From the NCBI GenBank assembly GCA_945868825.1, contig CAMBMM010000003.1, positions 124,001 to 188,000 of the forward strand: 64,000 nucleotides of DNA, given 5' to 3'. This DNA is from Sphingobacterium thalpophilum (GTDB taxonomy: Bacteria > Bacteroidota > Bacteroidia > Sphingobacteriales > Sphingobacteriaceae). A program made the position numbers and the translations under genes. Shown in pieces: positions 1 to 64,000 of this stretch (within the stretch, counting starts at the first letter, position 1; the number at the start of each line of letters is the position of its first letter). The notes under the pieces are model-generated. The model saw nothing but the letters and a program-made list of their open reading frames with translations. It had not been told where the DNA came from and searched no databases.

Positions 1-361
1 CTTTAGAGCTAGATGTGTAGAAATCTTTGAAATTTGTAAAGCTTTGTTTGCCCACTTTTAAGGTAGAGTTGCCCGGAGCAATTTCTACCAAAGGTACCTT
101 TTGCAAATAGCTGCCATTTACCGGTGCTATCAAACCAAGGCTTTTAAATTGAGCTGAAATGTATTCGGCTGCTTTCCATGCGCCAGGTTTTCCGGTTTCG
201 CGACCTTCGTACTCATCAGATGCAAGTACCGACAAATGTTTGTAGGCATCTTCTTTCGTAATGTAATTTCCGTATTTAACGGCAATTTTATCCTGAGCTA
301 CCGCAGTATTGCCTACCAATAAGGCTGCTGCAAGGATAAAAATGGAACGATTGTGTTTCAT
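1..361 (-). CDS. M28-family metallopeptidase, N-terminal part (runs off the window)
   Basis: The reverse strand from an ATG at 361 is open to the window edge (about 120 codons). Residues 1-22 form a signal peptide ending in TAVA-QD, so the product is exported. The motif DEYEGRETGKPGAWKAAEYI followed by AQFKSLGL is the typical start of Bacteroidota M28 zinc aminopeptidases, just after the leader. The metal-binding residues lie outside the window and cannot be checked. It follows rpiB on the same strand with a gap of 25 bp, so it may be the last gene of that run. The family call rests on this N-terminal motif only. Confidence 0.75.
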   Translation of the reverse strand, partial: MKHNRSIFILAAALLVGNTAVAQDKIAVKYGNYITKEDAYKHLSVLASDEYEGRETGKPGAWKAAEYISAQFKSLGLIAPVNGSYLQKVPLVEIAPGNSTLKVGKQSFTNFKDFYTSSSK

Positions 362-386
362 GTTTTATTAAATTTAGTTTATTTAT

Positions 387-824
387 TTAGCAAGATATTT
401 TATTTACTCTGTTGGCGTGTCTGCCGCCCTCAAAATCAGTTTGTAAAAAGGCATCGCATATGGCTTGCGCATCGGCTTCAGAAATGAAACGTGCGGGCAA
501 GCACAATACGTTTGCATTGTTGTGGGTGCGGGCCAGTACGGCCAATTCTACGGTCCAGCAAATAGCCGCTCGTATGTCTTGGTGTTTGTTGGCTGCCATG
601 GCTACGCCGTTGGCGCTGCCGCAAATCAAAATGCCCAAGTCGTATTCACCGCTTTCTACAGCTAAGGCAAGGGGGTGTGCAAAATCTGGGTAGTCTACCG
701 AATCGGTGCTATAGGTACCAAAATCTTTGAGTTCGTTTTGGCCTAAGTGTGCCAATAAGATTTTCTTATAGGCAAATCCGGCATGATCGGCTCCGAGAGC
801 AATGCGCATTGGTTTAGTTGACAT
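387..824 (-). CDS. rpiB: Ribose-5-phosphate isomerase B
   Basis: Interconverts ribose 5-phosphate and ribulose 5-phosphate in the non-oxidative pentose phosphate pathway (cytosol). The 145-residue product has the RpiB signatures: GADHAG at 11-16, the phosphate/active-site segment ICGSANGVAMAANK with Cys68, and RTHNNANVL with His101. Length matches the family (about 145-150). It is downstream of tatC on the same strand with a gap of about 60 bp. The family also contains LacA/B galactose-6-phosphate isomerases, but no sugar operon is nearby, so RpiB is preferred. Confidence 0.93.
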   Translation of the reverse strand: MSTKPMRIALGADHAGFAYKKILLAHLGQNELKDFGTYSTDSVDYPDFAHPLALAVESGEYDLGILICGSANGVAMAANKHQDIRAAICWTVELAVLARTHNNANVLCLPARFISEADAQAICDAFLQTDFEGGRHANRVNKISC

Positions 825-886
825 AACTCAAATGTAAATTTTTCTGCGCTAGCTTTTCGTAAAATTTTGATGATAATTTAAAACAC

Positions 887-1759
887 TTAGTTGCTGTAAA
901 ATTCAACTTCACTTTTTTTGCGCTTGCGATCTACTTTTGCAGATACCAGAATACTAATCTCGAATAATAAAAATAGCGGGAAACTTACCGTAAGCATGGT
1001 AAATATATCGGGCGTAGGTGTTACCAATGCAGCAATAATTAAAATAAGCACCGTGGCATAACTACGATTTTTACGCATAAATTTAGGGGTCATCATGCCT
1101 AATTTCGATAAAATATAGATGATGATGGGCAATTCGAAAATTATGCCAGATCCTAGTGTTAGGGTAGCTACGGTAGATAGGTAGGAATCGATACTGATGT
1201 TGTTTACAATAATACTGCTAACGGTGTAGTTAGCTAAAAAGTTTATAGAAAGGGGGCAAATGATGTAATAGCCAAACAAAATACCCAAAATGAACAAGAG
1301 TGTGGCAAAAAACACAAAGCCCGTGGCCGATTTGCGTTCATTTGTTCTCAGTGCGGGTTTTACAAAGCGCCAAATTTCCCAAAGTAAATACGGGAAACCT
1401 AAAATTAAACCCACAATAAGGGCCGAGTTAATCTGCAGGGTAAATTGCCCTGCCATCTCGGTATTTATAATGTTAAACGGAATTTCTTTGATGCAAAACT
1501 CGGGGCCAAGGTTAAAGCGTTCCCCCAGTTGACACATCATGCGGTAGGTCCAAAAATCTGGTTTTTTGGGGCCCATAATAATGGTATCGAAAATAAAATC
1601 GTAGTAAACGAAGGCTAGCGAAGTAAGAACCACAATAGCTAATGCGGCCCGAACCAAGTGCCAACGCAATACTGCTAAATGTCCAAAAAACGACATTTCT
1701 TCTTCGAGTGCAGCTGACTTTTTCGATTTTTTGGCTGTATTTTGTGTTTCTTCGCTCAT
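887..1759 (-). CDS. tatC: Sec-independent protein translocase TatC
   Basis: Polytopic inner-membrane receptor of the twin-arginine translocation pathway, which exports folded proteins. The start chosen is the Met of MSEETQ at 1759; an ATG seven codons upstream (1780) sits in the arm of a small hairpin and gives an atypical leader. The product (290 aa) has the TatC N-terminal motif GHLAVLRWHLVRA, about six hydrophobic segments, FPYLLWEIWRFVKPAL in the middle and the ALVTPTPDIFTM motif near the C-terminus. A periplasmic loop after the first membrane segment is longer than in E. coli TatC, as is common in Bacteroidota. No tatA is in the window. It lies between accC and rpiB. Confidence 0.93.
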   Translation of the reverse strand: MSEETQNTAKKSKKSAALEEEMSFFGHLAVLRWHLVRAALAIVVLTSLAFVYYDFIFDTIIMGPKKPDFWTYRMMCQLGERFNLGPEFCIKEIPFNIINTEMAGQFTLQINSALIVGLILGFPYLLWEIWRFVKPALRTNERKSATGFVFFATLLFILGILFGYYIICPLSINFLANYTVSSIIVNNISIDSYLSTVATLTLGSGIIFELPIIIYILSKLGMMTPKFMRKNRSYATVLILIIAALVTPTPDIFTMLTVSFPLFLLFEISILVSAKVDRKRKKSEVEFYSN

Positions 1760-1817
1760 TTGGAGCTGTAAAAATACCATTCTTTTGTTCTAGAATGGCA
1801 TTTTCTTGTAGATTGTA

Positions 1818-3158
1818 TTAGCTTTTCATTTCAAAGGTATCCATAAACTTGGTAGTGAAATTACCGGCTCTAAAATCGGGGTCTTTCATTAATTGTAAAT
1901 GGAAAGGAATGGTAGTTTTTACGCCATCAATTACAAATTCGCTTAGGGCACGTTCCATGGTGCAAATGGCTTCTTCGCGACTTTGCGCCACGCAAATTAC
2001 CTTGGCAATCATAGAATCGTAGTTCGATGGAATTTGATAGCCGGCATATACGTGGGTATCTATCCGTACGCCATGCCCACCCGGAGAGTGAAAATGTTTG
2101 ATTAAGCCAGGTGCCGGGCGAAAGTTGTTGTATGGATCTTCAGCGTTTATTCGGCATTCGATGGCAAACATGGTTGGCTCGTAGTTTTTGCCGCTAATCG
2201 GTTCGCCGGCGGCTACTTTAATTTGTTCTTTAATTAAATCGAAGTTAATTACTTCCTCGGTTACCGGGTGTTCTACTTGAATACGGGTATTCATTTCCAT
2301 GAAGTAGAAGTTACGGTGTTTATCTACTAAAAACTCAATGGTTCCGGCACCTTCGTAATTTACGGCTTGGGCACCTTTAATGGCTGCTTCGCCCATACGC
2401 TTGCGCAAATCGGCGGTCATAAATGGCGATGGAGATTCTTCGACCAATTTTTGGTGACGGCGCTGTATAGAGCAATCACGTTCAGAAAGGTGGCAGGCTT
2501 TACCGTATTGGTCGCCAATAATTTGAATTTCAATGTGGCGTGGATCTTCAATAAATTTTTCAAGATATAATCCGTCGTTACCAAAGGCTGCACCCGATTC
2601 TTGGCGGGCACTATCCCAAGCGTTTTCAAATTCTTCGTCTTTCCAAACTACCCGCATTCCGCGGCCACCACCACCGGCAGTTGCCTTTAAAATTATCGGA
2701 TAGCCAATTTCGTTCGCAATTGTGATGCCTTGGGCTACATCGCTTAATAAACCTTCTGATCCGGGTATAGTGGGTACACCGGCTTTTTTCATAGTTCCTT
2801 TGGCCGAGGCTTTATCGCCCATGCCGTTAATTTGGTAGGGTGTGGCACCAATAAATTTAATGCCGTAATCTTGGCAAATGGCAGAAAATTTAGCGTTTTC
2901 AGACAAAAACCCATATCCTGGGTGTATGGCATCGGCATTGGTTAACTCGGCTGCCGAAATGATATTGGGGATACTTAAATATGAATCTTTGCTAGGTGCT
3001 GGGCCAATACATACCGCTTCGTCAGCAAAACGTACATGTAAACTTTCGCGATCGGCAGTAGAGTATACCGCCACCGTTTTAATACCCATTTCTTTACAGG
3101 TACGAATGATGCGTAGGGCAATTTCGCCACGGTTGGCAATTAATATCTTTTTGAACAT
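1818..3158 (-). CDS. accC: Acetyl-CoA carboxylase, biotin carboxylase subunit
   Basis: ATP-grasp enzyme that carboxylates the biotin on AccB, the first step of fatty-acid synthesis. The 446-residue product starts [18 protein letters not shown] (biotin carboxylase N-domain), has the glycine-rich ATP loop [14 protein letters not shown], the metal/bicarbonate segment [16 protein letters not shown] and the C-domain motif ECRINAEDP. Length is normal for the subunit. It directly follows accB (53 bp gap) in the run DUF177-rpmF-plsX-fabH-accB-accC. The related pyruvate and propionyl carboxylase subunits are usually longer, and the accB neighbour settles the assignment. Confidence 0.96.
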
Positions 3159-3211
3159 GAGAATAGCGTTATCGGTTCGATAATCGGTTTTAATACAGAT
3201 TTACGATGAAC

Positions 3212-3676
3212 TTATACGGGTTCTACTAAAAATAAAGGCTGATCGTATTCGATTGGGCTGGCATTGTCTACCAATACTTTTACAATACGGCCTGAAATTT
3301 CGGCTTCAATTTCATTGAATAATTTCATGGCTTCTACTACGCACAATACCTGGCCAGCTTTAATTTCGTCGCCCACGTTTACAAAAGATGGTTTATCTGG
3401 GCTAGCCGAGCGATAAAACGTACCAATCATCGGAGATTTAATGGTCAGATAGTTATCAGATTCGCTAACTGCAGGGGCTGCTGCCGCTGCCGGCGCTGCT
3501 GCTACGGGAGCCGAAGCTGCTGCTACAGGAACTGCTGCAGGAATAGAAGCACTAACTAATGTTGGCGTCTGATTCGTCTTTATAGTAATTTTAAAATCGT
3601 TTTCTTCGATAGAAACCTCATTTACACCTGATTTGTGCACAAATTTGATGAGATCTTGAATCTGTTTAATATCCAT
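3212..3676 (-). CDS. accB: Acetyl-CoA carboxylase biotin carboxyl carrier protein
   Basis: Carries biotin between the carboxylase and transferase halves of acetyl-CoA carboxylase. The 154-residue protein has an N-terminal helical segment (1-35), an alanine/proline-rich flexible linker (about 40-70) and a C-terminal biotinyl domain (76-154). The biotinylation motif reads VVEAMKLFNEI with Lys118 as acceptor; the LFNEI variant replaces the E. coli MMNQI. The AT-rich gap of 78 bp to the fabH stub upstream contains no evident terminator, so accB probably remains in the plsX transcript despite the damage to fabH. Confidence 0.96.
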   Translation of the reverse strand: MDIKQIQDLIKFVHKSGVNEVSIEENDFKITIKTNQTPTLVSASIPAAVPVAAASAPVAAAPAAAAAPAVSESDNYLTIKSPMIGTFYRSASPDKPSFVNVGDEIKAGQVLCVVEAMKLFNEIEAEISGRIVKVLVDNASPIEYDQPLFLVEPV

Positions 3677-3754
3677 TTTTTTCTTATTAAATCAATTTAT
3701 TAAACTTTCTTGAGTCCAAATTTAAGATAATTATTTCAAATAGCTTTCCGTTGC

Positions 3755-3973
3755 TTAATATGCCCATTTTAGGTATACCGAACCCCAAGTAAAACCTCCA
3801 CCAAAAGCAGCTAAAATAAGATTATCGCCTTTTTTTAATTTCGATTCCCAAACGTTTAAGCATAACGGAATAGTGCCGTTGGTATCCACTATTTTTTCGA
3901 GTTCGGCATTGTTTAAAACATAATCGGGAACATAGGCGTTTAATGCGATAATGGCCGCACGAATTTTTTGCAT
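3755..3973 (-). pseudogene. fabH: fabH remnant: beta-ketoacyl-ACP synthase III with a large in-frame internal deletion
   Basis: Beta-ketoacyl-ACP synthase III normally condenses acetyl-CoA with malonyl-ACP to begin fatty-acid synthesis and is about 330 residues. Here an open frame of only 72 codons remains. Residues 1-32 ([27 protein letters not shown]) match the FabH N-terminus. Residues 33-72 ([27 protein letters not shown], then VYLKWAY) match its extreme C-terminus. About 260 codons are missing, including the segments holding the catalytic Cys, His and Asn. The join near 3875-3883 falls at a Thr-Asn pair that is expected on both sides (DTN and TTNGTIPL), consistent with deletion between short repeats. 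It keeps the standard slot between plsX (10 bp gap) and accB. A functional FabH must be sought elsewhere in the genome. Confidence 0.85.
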
Positions 3974-3983
3974 AAATGGATGT

Positions 3984-4925
3984 TTATGAAGTGAATGCTG
4001 CCTTAATTTTGTCTACTAATTTCGACTCAATCATAGTTTTTGAAAGCAAAATCATGTTTTTTATGGCCTCTGGGCTAGAAATACCATGGCCAATGATTAC
4101 TGGAGCATTTACACCTAAAATAGGGCTACCTCCGTATTGTTCGTAGTTGAAGCGATCGAAAAATTCGTCTTTAAATCCCTTTTTAAGGGTAAGGATGTAG
4201 AAAGTTTCGGCCAATTTAAGCATTACATTTCCGGTAAAGCCATCGCATACAATTACATCAGCTTTCTCATTAAATAAATCTCTACCTTCTATATTACCAG
4301 TAAAATTGATGTTTTTTTGATCTTTCAAGAGTGTGAAAGCGGCTTGACTTACCAAGTTGCCTTTCTCTTCTTCTTCGCCAATATTCATTAGGCCAACTTT
4401 TGGATTGCTAATGCCGTATACGGCTTCTGCAAAAATGCTTCCCAAAACGCCGAATTGGGCCAATACTTCGGGTTTGCAATCGGCGTTGGCACCCACATCG
4501 AGCATAATACCGAATCCGTTTTTTAGTTTGGGTACATTGGTAGCAATGGCTGGGCGTTGAACGCCTTCAATGGCTCGTACACTAAACATAGCGCCTACCA
4601 ACATGGCTCCGGTATTTCCGGCCGAGGCAAAAGAATCAATTTTTCCTTCTTTTAGGTATTGAAATCCAACAGAAATACTGGAATTTGGTTTTTGAGTGAT
4701 GGCTTTGGTTGGGTGTTCACCCATGCTAATCACTTCGGTGCAATGAACAAATTCAAAGCATGAGGCATCAATTTGCTGCTCGGCTAAAATAGGGAGCGCT
4801 TGCTCCTTATCGCCAAATAACACAATTTTTTGATCGGGGGATAAGACTTGCTGGGCTGCAATAGCACCCAAAACAGTAGCTTTGGGAGCATAATCTCCAC
4901 CCATAAAATCTAAGCCAATTTTCAT
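3984..4925 (-). CDS. plsX: Phosphate acyltransferase PlsX
   Basis: Converts acyl-ACP to acyl-phosphate for membrane phospholipid synthesis (peripheral, cytosolic). The 313-residue product begins [21 protein letters not shown], the PlsX signature, and continues with [38 protein letters not shown] and [14 protein letters not shown]. Length fits the family. It follows rpmF by 15 bp and precedes the fabH remnant by 10 bp, the conserved rpmF-plsX-fabH arrangement of lipid operons. Confidence 0.96.
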
Positions 4926-4940
4926 TTTAGAAAATTAAAC

Positions 4941-5132
4941 TTAGGCGATACTGGTGTTTTCGATTACTAATTTACCTCTGTAATACAAATTGCCATCAAC
5001 GTTGTATGCACGGTGAGGTAAGTGCACTGCACCAGTTGTTTTGCAAGTAAACAGGGTTGGAGCCTCTGCTTTGTAATGCGTTCTTCTTTTATCTCTTCTT
5101 GATTTCGAGATTTTCCGTTTTGGATGTGCCAT
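4941..5132 (-). CDS. rpmF: 50S ribosomal protein L32
   Basis: Small basic protein of the large ribosomal subunit. The 63-residue product begins [17 protein letters not shown], the L32 signature, followed by [36 protein letters not shown]. Only one Cys is present, so this is not the four-cysteine zinc-binding form. It sits 9 bp after the DUF177 gene and directly before plsX, as in most bacteria, linking ribosome and lipid synthesis in one transcript. Confidence 0.97.
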
Positions 5133-5141
5133 AGCTTCCTG

Positions 5142-5684
5142 TTATTTATTCTTGTTTGTAATATTTTTTAAGGCTTCCCAACGCGGGTCGGCCACTTCTT
5201 CTGTTTTTTCTTCGGGTGCTGCCAATTTTTTCAGCGTTTCTAGCATTTCTGCATCGCACCAGGTCGTTTTTCCTTCTTCTTTACAGCGGTTAAACGTAGG
5301 AACGCCTAGCATAATGTATTCGTAAATTAAAGCAGATACATCAATTTCGTTCTCGTTTTTGTGTAGTACAATCAGCTCGTCAACGTTGTCTTCTAACAAT
5401 TCATCGTTGCTAAACTTTACAATTTCTTGCTGCTCTAGGTGTAATGGTGTTGGAAAACCGGCCAAACACACATCGCAGTTCTGAAAAACTTCGCCATCAA
5501 TTCGAAAATTAAGCACCAACATGGTTTCTTGTTTATCAAATTCGAGGGCTACTTTCAGGGAGCCTTTTTGTACTAGTGAATACTCAAATTCTTTAAAAAA
5601 TTGTTCGTTTATCTCGTATTCAAACACATGTTTCCCGATTTTAAGGCCAGAAAACGGAATTAAGTATTGCTGTAAAAATTTCAA
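5142..5684 (-). CDS. YceD/DUF177 family protein
   Basis: The 180-residue product belongs to the DUF177 (YceD) family, conserved immediately upstream of rpmF. In plants and some bacteria the family is linked to 23S rRNA accumulation, but its biochemical role is not settled. Visible features are a CDVCL pair near residue 92 (preceded by the family's VFQNC pattern) and two further Cys in CKEEGKTTWC near the C-terminus, a possible metal site (inference). It is the first gene of the lipid run; the gap to pdxA upstream is 78 bp. Confidence 0.8.
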   Translation of the reverse strand: MKFLQQYLIPFSGLKIGKHVFEYEINEQFFKEFEYSLVQKGSLKVALEFDKQETMLVLNFRIDGEVFQNCDVCLAGFPTPLHLEQQEIVKFSNDELLEDNVDELIVLHKNENEIDVSALIYEYIMLGVPTFNRCKEEGKTTWCDAEMLETLKKLAAPEEKTEEVADPRWEALKNITNKNK

Positions 5685-5762
5685 AGCACGACAGTTAAGC
5701 CTGCAAATTTAGGAAAAATTATTCTAAGCGGAAACAGTTTTTTTGGAAAAAGGCAGTGGCAC

Positions 5763-6818
5763 TTAATCGCGATCCCTAGAAAGTTTGCTCACTTTTAAGG
5801 GCTTGGCTGTTAAAATGGCATTTTCCCTACGATTTTTAACAATATGAATGGCGGTAAATACGGCTTCGCGGAAGGATCCTGCATCGGCTTCGTTTTTGCC
5901 GGCTAAATCGTAAGCGGTTCCATGATCGGGGGAGGTGCGTACCACGGGCAAACCTGCTGTAAAGTTTACGCCTTGATGAAAAGCCAATTGTTTAAAAGGA
6001 ATTAAGCCTTGATCGTGGTACATGGCCAATACGGCATCAAATTTTTTCCAGCTTTGGTTGGCAAAAAAGCCATCTGCTGGGTAAGGACCAAAGGCCAATA
6101 ACTCATTTTTATTCGCTTCGGCAATGGCTGGTGCAATGATACTTTCTTCTTCTTTGCCTAATAAGCCAGAATCGCCGGCATGTGGGTTGAGGCCCAATAC
6201 GGCAATTTTGGGTTTTTCAATCCAAAAATCGCTTTTTAAACTTTGGTTAATGAGCGCTAATTTGCTTAAAATTTTCTCTTTAGTAATGCTTTTAGGCACT
6301 TCGCTCAAAGGCACGTGGCCGGTAACTACGCCAACTCGTAAATCTTCGCCCATTAAAAGCATGAGTGAATCGGAGGCACCAGCTTTGGCTTGAATATATT
6401 CGGTGTGCCCCGCAAAGGTGAAGGCCTCACTTTGAATGTTTTGTTTGTTAATGGGAGCCGTAACCAAAGCATCAATTTCGCCAGCTATTAGATCGTTGGT
6501 GGCTCTTTCTAAAGATAGAAAGGCGTATTTGCCACCGGTTTCATTGGCTTCGCCCAAATCAATTTTCACATCTTCTTCCCAGCAATTAATCATGTTGGCT
6601 CTGCGGTGAAGCGCATCGGCTGCTTGGTTAATTACGTTGAAGCTAAATTCCTCAATTCCCATGGTTTTACGATGAAAGGAAGCCACTTTGGTTTGGCCAT
6701 ACACAATAGGCGTACAATAATCGAGGATGCGTTTATCTACTAAAGTTTTGATAATCACTTCTAAACCGATGCCATTTACATCGCCAATGGAAATTCCTAT
6801 TTTGATTTTGTCGCTCAT
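5763..6818 (-). CDS. pdxA: 4-hydroxythreonine-4-phosphate dehydrogenase
   Basis: NAD-dependent oxidation of 4-phosphohydroxy-threonine in pyridoxal 5'-phosphate synthesis. The 351-residue protein has GISIGDVNGIGLEVIIK at the start, TAPINKQNI, GHTEYIQAK (metal ligand His), GLNPHAGDSG and AMYHDQGLIPFKQLAFH followed by RTSPDHGTAYDLAG, all typical PdxA motifs. It is divergent from rsmA across 106 bp, an arrangement seen in many bacteria as a pdxA-ksgA neighbourhood. The assignment is firm. Confidence 0.96.
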   Translation of the reverse strand: MSDKIKIGISIGDVNGIGLEVIIKTLVDKRILDYCTPIVYGQTKVASFHRKTMGIEEFSFNVINQAADALHRRANMINCWEEDVKIDLGEANETGGKYAFLSLERATNDLIAGEIDALVTAPINKQNIQSEAFTFAGHTEYIQAKAGASDSLMLLMGEDLRVGVVTGHVPLSEVPKSITKEKILSKLALINQSLKSDFWIEKPKIAVLGLNPHAGDSGLLGKEEESIIAPAIAEANKNELLAFGPYPADGFFANQSWKKFDAVLAMYHDQGLIPFKQLAFHQGVNFTAGLPVVRTSPDHGTAYDLAGKNEADAGSFREAVFTAIHIVKNRRENAILTAKPLKVSKLSRDRD

Positions 6819-6924
6819 ACGTTCCTTCGAATTTCATCGAATTTTGGTGCAAATTACGGATTTGGCCCGAATGTTCGTCAAATACTGCCTAAACTTTGCT
6901 TATTTTGCCTCAAATTTACGCCCA

Positions 6925-7713
6925 ATGAGTTTGGTAAGAGCCAAGAAACAATTAGGACAACACTTTTTAACCGACAAAAATATTGCCGAGAAAATTGTGA
7001 ACAGCTTGCAGCTGTCCGAAACGGTAAAACACGTGTTAGAAGTAGGGCCAGGTATGGGCATTTTATCCGATTTTTTATTTCAACAAAAAACCTTTGAAAC
7101 CTATTTAATTGATATAGATACGGAGTCTATTGCCTTTTTACACAAAAAATACCCCGAGGCTGGCTCCCGAATTATTTCTGGCGACTTTTTAGCCTACGAT
7201 TTTTCTACGATTAGCCAAGGCCCCATGGCCATTATTGGCAATTTTCCCTATAATATCTCCTCACAAATTTTGTTTAAAGTATTGGATAATCGCCAACACG
7301 TACAGCAAGTGGTAGGTATGTTTCAGAAAGAAGTGGCCGAACGCTGTGCCGCCAGCGCCGGCAGTAAAGCCTACGGCATTTTAAGTGTGTTTTTGCAGGC
7401 CTATTATAAAGTAGAGTATTTATTTACAGTAAAAGCTGGAGTGTTTAATCCACCACCCAAAGTATTGTCAGCGGTTATTCGCCTTACTAGAAACGAGGTG
7501 AGTACGTTGGATTGCGACGAACGGCTTTTTTGGAAAGTGGTAAAAGCCGGATTTAATCAACGCCGTAAAACCTTGCGCAATGCCCTATCGGGTATTGTTG
7601 CCAAAGATAAATTAGCTGCCGATGAACCTTTGCTAGAGTTAAGAGCAGAGCGTTTAACTGTAGCTAATTTTGTATTTTTAACGCAGTTAATTCAAGCCGC
7701 CAATGTCCACTAA
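6925..7713 (+). CDS. rsmA: 16S rRNA (adenine1518-N6/adenine1519-N6)-dimethyltransferase
   Basis: Dimethylates two adjacent adenines in the 3'-terminal hairpin of 16S rRNA (KsgA). An upstream open frame reaches 6727 but overlaps pdxA and gives no family homology; the ATG at 6925 begins MSLVRAKKQLGQHFLTDKNI, the normal KsgA start, giving 262 residues. The SAM site is VLEVGPGMGILSDF and the catalytic motif IV is NFPYNISSQI. The C-terminal helical domain carries NQRRKTLRNAL. It overlaps the next gene by 11 bp, so the two are probably translated together. Confidence 0.96.
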   Translation: MSLVRAKKQLGQHFLTDKNIAEKIVNSLQLSETVKHVLEVGPGMGILSDFLFQQKTFETYLIDIDTESIAFLHKKYPEAGSRIISGDFLAYDFSTISQGPMAIIGNFPYNISSQILFKVLDNRQHVQQVVGMFQKEVAERCAASAGSKAYGILSVFLQAYYKVEYLFTVKAGVFNPPPKVLSAVIRLTRNEVSTLDCDERLFWKVVKAGFNQRRKTLRNALSGIVAKDKLAADEPLLELRAERLTVANFVFLTQLIQAANVH

Positions 7714-8635
7714 ACGTTTGTTACTAGTTGATGATTTGCATCCGCTTTTTAAGCAAGAAGCTGAAGCCCTGGGTTATGTGGTGAGTGATGAACCCTTATT
7801 TACTCGTGAACAAACTCTAGCTTCTATTAAAGAATATGAAGGCTTGGCCATTCGCACTAAATTTCAGGTAGATCGGGAATTATTAGATGCTGCCCTTAAC
7901 CTAAAATGGATTGCACGGGCTGGTGCCGGAATGGATAATATAGATGAAGCCTATGCGAAAGCTAAAGGCATTCAATGCATTAACGCCCCCGAAGGCAATG
8001 CCGATGCGGTGGGCGAACATGCCGTGGGAATGTTATTGGCTCTACTAAATAAGTTCCGCCAAGCCGATATGCAGGTTCGAAATGGTATTTGGGATAGAGA
8101 AGCTAACCGAGGTTGGGAGTTAAAAGGCCGAACCGTTGGCATTATTGGATATGGTCATATGGGCCAATCTTTTGCGCAAAAACTGCAGGGTTTTGGTGTG
8201 CAGGTAATTGCTTACGATAAATATAAAACTGGTTTTTCGGATGCTTTTGCTAAAGAGGTAAGCATGGAAGAAATAGTAAAACACAGTGATGTGCTGAGTT
8301 TACACGTGCCCCTTACTCGAGAGACTAAACATTTGGTAAATCAAGAATATTTCCATCATTTCCGCAAACCTATCTTCGTATTAAATACCGCTAGGGGCGA
8401 AGTAGTAGATACGCTTGCTCTTGTACAAGCGTTAAAAGAAGGTAAGGTGTTAGGTGCAGGTTTAGATGTTTTAGAAACCGAAAAATTTCCCGCATTGGGA
8501 GAGGAGGTTTGGTACGCTGAATTACTGGTCCAAAGCAATGTACTCTTAAGTCCGCATGTGGCCGGTTGGACCCAAGAGTCCTACCGCAAACTATCGGAAG
8601 TATTGGCACAGAAGTTAAAAAATTTGCAAATCTAA
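7703..8635 (+). CDS. D-isomer specific 2-hydroxyacid dehydrogenase (phosphoglycerate dehydrogenase-like)
   Basis: NAD-dependent dehydrogenase of 310 residues. The Rossmann motif is GIIGYGHMGQSFAQKL, followed by SLHVPLTRETKHLV, NTARGEVVDTLALVQAL, GLDVLETE and LSPHVAGWTQES, where the His is the expected catalytic acid/base. It lacks the C-terminal ACT and intervening domains of E. coli SerA, matching the short Bacteroidota phosphoglycerate dehydrogenase-like enzymes. The substrate may be 3-phosphoglycerate (serine synthesis) or another 2-hydroxyacid; the sequence does not decide. It is followed by a terminator hairpin at 8662-8707. Confidence 0.85.
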   Translation: MSTKRLLLVDDLHPLFKQEAEALGYVVSDEPLFTREQTLASIKEYEGLAIRTKFQVDRELLDAALNLKWIARAGAGMDNIDEAYAKAKGIQCINAPEGNADAVGEHAVGMLLALLNKFRQADMQVRNGIWDREANRGWELKGRTVGIIGYGHMGQSFAQKLQGFGVQVIAYDKYKTGFSDAFAKEVSMEEIVKHSDVLSLHVPLTRETKHLVNQEYFHHFRKPIFVLNTARGEVVDTLALVQALKEGKVLGAGLDVLETEKFPALGEEVWYAELLVQSNVLLSPHVAGWTQESYRKLSEVLAQKLKNLQI

Positions 8636-8661
8636 GCAGCTAACTTTATCTTAGTACATAC

Positions 8662-8707
8662 CAAACAAGACTATATCGGCCCTGTCGACATAGTCTTGTT
8701 TGTTTTA
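8662..8707 (+). terminator. Intrinsic terminator after the 2-hydroxyacid dehydrogenase gene
   Basis: A perfect 13-bp inverted repeat, CAAACAAGACTAT at 8662-8674 and ATAGTCTTGTTTG at 8690-8702, with a partly pairing inner loop, is followed by a short T-rich tail. It separates the rsmA transcript from greA, whose ATG is 30 bp further on. Strand + is preferred because of the tail; the stem could also serve in a greA leader. Confidence 0.7.
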
Positions 8708-8731
8708 TATAGAAATCCTATTAACAAAGTA

Positions 8732-9205
8732 ATGGCAGAGATTACGTATTATACCAAAGAAGGTATAGAGAAGCTGAAACAAGAATTACACGAATTGTGC
8801 ACAGAAGGCCGAGCGCAAATTGCTAAAGCTATAGCCGAAGCTAGAGATAAGGGCGATTTATCTGAAAATGCCGAATACGACGCCGCTAAAGAAGCGCAAG
8901 GCCACCACGAAAGCAAAATTTCGAAGCTAAAAAATGTATTGGCTAATGCCCGTATTATTGATGAATCTAAATTAGATACCTCTAAAGTATTGGCTCTGTC
9001 TATTGTGAAAATAAAAAATACCACAAACGGTGCCGAAATGACTTATCAGCTGGTTCCGGAAAGTGAAGCGGATTTAAAAACAGGTAAAATATCTGTAAAA
9101 TCGCCTATTGCTCAAGGTTTATTAGGTAAATCTGTTGGCGATAAAGTAGAAATAATCGTTCCGGCCGGAAAAGTAACATTCGAGATTATAGAAATCAGCC
9201 GTTAA
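8732..9205 (+). CDS. greA: Transcription elongation factor GreA
   Basis: Binds the secondary channel of RNA polymerase and stimulates cleavage of backtracked transcripts. An ATG-less frame extends to 8696, but the ATG at 8732 gives MAEITYYTKEGIEKLKQEL, the standard GreA start, for 157 residues. The N-terminal coiled coil (about 1-75) contains ARDKGDLSENAEYDAAKE, with the acidic tip residues DLSEN needed for cleavage. The C-terminal FKBP-like domain ends SPIAQGLLGKSVGDKVEI. The HIT gene follows with only 1 bp between them, so they form an operon. Confidence 0.95.
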   Translation: MAEITYYTKEGIEKLKQELHELCTEGRAQIAKAIAEARDKGDLSENAEYDAAKEAQGHHESKISKLKNVLANARIIDESKLDTSKVLALSIVKIKNTTNGAEMTYQLVPESEADLKTGKISVKSPIAQGLLGKSVGDKVEIIVPAGKVTFEIIEISR

Positions 9206-9206
9206 T

Positions 9207-9599
9207 ATGAGCGTCTTTTCAAAAATAATTTCGGGAGAAATTCCAGCACATAAAGTTGCCGAAACTGGCGATTTTTTGGCTTTTTTAGACATTAACCCAT
9301 TAGTGGAGGGCCATGTTCTAGTAATTCCTAAAAAGGAAGTGGATTATATTTTTGATATCGACGATGAAACCTACGCCGGGTTGATGATTTTCTCCAAAAT
9401 TGTAGCCGAAGGCGTAAAAAAAGCTATCCCGTGCAAAAAAGTAGGCGTATCGGTTATTGGCTTAGAAGTACCTCATGCGCATGTACATTTAATTCCGATG
9501 AATGCGGTAAGCGATATGAATTTTAGCCGCGAAAAACTAAGCCCAAGTGCTGAACAGCTAGCCGAAACAGCTAAAAAAATCAGAATAGCACTTAGCTAA
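9207..9599 (+). CDS. HIT family nucleotide-binding protein
   Basis: A 130-residue histidine-triad protein of the HinT/Fhit superfamily, which hydrolyses nucleotide phosphoramidates or dinucleotide polyphosphates. It begins SVFSKIISGEIPAHKVAE and contains the triad HAHVHLIPM near residue 91. The partner substrate cannot be told from the sequence. It is co-transcribed with greA and its last 8 bp overlap the end of the convergent ruvC. Confidence 0.92.
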   Translation: MSVFSKIISGEIPAHKVAETGDFLAFLDINPLVEGHVLVIPKKEVDYIFDIDDETYAGLMIFSKIVAEGVKKAIPCKKVGVSVIGLEVPHAHVHLIPMNAVSDMNFSREKLSPSAEQLAETAKKIRIALS

Positions 9600-10158
9600 T
9601 TCGCTTTTCGTTGGCTTTAGCAAAAGCCGCCCAGCCCGAATAACTTTTCCCGCTGTCGCCAGCATCATTTCGCTGAAACGAATGGCAAACAGCTACCGCC
9701 AATCCATCGGTGGCATCTAAAAATTCAGGATTTTCTGTAAATTTTAACAAGCTTTTAAGCATGGCCGCTACTTGTTCCTTGCTGGCATTTCCATTTCCGG
9801 TAATGGCTTGTTTTATTTTTCGGGGCGCATACTCAATAATGGCTAAATCGCGGGCCAAGCCAGCCGCCATGGCCACGCCTTGGGCTCGGCCAAGTTTAAG
9901 CATTACTTGCACGTTTTTGCCGTAAAAAGGGGCTTCAATGGCCAAGCAATCTGGATGATATTGATCAATAATAGCCAAAGTGCGCTCAAAAATGCGTTGC
10001 AATTTCAGCGGATGGTCCGATAAATCGTCTAAGCGGATAACCCCCATGGTAAGCAACTCCATGTTCGATTTCACCTCCTTAATAAGTCCATAGCCCAAAA
10101 TGTTGGTGCCAGGGTCAATGCCTAAAATAATTCTCTCTTTGGCCGCTGTTTTGCTCAT
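9592..10158 (-). CDS. ruvC: Crossover junction endodeoxyribonuclease RuvC
   Basis: Resolves Holliday junctions together with RuvAB. The start at 10158 ([17 protein letters not shown]) is favoured over an ATG three codons upstream; the product is 188 residues. Catalytic acidic residues lie in [12 protein letters not shown] (first Asp), [20 protein letters not shown] (Glu) and [12 protein letters not shown] (C-terminal Asp pair). [19 protein letters not shown] is the usual DNA-binding segment. It is divergent from rnhB and convergent with the HIT gene. Confidence 0.95.
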
Positions 10159-10226
10159 TACCCACAATAATACCCATTTTGTGGCTAAACCAATCTCCTT
10201 GGCTAATTTTTTTCTATCTTCAAGCG

Positions 10227-10826
10227 ATGCTTTTAGCCTACCATCAAGAGAAATTAGTAGAAGCCGGTTGCGATGAAGCTGGTCGCGGCTGTTTGGCCGG
10301 ACCTGTATTTGCCGCAGCGGTTATTTTGCCCAAAAATTTTGAGCATCCCTTACTTAACGATTCTAAGCAATTAAGCGATAAACAACGCTTCGAACTTCGA
10401 GAGGTGGTGGAGGAGCAAGCTTTAGCTTTTGCGGTGGCTCAGGTAGATCATGCCGAAATTGACAAGATTAATATTTTGCAAGCCTCTTTTTTGGCTATGC
10501 ACCGAGCATTAGATCAACTTACCTTACGACCCGAATTTATTTTGGTAGACGGCAATCGATTTAAAAAATACCAAGAAATTCCGCACGAATGCATGGTTAA
10601 AGGGGATGGCCGCTATTTTTCTATTGCGGCGGCTTCCATTTTGGCCAAAACCTATCGAGATGAGTATATGGACAATTTGGCCGCTGAATTTCCACAATAC
10701 GATTGGCTCAACAATAAAGGCTATCCAACCGTTAAACATCGGGAAGCCGTTTTAAAACATGGTTTTTCTGCCTACCACCGCCGAACATTCAAGGTGTCTG
10801 ATCCGCAGTTGTCTATTTTTGGCTAA
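10227..10826 (+). CDS. rnhB: Ribonuclease HII
   Basis: Cleaves RNA in RNA-DNA hybrids and at single ribonucleotides in DNA. The frame is open from 10179, but the ATG at 10227 gives [20 protein letters not shown] with the active-site [17 protein letters not shown] at the expected distance; the product is 199 residues. Other active-site Asp residues are in LVDGN (after [10 protein letters not shown]) and KTYRDEYM. It is the first of three plus-strand genes with gcvT and comB. Confidence 0.95.
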
Positions 10827-10868
10827 GGCTTCATTGCTTTTTCGTATTTTCGCACAAATTTATCGCTC

Positions 10869-11951
10869 ATGAATAACACCGCTTTAACCAATACCCACAT
10901 TGCTTTAGGTGCCAAAATGGTTCCTTTTGCTGGATATAACATGCCTGTACAATATGTGGGCATTAACGCTGAACACGAAACCGTGCGCAAAGCCGTGGGC
11001 GTATTTGATGTAAGCCACATGGGCGAATTCATTTTAAAAGGCGAAGGCGCCTTAGAATTGATCCAAAAAGTATGTTCTAACGATGCCTCTAAATTATACG
11101 ATGGTAAGGTGCAGTATGCTTGCTTACCCAATGAGCAAGGTGGTATTGTAGACGATTTATTGGTGTACCGCATGGATGAAAAAACCTACATGTTGGTGGT
11201 TAATGCCTCTAATATTGAAAAAGATTGGGATTGGATTTCGAAATTTAACAGCTTCGGTGTAGATATGAAAAACATTTCTGACCGTACTTCTTTGTTGGCT
11301 GTACAAGGCCCCAAAGCAGTTCAAGCATTACAATCATTAACCGATACCAATTTATCGGCCATGGAATATTACACCTTTGTGAAAGGCACTTTTGCCGGGG
11401 TAGATAATGTAGTCATTTCGGCTACGGGTTATACAGGTGCCGGCGGTTTTGAATTGTATTTTGATAACGAGCATGCCGATAAAATTTGGAAAGCCATTTT
11501 TGAAGCAGGTGCTCCCTTTGGCATTCAGCCTATTGGCTTGGGCGCTCGTGATACCTTGCGCTTGGAAATGGGCTTTTGCTTATACGGAAACGATATTGAC
11601 GATACGACCTCTCCACTAGAAGCTGGTTTAGGTTGGATTACGAAATTCACTAAAGATTTTGTGAATTCGAGCAATTTAGCGGCTCAAAAAGAAGCTGGAT
11701 TAAAAAAGAAATTAGTTGGTTTTGAAATGATAGACCGGGGTATTCCTCGTCACGATTACGAAATTTGCGATGCCAACGGAAAGGTTATTGGCAAAGTAAC
11801 TTCGGGTACACAATCCCCTTCTTTACAAAAAGCCATTGGCTTGGGTTATGTGCAAAGCGATTTTGCGAAGGAAGACACCGAAATCTTCGTCAACATTCGA
11901 GAGAATTTAGTTAAAGCCCAAATAGTTAAATTCCCATTTTACAAAGGCTAA
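10869..11951 (+). CDS. gcvT: Glycine cleavage system aminomethyltransferase (T protein)
   Basis: Transfers the methylene group from the lipoylated H protein to tetrahydrofolate, releasing ammonia. The 360-residue product has [20 protein letters not shown] at the start, the folate-binding region [27 protein letters not shown] and [12 protein letters not shown]. Length and order of motifs are those of GcvT rather than the related YgfZ. No gcvH or gcvP is in the window. It is followed by comB after 9 bp. Confidence 0.96.
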
Positions 11952-11960
11952 GAAAGCGGC

Positions 11961-12674
11961 ATGCAGCAACGAAAATTAGAAGTTTGCCTTAGCCCGGCGC
12001 TATTACATTTACACGATATTCGCGAAAGCATTGTGGTGGTTATTGATATTTTTAGAGCCACCTCATCTATGTGCTACGGTCTGGCTAACGGTGCCGAAGC
12101 CATCATCCCAGTAGCATCGGTAGAGGCTTGCCGTTCGTATGAAGATACCGACTATTTATTGGCCGCCGAGCGTAATGGCGAAGTAGTGGCCGGTTTTGAT
12201 TTTGGCAATTCGCCCTTTTCCTATACCGCCGAAAAAGTGGCGAATAAAACTATTGTGCTCACCACCACCAACGGCACCCATGCAATTAACGAAAGTCGCG
12301 AAGCAAAGAAAGTGGTGATTGGCTCTTTTTTAAACTTAGGTGCGTTGAGTACCTGGTTAAAAACACAACCAAACGATGTATTGCTACTCTGTGCCGGCTG
12401 GAAAAATAAGGTGAATTTAGAAGATAGTTTATTTGCCGGGGCGCTAGCTTATCACCTAAAAAATGAAGCCTATAAATTAGATGATGCAGCTATTTTAGTG
12501 GCCGATTTGTACGACTTAGCTCAAGGCGATTTAAAAGAATTCATGAAAAAAACATCGCACAGCGAACGTCTGAAAGAATTGAATATTGAAGCAGATATTG
12601 CCTTTTGCTTGCAAACCGATGTGGTGGATACCATCCCGATATTGGATGGCGATCGTTTGGTGAAATTGGGTTAA
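11961..12674 (+). CDS. comB: 2-phosphosulfolactate phosphatase family protein
   Basis: ComB hydrolyses 2-phosphosulfolactate to sulfolactate, a step of coenzyme M synthesis in archaea; the role in Bacteroidota is not established. The 237-residue product has VVVIDIFRATSSMCYGLANG, AERNGEVVAGFDFGNSPF, TTTNGTHA and CAGWKNKVNLEDSLFAGALA, all ComB family motifs. A link to sulfonolipid (capnine) synthesis through sulfolactate is possible but is inference. It follows gcvT by 9 bp and its stop overlaps the end of the convergent MazG-like gene by 4 bp. Confidence 0.85.
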   Translation: MQQRKLEVCLSPALLHLHDIRESIVVVIDIFRATSSMCYGLANGAEAIIPVASVEACRSYEDTDYLLAAERNGEVVAGFDFGNSPFSYTAEKVANKTIVLTTTNGTHAINESREAKKVVIGSFLNLGALSTWLKTQPNDVLLLCAGWKNKVNLEDSLFAGALAYHLKNEAYKLDDAAILVADLYDLAQGDLKEFMKKTSHSERLKELNIEADIAFCLQTDVVDTIPILDGDRLVKLG

Positions 12675-13000
12675 GGTTTCAGCTTTTCGTTATCCTGATG
12701 CCGATTGGCATCTCTTTTGGTTTTTTTCTCCAAATTTTGTTGTAGTGCTTCGGTGAGATTCACACCCGTTTGGTTAGCCAAACAAATGAGCACAAACAAT
12801 ACATCGGCCAATTCATCGCCTAGTTTCGCCTCTTCCTCGGCATTTTTAAACGATTGTTCGCCATATTTTCGGGCCATAATGCGGGCCACTTCGCCTACCT
12901 CTTCCATTAAAATAGCGGTATTGGTGAGTTCGTTAAAATACCTTACACCGGTCGTTTTAATCCATTGGTCTACGGTGGCTTGTGCTTCTTCTAGGGTCAT
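12671..13000 (-). CDS. MazG-like nucleotide pyrophosphohydrolase
   Basis: Small all-alpha NTP pyrophosphatase (109 residues) that hydrolyses (d)NTPs to monophosphates, probably house-cleaning. The metal-binding helices read MEEVGEVAR (EExxE type) and DELADVLFVL (ExxD type), the MazG/dUTPase superfamily signature. A highly charged tail follows. It lies 2 bp after dtd on the same strand, so the two are cotranscribed. Exact substrate unknown. Confidence 0.85.
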   Translation of the reverse strand: MTLEEAQATVDQWIKTTGVRYFNELTNTAILMEEVGEVARIMARKYGEQSFKNAEEEAKLGDELADVLFVLICLANQTGVNLTEALQQNLEKKTKRDANRHQDNEKLKP

Positions 13001-13002
13001 TT

Positions 13003-13455
13003 TTATTCTTTGTTTTGGGTATCCATAAGAATGGTTACCGGTCCATCGTTAAGTAAACTAATTTTCATATCGGCTCCAAAAATCCCCATTTCCACTTTCG
13101 AGTTGCATTGTTTTTCTAATTCCGTTTGCATGAATTCATACAAAGGAATGGCTTTCTCTGGTCGAGCGGCACGAGTAAAGCCCGGGCGATTACCTTTTTT
13201 GGTTTGCGCAAAAAGTGTAAACTGAGATATGAGCAAAATGCGTCCTTTAATATCGAATAGGCCGAGGTTCATTAAGCCTTGTTCATCAGAAAACACCCGC
13301 ATATTGGCTATTTTTTGCGCCAGCCAAATCGCATCCTCGGTGGTATCGGCATCTTCAATACCTAACAATACTAAAAAACCGGCCTCAATTTCCCCGGTAA
13401 TGGTTCCCTCTACGGTGCAAGAGGCTTGGCTTACTCGTTGAATGACTGCTCTCAT
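13003..13455 (-). CDS. dtd: D-aminoacyl-tRNA deacylase
   Basis: Removes D-amino acids (and glycine) mischarged on tRNA, a proofreading step of translation. The 150-residue protein begins MRAVIQRVSQASCTVEG, has the catalytic SQFTLFA (Thr) motif around residue 79 and the cross-subunit Gly-Pro motif NDGPVTI near the C-terminus. Length is standard. Its start abuts the stop of rsgA (13455/13456), indicating translational coupling. Confidence 0.96.
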   Translation of the reverse strand: MRAVIQRVSQASCTVEGTITGEIEAGFLVLLGIEDADTTEDAIWLAQKIANMRVFSDEQGLMNLGLFDIKGRILLISQFTLFAQTKKGNRPGFTRAARPEKAIPLYEFMQTELEKQCNSKVEMGIFGADMKISLLNDGPVTILMDTQNKE

Positions 13456-14376
13456 TTATATTCGGGTTTCGTTTCCGTGGTAGATGCTTAAATAACTATC
13501 GTATCGGCTGGGCTCTATATCGTCTGCTTCTAAGGCTTTTAGTACCGCACAGCCGGGTTCGTTAATGTGTTGGCAATTGTGAAATTTACAATCGCTCATT
13601 CGAGATCTAAATTCTGGAAATAAACGACCGAGCTCCTGAGGTAAAAGATCAAATACACCCAATTCTCGAATGCCGGGGGTATCAATTAAAAAACCGCCAA
13701 AAGGTAGCGGATGCATTTCAGCAAAGGTGGTTGTATGTTGGCCTTTATCGCTCCAATCGGATATGGCACCGGTTTTTACATCGGCATCTGGCAACAAGGC
13801 ATTAATTAAGGTCGATTTTCCTACGCCCGAGTGGCCGCTAATGAGGCTCACGTTATCTTTAAGCAAGGCTTGTATTTGGCTAATGTTGGTACCTTCCAAC
13901 GCCGAAACTTCGTAGCAGGCATAGCCCAATTGGGTATAAATTTGTTTGTATTTCGCTAAAATTTCTAAGCCCTCATCACTAAATAAATCGAGTTTATTAA
14001 AGATGATTTTTGCCGAAACTTCATAGGCCTCGGCAGTAACCAAAAAGCGATCGATAAAGCCCAAAGAAGTTCGGGGAGAAGCTAGGGTAACCACTAAAAA
14101 AGCTTGATCGAGGTTGGCTGCAATTATTTGTGCCTGTTTAGAAAGGTTTACCGATTTACGAATGATGTAGTTTTTGCGTTCGTGTAAATGGGTAATAATG
14201 CCCGTTTCTTGGTCGGGTTCGAGTTCCACATCTATCCAATCGCCAACGGCAATGGGGTTAGTGGTTTTAATCCCTTTCAAACGAAATTTACCTTGTATGC
14301 GGCACGACACGGTATCACCAGATTCGGTTTGAATTTGGTACCAGCTTCCGGTTGATTTGATAACGAGTCCTTTCAC
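13456..14376 (-). CDS. rsgA: Ribosome small subunit biogenesis GTPase RsgA
   Basis: Circularly permuted GTPase that acts late in 30S assembly. The 306-residue product has an N-terminal OB fold (about 1-70), then the permuted GTPase motifs in the order NKLD (G4), SGHSGVGKSTL (G1) and DTPGIRELG (G3), and a C-terminal zinc knuckle with CKFHNCQHINEPGC. This order is diagnostic. It heads the rsgA-dtd-MazG run on the minus strand. The 67 bp upstream holds nothing evident. Confidence 0.96.
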   Translation of the reverse strand: MKGLVIKSTGSWYQIQTESGDTVSCRIQGKFRLKGIKTTNPIAVGDWIDVELEPDQETGIITHLHERKNYIIRKSVNLSKQAQIIAANLDQAFLVVTLASPRTSLGFIDRFLVTAEAYEVSAKIIFNKLDLFSDEGLEILAKYKQIYTQLGYACYEVSALEGTNISQIQALLKDNVSLISGHSGVGKSTLINALLPDADVKTGAISDWSDKGQHTTTFAEMHPLPFGGFLIDTPGIRELGVFDLLPQELGRLFPEFRSRMSDCKFHNCQHINEPGCAVLKALEADDIEPSRYDSYLSIYHGNETRI

Positions 14377-14443
14377 AATACTATTTCAACAAAAATATGA
14401 AAACATTACATAAAGATTTTACAACCATGGTGCTAGCGTTTAG

Positions 14444-15010
14444 TTATTGTAGCCGTTTGGTTAAAAGCGCTTCTATATTTTTAAAAAATTGATTGGGTTT
14501 TAGGCTTCGCCAGGAGATTTGGTCTAGTTCTCCGCCAAAGTTGAGGTAATAATCGATGTTGTTCCGTTTAAACTCATCTATTACGTGTTCGCGAAAGTTG
14601 ATGGCGGCTATCCAGCCATCTTCTACTTCCTGGAACCATTCTTCGTAATAGCAATCGTCTGAAGAGTGGAAATTAAGTACGTTTTCGCCGATGAGAATGA
14701 ATTTATTGAGGCCTTCGTCCACCATGAGGTCTAAAATTTCTCGTTTTAAAAACATGATGTCGTTGTGAAGGGCGTCGTTCCATTCGCCAATTAGTTCTAT
14801 GATGACGTAACCCTGTTCATAATCTGCAAATAATACTTTTAGATAGAGGGTTTGGGAGCCAAAGAAATCCCACTGCGGGTGGATGAGGTAATTGTAAATC
14901 TGCTTGTCGTAGGTAAATTCGCTATACACTGTTTCGTAAAAAGGCGAACGGGGGTCTTCAGCGGCAATATAGTCGTCACGCCAGCGGTAATAGGGTTCTA
15001 ATTCGTGCAT
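14444..15010 (-). CDS. Conserved protein of unknown function downstream of murQ
   Basis: The 188-residue product (start MHELEPYYRWRDDYI at 15010) is acidic and rich in Tyr, Trp and Phe, with no signal peptide, membrane segment or motif I recognise. The frame is open a further 17 codons upstream, but that would overlap the murQ stop; the ATG at 15010 lies 5 bp after murQ, so the two genes are likely coupled. The composition resembles soluble cytosolic proteins. I do not assign a function; a role with murQ in cell-wall recycling would be guesswork from position only. Confidence 0.8.
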   Translation of the reverse strand: MHELEPYYRWRDDYIAAEDPRSPFYETVYSEFTYDKQIYNYLIHPQWDFFGSQTLYLKVLFADYEQGYVIIELIGEWNDALHNDIMFLKREILDLMVDEGLNKFILIGENVLNFHSSDDCYYEEWFQEVEDGWIAAINFREHVIDEFKRNNIDYYLNFGGELDQISWRSLKPNQFFKNIEALLTKRLQ

Positions 15011-15014
15011 GGTT

Positions 15015-15827
15015 TTAGCCCCTGTTTCTGAAACCATCGCAGGCTCTGCGCACATTGCCAAACTGATCGAGTAATTGTCTGGCTTTTTCTTCGCTTACGC
15101 CTAATTCTTGTACTACCATGGCAATGGCTCTACCCACCAATTTATGGTTGCTGAGTTGCATATCTACCATTTTATTTCCTTTTACTCGGCCTAAACGTAT
15201 CATCACGGCTGTGCTAATCATGTTGAGCACGAGTTTTTGTGCGGTACCCGATTTCATGCGGGTAGATCCGGTTACAAACTCGGGGCCTACCACCACCTCC
15301 ACCGGAAATTGCGCTTGGACAGCAACGGGGCTTTGTGCATTGCATACCACACAGCCGGTTAATAGACCGGCCGCATTGGCTTGTTTTAGGCCACCAATAA
15401 CATATGGGGTACGGCCCGAAGCCGCAATGCCAATTAGCGTATCGCTGGTGTTTGGTTGATAAGTAGACAGATCTTTCCAAGCTTGCTCGGCATCATCTTC
15501 GGCAAATTCTACGGCTTTGCGTATGGCGGTATCGCCACCGGCAATAAGACCAATTACCAAATCGAAGGGTACGCCATAAGTAGGCGGACATTCGGAGGCA
15601 TCTACCACACCTAAGCGACCGCTGGTGCCTGCTCCAATGTAAAATAAACGGCCACCGGCTTGCATACGAGGCACAATGGCTTCTACCAAGGCTTCTAGTT
15701 GCGGAATGGCTTTCTCTACCGCCAAAGGGACGGTTTTATCTTCCTGGTTCATACCTCTCAACAAGTCGTGAGTAGACATGATATCTAGGTTATCGAAATG
15801 TGAATCTTGTTCGGTACTCGGTTTCAA
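15015..15827 (-). CDS. murQ: N-acetylmuramic acid 6-phosphate etherase
   Basis: Cleaves the lactyl ether of MurNAc 6-phosphate to give GlcNAc 6-phosphate and D-lactate in peptidoglycan recycling. The 270-residue SIS-domain protein has FYIGAGTSGRLGVVDASECPP (phosphate-binding loop and catalytic Glu), GIAASGRTPYVIGGL and GPEFVTGSTRMKSGTAQKL. Length is at the short end of the family (about 270-300). The frame lies within a longer open stretch and the ATG at 15827 gives a normal N-terminus (the conserved DLLRGMNQED). The neighbour downstream is unknown. Confidence 0.95.
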   Translation of the reverse strand: MKPSTEQDSHFDNLDIMSTHDLLRGMNQEDKTVPLAVEKAIPQLEALVEAIVPRMQAGGRLFYIGAGTSGRLGVVDASECPPTYGVPFDLVIGLIAGGDTAIRKAVEFAEDDAEQAWKDLSTYQPNTSDTLIGIAASGRTPYVIGGLKQANAAGLLTGCVVCNAQSPVAVQAQFPVEVVVGPEFVTGSTRMKSGTAQKLVLNMISTAVMIRLGRVKGNKMVDMQLSNHKLVGRAIAMVVQELGVSEEKARQLLDQFGNVRRACDGFRNRG

Positions 15828-15917
15828 GTTAATGGAGCTTTGAGATACGTAAAAATGAGAATATTATCCCAAAGCTGAAAGGTTTGATTGATTTAAAAGA
15901 ATTCCTTTTTTGCTTGT

Positions 15918-18128
15918 TTAGAGTAAAATTTCAAAGCCTGCAGTTATCAATCTGGGTAAGCCTACACGAATACCTTCGGGCCGTCGGGTGCTTATGTAGC
16001 GTACATTGCCTATATTTTTCGCAGCTATATACGCACTAATTTTTCGTTTTGGCAATTCATAAAATAAATTAAAATCTGTGATTACACGACTTCCTATTTT
16101 ACCGCTACGCCCATTTGCGCTAGATGAAATGCTATTCAATTCATCGGAAAACTGAGAGCTGATATAATTTGTTGCCAGTTTGAAACCTATGCCTTTTTCT
16201 GGGCTGTAACTTATGGCTGAGTTGATCATTACTCGGGGTGAGTAGGGTACTTGATAACCCTTTACGTTGATCGTGCTACCGTTTGCTGGTATAAATCGGT
16301 TGGCATTGTAATAGGCGTTTTGAAAAGTAGCATTGCTCTCTAGCTTGATGGAGTTTTTTGTACCTAATAAAGGCGAAAAATCAAATTTAAAACCAGCTTC
16401 AATTCCTTTATGCATGGTTTTTCCGCCATTTACTATGCCAGCTGCGTTGGTGTTTCCGGATGAAACCGACACCGGGATAAGTTGATTCTCGAAATCCATT
16501 GCAAATGCGGTGCATTCAAGGTCTAGAAATTCCCCTAATTTAAATCGAGTGCCAATTTCGTAGTTCATACTTAGGACGGCATCTATATTATATGAATAAC
16601 CGCTAGTGTTTATAGCATCTTTAATTCTTGGTGGTGCAAAGCCTTTATGTAGGCCAGCAAAAAATTGCAATTTTTCCGACCAAGCATAATTCACACCAGC
16701 CCCAGGAATAATGCTTTGCACTCGATTGTTAGCAACCAAATTGGTATCGCGAACAAGAACTTGATTATTTAGGGTGAATCGTCCTCTTAAAATTTGACGC
16801 TCATAATTAAAGTTTTCATAACGGACCCCCATGTTAAGTGATAATTTTTGGGTAAGGTTTATTTTATTCTGGGCATAAAAGCTCACAGCATGCCCACGTC
16901 TTACTTCGCTATCACGCATATCGCCGGCAGAGGCATCGGCTTTTTGTCCAATGATAAATTGTTCTTCAGCCTGTTCATACAAGTAGCGCACGCCGCTTTG
17001 CAATTCGTTTTGGGTATTAAACAGTGTATATGCCCACTTTAGTTGTGGTTCAATACCTGCTACCCTAAAATTTCTATTGCGGTTGCCGCTTGAATTTAAC
17101 ATGTAAATTGCTCCATTGCTAACAGACGGGTCACCCCAAATCTGACCGCTTTTATTACTTGCTAAAGCGTTAAAGGTAAAATCTTGCCTTTGAAAATTTC
17201 TGGATATCGTATAGCCAAAAGCAGTAGTTTGTATATTCAACCGTGGGTTTACATACAGTTTATGTGTGGCACTTATAGCGTACCTTTTTACTGGTAATCT
17301 ATCTAATGGAGCTAGTTGTGTATAATCTTGGCCACCTGCATCAAACATGGTTTGGGTTAAGCCAATGTATGTTGAATTTGATAATTCATGATACAAACCT
17401 ATTTTTAAGCCAAGGCTAGAACGTTGGCTAGTTTGCAGTTTAATTTTGGCTGACAAATCGTTTACCTGAAACCAGGTTGGGCCCAGATTATTGGCTCTTT
17501 TGTGTAAGTAGCTTACTAAAAATCCCACCTTACCTAAGCTGTTGCCATAGCTCCATAAGCCAGAGAAAATTCCGCCCATGCCTCCCGATAATTTCATGCG
17601 TATTTGCTCCTGAGCTGGGGGATCGAACGTGAACATGTTTATTACGCCACCTGTAGTTTGTGGACCAAAAAGTATTTGACCGCTTCCCTTTACAACCTCT
17701 ATGCCGGCCATTTTATCAATGGAGGGGCTAAAATATAATTCCGGTTCGCCGTACGGGCCTAAGGCTATAGGAATCCCATCTTCTAAAACCAATACATTCC
17801 GACTTCTGTCGGGGTCTAAGCCTCTAATGCCAACATTGAGCCTTAGTCCGGCTCCTTCTTCATCTACCACATTTAGGCCGGGTAGTTTTCTTAATACCTC
17901 ATTGCTAGTTAATGCGGCAGTTTGCTTGAGTTCTTTCGGGTCAATTAAGCTTAGCGATCCGGGTACCTGTGTAAATAGTCGATCTTTTTTACCAATAATG
18001 ACTACTTGTGGCATCTCCTTCCGAATGCTATCTGATTGTGATGTAGCAGATTGCAATTTTTTTTCTTGTGCATTTAGACGGCTAAAGGCCGCTACTAGTA
18101 AAAAAAAGAACAATAGTGTTCTACCCAT
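15918..18128 (-). CDS. TonB-dependent receptor, FecA-like (ferric siderophore/citrate type)
   Basis: Outer-membrane 22-stranded barrel with a plug domain (736 residues). The signal peptide ends near residue 20 (FSRLNA-QE). The plug (about 40-170) reads TSNEVLRKLPGLNVVDEEG, NVGIRGLDPDRS, LEDGIPIALGPYGEPELYF and IEVVKGSGQILFGPQTTGG, a sequence pattern typical of FecA-like receptors. There is no SusD partner or FecR/sigma pair nearby, and no N-terminal signalling or carboxypeptidase-like domain. Iron is the likely cargo, supported by a palindrome over the promoter (18189-18205), but the ligand is inference. Confidence 0.88.
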   Translation of the reverse strand: MGRTLLFFFLLVAAFSRLNAQEKKLQSATSQSDSIRKEMPQVVIIGKKDRLFTQVPGSLSLIDPKELKQTAALTSNEVLRKLPGLNVVDEEGAGLRLNVGIRGLDPDRSRNVLVLEDGIPIALGPYGEPELYFSPSIDKMAGIEVVKGSGQILFGPQTTGGVINMFTFDPPAQEQIRMKLSGGMGGIFSGLWSYGNSLGKVGFLVSYLHKRANNLGPTWFQVNDLSAKIKLQTSQRSSLGLKIGLYHELSNSTYIGLTQTMFDAGGQDYTQLAPLDRLPVKRYAISATHKLYVNPRLNIQTTAFGYTISRNFQRQDFTFNALASNKSGQIWGDPSVSNGAIYMLNSSGNRNRNFRVAGIEPQLKWAYTLFNTQNELQSGVRYLYEQAEEQFIIGQKADASAGDMRDSEVRRGHAVSFYAQNKINLTQKLSLNMGVRYENFNYERQILRGRFTLNNQVLVRDTNLVANNRVQSIIPGAGVNYAWSEKLQFFAGLHKGFAPPRIKDAINTSGYSYNIDAVLSMNYEIGTRFKLGEFLDLECTAFAMDFENQLIPVSVSSGNTNAAGIVNGGKTMHKGIEAGFKFDFSPLLGTKNSIKLESNATFQNAYYNANRFIPANGSTINVKGYQVPYSPRVMINSAISYSPEKGIGFKLATNYISSQFSDELNSISSSANGRSGKIGSRVITDFNLFYELPKRKISAYIAAKNIGNVRYISTRRPEGIRVGLPRLITAGFEILL

Positions 18129-18158
18129 CTCTTATTTAGATTAATTATAAATAATATG

Positions 18159-18205
18159 CGAACATAGCACAGAAATTTATAAGAATCAAATTATTTAGAA
18201 TAATT
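18159..18205 (-). promoter_or_regulatory. Promoter and overlapping palindrome upstream of the FecA-like receptor
   Basis: On the minus strand a TTTG (plus CAAA at 18187-18190) is followed after 20 bp by TATGTTCG (plus 18159-18166), close to the Bacteroidota -33/-7 consensus. A palindrome AATTATT-TAG-AATAATT at 18189-18205 overlaps the -33 box. Its AT-rich form and size fit a Fur-family operator, which would give iron repression, but this is inference. The receptor ATG is about 24 nt beyond the expected start of transcription. Confidence 0.5.
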
Positions 18206-18247
18206 CTTAATAATATGAGACTAAAATGAAAAAGAAATTAAAACGGG

Positions 18248-19549
18248 TTATTTCTGTCTGAAAAAGATTTGAATGGGCACACCTTTAAAATCGAAGTTTT
18301 CTCTCAACTTGTTTTCGATGAAACGCTTGTAGGGCTCTTTAACGTATTGCGGTAAGTTACAAAAGAAGGCAAACATGGGTGAGGTCGCATTTATTTGCGT
18401 TACATATTTTACCTTAATGTATTTTCCTTTGGTAGCCGGTGGCGGGTAATGCTCAATAAGGGGTAGCATTACATCGTTTAGTTTTGAGGTGGGCACTTTT
18501 TTCAGTTTGTTCTCATATACTTTGGCTGCCCCTTCAATGGCTTTAAATATACGTTGTTTCTCTACCACCGAGGTGAAAATGATGGGCACATCGGTAAAGG
18601 GAGATATTTTTTCGTAAATCTGCTCTTCAAATGCTTTGGTGGTTTTGTGATCTTTTTCAATCAAATCCCATTTGTTTACCAAAATTACAATGCCCTTTTT
18701 GTTTTTCTCGGCTAGGTGAAAAATGTTTATGTCTTGTGATTCTATTCCTTCTACGGCATCAATCATCAATACAACTACATCGGCTTCTTCCAATGCTTTA
18801 ATGGTTCGCATTACCGAGTAGAACTCAATATTCTCTTTTACTTTGGTTTTTTTACGCAATCCGGCGGTATCTATCAGCATAAACTCGTGGCCAAATTGGT
18901 TGTAGTGTATGTGAATAGAATCGCGGGTGGTGCCAGCAATTGGGGTTACAATATTGCGTTCTTTGCCAATTAAAGCATTTATAAGTGACGATTTTCCTAC
19001 GTTCGGGCGGCCAACAATGGCGTATTTAGGTAGGTTGTTTTCTGCTTCGGGCTCTTCTTCGAAATGGGTAATTACATCGTCTAATAATTCGCCGGTCCCA
19101 GAGCCAGTCATGGCCGAAATGAGGTATATTTCTCCAAGGCCCAAGCTGTAAAATACGGCGGCTTCGTTGCGTAAATTATTGTTATCTACTTTATTGGCAA
19201 CTACGTATACCGGTTTTTTACTACGGCGTAAAATATGGGCAATTTCATCATCCAAATCGGTTACACCGGTAACCACATCCACCATAAAAATAACCACGCT
19301 GGCTTCTTCAATGGCAATGGTAACTTGTTCGCGAATGGCTACTTCGAATACATCTTCAGAATGAGCCACGTATCCACCGGTATCAATAACCGTAAAGTGG
19401 TTGCCCACCCATTCAGATACGCCATAATGACGATCACGGGTTACGCCACTCATGTCGTCAACAATGGCCTTACGGCTTTCTATTAAACGATTAAAAAGTG
19501 TTGATTTTCCCACATTTGGGCGTCCTACTATGGCTACTATATTACTCAT
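18248..19549 (-). CDS. der: Ribosome biogenesis GTPase Der (EngA)
   Basis: Essential GTPase of 50S subunit assembly with two tandem G domains. The 433-residue product has the first P-loop [11 protein letters not shown] near residue 8 and the second [14 protein letters not shown] near residue 180, with DTGG/DTAG G3 motifs and NKVD/NKWD G4 motifs in the respective domains, then a C-terminal KH-like domain. It is 12 bp downstream of era on the same strand. Confidence 0.97.
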
Positions 19550-19561
19550 GTTTCTTTGGTC

Positions 19562-20440
19562 TTAATTCTCGTATCCGAAGCTTTTTAGGTAATTTTTTCG
19601 GTTACGCCAATCGGCAATAACCTTCACAAAAATCTCCAAAAATACCTTTTTGCTTAAAAATACTTCAATATCTTGGCGGGCATAGGTGCCTACCTTTTTA
19701 ATCATTTCTCCACCCTTGCCTATTATAATATTTTTTTGCGAATCACGCTCTACCACCACTTCGGCACTTATGCGGGTTAATTTCCCTTCTTCTTTAAAGG
19801 CGGTAATTAATACCTCGGTGCTGTAGGGAATTTCTTTGTCGTAGAGTTTAAATATCTTCTCACGAATAATCTCCGAAACAAAAAAGCGTTCGGTACGGTC
19901 GGTTAGTGTGTCTTTATCGTAATAGGGCGGGTGTTCGGGCAATTTATCGTGAATAAATTGCAATACTGCCGGTATGTTATGGTCGTGTAAGGCCGAAACC
20001 GCAAAAATGGCTTCGGGATTCAATAGCTCTTTCCAATGCTCAATCTTCGCCATTACCTTCTCTTCGTCCGATTTATCAATTTTATTAATGATGACCGCTA
20101 CTGGCGATTTTGTTTTCTGTAAACGTTCCAGTACATCGTTCTCATCATACCGTTCGTTGATGTCGGTTACAAACAAAATAAGGTCGGCATCCACCACTGA
20201 ACCATTCACCACACTCATCATAGATTCTTGCAATCCATAATGCGGTTTTATGACGCCCGGAGTGTCTGAAAAAATAATTTGCACGTCGGGTTCGTTCACA
20301 ATTCCTAAAATCCGGTGCCTTGTGGTTTGGGCCTTCGAGGTAACGATGGACATTTTTTCACCCACTAGGGCGTTCATGAGGGTAGATTTCCCCGCATTCG
20401 GTTTCCCGACGAGACTCACAAAACCGGCTTTATGCGACAT
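19562..20440 (-). CDS. era: GTPase Era
   Basis: GTPase that binds the 3' end of 16S rRNA and helps 30S maturation. The frame is open to 20533, but the ATG at 20440 gives MSHKAGFVSLVGKPNAGKST, the normal Era start, for 292 residues. G motifs are GKPNAGKST, DTPG and NKID; the C-terminal KH domain contains IIGKGGEMIKKVGTYARQD. The extension upstream would run across the promoter palindrome at 20462-20500 and has no family match. It forms an era-der operon. Confidence 0.96.
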   Translation of the reverse strand: MSHKAGFVSLVGKPNAGKSTLMNALVGEKMSIVTSKAQTTRHRILGIVNEPDVQIIFSDTPGVIKPHYGLQESMMSVVNGSVVDADLILFVTDINERYDENDVLERLQKTKSPVAVIINKIDKSDEEKVMAKIEHWKELLNPEAIFAVSALHDHNIPAVLQFIHDKLPEHPPYYDKDTLTDRTERFFVSEIIREKIFKLYDKEIPYSTEVLITAFKEEGKLTRISAEVVVERDSQKNIIIGKGGEMIKKVGTYARQDIEVFLSKKVFLEIFVKVIADWRNRKNYLKSFGYEN

Positions 20441-20460
20441 GGAATTTATTTTGAAAAAGA

Positions 20461-20501
20461 TTTGGACTGCAAAGAAACGAAATATATCTTTGCAGTCCAA
20501 T
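20461..20501. promoter_or_regulatory. 14-bp inverted repeat forming the tRNA promoter, probably a divergent era promoter
   Basis: TTGGACTGCAAAGA at 20462-20475 and its exact complement TCTTTGCAGTCCAA at 20487-20500 are separated by 11 bp. On the plus strand they create TTTG (20461-20464), a 20-bp spacer and TATCTTTG (20485-20492), a full Bacteroidota promoter reading into the tRNAs. On the minus strand the symmetric copy gives TTGG, 19 bp and TTTCTTTG, placing a start about 20-25 nt before the era ATG. The plus-strand promoter is well supported; the minus one is inference. Confidence 0.6.
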
Positions 20502-20553
20502 TTAAAACAGAGGCAAGGCGATCTTTCCGGCATTTAAATTGACCAAAAGATAG

Positions 20554-20629
<76 letters not shown>

Positions 20630-20667
20630 AAACGTTAGAAGTACCTGAGGCACCGAAAACGATTTAT

Positions 20668-20739
20668 GGCCCGTTCGTCTAGGGGTTAGGACGCCAGGTT
20701 TTCATCCTGGAAACAGGGGTTCGATTCCCCTACGGGCTA
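20668..20739 (+). tRNA. tRNA-Glu (UUC)
   Basis: A 72-nt cloverleaf: acceptor GGCCCGT with ACGGGCT (G1-U72 wobble), D arm containing GGGGTTAGG, anticodon stem CCAGG/CCTGG with loop TTTTCAT giving anticodon TTC, and T arm AGGGG-TTCGATT-CCCCT. The CCA end is not encoded. It lies 38 bp after the initiator tRNA and both are upstream of one terminator, so they are cotranscribed. Confidence 0.95.
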
Positions 20740-20747
20740 CAGAAATT

Positions 20748-20781
20748 AAAAACCCTCACCGAATTTCGGTGAGGGTTTTTT
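20748..20781 (+). terminator. Intrinsic terminator of the tRNA transcript
   Basis: A long hairpin with AACCCTCACCGA and TCGGTGAGGGTT around a 3-nt loop, flanked by an A-run and ending in TTTTTT, lies 8 bp after tRNA-Glu. It is strong and well formed. Confidence 0.9.
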
Positions 20782-20858
20782 GTTTTTAAATCCATTTATG
20801 TTTTCTCCTCAGATTTTTTTTACCTTGCTTTCTTAATTCCTATTAATTATTCGAAGCA

Positions 20859-23800
20859 ATGATTCTTCAGCTTAAAAAACTATCCGCTTTTGCCCTTCTA
20901 CTTTTTTTTTGTTGAGCCGTATCGGCCCAAACCAAAACCAATATTGATGAAGGCTGGAAATTTCATTTCGGCCATGCTGCCGATCCGGCAAAAGATTTCA
21001 ATTATGGTGTTGCAGCCATTTTCTCTAAATCGGGAAAAACAGACCAGACCGCTTTGGCCGCTAATTTTGATGATTCAGCTTGGCGAACCCTTAATTTGCC
21101 GCACGATTGGGCGGTAGAGTTGCCCTTTAGCAATTCGCCTAATTTTGATGTTCAATCGCATGGCTATAAGCCGGTAGGGGGCTTGTATCCCGAAACGAGC
21201 ATTGGCTGGTACCGCAAGCATATTTCCATTGCCAAAGCCGATTCGGGCAGTCGCATCAGTTTGCAATTTGATGGAATTTTTAGAAATGCCAGCATTTGGA
21301 TAAACGGATTTTATTTGGGCACCAACCAAAGTGGCTATGTGGGTCAAACATATGATGTAACCGATTATGTAAATTTTGGTAAAGACAATATTATTGCCGT
21401 TCGGGTTGATGCTACCCAATACGAAGGTTGGTTTTACGAAGGTGCCGGCATTTATCGCCACGTATGGTTAAAAAAATCGAACAACTTACATTTGGCTCAA
21501 GACGGCGTATTTGTGCATTCGGAAGTGAAAGAAAAGCAAGCCACTGTATTTGTAGAAGCCACCATTAAAAATGAACAGCTTGCCTATGCCTCGGCAATAC
21601 TATATTCATACCTTACTAACCGAAGCGGCAAGGTTTTAGCGCAAAGCAAGCCACAAGCCATTCGTGTTTCTCGAAATGGGAGCACAAGCGTTAAACAACA
21701 ATTCACTATTACTAACCCTAGGCTTTGGTCTTTAGAAGACCCGTATTTATATCGTGTAGTTTCGGTAATTAAGCAAGGTAATCAAGTGGTAGATTCACTT
21801 AAACAACGCATGGGGATTCGTACCCTTCGTTTCGATGGTAAGGAAGGTTTCTTTTTAAATGGTAAGCACGTAAAAATTCAGGGAGTAAACAATCACCAAG
21901 ATCATGCAGGATTGGGAAGTGCCTTACCCGATTATATGCAATACTACCGGGTTCAATTATTAAAAGATATGGGTGTAAATGCCTACCGAACAAGCCACAA
22001 TGCACCAACCCCCGAATTGCTAGATGCTTGCGACAGTTTGGGTATGTTGGTGGTAGACGAACAACGCTTGCTAAACAGCAGTCCCGAATACCTCGATCAG
22101 TTTGAGCGCCTTATTAAACGTGACCGCAACCACCCCTCTGTATTTTTATGGTCTATTGGCAACGAAGAAGGCTGGATACAAGCCAACAGTGTGGGCAAAC
22201 GCATTGCGCTAACCCTGCTAGCCAAACAGCAGGAGTTAGACCCTTCACGTACTAGTACCTATGCTGCCGATATGGGCAACGTGTTTACTGGAGTAAATGA
22301 AGTCATTCCGGTTCGTGGATTTAACTATCGTCAATTTGCGGTAGCTGATTATCATAAAGATCATCCCAACCAACCCCTTATTGGCACCGAAATGGGCAGT
22401 ACGGTTACTACCCGTGGTCAGTATGCATTGGATTCGCTAAAAGCTTACGTACCCGACCAAGATATTACTGCACCTTGGTGGGCCAGCCGTGCCGAAACCT
22501 GGTGGAAATTAGCCGCTGAGAACGCATATTGGGCTGGTGGATTTATATGGACTGGCTTTGATTATAGAGGAGAACCTACGCCATTTAAATGGCCAAACAT
22601 TAATTCACATTTCGGGGTAATGGATATGTGTGGCTTCCCTAAAAATATTTACTACTATTACCAAAGTTGGTGGACCGATAAAGATGTTTTGCATATTTCG
22701 CCCCATTGGAATTGGCCCGATAAAGTTGGCCAAGCGATTGATGTATGGGTAAACTCCAACGCCGATGATGTAGAATTATTTTTAAACGGAAAAAGTTTAG
22801 GAAAGAAAACAATGCCTCGTAACGAGCATTTGCAGTGGTCGGTGGTGTATGAACCAGGTACCTTAGAGGCCATTGCCTATAAAAAAGGGAAGCGTTTAAC
22901 TAGTAAAGTAGAAACAACCGGCCCAGCCGTAGAAATAGTACTTACCCCCTATAAAACTACTCTAATTGCCGATGGACAAGATGTTGCCGTAATGAACATT
23001 ACCGCGGTAGACAAAGAAGGTAGAGAAGTACCAACAGCGAATCAATTAATCAAATTTTCTTTAAAGGGCGATGCCAAAATTATTGGCGTGGGCAATGGAG
23101 ATCCAAGTAGTCATGAAGCCGATAAATGTGCCGATGGCGCTTGGCAACGTAGCTTGTTTAATGGCAAATGTCAAGTACTGGTGCAAGCCGGCAAAAATGT
23201 AGGCAGCATTCAGTTTGAAGCCAGTGCCGAAGGGCTTTGGAAAGGGTCAACCGATATTATAACGGTATCTCCAACAAGTGTAGCCACAATTACTTCGGAT
23301 AAAAAATACGAGCTTTCTGGTGAAGCTGCTAAACCACGACAAGCCACCCAAATGTTGGGAGCCGACATCTCTTTTTTACCAGAGCTAGAAGCTAAGGGTA
23401 TTAAATTTTCCGATAAAGGAGTAGAAAAAGATCCCATTTTGATTATGAAGGAACACGGATTAAATTATGTGCGTTTGCGCATTTTTAACGATCCCGCCAA
23501 TGCAAAGGGTTACTCTCCCGGAATTGGTTTTTGTGATTTGGCCCATACCAAGGCCATGGCCAAACGTGTTAAAGCGGCCGGAATGAAATTGCTTTTAGAT
23601 TTTCATTATAGCGATTATTGGGCCGATCCTGGTAAACAATTTAAACCTGCTGCTTGGGAGAATTTAGATCCTGAAGAATTAAAACAAGCGCTATATGACT
23701 ATACGAAAAAAGTGATACAGGAATTGAAAGACCAAGGCACCACACCCGATATGGTACAAATTGGAAATGAAATTAACCACGGCATACTATGGCCCGAAGG

Positions 23801-24254
23801 CAGTGTAAGTAATATTGATTACTTAGCCCAATTGATTAAAGCCGGCACTGCAGCAGTAAAAGCGGTTGATCCCACCGTGGTGATGATGCTCCATGTTGCG
23901 CTTGGCGGGCAGCACGATGAATCGACTTTTTTTATTGATAATATGTTGGCTCGTGGGGTACATTTTGATGTAATTGGCGAATCGTATTACCCAAAATGGC
24001 ACGGCACCCTAGCCGATTTGGAAAACAATTTGACCGCCTTGGTTAAAAGGTATAATAAAGATGTGATGGTGGTAGAATATTCTCAGTTAAAAAATGAGGT
24101 AAACAAAATTGCCTTTGAACTCCCCAATGGAAAAGGCAAAGGTACCTGTATTTGGGAGCCACTAAGTACGTGGGAAGCCTTCTTTACTAAAGATGGAAAA
24201 TCGAATGCTTATTTAAGCGTGTACGATACGTTGAGTAAACAGTATATGAAATAA
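20859..24254 (+). pseudogene. GH2 beta-galactosidase fused to GH53 endo-beta-1,4-galactanase, interrupted by TGA in the signal peptide
   Basis: From the ATG at 20859 the frame encodes a signal peptide (MILQLKKLSAFALLLFFC), meets TGA at 20913-20915 (codon 19), then continues without break as AVSAQTKTNIDEGWKFHF to 24254. Apart from that codon it is an intact 1,131-residue protein. Residues 20 to about 810 are GH2: jelly-roll N-domain (LPHDW, GIFRNASIWING), barrel with IGNEEGW (acid/base Glu436) and GTEMGS (nucleophile Glu511), then beta domains. Residues 832-1131 are GH53: MLGADISFLPE, IGNEINHG (Glu971), VVEYSQ (Glu1073). GH53 enzymes cut beta-1,4-galactan and GH2 beta-galactosidases remove galactose, so the fusion suits pectic galactan. 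No ATG lies close downstream of the TGA. It may be a recent pseudogene, a sequencing error, or be expressed without its signal from a TTG such as 21054. Confidence 0.85.
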
Positions 24255-24284
24255 AAAAAGCCTCTCAATCGGGAGGCTTTTTTT
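24253..24284. terminator. Bidirectional terminator between the GH2-GH53 gene and the FnIII lipoprotein gene
   Basis: A hairpin with GCCTCTC and GGGAGGC around AATC, flanked by an A-run on the left and a T-run on the right, starts at the stop codon of the GH2-GH53 frame. The lipoprotein gene on the other strand ends 9 bp beyond, so it can serve both. Confidence 0.85.
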
Positions 24285-24292
24285 ATGTGTTC

Positions 24293-24985
24293 TTAGTTTA
24301 CCGTAAAACTATACACACCCGAATCAGATGTATTACCCTTTAGATCTTTCGTAATCACTTTCCAGTAATACGTGGTAGCACTACTTACAGTAACGTTAGT
24401 GAGTATGCTAGCCGTCAGGTTACTTTGCAATACACTAGGCGAATTGGTAGTTCCCAAGTACACGTCGTAGGTGCTGATGTCGTTATTCACATCGCTTCCA
24501 TTCCAATCGAGGGTAATTTTCCCGGCAGTAGCCGTAACGGCTTGCCCTTGAGTAGGGGTAACCATTTCGGCTGGAAACGGTGCATGACTAGTCACACCAG
24601 AGCCAGAATTAAAAAACTTCCAAATATCACTCGGTGTAGTGGTACTTGTTTTACTGGTTTTAGATACAATTTGCCAAGAGTAGGGAGTGTTTTGCAATAA
24701 AGTTACCTCTAAGGAAGTACTCGTAGTGTTTTGGGTGGTACTGGCTTGGGTTAATAGATTTTTAATAATTAAATCGTAGCTCTCCGCATTGCTGGCAGCA
24801 ATCCAAGAGAATAAAATTTTACTCTCTGTGGCCGATACTACTGTGCCGTTTAAACAAGCCTCATTTTGGGCAGGTGCGGCTAAACTAGTTTTGGTGGGTG
24901 CAGCAGCTGCCGGGGCACCACCACCTTTCTTCCCGCAAGAAAAAAGAGTAAAACAAAGAATACATGTTGCTAAAAAAGTTCTCAT
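24293..24985 (-). CDS. Lipoprotein with two fibronectin type III-like repeats
   Basis: The 230-residue product has a lipoprotein signal with lipobox LFSC (Cys17), followed by a Gly/Ala/Pro-rich linker (about 20-40) and two beta-sandwich repeats of FnIII type (about 50-130 and 140-228), the second ending ATTYYWKVITKDLKGNTSDSG. The WxxxxxAESYDL and WNGSDVNNDISTYDVYLG patterns are typical of FnIII modules. It is probably anchored to the outer membrane. Its ATG overlaps the stop of the S8 protease gene (ATGA, 4 bp), so the two are translationally coupled. Function unknown; binding or scaffolding for the protease is inference. Confidence 0.82.
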   Translation of the reverse strand: MRTFLATCILCFTLFSCGKKGGGAPAAAAPTKTSLAAPAQNEACLNGTVVSATESKILFSWIAASNAESYDLIIKNLLTQASTTQNTTSTSLEVTLLQNTPYSWQIVSKTSKTSTTTPSDIWKFFNSGSGVTSHAPFPAEMVTPTQGQAVTATAGKITLDWNGSDVNNDISTYDVYLGTTNSPSVLQSNLTASILTNVTVSSATTYYWKVITKDLKGNTSDSGVYSFTVN

Positions 24986-27900
24986 TTTTTAAAGATTTTA
25001 TAAGTTTGATCTCCTACCGTTAATAGGTAAAATCCGCTGTCTAAATTACTAACATTAATTTGTAGAGTTCCGGTGGCATTCTGATAAGTTTGCTTAAATA
25101 CCTTTATTCCGGAGCTATTGCTGATGTTTACGGCTACGGTGCTTGTTTGATTTCCGCCCAATTTGATAAACAACATATCTCCAAAAGGATTCGGATAAAT
25201 GGTTGCTTTATCATTTACGAGTATAGCTTCATCAAAAGTACCTTGGCAAGGTTTATCGGTTGTTACCAAAATCTGATTGGTACCAATTTGCAAAGGCAGC
25301 GTAATGCTACTGCTATTAGTTTGGTAGCTTTGGCCGTTTAACTGAATTTGATAGGTACTTGCTCCAGCTAGATTTAAGGTAACCGAATTGGTTACAGGAT
25401 TAACTTGTGAGAGTACCGCCAAATCTTTGGGTTCACCCACTACTATGCTATAACAAATTTTGTAGCTGGTATTTCCGTCGGCAGTAATACAAATGGCATA
25501 AGTGCCCGCAACTAAGTTGGGTATGGTTAAGCTAGTTACAAATGGGTAGTTGGTTGTTTGCCCGTTACTGGTTACTGCTGCGGTATAGCTCAATGCTTGT
25601 ACAGCCGTAATGGTTATAGACCCGTTGTTATTTGCTCTACAAGTTTCATCAACCACAATGGTATTGAAATTATTATAGGCAAGCGGGAACGTTACTCCCA
25701 CAATTACTGGTGTTGAACTTACTGTACAGGTTCCCACAGTTTTTTGTACGGTATAGGTACCTATTTGAGTGGCATTATACGTTGTAGCGTTTGCACCTGG
25801 AATACTAATACCGTTTAAGAACCATTGGTTACCTGTTGCGGCATTTGAAGTTAAAATGGTTCCATTTTTTGTGATGGTAGGAGCTGCCAAACTACTTGTA
25901 GTTACAGCTTGGCGTAGTGCATTGGTACAGCCTGCAGCACGAACCGCTAAATCGTAGAAATAATAATAAAAGGCTTGGTAGTAATTGGCATTTACTCCAG
26001 TTGGATCAGTAGCTGTATTGCCAGTGATACTAAACACATCGCCCAATTTAAATGGATAGCCACTCACTCCACTATTATTTCGGAAAATAGAAGCACCATT
26101 TTCATATTCAATAGCAACGGTATAATCGCCAGCTTCCGGAAGTAGTAAATTTAATGGGTATACTTGCCCCGTGGCACCATTAGGCGTTACATCGAGTGTT
26201 ACTCTAGATACTTCTGCCCCAGTACTAGTTTTGCTAGCAATAAACGTAATTTTTCCGCCGGCACCAATATACAATCTAGCACTTTCTAGTACTACTGGTG
26301 CATTGGCTTTCATTAATACAGATGGGTTGTTTCCGCTTAAATATGCATTGCTACCAACCCCAAAAATAGTATTGATTGCTGGCCCTACTTTGCCACTAAA
26401 ATTATTTACACCAGCATGAAAGGTGGAAATAGTACTTCCTGCTTCGGTATACGTAGCACTTTGCCCCGGTAAATTAAAGGCAACAGGTAGGGCATCGGTT
26501 GCATTTTTATACCAAAATATGGTACCTGCACTAGTGCCTGAAAGGGTGTATGAATTTGCATTATCGCATTTTGTTACTAGTAAATTACTTGCAGCTGGTG
26601 GTGTGCTCGTGCTAATGCTACTGCTAAGTAAATTATTCAGTGGGTTTAAATCGCCTGTTAGTGTGGTTTCTGTTTCTATAGTATACGTAGTTCCGCTTAC
26701 TAAGTTAAATCCGCCAGTTGTCGTAATGTTTACATCCATTCCAGGGTTAATACTACCCGAGTAGGTTCCTGTTAGGGTAGTAAGCAATGTAGTTCCGTCG
26801 TATATACGTGCGGTTAGACCTATACCACTTACAGCGCTGGTACCAAAATTTTTAACATTCGCAGTAACTGTTTGACCTGTTTTTGAGCAGGTACCGCTTG
26901 CAGGATCTATTAGGGTGTTTACACCTACATCTTTACTAGGAGCATTAAACTTGATATTCATATCTAAAGTTTCGCCATTGGCATACGTTCCGCAAGAAGT
27001 TATGGTCGTGGCGTCGGTTGTTTCGGATAGCACAATCCGTATACGGCTGGTATTTCCTATGGTTACCGTTGCTGGTATTGCGATAGGGACCGTTAATGTG
27101 AGAATTCCCGTACTGCCGAGGTTCGGCGTTGCGGTTGCAACCAACTCATTTACCTCATCAAATGCACCGTCGTTATTAAAATCGATATATACTTTAGCAA
27201 TTTTATCCTGTTCTGTACCACAGGTTCCTAAAGTTACACTACTAAGTGGGTAGGTAGCTCCTGCTTCTACCTGTATGGTTTGGTTCGTTGCATTGGTATA
27301 CCCTCCTGTAGTATTACAACCAATAGCGGCATTATAGGTTGTAGTGGCTAGGCTAAAACCTATAATTTTAGAATTGGGTGCACCGGTTGGTGCCGAAGCA
27401 CAGTAAGTGGTTCCGCCCACACCCGATAATATTAAGGAATAGGTTTGTTTACCACTACTTAAAGTAGTTCCTTTATGATTAATGGTAAGGGTATAGGTTT
27501 TGCCGGGTATGGCATTGGGAATAATTATTTTTTCGACATTATCTCTAATGTTATCTCCAGTAGTGGCCACATTGGCCGGTTGGTCAGGGTCAAGTTTATA
27601 GGGGAGGTACGTTTGCGTACCGTCGCTAATGCGAAGATCTAAGTCGTTTACCAATTTTGGGGTACGGTCGTCCGTGATGGCACTAACGGTTGCATTTCCA
27701 GGAGGGTCTGTCCAGCAAATGGTAGCCACCAATGGCCCTGATCCTGAACTGATTAAGGTAGATGTCTTTGTAGCAGTTTGGGTTAATGAATCTTGGGTAA
27801 TCTTGTGAATGTTTGTGGAGCTTGCCCCATCACCCAGGATTACCTTTGCCGCTTTTTCTGCATTTACTAAGCCCCAACCATAAATATAATCCGGGCCGAC

Positions 27901-29214
27901 ATTTCCTGCATCATCGGCCGTATGAATAACTAAGCCTTTTAAAGTGGCAGACCGCATGAGGGCGCCTGCATTCTTTTGTGCATAGGCTTCTTGTAGCAAC
28001 ACCAAAGTACCTGTAACATTTGGTGCTGACATCGATGTCCCACTTAATGATGCGTAAGCTGTAGGACTAGTGGGAATAGTGGATGTAAGCGATACGCCCA
28101 TTCCAACCACATCGGGTTTTATACGTCCATCATCGGTAGGGCCAAAGCTACTAAAGGATGATATTTGAATAGTACTCGATGTGAAGGGACCATTGGGTAT
28201 ACCGCTAATAGCCCCTACGGTTAAAATATTTTTTGCGTTTGATGTAAGAGAGAGGCAATCGTAAGAATCGTTGCTATAAATATCTCCGTTTGTACGGGTA
28301 AACTCTGTCCAAGTACCACCCACTTGTCTAAAATAAGTTTGCCCAACTGCAGGGCCGGTTTCGCCACGGTTATTTCCGGCTGACTTTACCGGCAGGTAGA
28401 ATGGTGCATTATAACATATAACATCATAATTTCTTGCAGTATTATCGTATAATCCAAATTTATAATCTTCATACTCTCCATTATTACCCATCCACTCCCA
28501 ACGTGCTGCGGGCGTTGCTCCCGAATTGTAATACCAACCGGCAATGTACCCGTAAGAATGATTAGAAATGAGCATGCCGTTGGTTGCCTCTGTGGCCATT
28601 TCAGGAGAATCTCCGTTGAAATCGTAGGAAACTAAGCGTTCCAGTCCGAAGGCCATACCTTTGGCATTGGGGTTAACACCAGCAGCCATAATGGTGCCGG
28701 CAACGTGGGTAGCGTGCTGGCTTACCGCCGTTGTGGTATTTTTATTTAGAATACGATTGTTAGCAAATTCTTGATGTGATACGTATACCGAACCGCCATC
28801 CCATTCGCCAATTTTATCTTTTAAGAAGGTGCTTGATCCGCTCAAACTTAGGCCTAATCCACCGTTTGTATAAAGTTTATTTGCTCGGGTAGTGGCCGCT
28901 GCATAGGAATTGTTATCGGTAACTAAATACAGAGGATGGCCCGCAGCATCTAAACTTTGCAAAGACATCACTTTCCCATTTTCAAATACCTTGAAGGTAA
29001 TCCAATTATTTTTTTCAGCCGCCTTAAAAGCCTTTTTACGATCTTTTTCGTCGCTATTTTTATGAGTCCGAGCAAATTTATTTAGCTCCTTGGCGTTGGT
29101 AGAAATTTCTTGGGCGAATAGTACATATCCGGGCAAAAGCACGATTAATAGTACTATTAGGAATGTTTTCTCTACGTAAAGAGAATGTTTTAGCTTGGAG
29201 AAAAGAGTAATCAT
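24982..29214 (-). CDS. S8 (subtilisin-like) serine protease with GEVED domain and type IX secretion C-terminal domain
   Basis: A 1,410-residue secreted protein. A signal peptide ends near residue 34 (LFA-QE). The S8 catalytic domain (about 110-470) shows Asp139 (GEWDGG), His167 (QHATHVAGT), the oxyanion Asn281 (KSAGNNRG) and Ser394 (LSGTSMSAP). A GEVED-type domain follows (YCASAPTG to ETLDMNIKF, roughly 605-760), then CARDB-like and Ig-like segments, and a C-terminal sorting domain (YPNPFGDMLFIKL to VGDQTYKIFKK) that directs export through the Bacteroidota type IX system. It is therefore expected at the cell surface or released. The next gene, a FnIII lipoprotein, is overlapped by 4 bp. Substrate unknown. 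Confidence 0.92.
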   Translation of the reverse strand: MITLFSKLKHSLYVEKTFLIVLLIVLLPGYVLFAQEISTNAKELNKFARTHKNSDEKDRKKAFKAAEKNNWITFKVFENGKVMSLQSLDAAGHPLYLVTDNNSYAAATTRANKLYTNGGLGLSLSGSSTFLKDKIGEWDGGSVYVSHQEFANNRILNKNTTTAVSQHATHVAGTIMAAGVNPNAKGMAFGLERLVSYDFNGDSPEMATEATNGMLISNHSYGYIAGWYYNSGATPAARWEWMGNNGEYEDYKFGLYDNTARNYDVICYNAPFYLPVKSAGNNRGETGPAVGQTYFRQVGGTWTEFTRTNGDIYSNDSYDCLSLTSNAKNILTVGAISGIPNGPFTSSTIQISSFSSFGPTDDGRIKPDVVGMGVSLTSTIPTSPTAYASLSGTSMSAPNVTGTLVLLQEAYAQKNAGALMRSATLKGLVIHTADDAGNVGPDYIYGWGLVNAEKAAKVILGDGASSTNIHKITQDSLTQTATKTSTLISSGSGPLVATICWTDPPGNATVSAITDDRTPKLVNDLDLRISDGTQTYLPYKLDPDQPANVATTGDNIRDNVEKIIIPNAIPGKTYTLTINHKGTTLSSGKQTYSLILSGVGGTTYCASAPTGAPNSKIIGFSLATTTYNAAIGCNTTGGYTNATNQTIQVEAGATYPLSSVTLGTCGTEQDKIAKVYIDFNNDGAFDEVNELVATATPNLGSTGILTLTVPIAIPATVTIGNTSRIRIVLSETTDATTITSCGTYANGETLDMNIKFNAPSKDVGVNTLIDPASGTCSKTGQTVTANVKNFGTSAVSGIGLTARIYDGTTLLTTLTGTYSGSINPGMDVNITTTGGFNLVSGTTYTIETETTLTGDLNPLNNLLSSSISTSTPPAASNLLVTKCDNANSYTLSGTSAGTIFWYKNATDALPVAFNLPGQSATYTEAGSTISTFHAGVNNFSGKVGPAINTIFGVGSNAYLSGNNPSVLMKANAPVVLESARLYIGAGGKITFIASKTSTGAEVSRVTLDVTPNGATGQVYPLNLLLPEAGDYTVAIEYENGASIFRNNSGVSGYPFKLGDVFSITGNTATDPTGVNANYYQAFYYYFYDLAVRAAGCTNALRQAVTTSSLAAPTITKNGTILTSNAATGNQWFLNGISIPGANATTYNATQIGTYTVQKTVGTCTVSSTPVIVGVTFPLAYNNFNTIVVDETCRANNNGSITITAVQALSYTAAVTSNGQTTNYPFVTSLTIPNLVAGTYAICITADGNTSYKICYSIVVGEPKDLAVLSQVNPVTNSVTLNLAGASTYQIQLNGQSYQTNSSSITLPLQIGTNQILVTTDKPCQGTFDEAILVNDKATIYPNPFGDMLFIKLGGNQTSTVAVNISNSSGIKVFKQTYQNATGTLQINVSNLDSGFYLLTVGDQTYKIFKK

Positions 29215-29302
29215 ATTTTGTGAATTTAGCGGCGTAATGGAAAGTTAAATTACAAAATACTTGTTAAAAAGAAATAAATAAAAATAATTTTAAATCATCA
29301 AG

Positions 29303-30607
29303 TTAATTAACTGATAGTTCTCCGCTCAATTGCTTGAGAGCTATTTCTGCCTGTTTGGCTTGAAATTGTGCATCGCTGGTACGAGCCGAAGCATTTAAAT
29401 AGTTTAATTGAGCTTCTCTAAATTCAATCGCACTTAAACTACCTAAGCGAAATTTATCCAAAGAAATGTCCATATTTTGTTTGGCTGTTTCTTGGTTTTG
29501 AGTTTCTAAACGTACCAATAAAAGGTTGGTGGTATAGGTTTGATAGGCTTGCTGCAATTGTGCTTGTATGCGTTGTTGGGTTTGTTTGAATTGAATTTGC
29601 GCACTACTAACTCCAATATTGGCATTTTTCTCGTTTCTACTTTGTAAAAAGCCATTAAATAAGGGCATGCTGGCAGTAATACCATAGGTAAATCCTCTTC
29701 CTGTTGCTTCACGGGCAAAACCCAATGCCGAGCTGGAGTTTGAGAAGGTGTAGCCCGTGTTTACGCTTATGCCTGGGTAGCGGCTAGCTCGTACTTGAGT
29801 GAGGCTTAGTTTGGCAACTTGTTGTTGTATATCGGCTAATCGTATTTCCGGATTTTTTGTTTGTACCGCCTTTAGTAATTCAGCATAGGTAAAAGTTCCT
29901 TGTAGTGCAATGGTATCACTTACCGTAAAGTCGGTTTCTAAAGATCTTACCATTAGTAAATTGAGTTGTGTTTTACCTTGCTGAAAAGCATCTTGCTGAC
30001 GCAGAAGGTTTGTGGTATCGGTATTCAAATCAACTTTAGCTGCTAGCACCTCTAGTTTAGATGCTTTGCCAATACTGTAACGGGCTTGTGAATTTTTTAG
30101 CCGTATTTGAGAAACTTCTACTGCCGATAGAAATGTATGAATATATTGGTTTTGGCGAACCAAATCGAAATAGGTATTCATAACATCGGACAAGGTATTT
30201 TCTACCGTGAGTCTGAAATTGAGTTCTCCGCTAGCTTGTAATTTTTGCAGACGATTGTAATTGGCAAACATGGCAAAACCATCAAAAATTCTCCAATTAA
30301 GGTTAATTCCGATGTTGGTGTTGGCATTTTTGGCGTTATCTTGTTGTTGCTGGGTGCCGTTTGCTAGTGTTTGTTCGCTATTTTGTACAGAATTATTATT
30401 GGTAAAATTGCCTGTAATTAATGGCATTATTCCGGCATTGGCCAGGCTAACATTGTTTTTGGCAACGCTCACCTGATTGCTACGAAGTTGAATGTCGTAG
30501 TTGTTTTGTAAGGTGAGCTCAATAGCCTGTTGCAGGCTGAGTTTTTCTTGAGCATAGCACGCAGTACTCAGAAATAATAATACTAAAACACGGAGACTAT
30601 TTTTCAT
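29303..30607 (-). CDS. TolC-family outer-membrane efflux protein
   Basis: A 434-residue outer-membrane channel for the RND pump encoded upstream. Signal peptide ends near CYA-QE (residue 20); the mature part begins LSLQQAIELTLQNNYDIQLR, the standard TolC/OEP N-terminal motif, and the second half has the internal repeat (DKFRLGSLSAIEFREAQLNYLNA). Long coiled-coil helices are evident. It overlaps the RND gene by 11 bp and is third in the MFP-RND-OMP operon. It is not a lipoprotein: no lipobox Cys follows the signal. Confidence 0.93.
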   Translation of the reverse strand: MKNSLRVLVLLFLSTACYAQEKLSLQQAIELTLQNNYDIQLRSNQVSVAKNNVSLANAGIMPLITGNFTNNNSVQNSEQTLANGTQQQQDNAKNANTNIGINLNWRIFDGFAMFANYNRLQKLQASGELNFRLTVENTLSDVMNTYFDLVRQNQYIHTFLSAVEVSQIRLKNSQARYSIGKASKLEVLAAKVDLNTDTTNLLRQQDAFQQGKTQLNLLMVRSLETDFTVSDTIALQGTFTYAELLKAVQTKNPEIRLADIQQQVAKLSLTQVRASRYPGISVNTGYTFSNSSSALGFAREATGRGFTYGITASMPLFNGFLQSRNEKNANIGVSSAQIQFKQTQQRIQAQLQQAYQTYTTNLLLVRLETQNQETAKQNMDISLDKFRLGSLSAIEFREAQLNYLNASARTSDAQFQAKQAEIALKQLSGELSVN

Positions 30608-33600
30608 TGTTTTTAGATGGACTAGTTGATTTTAGTGGTTTTGACCACAAGCTGTAAATGGCCGGAATAACATAGAGTGTAAGCACCAAGGAGAATAAGG
30701 TCCCTCCGATAATAACAATACCCATGCCCATTCTACTTTTTGCGGCGGCTCCAATAGCCAAGGCAATAGGAAGTGCACCTAAAGCAATAGCTAAGCTGGT
30801 CATTAGAATAGGGCGAAGCCTAGCCTCGGCGGCTTTGCGTATGGCCGATGCCACAGGCTCTCCTTTTTCTTTTAACTGGTTGGCAAACTCTACAATTAAA
30901 ATACCGTTTTTGGTTACTAAGCCAATAAGCATAATGGTTCCAATTTGGCTAAAAATGTTCCAAGTTTGCCCGAAAAGCCATAGTGAGAAAAATGCTCCGG
31001 CTACGGCCATGGGCACTGTTAAAATAATAATAACAGGATCTATAAAACTTTCGAATTGAGCAGCAAGTAGCAGATAAATGAGTAATAAAGCCAAAGCAAA
31101 GGCAAATAGGGTATTAGAAGAACTTTCTTTAAAATCTCGAGATTCGCCGCCTAAATCGGTAGAAAAACTATCGTCCAATACTTTTTTACTTACATTATCC
31201 ATTGCATCAATACCATCGCCAATACTTTTACCAGGTGCTAAGCCGGCAGAAACGGTAGCCGAAACAAAGCGGTTATTGTGGTACAGTTGTGGCGGGGTAC
31301 TTTGTTCTTCTACCTGAATTAAATTATCTAATTGGATGAGTTCGCCCCGGTTGTTACGTACAAAAATGGAGGTTAAATCTGTGGGGTCGTTACGGTTCAT
31401 ACGATCGTATTGTCCAATAACTTGGTATTGTTTACCATTTTGAATAAAATAGGCAAAACGTTGACCACTTAAAGCAAATTGCAAGGTTTGAGCAATATCG
31501 AGTACAGAAACCCCTAAATTTTTTGCCCGTTCCCTATCAATGGATAGGTTTATTTCGGGTTTGTTAAATTTAAGGTTAGCATCCGATACGGTGAAAGTAG
31601 GATCTTTACTCACTTCCTCCATAAAGAGAGGTAATTTTTCTCTTAATTTCTCAAAATTAGGGGCTTGTATAATGTAGCTAATGGGCAAACCTCCTCTACG
31701 GTTTACCGAGATGGTGGGTTGCTGTACTACAAATATTTTTCCTTCGGAAAAGCCTTTGGTAATTTTAGTTAGCTTATCAGTCAGTTCAGTTTGTGTGGCT
31801 TTCCGTTGATTGGGCTCGGTTAAACGAATACGTACAAAACCAGTATTTGCTGCGCCACTACCACTAAATCCGGGAGCGGTTACGGTGAGGTTAATTCGTT
31901 TATCCGGAATAGAATCTTCCACCATTTGTGCCACCCTTAAAACAAAATTATCGGTGTATTCAAAAGATGCTCCTTCGGGTGCAGAAAGTTGCATGTTAAT
32001 GGCGCTACGATCGTCGTAAGGGGCTGTTTCTTTTTGTAAAATAACCCAGAACAAGCCAATTAAAGCAATGCAGCCTGCTAGAATGACGAAGGCTCTTTTT
32101 GGTTTTTGCAAAAAGCGTTCGAGGGATTGTATGTAACCGTTGGTTAGGGCTACAAAATAAGGTTCGGTACGCTCGTAAAATTTAGTTTTTTTCTGATGCC
32201 CTTTCATTAAATAGGCATTGAGCATAGGCGTTAAAGTAAGCGATACGAAGGCAGATATAAGTACGGCCGCTCCAATGACTACGCCAAATTCTCGGAACAA
32301 TCGGCCTACAAATCCTTCTAAAAAAATAACCGGTAAAAACACCGCGGCTAGAGTAATAGAAATAGAGATTACTGCAAAGAAAATTTCGTTAGAGCCTTTA
32401 ATGGCAGCTTCAATAGGCGAATAGCCCTCTTCAATTTTTTTGAAAATATTTTCAGTTACCACAATGCCATCATCAACTACTAAGCCAGTAGCCAATACAA
32501 TGGCTAGCAAGGTGAGTACATTGATGGAAAACCCAAACAAGTACATAACAAAGAAGGTGGCAATTAAAGATACCGGAATATCTATTAATGGGCGGAAGGC
32601 GATGCTCCAATCGCGGAAAAACAGGTAGATTATTAGAATAACCAATACCAAAGAGAGTAGGAGGGTTTCGGCTACCTCGGAAACTGATTTTTTGATGAAG
32701 ATGGTTTGATCGAGCGCTATATCGAGTTTAAAATCTTTAGGCAAATCTTTTTTAATTTGCGCATAACGTTTATAAAACTCATCAGAAATGTCTAAATAAT
32801 TGGCACCTGGTTGCGGTACAATGGCCATACCAATCATGGTTTTACCAGATTGACGCAACATGGTTTCCTCATTTTCCGGGGCCATTACTGCCGAACCAAT
32901 ATCTTTTAATCGGATGATGTTTACCCCATCGTTTTTAATAATCAAATTATTAAAATCATCTTCTGAAGATAAGTTGCCCATGGTTTTTACAGACAATTCG
33001 GTAGACTCTCCAGTAATTTTTCCGGAAGGGAGTTCGATGTTTTCTTTGTCGAGAGCTGTTTTAATATCTAGTGCGGTTAAGCGGTAGGCCGCCATTCGCG
33101 ATGGGTCAATCCAAATGCGCATGGCCATGCGTTTTTGCCCCCAAATTTGCACGTTACTTACTCCCGGTATGGTTTGTAAGCGTTGTGCCAATACGTTTTC
33201 GGCATAATCGCTCAATTCCAATTGGTTGCGGGTATCGCTTTCTAGGGTCATCGATAAAATAGACTCCGAGTTAGCATCTGCTTTGGCTACAACCGGCAAG
33301 CCGTCTATATCTTTTGGTAGGGAACGAGCCGCTTGCGACACTTTATCGCGAACATCATTGGTGGCTTCTTCTAAATCTTTAGTAAGGTTAAACTCTACGG
33401 TAATATTGCTCGATCCTTGATTACTTGATGAGGAAATATTGCGTACTCCATCTATGCTGTTGATGGCTTTTTCGAGAGGCTCGGTAATTTGCGATTCAAT
33501 TACATCGGCATTGGCGCCCGGGTAACCGGTACGTACCGATACTACGGGCGGATCAATAGATGGAAATTCGCGGACGCCCAAAAAATGAAAGCCAATCAGT

Positions 33601-33674
33601 CCAAAAAGGACTAAGCTCAGGTTCATGACAATGGCTAGAACCGGACGTTTTATGCTGGTGCTCGATAAACTCAT
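30597..33674 (-). CDS. RND-family efflux pump inner-membrane permease (HAE1/AcrB-like)
   Basis: Proton-driven drug/lipid exporter of 1,025 residues, with the expected twelve membrane segments and two large periplasmic loops. It begins MSLSSTSIKRPVLAIVMNL; the proton-relay Asp pair is in ATGLVVDDGIVVTENIFKK (about residue 400). The C-terminal half repeats with VTKNGILIVEFANQLKEKG. The HAE1 drug type (as AcrB) is favoured over the metal-exporting CzcA type because the substrate motifs of CzcA are absent, but the substrate is unknown. It is 4 bp from the MFP gene and overlaps tolC. Confidence 0.93.
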   Translation of the reverse strand: MSLSSTSIKRPVLAIVMNLSLVLFGLIGFHFLGVREFPSIDPPVVSVRTGYPGANADVIESQITEPLEKAINSIDGVRNISSSSNQGSSNITVEFNLTKDLEEATNDVRDKVSQAARSLPKDIDGLPVVAKADANSESILSMTLESDTRNQLELSDYAENVLAQRLQTIPGVSNVQIWGQKRMAMRIWIDPSRMAAYRLTALDIKTALDKENIELPSGKITGESTELSVKTMGNLSSEDDFNNLIIKNDGVNIIRLKDIGSAVMAPENEETMLRQSGKTMIGMAIVPQPGANYLDISDEFYKRYAQIKKDLPKDFKLDIALDQTIFIKKSVSEVAETLLLSLVLVILIIYLFFRDWSIAFRPLIDIPVSLIATFFVMYLFGFSINVLTLLAIVLATGLVVDDGIVVTENIFKKIEEGYSPIEAAIKGSNEIFFAVISISITLAAVFLPVIFLEGFVGRLFREFGVVIGAAVLISAFVSLTLTPMLNAYLMKGHQKKTKFYERTEPYFVALTNGYIQSLERFLQKPKRAFVILAGCIALIGLFWVILQKETAPYDDRSAINMQLSAPEGASFEYTDNFVLRVAQMVEDSIPDKRINLTVTAPGFSGSGAANTGFVRIRLTEPNQRKATQTELTDKLTKITKGFSEGKIFVVQQPTISVNRRGGLPISYIIQAPNFEKLREKLPLFMEEVSKDPTFTVSDANLKFNKPEINLSIDRERAKNLGVSVLDIAQTLQFALSGQRFAYFIQNGKQYQVIGQYDRMNRNDPTDLTSIFVRNNRGELIQLDNLIQVEEQSTPPQLYHNNRFVSATVSAGLAPGKSIGDGIDAMDNVSKKVLDDSFSTDLGGESRDFKESSSNTLFAFALALLLIYLLLAAQFESFIDPVIIILTVPMAVAGAFFSLWLFGQTWNIFSQIGTIMLIGLVTKNGILIVEFANQLKEKGEPVASAIRKAAEARLRPILMTSLAIALGALPIALAIGAAAKSRMGMGIVIIGGTLFSLVLTLYVIPAIYSLWSKPLKSTSPSKNNEK

Positions 33675-33678
33675 GTAC

Positions 33679-34767
33679 TTAGTTTTTCACTATTACTTTT
33701 ACAGGGCTCTCATTTTTTAGCGACATCATTCCCGAAGTTAACAAGGTATCGCCTACAGCTAAGCCAGAGAGCACTAAAATATATTTATCGGTTCGTGGTC
33801 CGGTTTCAATTGGTATTTCTTTAGCTAAACCATTGCTACTTATAAATACTTTTTTGCCTTTTAAAACAGGTATAACAGCTTGTGTAGGAATTAAAATAGC
33901 ATCGGGTATACCCGCCAATGGTAAGGTAATTTTAGCAAAAGAGCCTGGCACTAGCTGGTTGCCCACATTACTAGTCTTGGCTTTTAGCTGCAAGGTTCTG
34001 GTATTGGTTTCTATACCCGGATCCATAGCGTAAATTTTAGCGCTAAAGGGTTTGTTATTTCCGTCTACGGTAAACTGAATTTCTGTTTGATTTTTAATTT
34101 TCCCGGCATATTTTTCGGGAACCGAGAAACTAATTTTAACCGTTTGGCTATTTACGAGTTTGGCAATGCTAGTGCTAGGGCTTACGTATTCGCCAGTGGA
34201 AATAGAGCGCAAACCAATGCGCCCACTAAAAGGGGCAGTGATGGCAGTTTTAGATAATTGTGCTCTAATTAGTTCTGTTTGTGCCTTTAGATTGGTTAAT
34301 TCGGCAGAGGCCACGTCGTACTCTTCTTGGCTAATGGCTTCTTTTTTTAGCAATTGTTTTGCCCTCGATTCGGTTTCGGAGGCTAGTTTTTGTTTACTTA
34401 GTGCCTGTTTAAGTTGCGCTTGTAATTCGGTATCGTTTATTTTTACGAGTAGTTGTCCTTTGCGTACACTAGTACCTTCTGTAAAGTAAATACCCTTTAC
34501 CAGGCCAGCTATTTCAGGCCTAATTTCTACTTCTTCATCAGCCTCTACAGCTCCGCTTAAGGTAATGTTACTATCAAAAGCTTGGCTACTAACAATTAAG
34601 CCATTTACTTTTGTAGGAGGCATAGCACCCGCATTTTTACCCCCTTTAGGTCCACCTGAACCACCTTTTCCTCCGGCCCCTTGTTGTGCATTTTTAGTAA
34701 TACGATACAGGATGGCAGCACCTAAACAAAGGGTTAATAAAATATAGAGAATGCGTTTAGTTTTCAT
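33679..34767 (-). CDS. Periplasmic adaptor (membrane fusion) protein of the RND pump
   Basis: A 362-residue HlyD/AcrA-type adaptor linking the RND pump and TolC channel. An N-terminal membrane anchor (about 5-22) is followed by a Gly/Lys-rich stretch (about 28-48), a barrel-sandwich hybrid with VEIRPEIAGLVKGIYFTEGT, a coiled-coil hairpin (about 110-170) and beta-barrel domain. No lipobox Cys is evident, so anchoring is by the uncleaved helix. It is the first gene of the operon and lies behind a divergent promoter shared with the M61 gene. Confidence 0.93.
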   Translation of the reverse strand: MKTKRILYILLTLCLGAAILYRITKNAQQGAGGKGGSGGPKGGKNAGAMPPTKVNGLIVSSQAFDSNITLSGAVEADEEVEIRPEIAGLVKGIYFTEGTSVRKGQLLVKINDTELQAQLKQALSKQKLASETESRAKQLLKKEAISQEEYDVASAELTNLKAQTELIRAQLSKTAITAPFSGRIGLRSISTGEYVSPSTSIAKLVNSQTVKISFSVPEKYAGKIKNQTEIQFTVDGNNKPFSAKIYAMDPGIETNTRTLQLKAKTSNVGNQLVPGSFAKITLPLAGIPDAILIPTQAVIPVLKGKKVFISSNGLAKEIPIETGPRTDKYILVLSGLAVGDTLLTSGMMSLKNESPVKVIVKN

Positions 34768-34790
34768 TTAAAATAGCTATGATTTAGGGC

Positions 34791-34892
34791 CAAAAGTAAG
34801 ATATTCGTGGCACATGTACCTAAAATGTATCCAATAAATTACAGCTGCAAGATTTTCAAAATTTCTTACTTTGAAATTTAAAACTACTTTTG
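34791..34892. promoter_or_regulatory. Divergent -7 boxes between the efflux operon and the M61 peptidase gene
   Basis: An identical TACTTTTG (fits TAnnTTTG) is found on both strands: minus strand at 34791-34798, about 25 nt before the MFP ATG, and plus strand at 34885-34892, 25 nt before the M61 ATG. No good -33 TTTG is at the right distance for either, so the boxes are weaker support than the MarR or tRNA promoters. No palindrome or regulator gene is present to suggest control. Confidence 0.45.
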
Positions 34893-34917
34893 TTATAAAC
34901 CTATTCTTTTAGAACCA

Positions 34918-36720
34918 ATGAAGAATCTAAAATCATTTTTGTCGTTCCTAGTTATGGCCCTTTTAAGTACACAGGCAATGGCGCAAAGCCACATTTCTTT
35001 TGAAGTATCATTTGTGGAGCCTCAGGCCCATTATGTAGAAGTAAATATGCTATTAAAAGGCAATCATCAGCCACAACTTGATGTGAAGATGCCCGTTTGG
35101 GCACCTGGTTCTTATTTGGTGAGAGAATTTGGAAAGAATGTAGAAGGATTTAAGGCCATAGATGAAAAGGGGCAAGCACTTGCGTTTCAAAAAGTGAATA
35201 AGAGTACTTGGCGCATCCAAAATCCTAAAAAATCGGATATTCGCATTTCTTACAGAGTATATGCTTTCGAAATATCAGTACGTACTAGCTTTGTAGATGC
35301 TTCCCATGCATTTTTATCGCCAACGGGTATTTTTATGTATCCGGCAGGGCAATTGGCTAAACCATCAACAGTTACCATTAAACCTTTTGCTACCTGGTCT
35401 AAAGTATCTACAGGATTAAGTCCTGTAAAAGCCGGTGCTTTTACCTATACCGCTCCAAACTTTGATATCTTATTTGATTCGCCAATTGAAGTGGGAAACC
35501 AAGATGTATTTGAATTTACAGCTGCCGGTGTTCGCCATGAGGTGGCTATGTATGGTGGCGGTAATTACAATGCCGAGAAATTGAAAGTAGATATGGCTAA
35601 AATTGTGGAACAAGCAACCACAGTTTTTGGCGAAAATCCGAATAAATATTATGTATTTATTGTACATAATTATGCATCGGGTGGCGGCGGTTTAGAACAC
35701 CTAAACTCTACAGTATTGGGTCACCCAAGAGGGCAATATGCTAGCGAAAATGGCTACAAAAGCTTTTTGAGTTTGGTTGCTCACGAGTATTTCCACTTAT
35801 GGAATGTAAAACGTTTACGCCCCGTTGCGCTTGGTCCGTTTAATTACGATGCCGAAAATTATACCAGTAATTTGTGGATAGCCGAGGGCTTTACAGCCTA
35901 TTATGATAATTTATTTGTGCGTAGAGCTGGTTTTTATTCTTCAGAAGAATATTTAGGGATATTGGCGTCTGGACTAAGTTTGGTTGCTAATCAGCCAGGA
36001 AGCTTAGAACAATCGGCACACGATGCAAGTTTTGATGCCTGGATAAAACAATACCGCCCGAACGAAAATTCGCGTAACAGCAGCATCTCTTATTATGATA
36101 AGGGCAGCATTATTGCCATGCTTATGGATTTAGAAATCTTGCAAGCTACCGCCGGGCAGAAAAAATTAGATGATGTGATGAATACCATGTACTACCAATA
36201 TTACTACAAATTAGCACGTGGCTATACCGATGCAGAGTTTAAAGATATGGCAGGTAAAATTGCTGGAAAATCAATGGAGGCATTTTACAACGATTATGTA
36301 TACGGCACTAAAAAGCCAGATTACAATGCCTTTTTAAAAGCTGTTGGTTACCAATTGGAAGACGATAATGCAAGTAAAAATGAACTGTATTTAGGCATCA
36401 GTGCTAGTGCTCGGACTGGAAAATTTTTAATCACTTCGGTTGCTAGAAATAGCCCGTCGTGGAGAGATGGCCTAAACGTAAACGATGAGTTGTTAAGCAT
36501 TAACGATGAAAAAGTGAGCGGTACAATGGCTGAGCTAGATAAAGCTATTGCTGCCAAAGCAATAGGCAATAAACTAAAAATTGGCATTATTCGCGATGGT
36601 TTGCCAATGACCTTCGATCTTACTTTAGATCGAAATCCGGCAGTTCGCTATCGTTTTGTTTCGGTAGATAAACCAAGTAAAGAGCAGTTGTTGCTTCGAG
36701 CAAAATGGCTAGCCCTATAA
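34918..36720 (+). CDS. M61-family glycyl-type metallopeptidase with PDZ domain
   Basis: Exported zinc aminopeptidase of 600 residues. Signal peptide ends near residue 22 (AMA-QS). The N-terminal beta domain (about 24-190) is followed by the thermolysin-like catalytic domain with the zinc motif HEYFHLWNVKRLRP (HExxH) and the downstream glutamate ligand in NLWIAEGFTAYYDNLF. A PDZ domain (about 495-580; LGISASARTGKF to VNDELLSINDEKVSG) is at the C-terminus, as in the M61 family. The preference for N-terminal glycine is known from the Sphingomonas homologue, not shown here. It shares a divergent promoter region with the efflux operon and ends in a terminator. Confidence 0.93.
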   Translation: MKNLKSFLSFLVMALLSTQAMAQSHISFEVSFVEPQAHYVEVNMLLKGNHQPQLDVKMPVWAPGSYLVREFGKNVEGFKAIDEKGQALAFQKVNKSTWRIQNPKKSDIRISYRVYAFEISVRTSFVDASHAFLSPTGIFMYPAGQLAKPSTVTIKPFATWSKVSTGLSPVKAGAFTYTAPNFDILFDSPIEVGNQDVFEFTAAGVRHEVAMYGGGNYNAEKLKVDMAKIVEQATTVFGENPNKYYVFIVHNYASGGGGLEHLNSTVLGHPRGQYASENGYKSFLSLVAHEYFHLWNVKRLRPVALGPFNYDAENYTSNLWIAEGFTAYYDNLFVRRAGFYSSEEYLGILASGLSLVANQPGSLEQSAHDASFDAWIKQYRPNENSRNSSISYYDKGSIIAMLMDLEILQATAGQKKLDDVMNTMYYQYYYKLARGYTDAEFKDMAGKIAGKSMEAFYNDYVYGTKKPDYNAFLKAVGYQLEDDNASKNELYLGISASARTGKFLITSVARNSPSWRDGLNVNDELLSINDEKVSGTMAELDKAIAAKAIGNKLKIGIIRDGLPMTFDLTLDRNPAVRYRFVSVDKPSKEQLLLRAKWLAL

Positions 36721-36758
36721 ACAACAAAGCCTCTCAAAAATTGAGAGGCTTTGTTGTT
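36720..36758. terminator. Bidirectional terminator between the M61 peptidase and a small outer-membrane protein
   Basis: A perfect 17-bp inverted repeat (ACAACAAAGCCTCTCAA at 36721-36737 and its complement at 36741-36757) with a 3-nt loop. It starts right after the M61 stop and contains the stop of the converging gene (complement of 36757-36759). It shares the GCCTCTCAA core with the terminator at 24253-24284. Confidence 0.85.
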
Positions 36759-37230
36759 AAAAAGTAAAACGTAGCGATAAGCCTATGCCTTCGCCATTTA
36801 AACGGGTATTGGGTGTAAGTTCAATAGCAGGTTTCCAATCCATGGCAATATTTATAGGAGCATCTGGAAATCTAAAGTCTAGGCCTAAAATACCATCGGC
36901 AGCTAAGAGTACTTTATTTTCATCAGCAGGTTTATAGGTTCTAGAGCCAAGGGTGGCACCAAACCCATAGTACCAGCGTAATCCATCTACATCATTTATG
37001 GGAGCATGTTTTTCCATTAAGCCGGTAACTCTAAAATAAGAGTAGTTTGTATTTGATTGAAAATTGACGATAAACTCAAGCGCATTGTTTGTGTTCACAA
37101 AAGTTTTATAACTAATACCATTAGCAGATCCAAAACGACCGCCTATAGCATGTTTGTATTGTGCAAATACCCCGCTTGTACATACAGCCATTAGCAAGGT
37201 TACACAGAGTAAGCATTTATTTTTTTTCAT
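36757..37230 (-). CDS. Small outer-membrane beta-barrel protein of unknown function
   Basis: The 157-residue product has a signal peptide (MKKNKCLLCVTLLMAVCTSG, cleavage near VFA-QY) and alternating hydrophobic strands with the pattern AIGGRFGSANGISYKTFV, ALEFIVNF, WYYGFGATLG and IGLSLRFTF, ending in Phe as outer-membrane barrels do. It is common in Bacteroidota as a hypothetical protein. No enzyme motif. Two Cys are inside the signal, and neither fits a lipobox. Convergent with the M61 gene and divergent from fadD. Confidence 0.75.
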   Translation of the reverse strand: MKKNKCLLCVTLLMAVCTSGVFAQYKHAIGGRFGSANGISYKTFVNTNNALEFIVNFQSNTNYSYFRVTGLMEKHAPINDVDGLRWYYGFGATLGSRTYKPADENKVLLAADGILGLDFRFPDAPINIAMDWKPAIELTPNTRLNGEGIGLSLRFTF

Positions 37231-37365
37231 TTTTTTATGGGTTATGGCTTCATTTATAATAGCAAATATCCTAAATATTCCTACCTCTTAGTCAAAAATT
37301 GGCTTAAATTTTATTCTTTAGCTAACTTTTACTATATTGGTACTTGTAACGCCAATTAACCAATC

Positions 37366-39141
37366 ATGTCTGCCTTTACCCGAGTTCACGATCTGCTCCC
37401 CCGAATAGAAAAACAATTTATGGGAGAAGTATTTATTGCTGGAAAACAGCATGGGCAGTGGATTACTTATTCTAAATCTCAATTCTTACATCTTGTTGAT
37501 GAAACCAGCCGCGGCTTATTGGCTTCTGGTATTCAACGTAACGATCGGGTGGCTATTATGTCGTCAAATAGGCCAGAGTGGAATATGTGCGATTTAGCTA
37601 TTGTACAAATTGGGGCTGTGTTGGTACCCATGTACCCCACACTTTCTGAGCAAGACATTCGCTTCATTTTAAAAGATGCTGAGGTAAAGTTTGTGTTTGC
37701 AGGTAGCAAAGATTTGGTAGTCAAACTAAATCAAGTTAAAAAAGAGGAAGGCTTAGCCTTAGAGATTTATTCTTTTAACGAAAACGATGGTGCTCCTTTT
37801 TGGAAAGAACTGTTTAAGAAAAGTGCTCCTAATGTTGACTTAAAACCATTAAGAACTAGTGTACAGCCCGAAGATTTGGCCACACTTATTTATACCTCGG
37901 GTACCACTGGTACACCGAAAGGCGTTATGCTTACCCATAGTAACTTGGTTTCTAACCTAGTGGCTACGGCGGGTATTTATCCGCCTAATTTAAAAAGAGC
38001 ATTGAGTTTTTTGCCACTTTCGCACATTTTTGAGCGCATGGTATCGTACATGAATATGTACATGGGTGTGAGCATTTATTATGCCGAAAGTTTAGAAACC
38101 GTGATGGCCGATATACAAGAAGTAAAACCAAACGGCTTTACCACGGTACCTCGTATGCTCGAAAAAATATACGATAAAATTGTAGAAAAGGGATCTGAGC
38201 TAAAAGGGATCAAACGCAAACTTTTTTATTGGTCTTTAGATTTAGGCTTGAGATACGAATTGTATGGTCAAAACGGTTGGTGGTATCATTTTCAATTAGC
38301 TATTGCCAATGTATTGGTGTTTCCCAAATGGCGTGCTGCTTTGGGTGGAGAAGTAAAAACTCTCATGTCTGGAGGTGCAGCCTTGCAGCCTCGTTTAGCT
38401 AGAGTATTTTGGGCTGCTAACATTCCGGTATTAGAGGGCTATGGTCTTACCGAAACTTCGCCAGTAATTTCGGTAAATGGCTTGGGCAAAAATCAAGCAC
38501 AATTTGGCACAGTAGGTAAACTTATTGCCGATGTGGCAGTTAAAATTGCCGAAGATGGGGAGATTTTATGCAAGGGCCCGAACATTATGAAAGGTTATTA
38601 TAACAGACCCGATTTAACGGCCGAGGTAATGGACGCCGAAGGGTGGTTTCATACCGGCGATATTGGCGAAATGACTCCGGATGGCTTTTTGCGCATTACC
38701 GATAGAAAGAAGGAGATATTTAAAACTGCAGGTGGCAAGTACATTGCGCCGCAAGTAATAGAGAATAAATTTAAAGAGTCAACACTAATTGAACAAGTCA
38801 TGGTAGTGGGAGAAAACCGTAAGTTCCCATCGGCTTTAATTGTTCCAAACTTTGCTACTCTGCAGTCTTGGTGTGCAATTAAAGGCATTCCATACACATC
38901 TAAAGAAGAGGCTATAAAATTAACCGAGGTGCTAGAAAAGTACCAACGAGAGGTGGCCGCATTAAACGTTGATTTTGGGCATTGGGAGCAAATTAAAAAG
39001 TTCACACTCTTACCTAAAGAATGGAGCATAGATGGTGGAGAACTTACTCCTAAACTTTCCCTAAAACGGAAAATGATTTTAGCTAATCACTTAAAAGAAG
39101 TAGAAGCCATGTATGCCGATTTAGAAAACGGCAAAATCTAG
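37366..39141 (+). CDS. Long-chain acyl-CoA synthetase (AMP-forming)
   Basis: Activates fatty acids to acyl-CoA via an acyl-adenylate. The 591-residue protein contains the P-loop TLIYTSGTTGTPKGVMLTH, the A5 motif EGYGLTETSPVISVN, the A7 motif GWFHTGDIGEM and A8 RITDRKKEIFKTAGGKYIAP. This is the long eukaryote-like FadD15 family frequent in Bacteroidota. Likely feeds beta-oxidation (genes at 39-41 kb and 51-57 kb) or membrane lipid recycling. It runs to within a few bases of a truncated response regulator on the other strand. Confidence 0.92.
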   Translation: MSAFTRVHDLLPRIEKQFMGEVFIAGKQHGQWITYSKSQFLHLVDETSRGLLASGIQRNDRVAIMSSNRPEWNMCDLAIVQIGAVLVPMYPTLSEQDIRFILKDAEVKFVFAGSKDLVVKLNQVKKEEGLALEIYSFNENDGAPFWKELFKKSAPNVDLKPLRTSVQPEDLATLIYTSGTTGTPKGVMLTHSNLVSNLVATAGIYPPNLKRALSFLPLSHIFERMVSYMNMYMGVSIYYAESLETVMADIQEVKPNGFTTVPRMLEKIYDKIVEKGSELKGIKRKLFYWSLDLGLRYELYGQNGWWYHFQLAIANVLVFPKWRAALGGEVKTLMSGGAALQPRLARVFWAANIPVLEGYGLTETSPVISVNGLGKNQAQFGTVGKLIADVAVKIAEDGEILCKGPNIMKGYYNRPDLTAEVMDAEGWFHTGDIGEMTPDGFLRITDRKKEIFKTAGGKYIAPQVIENKFKESTLIEQVMVVGENRKFPSALIVPNFATLQSWCAIKGIPYTSKEEAIKLTEVLEKYQREVAALNVDFGHWEQIKKFTLLPKEWSIDGGELTPKLSLKRKMILANHLKEVEAMYADLENGKI

Positions 39142-39274
39142 GGCTATTGCTTAATTTTTCAAATGCGCCAAGTCCTGAAGTAGCTGTTTCAACTTCAAAT
39201 CCATTTCTACTTAAAAAATTAAAAAGAAGTTGCCCAATCGCAACCTCATCATCAATAACTAAGATTTGCTTCAT
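39137..39274 (-). pseudogene. Truncated response-regulator receiver domain (NtrC-like) fragment
   Basis: The minus-strand frame from the ATG at 39274 reads MKQILVIDDEVAIGQLLFNF then LSRNGFEVETATSG and up to EKLSNSPRF, the first 46 residues of a receiver domain with the DDE acidic pocket. The phosphorylated Asp and the rest of the receiver, AAA and DNA-binding domains are missing: the frame then runs antisense into the end of the acyl-CoA synthetase gene and ends at 39083. It is a remnant, probably left by a deletion at this junction. The 93 bp upstream (39275-39367) holds no gene. Confidence 0.8.
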
Positions 39275-39367
39275 AAAATCTGTCTCAAACTAGCCTAGAA
39301 TCTCTTCTAGACAAGCCTATGTGTTGAGTTAAATATACAGATTTTATCCTGCTAGTTAAAAAAAGGC

Positions 39368-40150
39368 TTAGCGACCTTTGAATTGAGCGGGTCTTTTTTC
39401 TAAAAAGGCCGAAACACCTTCTTTAAAGTCGGCGGTATCACAACACCGAGCAAACTGATTAATTTCTTCTTCAAAGCCGTTTATCCCATCGGTTAAAGCG
39501 GCATTTACGGCATTAATGGCTGCACCCACTGCAATAGGGGCCCTACTTAAAATCTTGCTCATTTTTTCTTCGGCAGCGGCCAATAGGTTTTCTGGCGTAA
39601 CTACCTCGTTCACCAAGCCAATTTCCAATGCTTTGGCAGCTGTTATCATATCGGCAGTTAAAATCATTTCTAAGGCTCGGCCTCTGCCTACCAATTGGGT
39701 AAGACGTTGCGTACCACCATATCCTGGAATTAAACCCAAAGTTACTTCGGGTAAGCCTAAACGGGCATTTTCTGATGCAATACGCATATGGCAGGCCATG
39801 GCCAATTCCAAGCCACCACCTAAGGCAAAGCCGTTAATGGCAGCAATTATTGGTTTTTCGCTGGCATGCATACGATCAAATACTTTATGATGACCTTCTT
39901 GAGCAAAAATGCGCCCTTCATCGGTATTTAAATCAGCAAATTCACTAATATCTGCTCCGGCTACAAAAGCTTTTGGCCCAGCCCCAGTAAGTATAATACC
40001 GCCAACCTCGGGGTTGTTAAAGGCATCGCTTAGTGCAGCATGCAACTCTGCCAGGGTTAATTTATTTAGCGCATTTAATTTGCTTTCGCGATTAATAGTA
40101 ATGCGTAAAATGCGGTTATTTAGCGATATTAAGATGTTTTCGTAATTCAT
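39368..40150 (-). CDS. Enoyl-CoA hydratase/isomerase family protein
   Basis: A 260-residue crotonase-fold enzyme, probably an enoyl-CoA hydratase adding water to trans-2-enoyl-CoA in beta-oxidation or branched-chain acid catabolism. Oxyanion-hole segments are AFVAGADISEFADL (about 62-75) and GFALGGGLELAMACHMRIA (about 105), with the catalytic Glu region in LPEVTLGLIPGYGGTQRL. Ends FKGR after PAQ. It is downstream of the B12-binding gene on the same strand (9 bp gap), so they are cotranscribed. Confidence 0.92.
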   Translation of the reverse strand: MNYENILISLNNRILRITINRESKLNALNKLTLAELHAALSDAFNNPEVGGIILTGAGPKAFVAGADISEFADLNTDEGRIFAQEGHHKVFDRMHASEKPIIAAINGFALGGGLELAMACHMRIASENARLGLPEVTLGLIPGYGGTQRLTQLVGRGRALEMILTADMITAAKALEIGLVNEVVTPENLLAAAEEKMSKILSRAPIAVGAAINAVNAALTDGINGFEEEINQFARCCDTADFKEGVSAFLEKRPAQFKGR

Positions 40151-40159
40151 AAGTTGAAA

Positions 40160-40567
40160 TTAAAAAGAGCGATTTTCGGCTACCCAATTTGTAATATAAC
40201 TTGCTATTTCTTGCGTGTTTGTGCCCGGAGCAAACAATTTACCTACGCCCATATCCTGTAGTTTTTCCGTATCGGCACTTGGTATAATTCCTCCACCGGT
40301 GAGTAGTACATCTGTTAGCCCTTTGGCCTCCATTAATGCTATAATTTTTGGAAAAACGGTGAGGTGTGCTCCAGATAAAATGGAAACACCAATAGCGTCA
40401 ACATCTTCCTGTAAAGCCGTATTAACTACCATTTCAGGTGTTTGGCGCAAGCCGGTGTAAATAACTTCCATACCTGCATCACGTAACGATGTAGCAATAA
40501 TGCGGGCTCCTCTATCGTGGCCGTCTAAGCCCACTTTGGCCACTAATACACGAATCGGTCTTTTCAC
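40160..40567 (-). CDS. Cobalamin-binding (methylmalonyl-CoA mutase C-terminal type) small subunit
   Basis: A 135-residue stand-alone B12-binding domain. The GTG at 40567 ([20 protein letters not shown]) is favoured; the frame upstream has only TTG. The DxHxxG motif that ligates cobalt is DGHDRG, followed by [17 protein letters not shown]-like sequence (here [17 protein letters not shown]), then [10 protein letters not shown] and LTGGGIIP, the canonical Rossmann-like B12 domain. It probably pairs with a separate catalytic mutase subunit (methylmalonyl- or isobutyryl-CoA type), not in this window. Downstream enoyl-CoA hydratase suggests short-chain or branched-chain acyl-CoA metabolism. Confidence 0.87.
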
Positions 40568-40696
40568 TGTTTTTTGTTTTAATGTGTAAAAATAGCAAGA
40601 AAATCTCAATGCACTACCACCTAGATAATTGGTGCAATGCGGGGTAATTTTATTATTTTTGTAGCCCTATCTAAATCAAAACAAAAGTTAAATAGT

Positions 40697-42358
40697 ATGA
40701 ATGAAGAGCGGTCTTTACATTTCTTAGAAGATATTATTGAAGCAGATCTAAAAAATGGTACGCATGGTGGTCGTGTACTTACCCGTTTCCCTCCAGAGCC
40801 CAATGGCTATTTACACATTGGTCACGCCAAGTCTATTTGTTTAAATTTTGGTTTAGCCCAGCAATATGGTGGCAAAACCAATTTGCGTTTTGATGATACC
40901 AATCCCGCTACAGAAGAAACCGAATATGTAGAGAGTATTAAAAAAGATGTAAAGTGGTTAGGTTTTGATTGGGCTCAAGAATTATATACGTCCGATTATT
41001 TTGCGCAGCTGTATGAATTTGCCCTAAGGCTTATTAAAACAGATTTGGCATATGTGGATGATAGCACTACTGAAGAAATTGCAGCCGGTAAAGGTACACC
41101 TACCGTACCTGGCACCCCATCGGTTTACCGCAGCCGTAGCATCGAAGAAAATCTTCAATTATTTGAAGAGATGAAAGCCGGAAAATATTCCGATGGTGCT
41201 AAAGTATTACGTGCTAAAATAGATTTGGCTGCACCCAATATGCACCTTCGCGATCCATTGATGTACCGCATTAAGCATGCTACCCATCACCGTACCGGCG
41301 ATGCCTGGTGCATATACCCTATGTACGATTTTGCCCACGGGCAAAGCGATGCCATTGAACAAATTACCCATTCTATTTGTACTTTGGAGTTTATTCCGCA
41401 CCGTGCCTTATACGATTGGTTTATTGAAAAATTAGAAATTTTTCCTACCAAGCAATATGAATTCGCCCGATTGAATATCGATTATGCCGTAATGAGCAAA
41501 CGCAAATTGCTGCAGTTGGTAAACGAGAAGTTCGTAAGCGGTTGGGACGATCCACGGATGCTAACCATTAGTGGTTTACGCCGTCGTGGATATACCCCTC
41601 TTAGTATCCGCAATTTTTGTGATAAAATTGGGGTTGCCAAACGAGAGAATCTGATTGAAATGAGTTTGTTGGAGTTTTGTATTCGCGAAGATTTAAACAA
41701 AACAGCTTGGCGACGGATGGCAGTGCTCGATCCCATTAAATTGGTAATCACCAATTATCCCGAAGGTCAAGAAGAACTCCTCCACGGAGAAAATAACCCG
41801 GAGGTAGAAGGTGGCGATGGAGAAAGAAGCATTCCGTTTAGTAAAGAATTGTGGATTGAGCGTGAAGATTTTAAAGAAGAAGCCGAGAAGAAATATTTCC
41901 GCTTAGCTCCAGGCTTGAGCGTACGATTAAAAAGTGCCTACATTGTAACCTGCACCGGTTTTAAAACCGATGATTTTGGTGAAGTAATCGAAGTGCATTG
42001 CGAATATATCCCCGAATCTAAATCGGGTAATGATACCAGTGGCTTGCATGTAAAAGGTACCATACATTGGGTAAGCGTAGCGCATGCTAAAACTGCCGAG
42101 GTGCGCTTATACGATCGCTTGTTTCAAGCAGAAGATCCATCGAACGAAGACGGCGATTTTAAGGAGTATATTAACCCAACTAGTTTACAGGTGCTTTCTA
42201 AGGCTTATATAGAAACCGATTTGGCTACCGCCGAATTAGGACGAGGATATCAATTTATTCGTAAGGGGTATTTTACTTTAGACGTAGACACTACGGTTGA
42301 AAATTTAGTATTTAACCGAACCGTTACCCTAAAAGATAATTGGGCTAAGAAAGCCTAA
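40697..42358 (+). CDS. glnS: Glutaminyl-tRNA synthetase
   Basis: Class I aminoacyl-tRNA synthetase charging tRNA-Gln. The ATG at 40697 gives a 553-residue enzyme starting MNEERSLHFLEDIIEADLKN; the longer frame from 40637 lacks a good start. HIGH motif: PPEPNGYLHIGHAKSI; KMSKS-like loop: YAVMSKRKLLQLV. RFPPEPNG and the C-terminal beta-barrel domains distinguish it from glutamyl-tRNA synthetase. Its presence means the organism charges Gln directly. The hotdog thioesterase follows after 7 bp. Confidence 0.96.
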   Translation: MNEERSLHFLEDIIEADLKNGTHGGRVLTRFPPEPNGYLHIGHAKSICLNFGLAQQYGGKTNLRFDDTNPATEETEYVESIKKDVKWLGFDWAQELYTSDYFAQLYEFALRLIKTDLAYVDDSTTEEIAAGKGTPTVPGTPSVYRSRSIEENLQLFEEMKAGKYSDGAKVLRAKIDLAAPNMHLRDPLMYRIKHATHHRTGDAWCIYPMYDFAHGQSDAIEQITHSICTLEFIPHRALYDWFIEKLEIFPTKQYEFARLNIDYAVMSKRKLLQLVNEKFVSGWDDPRMLTISGLRRRGYTPLSIRNFCDKIGVAKRENLIEMSLLEFCIREDLNKTAWRRMAVLDPIKLVITNYPEGQEELLHGENNPEVEGGDGERSIPFSKELWIEREDFKEEAEKKYFRLAPGLSVRLKSAYIVTCTGFKTDDFGEVIEVHCEYIPESKSGNDTSGLHVKGTIHWVSVAHAKTAEVRLYDRLFQAEDPSNEDGDFKEYINPTSLQVLSKAYIETDLATAELGRGYQFIRKGYFTLDVDTTVENLVFNRTVTLKDNWAKKA

Positions 42359-42365
42359 GCTAGTT

Positions 42366-42803
42366 ATGGAAAACAAACGCTTGGCTTGGTTGCAGGCACA
42401 CATTGGTAAATCTACCAAGAATAGCCCTTCGCCTTTTGCACATTGGTTGGATGGTGTATTGGAGCAAGCCGAATTAGGTGAAGTTGCTGTTCGTTTTGCC
42501 GTTCGTCCTGATATGACCAATCCTTTTGGTATGTTGCATGGTGGTGTAATTTCCGGAATGTTAGACGATGTAATAGGTACAGCGGTTGCCAGTCTAAATA
42601 AAGAACAAGCTTTTGTGTCGCTCAACCTCGTGGTTGATTTTATCAATGCCGCCAAGGTAAGCGATGAAGTAGTAGCTAAGGCAACCGTCATTCGGAATGG
42701 AAGAACGGTAGTGTATGTGCAAGCAGAACTCCTCCATCACTCTGATAAAATTTTAGCGAAAGCCACTAGTAATTTAGTGGCTGTACCTAACAAAATCAAG
42801 TAG
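42366..42803 (+). CDS. PaaI/YbgC-type hotdog-fold thioesterase
   Basis: A 145-residue hotdog protein likely hydrolysing an acyl-CoA or aryl-CoA thioester. The active-site region PFGMLHGGVISGMLDDVIGT (about 56-75) with the HGG and the acidic residue in the following helix is typical of the PaaI group. It is 7 bp downstream of glnS. The substrate is not predictable, but acyl-CoA metabolism genes are close by. Confidence 0.85.
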   Translation: MENKRLAWLQAHIGKSTKNSPSPFAHWLDGVLEQAELGEVAVRFAVRPDMTNPFGMLHGGVISGMLDDVIGTAVASLNKEQAFVSLNLVVDFINAAKVSDEVVAKATVIRNGRTVVYVQAELLHHSDKILAKATSNLVAVPNKIK

Positions 42804-43111
42804 TTTTACCTATAAAATTTTGATATACCAATTAGCGGAACATTTGTTATAATTTCGAAAATTGTATTAAAGGCATGCTTTTTAATGCCTACCTTTATAT
42901 ATCAATATCTACGAATAGACATACTTTTTGTAGACATCAAAATATTGCATCAACTATTTTGGTGATTTTAAACTGCGACTTTTTTTAGTAAACGAACAAA
43001 AAATGGATTTTAATGCATCACAATTGCGTGGGTGTAGTTCGTTGTTCGTGGGTAGTCGCAGTACCTATATCACTCGGGCTACTTGCCCACGCATTTTTTG
43101 TTATAAGGCGC
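42804..43111. other. 308-bp convergent intergenic region with nested, partly exclusive inverted repeats
   Basis: No protein of useful size fits. Exact inverted repeats are AGGCAT/ATGCCT (42871-42876, 42885-42890), ACTGCGACT/AGTCGCAGT (42972-42980, 43054-43062), ACGAACAA/TTGTTCGT (42992-42999, 43042-43049), AACAAAAAATG/CATTTTTTGTT (42995-43005, 43092-43102) and TGCGTGGG/CCCACGCA (43025-43032, 43086-43093) with an inner GTAG/CTAC. The first two large helices can stack, but the last interlocks with them, giving a pseudoknot or alternative folds. The last helix is followed by a T-run on the plus strand. It could be a non-coding RNA, a terminator or a small non-autonomous mobile element. Confidence 0.45.
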
Positions 43112-43591
43112 TTATTTCCATTGCTTCTCTATGGTTTTTTTCCAAAAGCTTGGGTGTATAAAGTAGCTATATTTTACCTTTAGCAGTGTGGGCAACGATT
43201 CGAAACTTTTAATCAATTTTCGGCAATTTTCATTTTTACAAGCACAAGTCATTTCCCAATAGGGGTCTAATTCTGTTGATGAGTAATCTAACAGCAATTC
43301 GGTATGTGCTGCTAATGGTGTTGCGGCAACTAGTTCTAAATACTGGTTAATAAATACGTTGGGTTTGCAGGAGTGGTTTACAAATAGCACGGGGCTTCCT
43401 TTAGGGGGAATAATCCATTCGTTGGGTCCAATACCAATCCAATTGGGTCCTTCTTCCGCAAATTTTGGGGTATAATCATGAAAAACACGATCGCCTTTTA
43501 GGCTAAGAATACACTCTTCATAAGCTAGTGGTCGATTACAAAATACACCCATACCCGATATGGCGGAGGGTGCAGTATATAAAATGTTCAT
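43112..43591 (-). CDS. SET-domain protein (putative protein-lysine methyltransferase)
   Basis: A 159-residue protein with a SET fold (start MNILYTAPSAISGMGVFC at 43591; the longer start at 43627 adds 12 residues). The signatures are SGMGVF (SAM loop, here in SAISGMGVF), NHSCKPNVF (pseudoknot), LLLDYSSTEL, and a post-SET zinc motif CACKNENC. SET enzymes methylate lysines using S-adenosylmethionine; bacterial ones are less common and their targets here are unknown. It stands alone between the nested-repeat region and a gene fragment, which is odd for a housekeeping gene. Confidence 0.82.
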   Translation of the reverse strand: MNILYTAPSAISGMGVFCNRPLAYEECILSLKGDRVFHDYTPKFAEEGPNWIGIGPNEWIIPPKGSPVLFVNHSCKPNVFINQYLELVAATPLAAHTELLLDYSSTELDPYWEMTCACKNENCRKLIKSFESLPTLLKVKYSYFIHPSFWKKTIEKQWK

Positions 43592-43657
43592 GGGCAGATT
43601 GATTACATGCTTGATGTAAAACGCCACCCATTGGGCAGATATTTTATAGGCTAAAAA

Positions 43658-43762
43658 TTAAGTTTTTTCTTCCCATAATACAGCTAAATGCTCCAAAGTT
43701 TCTACTGCTTTGTGCATATCTTGTGCCGATATCCATTCCAATTTGCTGTTAAAGAATAGGAG
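43658..43762 (-). pseudogene. 34-codon C-terminal remnant of an unidentified gene
   Basis: The minus strand from 43762 to 43660 reads LLFFNSKLEWISAQDMHKAV and ETLEHLAVLWEEKT then TAA (43658-43660), preceded by an in-frame TAG with no start codon except an internal Met. The codon use and amphipathic helix look like the end of a real protein rather than random sequence. I do not recognise the parent family. It is upstream of the SET gene on the same strand and probably left by deletion. Confidence 0.4.
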
Positions 43763-43838
43763 CTAAGTGCTTGCATGAAATACGTATAAATCGTTGTTAT
43801 ATATACCCGGTCTCGGTATATTTTTTAGTTGATTTATT

Positions 43839-43870
43839 AATAAAGAATCTTATTTTTAAGATTCTTTATT
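43839..43870. repeat. 13-bp perfect hairpin just upstream of the M1 peptidase gene
   Basis: AATAAAGAATCTT at 43839-43851 and AAGATTCTTTATT at 43858-43870 around a 6-nt loop, ending 13 bp before the M1 peptidase ATG. It is entirely AT-rich. It may be an RNA leader hairpin, an operator or a weak terminator. Confidence 0.55.
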
Positions 43871-43883
43871 GGTTAAACAGCCT

Positions 43884-45848
43884 ATGCGCCATCTTCGATT
43901 TATTTGTTACATAGCTATTATTGCATTGCCTTATTGCGCTTTTGCTCAAAATATCGAGGAGCTAAAGACCATATCCCAACAAGAGGCCGCTGTTCATCAG
44001 CGTTTACAACTGCAAAGTAGTCAAATGGCACAATTTACAACAGCAAGTGATGCTTTTGATGTAAAATATTATCGGTGTGAATGGGATATAGATCCAGCTG
44101 TACGTTATATTTCGGGCAAAGTTACGGTGTATTATGTAGTTAAAACAGCCATCAATACCATTAACTTAGATTTGATGAGTACCATGTCAGTAACCGAGGT
44201 TAGGCAACGAACTAATGTGTTAACTAAACAACATCTCAATAATGTGCTTAGTATTAGTTTGCCTGCTACTGCCCCTGTTGGTATGCTTGATTCGCTAAGT
44301 ATAAGCTATCAAGGAAGCCCCGGCCCAGATACGGGTTTTGGTGCGTTTAAAAATAATACCCATAACGGCGTGGCTGGTATGTGGACCTTAAGTGAACCCT
44401 ACGGTAGTCGTGAGTGGTGGCCCTGCAAAAATGGTTTAGACGATAAAGCCGACTCGATTGATGTTTTTGTTACCCATCCTTCTATATACAAAGCATCTTC
44501 CAACGGCTTGTTAAAAAGTGAAACGGTTTTGGCCGGCGGTAAAACACGTACGTATTGGAAACATCGCTACCCCATTGTATCGTATTTGGTGTGTTTGGCA
44601 GTAACTAATTACAGTGTTTTTTCTGTGAATGTGCAATTGGGTAACATATACTTACCCATTCAAACTTTCGCTTACCCAGAGAGCTTAACTGCTTTTCAAC
44701 AGGGCACGTTGAATACCCTTTTTGCGATGGCTTTGTTTCATCAAAAATTTGGCGATTATCCTTTTATTAACGAAAAATACGGACATACTCAATTTGGCTG
44801 GGGTGGAGGAATGGAGCATCAAACCAATTCGTTTATGATAAACCTATCTGAAGGGTTGGTAGCCCACGAATTGGCTCATCAATGGTTTGGCGATAAAATT
44901 ACCTGTGGTACTTGGGAAGATATTTGGTTGAATGAAGGCTTTGCTACCCATTTAGCAAGTTTTTATAACGAGAATAAATACGGCCAAATTAATTGGGATA
45001 ATATGATTATGAATCGTAAATCGGTGGTGGACTATATTACATCTCTACCAGATGGTTCTGTAAAAGTGAGCGATACCACCAATGTAAACCGTATTTTCAG
45101 TAACCGATTAACGTATCAAAAAGGGTCATATTTATTATACATGTTGCGCTGGAAACTAAGTGATGACGTATTTTTTAAAGCCATTCAACAGTATCAAAAA
45201 GACTCAAAGTTAATATATGGTTTTGCCCGAACTGCTGATTTAAAGCGAAATTTAGAGCAAGTAAGTGGGGTAGATTTAACTGAATTTTTTAAAGATTGGT
45301 ACGAGGGACAGGGCTATCCGAGCTATCAAGTACAATGGACTCCAGTAGGGATTGACCACGTACGTATTAAACTGAATCAGACTACTTCGCATCCCTCAGT
45401 AGATTTTTTTGAATTACCCCTAGCATTAAAATTTTCGAATGCAAGCCAAAGTAAAATCCTTGTGCTTGATAATAAAATAAATGGCGAAGTTTTTATTAAA
45501 CACCTGGGTTTTATTCCTACTAGTGTAGTGGTAGACCCGGAATATTGGCTCATAACCAAAAACAATACCACACAAAAAGTGAGTGATGAACTCAACCCCG
45601 AAAATTTTGTAAAAATATATCCGAATCCTATTGGTGATCAATTTTCGGTGTATTTGCGTAATTTTTCGTCGGTAGAAACTATACTATCCATTTACACCAC
45701 GCAGGGCAAATTAATCCAGAAAGAGCTTCCTATTTTAGTAGAAAGAAGTGGCGTTGCTCTAATTAATTCGCAGCAATGGCCTCGAGGTACCTATATATTA
45801 AAAATCAGTTCGGGCGGAGTAAAACAAAGTTTTAAATTGATAAAATAG
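43884..45848 (+). CDS. M1-family aminopeptidase with type IX secretion sorting domain
   Basis: A 654-residue secreted zinc aminopeptidase. The ATG at 43884 gives the signal peptide MRHLRFICYIAIIALPYCAFAQ; an upstream TTG at 43869 is less likely. The substrate motif is GWGGGMEHQTNS (a GAMEN variant), and the zinc motif is HELAHQWFGDKITCGTWEDIWLNEGFATH (HExxH-18-E, Glu ligand in NEGF). The C-terminal part beginning YPNPIGDQFSVYL is a type IX secretion sorting domain ending SGGVKQSFKLIK, so it is exported across the outer membrane. An M14 peptidase follows after 46 bp. Confidence 0.95.
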   Translation: MRHLRFICYIAIIALPYCAFAQNIEELKTISQQEAAVHQRLQLQSSQMAQFTTASDAFDVKYYRCEWDIDPAVRYISGKVTVYYVVKTAINTINLDLMSTMSVTEVRQRTNVLTKQHLNNVLSISLPATAPVGMLDSLSISYQGSPGPDTGFGAFKNNTHNGVAGMWTLSEPYGSREWWPCKNGLDDKADSIDVFVTHPSIYKASSNGLLKSETVLAGGKTRTYWKHRYPIVSYLVCLAVTNYSVFSVNVQLGNIYLPIQTFAYPESLTAFQQGTLNTLFAMALFHQKFGDYPFINEKYGHTQFGWGGGMEHQTNSFMINLSEGLVAHELAHQWFGDKITCGTWEDIWLNEGFATHLASFYNENKYGQINWDNMIMNRKSVVDYITSLPDGSVKVSDTTNVNRIFSNRLTYQKGSYLLYMLRWKLSDDVFFKAIQQYQKDSKLIYGFARTADLKRNLEQVSGVDLTEFFKDWYEGQGYPSYQVQWTPVGIDHVRIKLNQTTSHPSVDFFELPLALKFSNASQSKILVLDNKINGEVFIKHLGFIPTSVVVDPEYWLITKNNTTQKVSDELNPENFVKIYPNPIGDQFSVYLRNFSSVETILSIYTTQGKLIQKELPILVERSGVALINSQQWPRGTYILKISSGGVKQSFKLIK

Positions 45849-45894
45849 GGTGAACGCTGAAAGGTTTTCAGCACATTGAATAAGCTAAACAATT

Positions 45895-47622
45895 ATGAAA
45901 AAACTAGTAATCGGTAGTATCCTCTTTTTAAGTGCCTATTTACCTAGTTATGGCCAGTTAACACCTTTCGAACAAAGCACTACTAAAAACGTAAGTGCAA
46001 CGCATGCCCAGGCTATTGCTTTTTACCAAGTATTAGATGCGCAATTTGAAGAACTTAAACTGCTGACTTGTGGTTTAACAGATAGCGGGAAGCCACTTCA
46101 TTTGGCTGTGCTTTCAAAAAGTAAAAATTTCGATCCAGTAGTTTTACGTAAGCAAAATAAACGCATCCTATTAATCAACAACGGCATTCACCCGGGTGAG
46201 CCCGAAGGTATTGACGCCTCGATGATGTTGGTAAGAGATATATTAAAAAACCATTTGCTGCCTGCCGATGTGGTTATTTGTGTGATTCCTCTTTACAATA
46301 TTGATGGAAGTTTAAATCGCTCATCCACTTCTAGAGCTAACCAAAATGGTCCGGAGACCTATGGTTTTCGAGGAAATGCTCAAAACTTAGATTTAAACAG
46401 AGATTTCATTAAAACTGATTCTAAAAATTCGCGATCATTTCAAGAAATTTTTACTACCTGGCAACCCGATATCTTTTTCGATAACCATACCAGCAATGGC
46501 GCCGATTATCAATATGTAATGACCCTTATTGATACCCAACAGGATAAATTAAATTCTACACTTGCCAATTACATGAGCAAACAACTCACACCCGAATTGT
46601 TTAAGCGCATGAAGGCAAGCGGATTTGAAATGACGCCTTATGTAGATCATGTGGGCGAAACTCCCGACTTGGGCATTAAAGCATTTTTAGAGCTCCCTAG
46701 ATTTAGTACAGGTTATGCAGCATTGCATCAAACCATGGGCTATATGCCCGAAACTCATATGCTCAAATCTTTTGCCCAACGGGTGCAGGCTAGCTATCAA
46801 TTAATGAAACACCTGGTAGCGTTTACGCAAGAGCATGCCGCCAAAATTGGCAAAGTAAGGGTGCAAGCTTTGGCTCAAGCAGCCCAACAAAAACAATTTG
46901 CATTAAACTGGAAACTCGATGAAAAACGCGTGGACAGCTTGCGTTTTAAAGGTTTTGAAGCTAATTATAAACCCAGCGAAATTAGCGGTCAAAATAGATT
47001 GTATTACGATAGAACAAAACCTTACGAGAAAACCATTCCTTGGTTTAACCACTACGAAGCTACGCTAACGGTACAGGCTCCTAAAGCTTACATCATTCCG
47101 CAGGCTTGGCAAAAGGTAATTAGTTTGTTGCAGTTAAATGGAGTAAAACTAGAGCGCTTAAAAAAGGATAGTGTATTCCGCCTAGATATGTACACTATTG
47201 TTGATTATAAAACAGGGGCTAAGCCTTACGAAGGTCATTATTTACACAGCCAAGTAACGCTGAAAGCACAAGAGCACACGGTGAAATTTTATGCCGGCGA
47301 TTATGTGGTTCGGGTAAATCAACCTCAAAACAGATATATTGTAGAAACCCTAGAACCCCAAGGTGTGGATTCATTTTTTGCTTGGAATTTCTTTGATAGT
47401 ATTTTGGGTCAAAAGGAATATTTTTCGGCTTATGTGTTTGAAGATACTGGAGCAGAAATTCTGAAAAAAAATCCTGAATTACGGAAACAATTGGAAGAAG
47501 AAAAAGCACAAAATGATGCCTTGGCTAAAAGCGGCTTGGCACAGTTAGATTGGGTATACCGGCATTCCGATTATTTAGAAAAAACGGTTAATCGGTATCC
47601 GGTCGGAAGAATTTTAAATTAA
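45895..47622 (+). CDS. M14-family zinc carboxypeptidase-like protein
   Basis: A 575-residue exported protein (signal peptide MKKLVIGSILFLSAYLPSYG, cleaved before QL). The metal-binding pair is in NNGIHPGEPEG (HxxE), and the Arg/Asn and third ligand region is QNLDLNRDFIKT and FFDNHTSNGADYQY. It belongs to the M14 group that Bacteroidota often export. The C-terminal half (about 330-575) is long, with no recognised motif. It is placed between the M1 peptidase and a rhomboid, making a peptidase cluster. Carboxypeptidase activity is inferred from the family. Confidence 0.88.
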   Translation: MKKLVIGSILFLSAYLPSYGQLTPFEQSTTKNVSATHAQAIAFYQVLDAQFEELKLLTCGLTDSGKPLHLAVLSKSKNFDPVVLRKQNKRILLINNGIHPGEPEGIDASMMLVRDILKNHLLPADVVICVIPLYNIDGSLNRSSTSRANQNGPETYGFRGNAQNLDLNRDFIKTDSKNSRSFQEIFTTWQPDIFFDNHTSNGADYQYVMTLIDTQQDKLNSTLANYMSKQLTPELFKRMKASGFEMTPYVDHVGETPDLGIKAFLELPRFSTGYAALHQTMGYMPETHMLKSFAQRVQASYQLMKHLVAFTQEHAAKIGKVRVQALAQAAQQKQFALNWKLDEKRVDSLRFKGFEANYKPSEISGQNRLYYDRTKPYEKTIPWFNHYEATLTVQAPKAYIIPQAWQKVISLLQLNGVKLERLKKDSVFRLDMYTIVDYKTGAKPYEGHYLHSQVTLKAQEHTVKFYAGDYVVRVNQPQNRYIVETLEPQGVDSFFAWNFFDSILGQKEYFSAYVFEDTGAEILKKNPELRKQLEEEKAQNDALAKSGLAQLDWVYRHSDYLEKTVNRYPVGRILN

Positions 47623-47627
47623 GTACC

Positions 47628-48260
47628 ATGCAAGAATATTTAAGCCAAACCCCAGTAGCCAGCATTATTTTATTGTTTACGGTCATCACAAGTATTTACG
47701 CTTTTTCCAACCACGAGGTTTACGGAAAGTTTATGTTACATCCGTATAGTGTAAGCCGAGGGCAACGGGTGTACTCAGTGTTCACCAGCGGCTTAATTCA
47801 TAAAGATTGGGGGCATTTGCTCGTAAATATGCTCTCTTTTTATTTCTTCGCTTTCCCTTTGGAGCAAACCTTAGCTTCTTTAAGCAGCTTTGGCCATTGG
47901 CAATTTGCAGGCTTGTATGTACTCAGTTTAGTATTGAGCGATTTAGGCTCTATTATAAAACATAAAAATGATTTTTGGTACAATAGTTTAGGCGCATCGG
48001 GGGCGGTATGCGCCATAGTGTTTAGCTATATTTTATTTTATCCGCTTACCAAAATGATGATTTTCCCATTGCCTATTCCCATTCCGGCAGTGTTGTATGG
48101 TTTCTTGTTTTTGGGCTATTGCTGGTATGCCTCTCGGAATTCAAGTGATCATATAAATCACGATGCGCATTTTTACGGGGCCTTGGCAGGGGTTAGTATT
48201 ACGGTTTTGTATCACCCAGATATTGTACCCTACTTTTTGGGCCAACTGTTGGGGAGGTAA
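47628..48260 (+). CDS. Rhomboid-family intramembrane serine protease
   Basis: A 210-residue membrane protein of six segments. The catalytic Ser is in SLGASGAVCAIVFS (GxSG), the catalytic His in NHDAHFYGALAGV, and HLLVNMLSFYFF is the family HN motif in helix 2. These cleave membrane proteins within the bilayer. The start MQEYLSQTPVASII is 5 bp after the M14 stop, so the two are coupled. Its stop is exactly adjacent to the stop of the gene on the other strand (TAATTA). Confidence 0.92.
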   Translation: MQEYLSQTPVASIILLFTVITSIYAFSNHEVYGKFMLHPYSVSRGQRVYSVFTSGLIHKDWGHLLVNMLSFYFFAFPLEQTLASLSSFGHWQFAGLYVLSLVLSDLGSIIKHKNDFWYNSLGASGAVCAIVFSYILFYPLTKMMIFPLPIPIPAVLYGFLFLGYCWYASRNSSDHINHDAHFYGALAGVSITVLYHPDIVPYFLGQLLGR

Positions 48261-49238
48261 TTAATGGAGCGGCTGCTGTTGAAAGGCGCCAGTTTCATCC
48301 ATTAAAAAACTCATCGGCTTTTCCGGATCTTTAATAATTTCGAGAAGGGTAAAACCCCAAGGTTTCCAGAAATTTTCGAGTACTTGTCCGTAGGTTTTTA
48401 CGTCCCAAACATCAAAAATGGGTTTACTGCTGATACCTTGCAAAGGCATTGCCTCAATAAATATGGTTTCGGGAGTTGGCAGTACGGCATATTCGGGTAG
48501 GCGATTAAATAAATAGGCTGAATAGAAAAAACGAGCACAGAGTTCTTCAAACTGAGCAGGGCTTAACCTTTTCTCATTACAAATTTCCAATATTTCGTGA
48601 TGGTAAGCCGCATTGGTACCGTTATCTTGCAAGGAAGCAATTATACCAAAATCGTGTGCACGGAGGCTAAAACTGAGGGTATTTAGCTCGTCGCGGTAGC
48701 TAAAAAAATCGTCTTCTTGTGCCAACTTAAACACCTTAATGCTCCAAGGTGTAGGTTCTTCGAAGCCAATAGGTTGAATGAGCGATTGCAACATAAGGTG
48801 CAAGTTCCCGAACTTATGCGACATGGCTTGCGATAGCGAAAAGGGTTCGCCAAGGGTTCTTTGTTGACGAATGCCTTGTTTAATTTCGTGGTAAATAATA
48901 CCGTAAAGCAACTTCGAAATCCATTGGAAAAGACGAAGATCTGGTACCTCTTTCACTAGCGCATATCCTCCTAAAAAAGCTGCTTGTATTTCGGCTTCTA
49001 GCGGTGCTATAGCTTCTTCATACACTGCGCTACTGCAAGGAACCTTGAGGTCTTTGTAGGTAACCATGCTTTCATCCAATAATTTAAACGGACGATCTTC
49101 CAAACCAAAGGCTTGCAAAAACCAAGGAGCAAATACACCTATTTCTTCTTCGGTAGACGAAAGCGACTGCCCACTTAAAAAACAGTGCTTTGTATCAAAT
49201 TGCAGGGTTTTAAAGGGGTGGTATAAACTATCCTGCAT
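48261..49238 (-). CDS. Protein of unknown function (325 aa)
   Basis: The 325-residue product has no signal peptide or membrane segment and no motif I recognise. It contains several aromatic/proline-rich patches (PFGFEEPTPWSIKVFKLAQ-like sequence) and ends with a QQQPLH tail. It appears soluble and acidic. It converges exactly with the rhomboid gene and is 3 bp downstream of the SPFH gene on the same strand, so the SPFH and unknown genes form a transcription unit. Role unknown. Confidence 0.78.
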   Translation of the reverse strand: MQDSLYHPFKTLQFDTKHCFLSGQSLSSTEEEIGVFAPWFLQAFGLEDRPFKLLDESMVTYKDLKVPCSSAVYEEAIAPLEAEIQAAFLGGYALVKEVPDLRLFQWISKLLYGIIYHEIKQGIRQQRTLGEPFSLSQAMSHKFGNLHLMLQSLIQPIGFEEPTPWSIKVFKLAQEDDFFSYRDELNTLSFSLRAHDFGIIASLQDNGTNAAYHHEILEICNEKRLSPAQFEELCARFFYSAYLFNRLPEYAVLPTPETIFIEAMPLQGISSKPIFDVWDVKTYGQVLENFWKPWGFTLLEIIKDPEKPMSFLMDETGAFQQQPLH

Positions 49239-49241
49239 GCA

Positions 49242-50147
49242 TTAGTTATTCCCAATAATCACCGGCGTCCCTTTGCTATTTCCCATAATAATGATTTTGG
49301 TATTGGGCGATAAGGCAATTTCTTTTTGTGCTTTTATGGCTTCGTACTGCAGTTGTTTGTCGCTTAGGCCAGTAGATAAAATACGTTGGTAATCGGCAAT
49401 ACCTTGTGCTTCCACTCGTTTACGCTCTGCTTCTTGGCGTTCTTTTTGCAAAACAAAGGTCATTTTTTGCGCATCCTGCTCGGCATTAATTTTAGACTCA
49501 ATACTTTTCTTTACCGATTCGGGTAAGGTGATATTGCGGACTAATAATTGCTCTAAAACTAAACCACGTTTAGCAAAACTTTCGTTAATGGTTTTAAAAA
49601 TTTTATCCTGAAATTCCTGACGTTTGGTAGAATACAAAGCCACTGCTTCGTAATATACCGCATTATCGCGAATGGCGGTGCGGGAAATTGGACGAACAAT
49701 TTTATCCAAATAATCGTTACCAATCTCTTTTAAAATACGTGGTGCTTCGGTAGCTCTAACTTTAAATAAAACAGAAAGATCAATGGTTACTTCCAATCCA
49801 TCAGAAGACAATACTCGTATGGCATCGTCGCCAGCTTTAGTTCCTTCATCATGAATGCCCGACATGGTATAGTTCTGTGTTTTGGTATCAAAGTTGGTTA
49901 CCTCTACCAAAGGATTGACCACGTTTAATCCACTGTATAATACATCGTTTTCTACCTTACCAAATAAGGTTTTCACACCTACTTGGCCGGCATCAATAAC
50001 CTTAAACATAGATACAGAAGCACCTAAAAGGAGTAGTAAAACACCTGCAATGCGTAGCGGATTGCTAAATTTTTGAATAGGATTATCTGCACGAGACAAT
50101 TGGAAACCTACGATTAAGGCAACAAGGCCTAAAATGAGTAAAAACAT
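49242..50147 (-). CDS. SPFH/prohibitin-family membrane protein
   Basis: A 301-residue protein with two short N-terminal membrane helices (about 1-16 and 30-50), then an SPFH (band 7) domain (about 52-235; IDAGQVGVKTLFGKVENDVL, SSDGLEVTIDLSVLFKV) and a coiled-coil tail with AEQDAQKMTFVLQKERQEAERKRVEAQGIADYQ. Prohibitin-like proteins form large rings that regulate membrane proteases such as FtsH; the role here is by analogy only. Gene order SPFH-unknown (3 bp) suggests joint function. Confidence 0.9.
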   Translation of the reverse strand: MFLLILGLVALIVGFQLSRADNPIQKFSNPLRIAGVLLLLLGASVSMFKVIDAGQVGVKTLFGKVENDVLYSGLNVVNPLVEVTNFDTKTQNYTMSGIHDEGTKAGDDAIRVLSSDGLEVTIDLSVLFKVRATEAPRILKEIGNDYLDKIVRPISRTAIRDNAVYYEAVALYSTKRQEFQDKIFKTINESFAKRGLVLEQLLVRNITLPESVKKSIESKINAEQDAQKMTFVLQKERQEAERKRVEAQGIADYQRILSTGLSDKQLQYEAIKAQKEIALSPNTKIIIMGNSKGTPVIIGNN

Positions 50148-50168
50148 TTTTTTTAGTTTAAGTGAAAT

Positions 50169-50357
50169 TTAATCTTTTTTTGAGAGGCTTTTTACGTTTT
50201 TCAATAACCTGGCTTTTAAAAAAATAAGTAAGGCTAGAGAAAAAATTGCTGCCACCGTAATACCGTAATCTTGTCCCTTAGCCGCCCAATAGGTGCTAAG
50301 CGTGAGTACCATAATGCCAATATTTAACAATACGTTGAGTAAAACTTTGTAAATCAT
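50169..50357 (-). CDS. Small membrane protein downstream of rhodanese
   Basis: A 62-residue protein from the ATG at 50357 (MIYKVLLNVLLNIGIMVLTL), with two hydrophobic helices (about 5-23 and 30-46) and a basic tail ending KNVKSLSKKD. The frame is open upstream to 50405, but that start overlaps the rhodanese gene and gives no extra family match. Its ATG sits 1-2 bp after the rhodanese stop (50359), so the two are translationally coupled. No known domain that I recognise. Confidence 0.75.
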   Translation of the reverse strand: MIYKVLLNVLLNIGIMVLTLSTYWAAKGQDYGITVAAIFSLALLIFLKARLLKNVKSLSKKD

Positions 50358-50358
50358 A

Positions 50359-50673
50359 TTAGTATACCGGTATGTTAGGGTCAATTTCTTGAGCCCAAGC
50401 AACAATGCCTCCTTTTAAATTGTACAATTGGGTAAATCCTTGTGCCTCTAATTGCATAACGGCAGCCGCACTGCGTGCGCCACTGCGGCAATGTATAATT
50501 ACGGGTTTATCGGTGGCAATTTTCCCTACTTCTAAAAGCAGTCCGCCCAACGGAATATTTTCGCCGTTTAGGTTAGATACTTCATATTCAAACTCTTCCC
50601 GAACATCTATTAGCTGAAAATCTTCTTGCTTATCTAATTTACGCTTAAGTTCTTTTACAGTAATTTCTTTCAT
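50359..50673 (-). CDS. Rhodanese-like sulfurtransferase
   Basis: A 104-residue single rhodanese domain. It begins MKEITVKELKRKLDKQEDFQ, has LIDVREEFEY (the CDC25-like/rhodanese motif) and the active-site loop HCRSGARSAAAV with Cys62. It could transfer sulfane sulfur or, as a member of the GlpE group, detoxify; the partner is not identifiable. Divergent from the marR promoter. The 57 bp to the marR operator holds no other gene. Confidence 0.92.
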   Translation of the reverse strand: MKEITVKELKRKLDKQEDFQLIDVREEFEYEVSNLNGENIPLGGLLLEVGKIATDKPVIIHCRSGARSAAAVMQLEAQGFTQLYNLKGGIVAWAQEIDPNIPVY

Positions 50674-50730
50674 ACGTATGCCTTTCTTAACAAAGGTATC
50701 AAATACTCAACAATAAAATTTAAAAAATCA

Positions 50731-50788
50731 ATTACTATGCTTGCATATCAATTTTGAAATCTTATATTTGTTATGCAAGCATAGTAAT
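50731..50788 (+). promoter_or_regulatory. marR promoter with paired 17-bp inverted-repeat operators
   Basis: ATTACTATGCTTGCATA at 50731-50747 and its exact complement TATGCAAGCATAGTAAT at 50772-50788 are 24 bp apart; each half contains its own palindrome TATGC-nn-GCATA. Between and overlapping them lie CTTG at 50740-50743, 19 bp, and TATATTTG at 50763-50770, a full Bacteroidota promoter. The -33 element is inside the left operator and the expected start (about 50777) inside the right, so a bound dimer at either would block transcription. The marR ATG is only 4 bp beyond. This strongly suggests autorepression. Confidence 0.8.
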
Positions 50789-50791
50789 AAG

Positions 50792-51232
50792 ATGAAACCA
50801 GAAGATACCGTTGATTATTTTTTAAAGGTGGTTTGGCAAAATGTAGCCAACACCTACAACCAAATTGCTTCGGGTTTTGGCATTACACAAGCTTTGGGCT
50901 ATGCCCTTATTAATATCCACGATGAGGGTACGGCAGTTTCTCAAATTGCTAGTTTGTTGGGCGTAAAATCCACCAGCTTATCGCGAATGTTAAATAACAT
51001 GGAGGGCTTGGGTTTAATTTACCGCAAGGTTTCGCCAGAAGATAAACGTTCGGTAAAAATTTACCTCACCGATTTTGGTAAAGAGCAGCGCAAAAAAGCC
51101 AAAGAAGTAGTGCGTAAGTTTAACGACTATTTAAACATCCATTTAGAACAAAAAGAGCGTCAGCAATTAATTGCGGCCTTACAAAAAATAAACCAGCTCA
51201 CGCTGGCCTATCACCCTACATCTGGACTATGA
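50792..51232 (+). CDS. MarR-family transcriptional regulator of the beta-oxidation operon
   Basis: A 146-residue winged-helix repressor from the ATG at 50792; an open frame to 50741 crosses the promoter and is not used. The recognition region is GTAVSQIASLLGVKSTSLSR with the wing GLIYRKVSPEDKRSVKIYLT, typical MarR. It probably binds the TATGCnnGCATA sites just upstream and responds to a fatty acyl-CoA or related ligand (inference from the operon). Its stop overlaps the next start by 4 bp (ATGA). Confidence 0.92.
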   Translation: MKPEDTVDYFLKVVWQNVANTYNQIASGFGITQALGYALINIHDEGTAVSQIASLLGVKSTSLSRMLNNMEGLGLIYRKVSPEDKRSVKIYLTDFGKEQRKKAKEVVRKFNDYLNIHLEQKERQQLIAALQKINQLTLAYHPTSGL

Positions 51233-53634
51233 AAAGAAGTATTAAAAAAGTAGCCGTATTGGGCTCGGGAATTATGGGTTCTCGTATTGCCTGTCATTTT
51301 GCCAATATTGGCTTAGAAGTGTTGTTGTTAGATATCGCTCCCAAAGAGCTTACGCCCGAAGAACAAGCCAAAGGCCTTACGTTGGAGCATCCGGCTCTGC
51401 GCAATAAAATTGTAAATGCGGCTTTAGAAACAGCAGTAAAATCTAACCCATCGCCCATTTTTACCAAGCGTAGCCTTAGCCGAATTAGCACCGGTAATTT
51501 TACCGATAACATGAAAGATATTGCTGCCTGCGATTGGACGATTGAAGTGGTGGTAGAAAACCTAGATATTAAGAAAAAGGTATACGAGCAGGTAGAACAA
51601 TTCCGCAAGCCAGGTACCTTAATTACCTCCAACACCTCGGGTATTCCCATTCATTTAATGGCCGAAGGACGTTCAGAAGATTTTCAGAAACATTTCTGCG
51701 GAACTCACTTTTTCAATCCGCCAAGGTATTTACGCCTGCTAGAAATTATTCCAACACCCCATACCGATCCGGAAATTGTAGATTTTCTGATGCATTACGG
51801 CGATCAGTTTTTGGGTAAAACTACCGTGTTGTGTAAAGATACCCCGGCCTTTATTGCCAACAGAGTGGGCGTTTATTCCATCATGTCTTTATTGCATTTG
51901 GTGGAAAAAATGGATTTAACAGTAGAAGAGGTTGATAAATATACCGGCCCGGTATTGGGTCGCCCGAAATCGGCAACTTTTCGCACTACCGATGTGGTGG
52001 GATTAGATACCATGATTAACGTAGCCAATGGGTTATACCAAAACGTACCCAACGATAAAGCACATTCCCTTTTTCAATTACCGGGCTATGTATTAAAAAT
52101 GAAAGAAAACAATTGGTTGGGCGATAAAACCAAGCAAGGATTTTATAAAAAAGTAAAAGGCGAAAACGGCAAAAGCGAAATTTTAGCCCTCGATTTAAAA
52201 ACACTCGAATACCGTCCGCAAGAAAAAATAAAATCGGCTACACTCGATGGTTTAAAATTAATTGATAACCTCCGCGATCGGATGAAGGCCTATGCGAAAG
52301 GTACCGACCGAGCCGGTGAATTCTTTAGAACCGCCTTCTTTGGCTTATTCGAATACGTATCCGATCGTATTCCCGAAATTTCTGACGAATTGTACCGCAT
52401 AGACGACGCCATGCGTGCAGGCTTTGGCTGGGAACTTGGTCCATTTGAAGTGTGGGATGCCATTGGCATTAGCGAAGCACTTGCCGGAATGAAAGCCCTA
52501 GGCAACGAAGCAGCCCCATGGGTACACGAAATACTAGCTGCCGGACATAACTCATTTTACAAGATAGAAGATGGTGTAAAAAAATACTACGATATTCCGA
52601 GCAAAAGCTACAAAGCCATACCAGGTACCGATGCCTTTATTATTTTAGATAATATTCGGGCTAGCAATACCATTTGGAAAAATAGCGGTACCACCATCAC
52701 CGATTTAGGCGATGGCATCATCAACTTAGAATTTCATACCAAAATGAATACCATTGGTGGTGATGTGATTCAAGGTATAAACAAAGCCATTGATTTGGCC
52801 GAAAAAGATTTCCGCGGATTGGTTATCGGAAACGATGGAGCCAATTTTTCGGCTGGTGCCAATATCGGGATGATTTTTATGGCTGCCATTGAGCAAGAGT
52901 GGGATGAAATTAACATGGCCATTCGGGCTTTTCAAAATACCTCCATGCGCTTGCGCTACTCGAGTATTCCGGTGGTATTGGCTCCTCACAATTTAACTCT
53001 AGGTGGCTGTTGCGAATTTGCTTTACACGCCGATCACGTCCAAATTAATGCCGAAACCTATATGGGCTTGGTAGAATTTGGCGTAGGCTTAATTCCTGGA
53101 GGAGGAGGCACCAAAGAATTTGCCTTACGAGTTTCCGACGAATTGAAAGATGGCCAAATAGATCAAAATGTATTAAAAGATCGCTTTTTAACAATTGCCA
53201 TGGCCAAGGTTTCTACCTCGGGTGCCGAGGCAGCTGATTTGGGTTATTTACAAGTGGGTAAATACAGTATCACCATGAACCGCAGTCGTTTAATAGCCGA
53301 TGCAAAAGCTAAAGCCTTGGAGCTTGCCGATGCCGGATATACACAACCGGTACGCCGTACAGATATTAAAGTATTGGGCAAATCGGGTTTGGGCATTGTT
53401 TACGCAGGTGCCAACTCTATGTTTGCCGGAAATTACATTTCGGAACACGATAAAAAAATCTCCGAAAAATTAGGATACGTGATGTGTGGTGGCGATTTAT
53501 CTGCTCCAAGCATCGTAAGCGAACAGTATTTGCTCGATTTAGAGCGTGAAGCTTTTTTATCGCTGTGCGGAGAAAAGAAAACCTTAGAACGTATTCAAAG
53601 TATCATTACCAAGGGTAAACCATTAAGAAATTAA
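51229..53634 (+). CDS. 3-hydroxyacyl-CoA dehydrogenase / enoyl-CoA hydratase fusion (FadB/FadJ-like)
   Basis: An 801-residue bifunctional beta-oxidation enzyme. The N-terminal NAD-dependent dehydrogenase has the dinucleotide motif VLGSGIMGSRIACHFANIGL (about 10-30), FCGTHFFNPPRYLRLLEIIP and the second dehydrogenase domain with GFGWELGPFEVWDAIG (about 400). The C-terminal crotonase domain (about 490-700) has NDGANFSAGANI and GLIPGGGGTKEFAL. The order (dehydrogenase first, hydratase last) is the reverse of E. coli FadB and typical of this Bacteroidota/Actinobacteria type. It is in an operon marR-fadB-fadA-fadE. Confidence 0.93.
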   Translation: MKRSIKKVAVLGSGIMGSRIACHFANIGLEVLLLDIAPKELTPEEQAKGLTLEHPALRNKIVNAALETAVKSNPSPIFTKRSLSRISTGNFTDNMKDIAACDWTIEVVVENLDIKKKVYEQVEQFRKPGTLITSNTSGIPIHLMAEGRSEDFQKHFCGTHFFNPPRYLRLLEIIPTPHTDPEIVDFLMHYGDQFLGKTTVLCKDTPAFIANRVGVYSIMSLLHLVEKMDLTVEEVDKYTGPVLGRPKSATFRTTDVVGLDTMINVANGLYQNVPNDKAHSLFQLPGYVLKMKENNWLGDKTKQGFYKKVKGENGKSEILALDLKTLEYRPQEKIKSATLDGLKLIDNLRDRMKAYAKGTDRAGEFFRTAFFGLFEYVSDRIPEISDELYRIDDAMRAGFGWELGPFEVWDAIGISEALAGMKALGNEAAPWVHEILAAGHNSFYKIEDGVKKYYDIPSKSYKAIPGTDAFIILDNIRASNTIWKNSGTTITDLGDGIINLEFHTKMNTIGGDVIQGINKAIDLAEKDFRGLVIGNDGANFSAGANIGMIFMAAIEQEWDEINMAIRAFQNTSMRLRYSSIPVVLAPHNLTLGGCCEFALHADHVQINAETYMGLVEFGVGLIPGGGGTKEFALRVSDELKDGQIDQNVLKDRFLTIAMAKVSTSGAEAADLGYLQVGKYSITMNRSRLIADAKAKALELADAGYTQPVRRTDIKVLGKSGLGIVYAGANSMFAGNYISEHDKKISEKLGYVMCGGDLSAPSIVSEQYLLDLEREAFLSLCGEKKTLERIQSIITKGKPLRN

Positions 53635-53646
53635 AAAACGAGAATC

Positions 53647-54825
53647 ATGCAAGAAGCATATATCATAGCAGGATACCGTACCGCGGTGGGCAAAGCCCCA
53701 AAAGGAGTTTTCCGTTTTACTAGGGCCGATGAATTGGCTGCCGAAGTGGTAAAAGCCCTCGTGGCCTCGGTGCCTAATTTAGATAAAGATCAAATAGACG
53801 ACGTGATTGTGGGCAATGCCACTCCCGAGGCCGAGCAGGGCTTAAACATTGCTCGTATGGTTTCGCTAATGGGTTTAAATACCGATAAGGTTCCTGGGGT
53901 AACCATGAATCGCTATTGCGCCTCCGGCTTAGAAACCATTGCTACGGCCGTGGCGAAAATTCGTTCGGGTATGGCCAATTGTATTGTGGCCGGTGGAGTT
54001 GAAGTGATGTCGGGTATGCCCTTTGGTGGTTGGAAATTAGTACCCAACCCTGAAGTTGCCAAAGCCCACCCCGAATGGTATTGGGGTATGGGTTTAACTG
54101 CCGAGGCTGTAGCCAACGATTATAAAGTGAGTAGAGAAGCACAAGATGAATTTGCTTTCAATTCTCACCAAAAAGCAATTAAAGGTTTAGAAAGCGGACG
54201 TTTAAAAGCTGGGGTGTTGCCCATCAGCGTTACCGAGAATTATGTGGATGCCAATCTGAAAAAGAAAACTCGAGACTATATCGTTGATATCGACGAAGGT
54301 CCGAGATCGGATACGAGTATTGAAAAATTAGCCAAACTAAAGCCGGTTTTTTCGGCCAATGGAAGCATTACGGCGGGTAATTCTTCGCAAACATCCGATG
54401 GTGCTGCCTTTGTATTGGTAGTTTCGGAGAGCATGCTAAAGCAATTAAACGTACAGCCAATTGCTCGGTTGGTTAGTTATGGTGTTGCAGGCGTTCCTCC
54501 TCGAATTATGGGTATTGGTCCGATTGAAGCCATTCCTTTGGCTTTGAAAAAAGCAGGTATGAAACAAGATCAATTGGATTTAATTGAATTGAATGAGGCC
54601 TTTGCCTCCCAATCTTTAGCCATTATAAACACTTTAGGTTTAAATACCGATATCGTGAATGTGAATGGTGGAGCCATTGCCTTAGGGCACCCATTGGGTT
54701 GTACAGGCGCCAAATTAACCGTACAAGTACTTAACGAACTAAAAGCAAGAAATAAAAAATATGGCATGGTAACTATGTGTGTAGGTACCGGCCAAGGAGC
54801 AGCAGGCATTTTTGAACTGCTATAA
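53647..54825 (+). CDS. fadA: Acetyl-CoA acyltransferase (3-ketoacyl-CoA thiolase)
   Basis: Thiolase of 392 residues that cleaves 3-ketoacyl-CoA with CoA in the last beta-oxidation step. The acyl-accepting Cys is in [16 protein letters not shown] (about 91); the base motifs are [15 protein letters not shown] (His) and [10 protein letters not shown] (second Cys). It is 12 bp after the bifunctional enzyme and 11 bp before the acyl-CoA dehydrogenase. The family also includes biosynthetic acetoacetyl-CoA thiolases, but the operon points to degradation. Confidence 0.95.
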
Positions 54826-54836
54826 ATCAACATATC

Positions 54837-56618
54837 ATGGAAAAAACGCATACAAAAGGTGGTGAATTCATCATCAAAGACACTGAAGCAGCAGACATTT
54901 TCATTCCCGAAGAGTTTGATGAAGAACAGTTAATGATTAAAAAAACCTGCGAAGACTTTTTGCAGACAGAAGTTAACCCCAATTTAGACCGCATTGATAA
55001 ACTAGAGGAAGGCTTGATGCCAAGTTTGCTAGACAAAGCTGGCGAATTGGGTTTATTGGCTGTTTCTATACCCGAAGAATACGGCGGTTTTGGTAAAAAT
55101 TTCAACACCTCTATGTTGGTGGCCGATATTGTTGGTGCCGGACACTCTTTTGCCGTAGCCATTTCAGCACATACTGGTATTGGCACCTTGCCTATTTTGT
55201 ATTACGGCAACGAAGCCCAAAAAACAAAATATGTTCCCAAATTAGCTAGCGGAGAGTGGAAAGCTTCCTATTGCTTAACCGAACCAAACTCGGGTTCTGA
55301 TGCCAATTCTGGCCGTACCAAAGCTGTATTGAATAAAGAGGGCACTCATTATTTAATTACCGGCCAAAAAATGTGGATTACCAATGGTGGCTTTGCCGAT
55401 ATTTTTATTGTGTTTGCCAAAATTGAAGACGATGAAAATCTTACTGCATTTATTGTAGAGAAAGGTTTTGGTGGCATCACTATGAATCCCGAAGAGCATA
55501 AAATGGGGATTAAGGGTTCTTCAACCCGTCAGGTATTTTTTAACGATTGCCCGGTGCCGGTAGAAAATATGCTTTCCGATCGCCAAAATGGATTTAAAAT
55601 TGCCGTAAATATTTTAAATATTGGTCGTATTAAATTGGGTGCAGCAGCTATCGGTTCTTCACGTGCCGTAATCGATAAAGCCATTAATTACGCCAACGAG
55701 CGGGTGCAATTCAAACTCCAAATCTCAAAATTTGGTGCTATACGTTATAAATTGGCTGAAATGGCTACCCGCAATTTTGCTATAGAAAGTGCCTGCTACC
55801 GAGCCGGCCAAAACATTGACGATGCCTACGATGCACTCGTTGCTGGAGGCATGGAAACAGGAAAAGCCAAGCTAAAATCTACCGAAGAATTTGCCGTTGA
55901 GTGCGCCATTTTAAAAGTATGGGGTTCTGAAATGTTAGATTATGTGGTTGATGAAGGGGTTCAAGTGTATGGAGGAATGGGCTATTCTGCCGAAGCGCCT
56001 ATGGATAGAGCCTACCGCGATAGCCGTATCAACCGTATTTTCGAAGGAACCAATGAAATTAACCGTTTGCTGATTGTAGACATGCTCTTGAAACGTGCCT
56101 TAAAAGGTGAATTGGATTTAATGACGCCTGCGCAAGCGGTTGCTTCCGAACTGATGTCTATCCCTGAATTTGGTGAAGAAGATGACAGTTTATTTGCAGC
56201 CGAGAAAAAGACGCTTAAAAATCTGAAAAAAGCAGGCCTCATGATTGCCGGTTCTGCCGTGCAAAAACTGATGATGAGTTTGGCGAAAGAGCAAGAAATT
56301 CTGATGAATATCGCCGATATTATTGGTGCGGTATATGTAGTCGAATCGACGATTTTGAGGGTAGAAAAATTGGTGAAAGCTAGAGGCGAAGAAGCCGTGC
56401 AAGGCCAATTAGATATGATGCGTATTTATTTGCAAGAAGCTGTAGATTCGGTTTATTTGGCTGGTAAAGAAGCTTTAAACTCTTTTGCTGAAGGCGATGA
56501 GTTAAACATGATGTTGGTAGGCTTACGCCGCTTTACCAAGGTGGCACCTTATAATATAAAAGATGCCCGCCAACGCGTAGCTAAACAGCTTATTGAGGCT
56601 AATAAATATTGTTACTAG
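54837..56618 (+). CDS. Acyl-CoA dehydrogenase (very-long-chain type, 593 aa)
   Basis: FAD-dependent enzyme that makes trans-2-enoyl-CoA. The N-terminal and middle domains include [26 protein letters not shown], and the C-terminal helical domain has the catalytic Glu in [14 protein letters not shown] (about 405). A C-terminal extension (about 420-593) makes it longer than medium-chain enzymes, as in VLCAD-like dehydrogenases of Bacteroidota. The electron acceptor (ETF) is not in this window. Ends at a strong terminator. Confidence 0.94.
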
Positions 56619-56630
56619 GTTTTTTATATC

Positions 56631-56667
56631 ATAGCCGTCCCGACCAATATCGGGACGGCTATTTTTG
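56631..56667 (+). terminator. Intrinsic terminator of the beta-oxidation operon
   Basis: Perfect 13-bp inverted repeat ATAGCCGTCCCGA (56631-56643) / TCGGGACGGCTAT (56650-56662) with a 6-nt loop, followed by TTTTT. It lies 12 bp after the acyl-CoA dehydrogenase stop. Confidence 0.92.
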
Positions 56668-56707
56668 TTAAATAATGTTAAGCTGTCGTTTTTTCGGTTT
56701 AAAAGGA

Positions 56708-56715
56708 TAAATTTG
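56708..56715 (+). promoter_or_regulatory. Probable -7 promoter box for the FKBP lipoprotein gene
   Basis: TAAATTTG matches the Bacteroidota TAnnTTTG -7 box and lies 16 bp upstream of the ATG at 56732. No convincing TTTG is at the -33 distance. Weak support on its own. Confidence 0.4.
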
Positions 56716-56731
56716 TGACTTAGAAAATCCG

Positions 56732-57604
56732 ATGATTAGAAACTTTTTCGCTTTCTTTTGTGCTTGTATCTTGGCTTTAGCCGGCCTAAGTGGCTGTACC
56801 AAAACCTATCCAACTATTGCCGAAGTAGATGCGCAAGCCGTAACCAACTATATTCAAAGCAATAATCTATCGCTTCAGCAGTATGGCCAAACAGGTATCT
56901 ACTACCAGGTAACCCAGGTTGGCACCGGTCCGAATATTGATTATTCTATCCAAATCCCATTGATTTATACCATTAAAACCTTAGATGGCACCTATGCCTC
57001 TATTGATACCTTTAACAACCGCTACGGAGGTTATTTCGGCTATTTTAAGCCAGATTCTTTACGTGAAGTAATTAAAAATACCTTGATAAAACAGGGTGGA
57101 ACTGTCCGTGTAATTGTACCCTCGAGATTTGCCTTTGGCAAAGCAGGCAGTGGTAGCGTACCCGGAAATAGTTCGGTAGATTTTACGGTTACCGCAATTA
57201 CCGCAACCAAATTGGCCGAGTACGACGATTTTACCATGCTGCAATACATGCAAGCAAATAATTTAACAGGCTTTACCAAAGCAGCAGAAGGTTATTATTA
57301 CAAGTTAAGCGATCCGGGATCTGGCACTGAAACCATATCACTATCAAGTGTTATTTCTGTAGAATACACCGGTAAAACGCTCAATGGGACTGTTTTTGAT
57401 AAAACAACAGCCGGTTCACCAGCTACGTTTAGTTTGGGTAGCACGGTGGAGGGTTGGCGTTTAGCACTTCCTTTGTTGAAAAAAGACGGGGCCATGCAAA
57501 TTATCCTTCCATCAACTCTAGGATATGGCCTTTCTGGAAGTCAAAGCATTCCTCCTTTCTCTTGTATGTTTTTCGATATCAAAGTAACCGACGTAGTCAA
57601 CTAA
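56732..57604 (+). CDS. Lipoprotein with two FKBP-type peptidyl-prolyl isomerase domains
   Basis: A 290-residue lipoprotein (signal MIRNFFAFFCACILALAGLS, lipobox LSGC with Cys22). Two FKBP-like domains follow: the first (about 50-165) is divergent (SRFAFGKAGSGSVPGNSSVDF), the second (about 190-288) is canonical, with SVEYTGKTLNGTVFDKT, GWRLALPLLKKDGAMQIILP and PSTLGYGLSGSQSIPP. They fold exported proteins in the periplasm. It has its own terminator-isolated position between the beta-oxidation operon and the photolyase, with which it converges (3 bp apart). Confidence 0.9.
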   Translation: MIRNFFAFFCACILALAGLSGCTKTYPTIAEVDAQAVTNYIQSNNLSLQQYGQTGIYYQVTQVGTGPNIDYSIQIPLIYTIKTLDGTYASIDTFNNRYGGYFGYFKPDSLREVIKNTLIKQGGTVRVIVPSRFAFGKAGSGSVPGNSSVDFTVTAITATKLAEYDDFTMLQYMQANNLTGFTKAAEGYYYKLSDPGSGTETISLSSVISVEYTGKTLNGTVFDKTTAGSPATFSLGSTVEGWRLALPLLKKDGAMQIILPSTLGYGLSGSQSIPPFSCMFFDIKVTDVVN

Positions 57605-57607
57605 GCG

Positions 57608-58918
57608 CTATTTTTCTAAAGCCTTCTTGTATACACTTAACACCCTATCACGAGCAAAGGCATGATCTACAATGGGTTTGCTATAGGTAAACGGATCACT
57701 AAATTCGGGCACCCATTTTTTCACATATACGAGTTGGGCATCAAATTTTTGCGTTTGTAAGGTAGGGTTAAATACTCTGAAATAAGGAGCTGCATCGTTG
57801 CCACATCCGGCAGCCCATTGCCAGCCGCCAACATTGCTGGCCTGTTCGTAGTCTAATAATTTTTGCGCAAAATAAGCTTCGCCCCAGCGCCAATCTATTA
57901 AGAGGTGTTTACATAAAAAACTAGCCACAATCATGCGTACGCGGTTGTGCATAAAGCCAGTGGTATTCAATTCCCGCATGCCGGCATCTACAATGGGATA
58001 GCCCGTTTTCCCTGCACACCAAGCGGCAAATTCTTGTTCGTTATTTCTCCACTCTATGCGATCGTATGCAGGCTTAAATGCTTGTGTGGCGCTATGCGGA
58101 AAGTGCCATAAAATCGTGAAGTAGAACTCTCTCCAAATGAGTTCCATTAACCACGTTTTATCGGCTACGGTTTGTGCAGTTTGCACCAATTCTCTAATGC
58201 TGAGGGTGCCGAAACGTAAATGAAGACCTATTCTAGAAGTGGCTGGTAAAGCAGGAAAATCTCTGTTTTTACCATAGTTTGCCAACACATTTGTGTACTC
58301 TTTCCCCGGAATGCGTATGCTGCTTGGCTCAAAGCCCATGGATTCTAAGCTAGGTATTTCTCTATTTTTTTGCTGTTCGCAACGGGTTAGCAGGGTTTCA
58401 CTCGGATAAGTTTTAATTCCCGTTTCACTCCATTTTTGTAACCATTTACGGCTGTAGGGAGTAAACACGGTATATGGTTTTCCGTCGTCTTTTACTACTT
58501 CGTCTTTCTCAAAAATGACGTGGTCTTTAAACGTATGAAAAGCAATTCCTTTTTGTGAAAATAGAGTAGCCAATTGTTCATCTCGTGTACGAGCATAAGG
58601 TTCGTAATCGTGGTTCGCAAAAACGTTTTTTACCTCGTATTCATTTAATACTTCTTCCCAAGCCTGTTCCGGCGTGGCATGTTTTACCAGCATTGATGAG
58701 CCGGCGGCTTTTAATTCTTCATTAAGGGCTCTTAGTTCTTGTTGAATAAAGCCGACTCGAGCATCGCTGCGGTCGCTGAGTTTATCGAGAATATTCCGAT
58801 CGAAAATGAAGAGCGGCACTACCGGTAAGCCGGCATTAAGCGCTTCAAAAAGTCCACGATTATCACGTAGACGTAAATCCCTACGAAACCAAAAAATAGT
58901 AACAGTTGCTTTAGGCAT
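57608..58918 (-). CDS. phrB: Deoxyribodipyrimidine photolyase (class I CPD type)
   Basis: A 436-residue light-driven repair enzyme for cyclobutane pyrimidine dimers. The N-terminal domain begins VTIFWFRRDLRLRDNRGLFE (antenna domain). The FAD domain has WQWAAGCGNDAAPYFRVFNP, TGYPIVDAGMRELNTTG and HNRVRMIVASFL, all class I photolyase motifs. The CPD versus 6-4 choice rests on the WQWAAG pattern. It overlaps the TIGR01777 gene by 8 bp, so they form an operon. Confidence 0.92.
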   Translation of the reverse strand: MPKATVTIFWFRRDLRLRDNRGLFEALNAGLPVVPLFIFDRNILDKLSDRSDARVGFIQQELRALNEELKAAGSSMLVKHATPEQAWEEVLNEYEVKNVFANHDYEPYARTRDEQLATLFSQKGIAFHTFKDHVIFEKDEVVKDDGKPYTVFTPYSRKWLQKWSETGIKTYPSETLLTRCEQQKNREIPSLESMGFEPSSIRIPGKEYTNVLANYGKNRDFPALPATSRIGLHLRFGTLSIRELVQTAQTVADKTWLMELIWREFYFTILWHFPHSATQAFKPAYDRIEWRNNEQEFAAWCAGKTGYPIVDAGMRELNTTGFMHNRVRMIVASFLCKHLLIDWRWGEAYFAQKLLDYEQASNVGGWQWAAGCGNDAAPYFRVFNPTLQTQKFDAQLVYVKKWVPEFSDPFTYSKPIVDHAFARDRVLSVYKKALEK

Positions 58919-59828
58919 ACAAATTTTTTAAGGCTGATGAAATATTTGAAAAATTGAACTTAAATCCGGCATCTTGAATTTTAGAAACAGCTACTCGAGT
59001 GCTTCCTAAAATGGCGGCACTGCGTTCGCCTAATACTGCTTTTAGTAAAATAGATGGAACTCCCGGCAACCAAAGCGGTCTTTTAAATTGTTTAGCCAGG
59101 GCTTGCGTAAATGTGCTATTGGTAATGGGTTCGGGTGCTGCCATGTTGTAGGTACCCTGCAAATTGGTATGCTCTACCGCAAATACGTACATGTTCACCA
59201 CGTCTTCCCAATGAATCCAAGAAATCCATTGTTTGCCCGAACCTAGGTTTGCGCCGAAACCGAATTTTACAGGCAAGGCCATAGGAGGTAAAGCGCCGCC
59301 AGCTAAATCGAGCACTATGCCGGTACGAAATTTTACGATGCGCAATCCCAAGGCTTCTGCTTCGTCAATGGCGTGCTCCCAGGCAATACACGATTCGGCT
59401 AAAAATCCTTCACCTGCCGGACTGTTTTCGGTCAGTATTTCATCTCCTCTATCGCTATAAAAACCTATGGCGGCGGCAGAAATTACAGTTTTAACGGAAG
59501 TGTTATGGCTGTTTTTTAAGGCGGTATAAATTAAGCGCACAGAGTTTGTTCTACTATCAATAATGGCTTTTTTTCTGGTCGGAGTCCATGCTTTATCTAC
59601 TATTGCCTCACCTGCTAAATGGATTACGGCAACTGCTTCTTCAAAGCAACGTTCGTCCAACTCGTTTTTGGCCACATCCCAGGTAAACGAACGCATGCGT
59701 TTATCCATGCTTGGGTTTAGTTGCCTACTTAAAATACGCACTTCGTAGCCCTTATCAAGCAAGGTTTTGCATAATCGTTGACCAATAAGGCCGGTACCGC
59801 CACTTACTACTATTGTTTTGTTCGTCAT
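58911..59828 (-). CDS. TIGR01777-family NAD-dependent epimerase/dehydratase-like protein
   Basis: An extended SDR protein of 305 residues from the ATG at 59828 (MTNKTIVVSGGTGLIGQRL); a frame to 59888 adds 20 residues without a family match. The N-terminal GGTGLIGQ is the Rossmann motif; AVIHLAGEAIVDKAWT is the second signature and the C-terminal DUF1731-type region contains GERSAAILGSTRVAVSKIQDAGF. The family is often next to photolyase genes in Bacteroidota; its reaction is unknown. The active-site YxxxK pattern is degenerate. Confidence 0.88.
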   Translation of the reverse strand: MTNKTIVVSGGTGLIGQRLCKTLLDKGYEVRILSRQLNPSMDKRMRSFTWDVAKNELDERCFEEAVAVIHLAGEAIVDKAWTPTRKKAIIDSRTNSVRLIYTALKNSHNTSVKTVISAAAIGFYSDRGDEILTENSPAGEGFLAESCIAWEHAIDEAEALGLRIVKFRTGIVLDLAGGALPPMALPVKFGFGANLGSGKQWISWIHWEDVVNMYVFAVEHTNLQGTYNMAAPEPITNSTFTQALAKQFKRPLWLPGVPSILLKAVLGERSAAILGSTRVAVSKIQDAGFKFNFSNISSALKNLYA

Positions 59829-59935
59829 GTTAGTTTCAAAAATTGCTATTTTTAAGCAATTATTTGCAAAATGCATACAATTTAACACCTAGAAGACATA
59901 GAAGTTATATATTTAGAAAAACTATTATTTAAAAT

Positions 59936-60106
59936 ATGAAAAAGACACCCTTATTAGAATACCTTATTTTAGCAGCAATCATTGTTACCATATTTATTTC
60001 TGAATACCACTATCTAATATTGAAAGATTATGAAAGGGCTATATTTATTGGTTTATGGCCACCAACAATGATAGGACTGCTCATTTACCTTAATTTAAAA
60101 AAATGA
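59936..60106 (+). CDS. 56-residue two-segment membrane protein (upstream member of a tiny pair)
   Basis: A small ORF from ATG 59936 encoding MKKTPLLEYLILAAIIVTIF, then ISEYHYLILKDYERAIFIGL, then a second hydrophobic segment WPPTMIGLLIYLNLKK. Two predicted helices (about 7-24 and 37-53) are separated by a polar turn, with basic residues at both ends. It has sensible codon use and an AT-rich leader. Its TGA (60104-60106) is 1 bp before the next ATG, so they are translationally coupled. No motif known to me. Confidence 0.65.
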   Translation: MKKTPLLEYLILAAIIVTIFISEYHYLILKDYERAIFIGLWPPTMIGLLIYLNLKK

Positions 60107-60107
60107 C

Positions 60108-60203
60108 ATGGAGAATTTAGATATTTTTATTCTGACAGCTATTGTCTCAGCTTTATATTTAGGATATGCTTTTATAGTTCTGGGCGCATCAAAACGTAAA
60201 TAA
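60108..60203 (+). CDS. 31-residue single-segment membrane protein (downstream member of the pair)
   Basis: From ATG 60108 the frame reads MENLDIFILTAIVSALYLGY then AFIVLGASKRK, ending TAA. One hydrophobic helix (about 4-25) is followed by a basic SKRK tail, a plausible single-pass small membrane protein. It starts 1 bp after the upstream gene. Such tiny proteins can be subunits or regulators of larger membrane complexes; none is identified nearby. It is too short for most gene callers. Confidence 0.55.
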   Translation: MENLDIFILTAIVSALYLGYAFIVLGASKRK

Positions 60204-60294
60204 CAAAGTCCCTTGTTAATTTACTGTTGGGGTTGCCTTGCATTTGTTAAATACAATTTTAACATACTAGAAATGCAAATTCACTAATCTTATT

Positions 60295-60615
60295 ATGATC
60301 TATCAAAAACACCTTTTTATTTGCACCAATCATCGGGCAGCCGATGCTCGTATCTGCTGTGGTGAAGCCAATGGCTTGGCTTTAGTGGCTGCTTTTAAGA
60401 AAGCGATTAAGGATAAAGGGCTAAATGCCGAAATCAGAACGCAGCGAACCGGCTGCTTTGATCTTTGTGAACGTGGACCCATTTTGGTGGTTTATCCCGA
60501 AGGCGTTTTTTATGGCAAAGTGCAGTTGAGTGATGTAGAAGAAATTGTTTCAGAACATGTAGAAAACAACCGGATTGTGGAACGTTTGGTGATTAATTCT
60601 AAAAAAGAAGCCTAG
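60295..60615 (+). CDS. Thioredoxin-fold [2Fe-2S] ferredoxin
   Basis: A 106-residue protein with Cys spaced for the thioredoxin-like [2Fe-2S] class: the pattern HLFICTNHRAADARICCGEA (first pair) and TGCFDLCERGPILVVYPEG (second pair). It starts 91 bp after the tiny pair. Its TAG overlaps the GTG start of the desaturase gene by one base, so they are tightly coupled; it could supply electrons for carotenoid modification (inference). Confidence 0.88.
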   Translation: MIYQKHLFICTNHRAADARICCGEANGLALVAAFKKAIKDKGLNAEIRTQRTGCFDLCERGPILVVYPEGVFYGKVQLSDVEEIVSEHVENNRIVERLVINSKKEA

Positions 60616-62075
60616 TGGCTAAAGTAATTGTTATTGGCGCCGGAATTGCCGGAATTGCATCAGCTATTCGCCAAGCCGTTAAAGGTCATGAAGTAGCTGT
60701 TTACGAAGCCAATGCCTATCCCGGTGGTAAATTGTCAGAGTTTAGATCTGGCGATTTTCGGTTTGATGCCGGCCCGAGTTTGTTTACCATGCCACAGTAC
60801 GTGGATGAGCTGTTTAGCCTGGCCGGTAAAAATCCAAAGGATGAGTTTACTTACGAGGAATTGGAAACGGTTTGCCGTTATTTTTATGAAGATGGTACCC
60901 GTATTAATGCTTGGGCCAACCGAGATAAATTAGCGGAAGAAATAGCTTTAAAAACCAAAGATCCGGCTTCGTCTGTACATCAATTTTTGGATTATAGTGC
61001 CCGAATTTATGATATTACCCACGCTATTTTTCTAGAAAAAAGCCTGCACCGTCTTCGATCTTTTTTGAACTGGGAAACCTTAAAAGCCGTATTCCGATTT
61101 CCGAAAATCGACCCTTTTCGGAGTATGAATACCGCTAATACCGATTTTTTTACCGACGATAAGACCATCCGATTTTTTAACCGCTATGCTACTTATAACG
61201 GCTCTAACCCGTATAAAGCACCGGCAACGTTAAATGTGATTCCGCATTTGGAGCAACATTTTGGTGCTTATTTTCCTAAGGGGGGCATGGTAGCCATTAC
61301 CCAAAGTTTGGTTAAACTGGCCGAAAATTTAGGCGTAAAATTTAATTACCAGGCCCGTGTAGAAGAAATTTTGGTGGAGAATAAAAAAGTTGAAGGCATC
61401 CGTTTAAATGGAGAAATTATACCCGCCGATCGGGTGATTTCTAATATGGACATTTGGTTTACCTATCGTCAATTATTAAAAAAAGAAGGTGCTCCAAAAC
61501 GTATCCTGAGTCAGGAGAGAAGCAGTTCGGCACTCATTTTTTATTGGGGCGTTAAAGCGGAATTCCCGGAATTGGATTTGCACAATATTTTTTTCAGCGA
61601 AGATTATAAAAAAGAGTTTGCAGCTATTTGGGAGCAACAAGCTATAGATGCTGACCCTACCATTTACGTCAATATAAGTGCTAAATACCAAACTGAAGAT
61701 GCGCCAAAAGGTGCTGAAAACTGGTTTGTGATGATAAACGTACCGGCCAATACAGGCCAGAATTGGGATAAACTTATTGCAGAAGCACGAAAAAACATCC
61801 TCCAAAAGTTATCCCGCATGTTGAATCGGGATATTGCTCCGCTCATAGTTACCGAAGAAATATTAGACCCCCGAAGTATTGAACAAAAAACCGCCTCGTA
61901 CCAAGGGTCTTTGTACGGAACCAGTTCTAATAATCAGTTTGCGGCTTTTTTGCGCCATGCCAACTTCTCGTCTAAAATCAAAGAGTTGTACTTTGTAGGT
62001 GGCAGCGTGCATCCTGGTGGAGGTATACCGTTGGCTTTACTCTCGGCAAAAATTGTGGATGACTTATCTGCCTGA
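60615..62075 (+). CDS. Carotenoid desaturase of the CrtI/CrtD family
   Basis: A 486-residue FAD-linked desaturase. The GTG at 60615 is favoured because the FAD motif VIGAGIAGIASAIRQAVKGH (about 4-23) would otherwise lose its first strand; the ferredoxin TAG shares its first base. YEANAYPGGKLSEF and, near the C-terminus, GGSVHPGGGIPLALLSAKIV are CrtI-family motifs. Next to a GT2 and CruF, a CrtD-type 3',4'-desaturase of myxol/saproxanthin-like synthesis is more likely than phytoene desaturase; this is inference. Confidence 0.88.
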   Translation: MAKVIVIGAGIAGIASAIRQAVKGHEVAVYEANAYPGGKLSEFRSGDFRFDAGPSLFTMPQYVDELFSLAGKNPKDEFTYEELETVCRYFYEDGTRINAWANRDKLAEEIALKTKDPASSVHQFLDYSARIYDITHAIFLEKSLHRLRSFLNWETLKAVFRFPKIDPFRSMNTANTDFFTDDKTIRFFNRYATYNGSNPYKAPATLNVIPHLEQHFGAYFPKGGMVAITQSLVKLAENLGVKFNYQARVEEILVENKKVEGIRLNGEIIPADRVISNMDIWFTYRQLLKKEGAPKRILSQERSSSALIFYWGVKAEFPELDLHNIFFSEDYKKEFAAIWEQQAIDADPTIYVNISAKYQTEDAPKGAENWFVMINVPANTGQNWDKLIAEARKNILQKLSRMLNRDIAPLIVTEEILDPRSIEQKTASYQGSLYGTSSNNQFAAFLRHANFSSKIKELYFVGGSVHPGGGIPLALLSAKIVDDLSA

Positions 62076-62112
62076 AAGCGAAACGCTTTGTAAAATTTCT
62101 TATATTTAAACC

Positions 62113-62736
62113 ATGTATCCGCCACGCCGAAACGCTTTTATTTATGCCTTCTTTTCCTGGTATATTAACCGGATAATTGCCCGCAATTTTAAGTATTTTG
62201 ACTATAATTCCATCGAAATTGACCCAAAGCGTGCTGTTTTATTGCTGTCCAATCATTTTTCGTGGTGGGATGGCTTTTTACTATTCCAGCTCAACCGTTT
62301 ATTTCTGCATAAGAAATTCCATATTTTGGTGACCGAAGAGAATTACCATTCGCACGGATTTTTAAAATATTTGGGCGCCTTTTCGGTGAAAAAGCAATCG
62401 CGGAGCATGATTGAAACCTTAGAATATGCCGGTAAATTATTAAACGATCCGGCCAATTTGGTAGTCATTTTTCCGCAAGGTAAATTGTTCTCTAGCCACT
62501 GCGATGAGGTGATTTTCGAAAAAGGCTTGATGAATGTTATAAATTCCTCCGACCGTAAATTTCAATACCTATTTGTAGCTCTTTTAGTAGATTATTTTCA
62601 GTTTAAAAAACCTACGGCCAAGGCCTATTTGCAAACTTGGGAAGGGGCCGAGTTTACCAGTTTGCAGCTTATTAAAAGCGAATACAATAAGCATTATAGC
62701 CAAGCAAAGCGTAGCCAAAACCAAGAGACTGTATAA
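62113..62736 (+). CDS. 1-acyl-glycerol-3-phosphate-type acyltransferase (PlsC-like)
   Basis: A 207-residue membrane-associated acyltransferase with the NHx4D motif NHFSWWDGF (about 52) and FPQGKL (block III, FPEGT variant). N-terminal hydrophobic segment about 8-22. Between a carotenoid desaturase and a glycosyltransferase, it is a candidate for adding the fatty acid of an acylated carotenoid glycoside; it could also be an ordinary phospholipid acyltransferase. Confidence 0.8.
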   Translation: MYPPRRNAFIYAFFSWYINRIIARNFKYFDYNSIEIDPKRAVLLLSNHFSWWDGFLLFQLNRLFLHKKFHILVTEENYHSHGFLKYLGAFSVKKQSRSMIETLEYAGKLLNDPANLVVIFPQGKLFSSHCDEVIFEKGLMNVINSSDRKFQYLFVALLVDYFQFKKPTAKAYLQTWEGAEFTSLQLIKSEYNKHYSQAKRSQNQETV

Positions 62737-62738
62737 GT

Positions 62739-63827
62739 ATGATAGGGGTATATGTAGTTTTCTTTTTCTTAGTCATTCGCTTTTCTGTAACCCTCTTTAA
62801 TTTTATTTCTCGTCCGTTTTTATTTAAGAGTACGCAGCATCACCAGGAATTGGTTTCTATACTTATCCCGGCCCGCAATGAAGAGCGAAACATGGCTAAA
62901 CTGCTAACATCATTAGTTCAAGAAGATTATCCTAACCTAGAAATTTTAGTTTTAGATGATGGTTCTACCGATGCTACAGCCTCTATCTGCGCAACTTTTG
63001 CAGCAAAAGATATTCGAATTAAAGTGCTTACAGGAAAACCCTTAGCAGAAGGTTGGCTGGGTAAAAATTATGCATGTCATCAATTGGCTAGAGAAGCCAA
63101 GGGAACTTATTTGGTATTTTTAGATGCCGATACCTGGGTGCAACCCGGCTTTATTGCTGCTCTTATTCATCGTATGAAAGCCCGTCGCTTAGATTTATTG
63201 AGTATATTTCCTACTCAAGAGATGGGCACTTTTGGGGAACAACTCCTCGTGCCACTCATTAATTTTGTATTGCTCAATTTGTTGCCGCTTCGTTTGGTAC
63301 AACTCTCTAAGAACCTACTTTTTTCAGCTGCCAATGGTCAATGCATGGTGTTTGATGCAGCTAGCTATCGCCAAAATAAATGGCACGAACACGTGAAGGC
63401 GAATGTAGTGGAAGACATAGAAATTATGAGGGCTGTAAAAGTTTGGGGCGGCGATGGAGAGGTGCTGCTAGACCGTGGATTTATTTCGAGCAGAATGTAC
63501 AGCGGCTTTTCGGAGGCCTTGGAGGGTTTTAGTAAAAACGTATTGGTTGGCTTTGGCAATAGCATTTTTGTGATGAGTGTGTATTTATTTATGTTGGTTG
63601 TGGCTCCCTTGCTTTTAATTTTCTTTGTTGATATCCGATTAAGTTTATTTGCCTTAAGCCTAATTTTACTAAGCAGGATAATGATTGCCTTGCTATCTGG
63701 TCAATCGCTATGGAGAAACATAGTATTACATCCACTACAGATGCTTAGTTTTGTATTGCTTGCCATTGTTGCTGCACAAAAAAAACTAACACATAGCAAT
63801 ACATGGAAAGGGCGAAATGTGGGATGA
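62739..63827 (+). CDS. GT2-family glycosyltransferase (CruG-like)
   Basis: A 362-residue membrane glycosyltransferase. An N-terminal helix (about 4-22) precedes the GT-A domain with SILIPARNEERNMAKLLTSL, ILVLDDGSTDATA, VFLDADTWVQPGF (DxD) and VVEDIEIMRA (catalytic ED). Three to four hydrophobic helices close the C-terminus (about 275-345). It resembles CruG, which adds a sugar to 1'-hydroxy carotenoids. It starts 2 bp after the acyltransferase; its TGA overlaps the ATG of the next gene (ATGA). The sugar is unknown. Confidence 0.85.
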   Translation: MIGVYVVFFFLVIRFSVTLFNFISRPFLFKSTQHHQELVSILIPARNEERNMAKLLTSLVQEDYPNLEILVLDDGSTDATASICATFAAKDIRIKVLTGKPLAEGWLGKNYACHQLAREAKGTYLVFLDADTWVQPGFIAALIHRMKARRLDLLSIFPTQEMGTFGEQLLVPLINFVLLNLLPLRLVQLSKNLLFSAANGQCMVFDAASYRQNKWHEHVKANVVEDIEIMRAVKVWGGDGEVLLDRGFISSRMYSGFSEALEGFSKNVLVGFGNSIFVMSVYLFMLVVAPLLLIFFVDIRLSLFALSLILLSRIMIALLSGQSLWRNIVLHPLQMLSFVLLAIVAAQKKLTHSNTWKGRNVG

Positions 63828-64000
63828 AAAAGAAAGAATATATCTTAAGTTTTTTTGTAATTCTATTTCACCTTGTAGGTTTTTTAGGCTTTTTTTTCGG
63901 CTATAAAGAACTATTCACGAGCCTTATTCCCTTTCATTTACTCCTCATGTTAGTCTTGCTAGTGTGGAGTTATGAGTCTTTTAACAGCCACTTTGCACTA
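63824..64000 (+). CDS. CruF-type carotenoid biosynthesis protein, N-terminal part (runs off the window)
   Basis: From ATG 63824, 59 codons run open to the window edge: MKKKEYILSFFVILFHLVGF then LGFFFGYKELFTSLIPFHLL and further hydrophobic sequence. The pattern FHLVGFLGFFFG and the SLIPFHLLLMLVLLVWS segment match the start of CruF-like 1',2'-carotenoid hydratases, a polytopic membrane family. Most of the protein is outside the window, so the identification is from the N-terminus and its neighbours. Confidence 0.7.
   Translation, partial: MKKKEYILSFFVILFHLVGFLGFFFGYKELFTSLIPFHLLLMLVLLVWSYESFNSHFAL

Follow-up and report, generated by a model that had tools for sequence, protein, structure and literature searches.

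How does a gene for a GH2 (GalA-like)-GH53 enzyme come to carry a stop codon inside its signal peptide while the rest of its frame stays open, and is the enzyme still made? In the window, that is, the whole stretch of 64,000 nucleotides that was analysed (from a genome of 1.66 Mb, here G000), an ATG opens a signal peptide, MILQLKKLSAFALLLFFC, which is interrupted by a TGA in frame at codon 19. The residues directly after the TGA are AVSAQ, in a longer read AVSAQTKTNIDEGWKFHFG, and 1,112 sense codons follow up to a TAA at 24252-24254 (Table 1). This layout had been described by an earlier, sequence-only reading and was confirmed by translation. The interrupted frame is beyond chance, as the conserved start and signal peptide of two close relatives align with it residue for residue through the stop.

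Table 1. Features at and around the interrupted enzyme gene (window positions).
Feature	Position	Strand	Basis or comparison
tRNA-Met (CAT), upstream neighbour	20554..20629	+	ARAGORN
tRNA-Glu (TTC), upstream neighbour	20668..20740	+	ARAGORN
Terminator-like hairpin between tRNAs and enzyme gene	20748..20780		sequence
Signal peptide, first 18 codons including start	20859..20912	+	G001 and G002 share the ATG and the 5' flank; G003-G005 start with GTG
T9 tract just before the stop	20902..20910	+	two of the nine bases are C in G001 and G002
In-frame TGA	20913..20915	+	G001 and G002 have TTA (Leu)
Remaining GH2 (GalA-like)-GH53 enzyme frame, 1,112 codons and TAA	20916..24254	+	translation, domain matches, motifs
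Terminator-like hairpin 3' of enzyme gene	24251..24286	+	sequence

A single frame past the stop holds both a GH2 part, with Pfam matches to PF02837, PF00703, PF02836, DUF4982 and PF18565, and a GH53 part, matched by PF07745. The GH2 part is also matched by the NCBIfam model NF041462 (GalA), scoring 1106 bits where the cut-off is 900, the match to its N-terminal domain starts at residue 13 past the stop, and the motifs that in our reading contain the catalytic glutamates of both domains are present. Galactan-degrading fusions of this kind are widespread in Bacteroidota. The window copy shares with them the domain order and the catalytic motifs, and a signal peptide is present in the relatives, but the stop is found in the window copy only. 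Of 110 related loci, 84 give one continuous match, and among about 110 protein relatives no stop lies within the conserved part, the few that were flagged sitting at match edges. The gene is solitary: its downstream neighbours encode an S8 protease, an efflux system and a peptidase, and no galactan or polysaccharide utilisation locus was found among the neighbouring genes in the window. The earlier suggestion that the stop reflects selection against galactan use is unsupported, since elsewhere the genome has a second and intact GH53 gene (C1:483974-484984), directly 5' of a galactokinase-type gene, and losing the fusion would not necessarily abolish galactan use. In the stretch L169:3749-9275 (G000:C1), the GH53 galactanase gene and the galactokinase-type gene directly after it are followed by a rhodopsin gene with genes for lycopene cyclase and beta-carotene dioxygenase, so that the organism may be photoheterotrophic.

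The ancestral state of codon 19 was read from five congeneric genomes (G001-G005) of a genus known from uncultured Sphingobacteriaceae genomes. G001 and G002 are the closest to the window genome; G003-G005, which to judge by their isolate names probably come from a freshwater reservoir, are more distant. All five have an orthologue without the stop, with the G002 contig covering only the first 276 post-signal residues, and none of them has a separate downstream start. In G001 and G002, whose proteins are 94% and 93% identical to that of the window, the ATG is at the identical position, the signal peptide is kept and codon 19 is TTA (Leu), CTTCTTTTCTCTTGTTTAGCC in the relatives corresponding to CTACTTTTTTTTTGTTGAGCC in the window, while G003-G005 have an aligned GTG start and a signal peptide as well. 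The presence of TTA in the two closest congeners indicates that the sense codon is ancestral and that TGA was derived from it by one base change (TTA to TGA). The comparison with relatives, which the sequence-only reading had proposed, thus settles on a sense codon, and a single substitution would repair the gene, as had been stated. Compared with the five congeners, the window genome is the only carrier of the TGA.

The sequence past the stop carries the signature of a protein under strong purifying selection. In the comparison with G001 it has a dN of 0.031, a dS of 0.472 and a dN/dS of 0.066, and, when codon changes are polarised by the outgroups, 14 changes on the window branch are nonsynonymous and 60 synonymous, compared with 14 and 51 on the sister branch. 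With all 1,112 codons open in addition to these counts, there is little or no decay past the stop. Together, the branch counts and the low dN/dS indicate that selection maintained the protein through almost the whole period since the split from G001, and, as the window branch has no extra amino-acid change relative to its sister, either the stop is very recent or the protein is still made.

The reading that we favour, with a probability of about 0.68, is a very recent single-base nonsense mutation from TTA to TGA, with what is probably a young loss-of-function allele as its product, perhaps still polymorphic and possibly confined to the strain level. A very recent nonsense mutation had been thought probable from the start, and it is the best supported of the explanations in light of the relatives' TTA, the lack of a separate downstream start and the purifying selection. 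The change would have arisen very recently in the lineage of this uncultured genus; ribosomes starting at 20859 would then yield an 18-residue signal-peptide stub and stop, and, for lack of a nearby in-frame start, no exported GH2-GH53 enzyme would be expected. The interrupted frame and the ancestral TTA are shown by the sequences; that the protein is lost and the allele polymorphic is inferred. Against a nonsense allele, the absence of decay past the stop would equally fit a working gene or a sequencing error. According to the survey of Belinky et al. 2021 (PMC7918605), many in-frame stops in bacterial genes have a dN/dS below 1 and are mostly short-lived, and the explanations considered there are polymorphism, readthrough and young pseudogenes. 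The window allele resembles the young nonsense alleles of that survey in its single in-frame stop, its otherwise intact and selected gene and the sense codon of its relatives, and also in being read as short-lived; it differs in that its stop is found in one genome and inside a signal peptide, whereas the survey focuses on stops shared by at least two species. Such alleles are known already, and the one described here would be an ordinary event in bacterial genomes.

Among the alternatives, an error in the consensus or assembly survives best, although we consider it unlikely. The gene would then be intact in the organism, with a sense codon at this position, as would agree with a stop that is found in one genome only, lies three bases past a T9 tract and goes along with unrelaxed purifying selection. 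However, the difference is a substitution, unlike the indel typical of homopolymer errors, and the assembly is clean, with four contigs and 99.38% completeness, which speaks against frequent errors but cannot vouch for a single base. A census of in-frame stops also argues against an error. About 1.2 of the 1.66 Mb of G000 were compared with about 0.77 Mb of G001, and among the 458 ORFs (163,096 aa) matched between them only the GH2-GH53 gene is full-length, more than 90% identical and yet clearly interrupted by a stop; most of the other flagged stops were taken, from where they lie and on which strand, for over-extended starts, gene ends or shadow frames. The same census includes a PAS-domain histidine kinase gene on contig C2 of G000 (L229:5120-6609; about 5305-6606), in which a TAA splits a frame that is unbroken over 494 aa in G001; at 78% identity to G001, it may be a second interrupted gene.

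The remaining explanations depend on how UGA is read in this genome, where it is a stop. Three window ORFs with 200 aa or more end in TGA, and the RF2 gene prfB (L230:17576-18592, corresponding to G000:C2:37576-38592) is intact and keeps its programmed UGA frameshift (AGGAGG...CTTTGAC). The tRNA-Trp has a five-pair anticodon stem, with G-U as the top pair in our own reading, and several other Sphingobacteriaceae genera have it with 100% identity. No UCA-anticodon suppressor tRNA was found in the approximately 864 kb scanned, and selB stayed below the cut-off in a search of the whole genome. A UGA-reassigned code is excluded by the TGA-ended ORFs, the intact prfB with its usual frameshift, the unchanged tRNA-Trp and the lack of a UCA tRNA in the scanned sequence, in agreement with the sequence-only reading, and selenocysteine insertion was rejected as unsupported on the selB result and the same tRNA scan. 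A tRNA-Trp with a 4-bp anticodon stem was looked for, and the five-pair stem was found instead. The known system of UGA readthrough by such a tRNA (PMC13092985) is similar to the window in its in-frame UGA, its functional-looking downstream part and its low UGA stop usage, but differs in that the tRNA-Trp of the window genome is five-paired (top G-U) and the same as in its relatives, with no reassignment.

Readthrough at some level, yielding full-length exported enzyme in smaller quantity, is in our view quite unlikely. It would account for the low dN/dS past the stop, and in-frame stops with a dN/dS below 1 are reported to be common in bacteria, with carbohydrate metabolism among the top categories (PMC7918605); in addition, G000 and its sister nearly avoid free-standing TGA stops, as could follow from poor termination. 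Yet the TGA is new and conserved in no relative, and the tRNA, RF2 and selB results just described all weigh against it. No positive evidence for this earlier proposal emerged, and literature searches on this gene or on signal-peptide readthrough in Bacteroidetes yielded nothing specific.

The scarcity of TGA was measured in sampled stretches of G000 (L118-L137, L165-L184, L229-L246 and the window) and G001 (L138-L157, L185-L204). Of the 996 ORFs with 120 aa or more in G000, 56 end in TGA; 37 of these 56 overlap the next gene on the same strand, and 36 of the 56 stops read ATGA. Among non-overlapping ORFs, free-standing TGA stops make up 2.1% in G000 and 2.6% in G001, compared with 11.8% in Bacteroidota control loci with a G+C content below 42%; TGA is commoner in loci of the more distant congeners (7/28, few genes). 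This avoidance could reflect poor termination at UGA, or merely mutational and overlap effects. A second stop within six codons follows 18 of 25 orthologue-backed genes ending in TGA and 94 of 358 ending in TAA. As a sign of leaky UGA this excess was rejected, because TGA stops mostly belong to an ATGA that is shared with the following gene, an ATG being near the stop in 30 of 35 TGA-ended genes; this association with overlaps likewise weighs against readthrough. A study of eubacteria also detected no selection for fail-safe stops (PMC6764699). A more speculative proposal, which we hold to be very unlikely, is that UGA terminates poorly in this small-genome lineage, which has nearly given up free-standing UGA stops, and that the UGA in the signal peptide therefore acts as a valve for low-level expression and not as a knock-out.

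Also very unlikely is initiation at a non-standard start after the stop, which would give a signal-less enzyme that stays in the cytoplasm. The codons ATT at 20943 and TTG at 21054 are in frame, and the GH2 N-terminal domain match begins at residue 13 after the stop. However, no standard start precedes codon 66, the position of that first TTG, which already lies within the GH2 N-terminal domain, and all congeners start upstream and keep the signal peptide. The first in-frame ATG past the stop is at 21810 (codon 318), in accord with the earlier remark that none is close downstream, no hydrophobic stretch after the stop could act as a signal, and no in-frame start after it comes with a signal that would restore the product. 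Phase variation had been raised by the earlier reading, and a mononucleotide tract, the T9 run, does adjoin the stop. Switching by slippage of this tract is excluded, since the tract precedes a TGA that is in frame with the enzyme and whatever length lets ribosomes escape the TGA also loses that frame, so that no tract length turns the gene on; only a base change inside the TGA itself could restore it. The relatives have no such tract.

If the TGA is real, the locus cleanly captures, in nature, how gene loss begins in a small-genome lineage, in a gene whose remaining sequence was under selection until just now, and it offers a convenient check on whether a genus with so little use of UGA fully treats it as a stop. 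Otherwise, it holds a sequence error or a routine nonsense allele.
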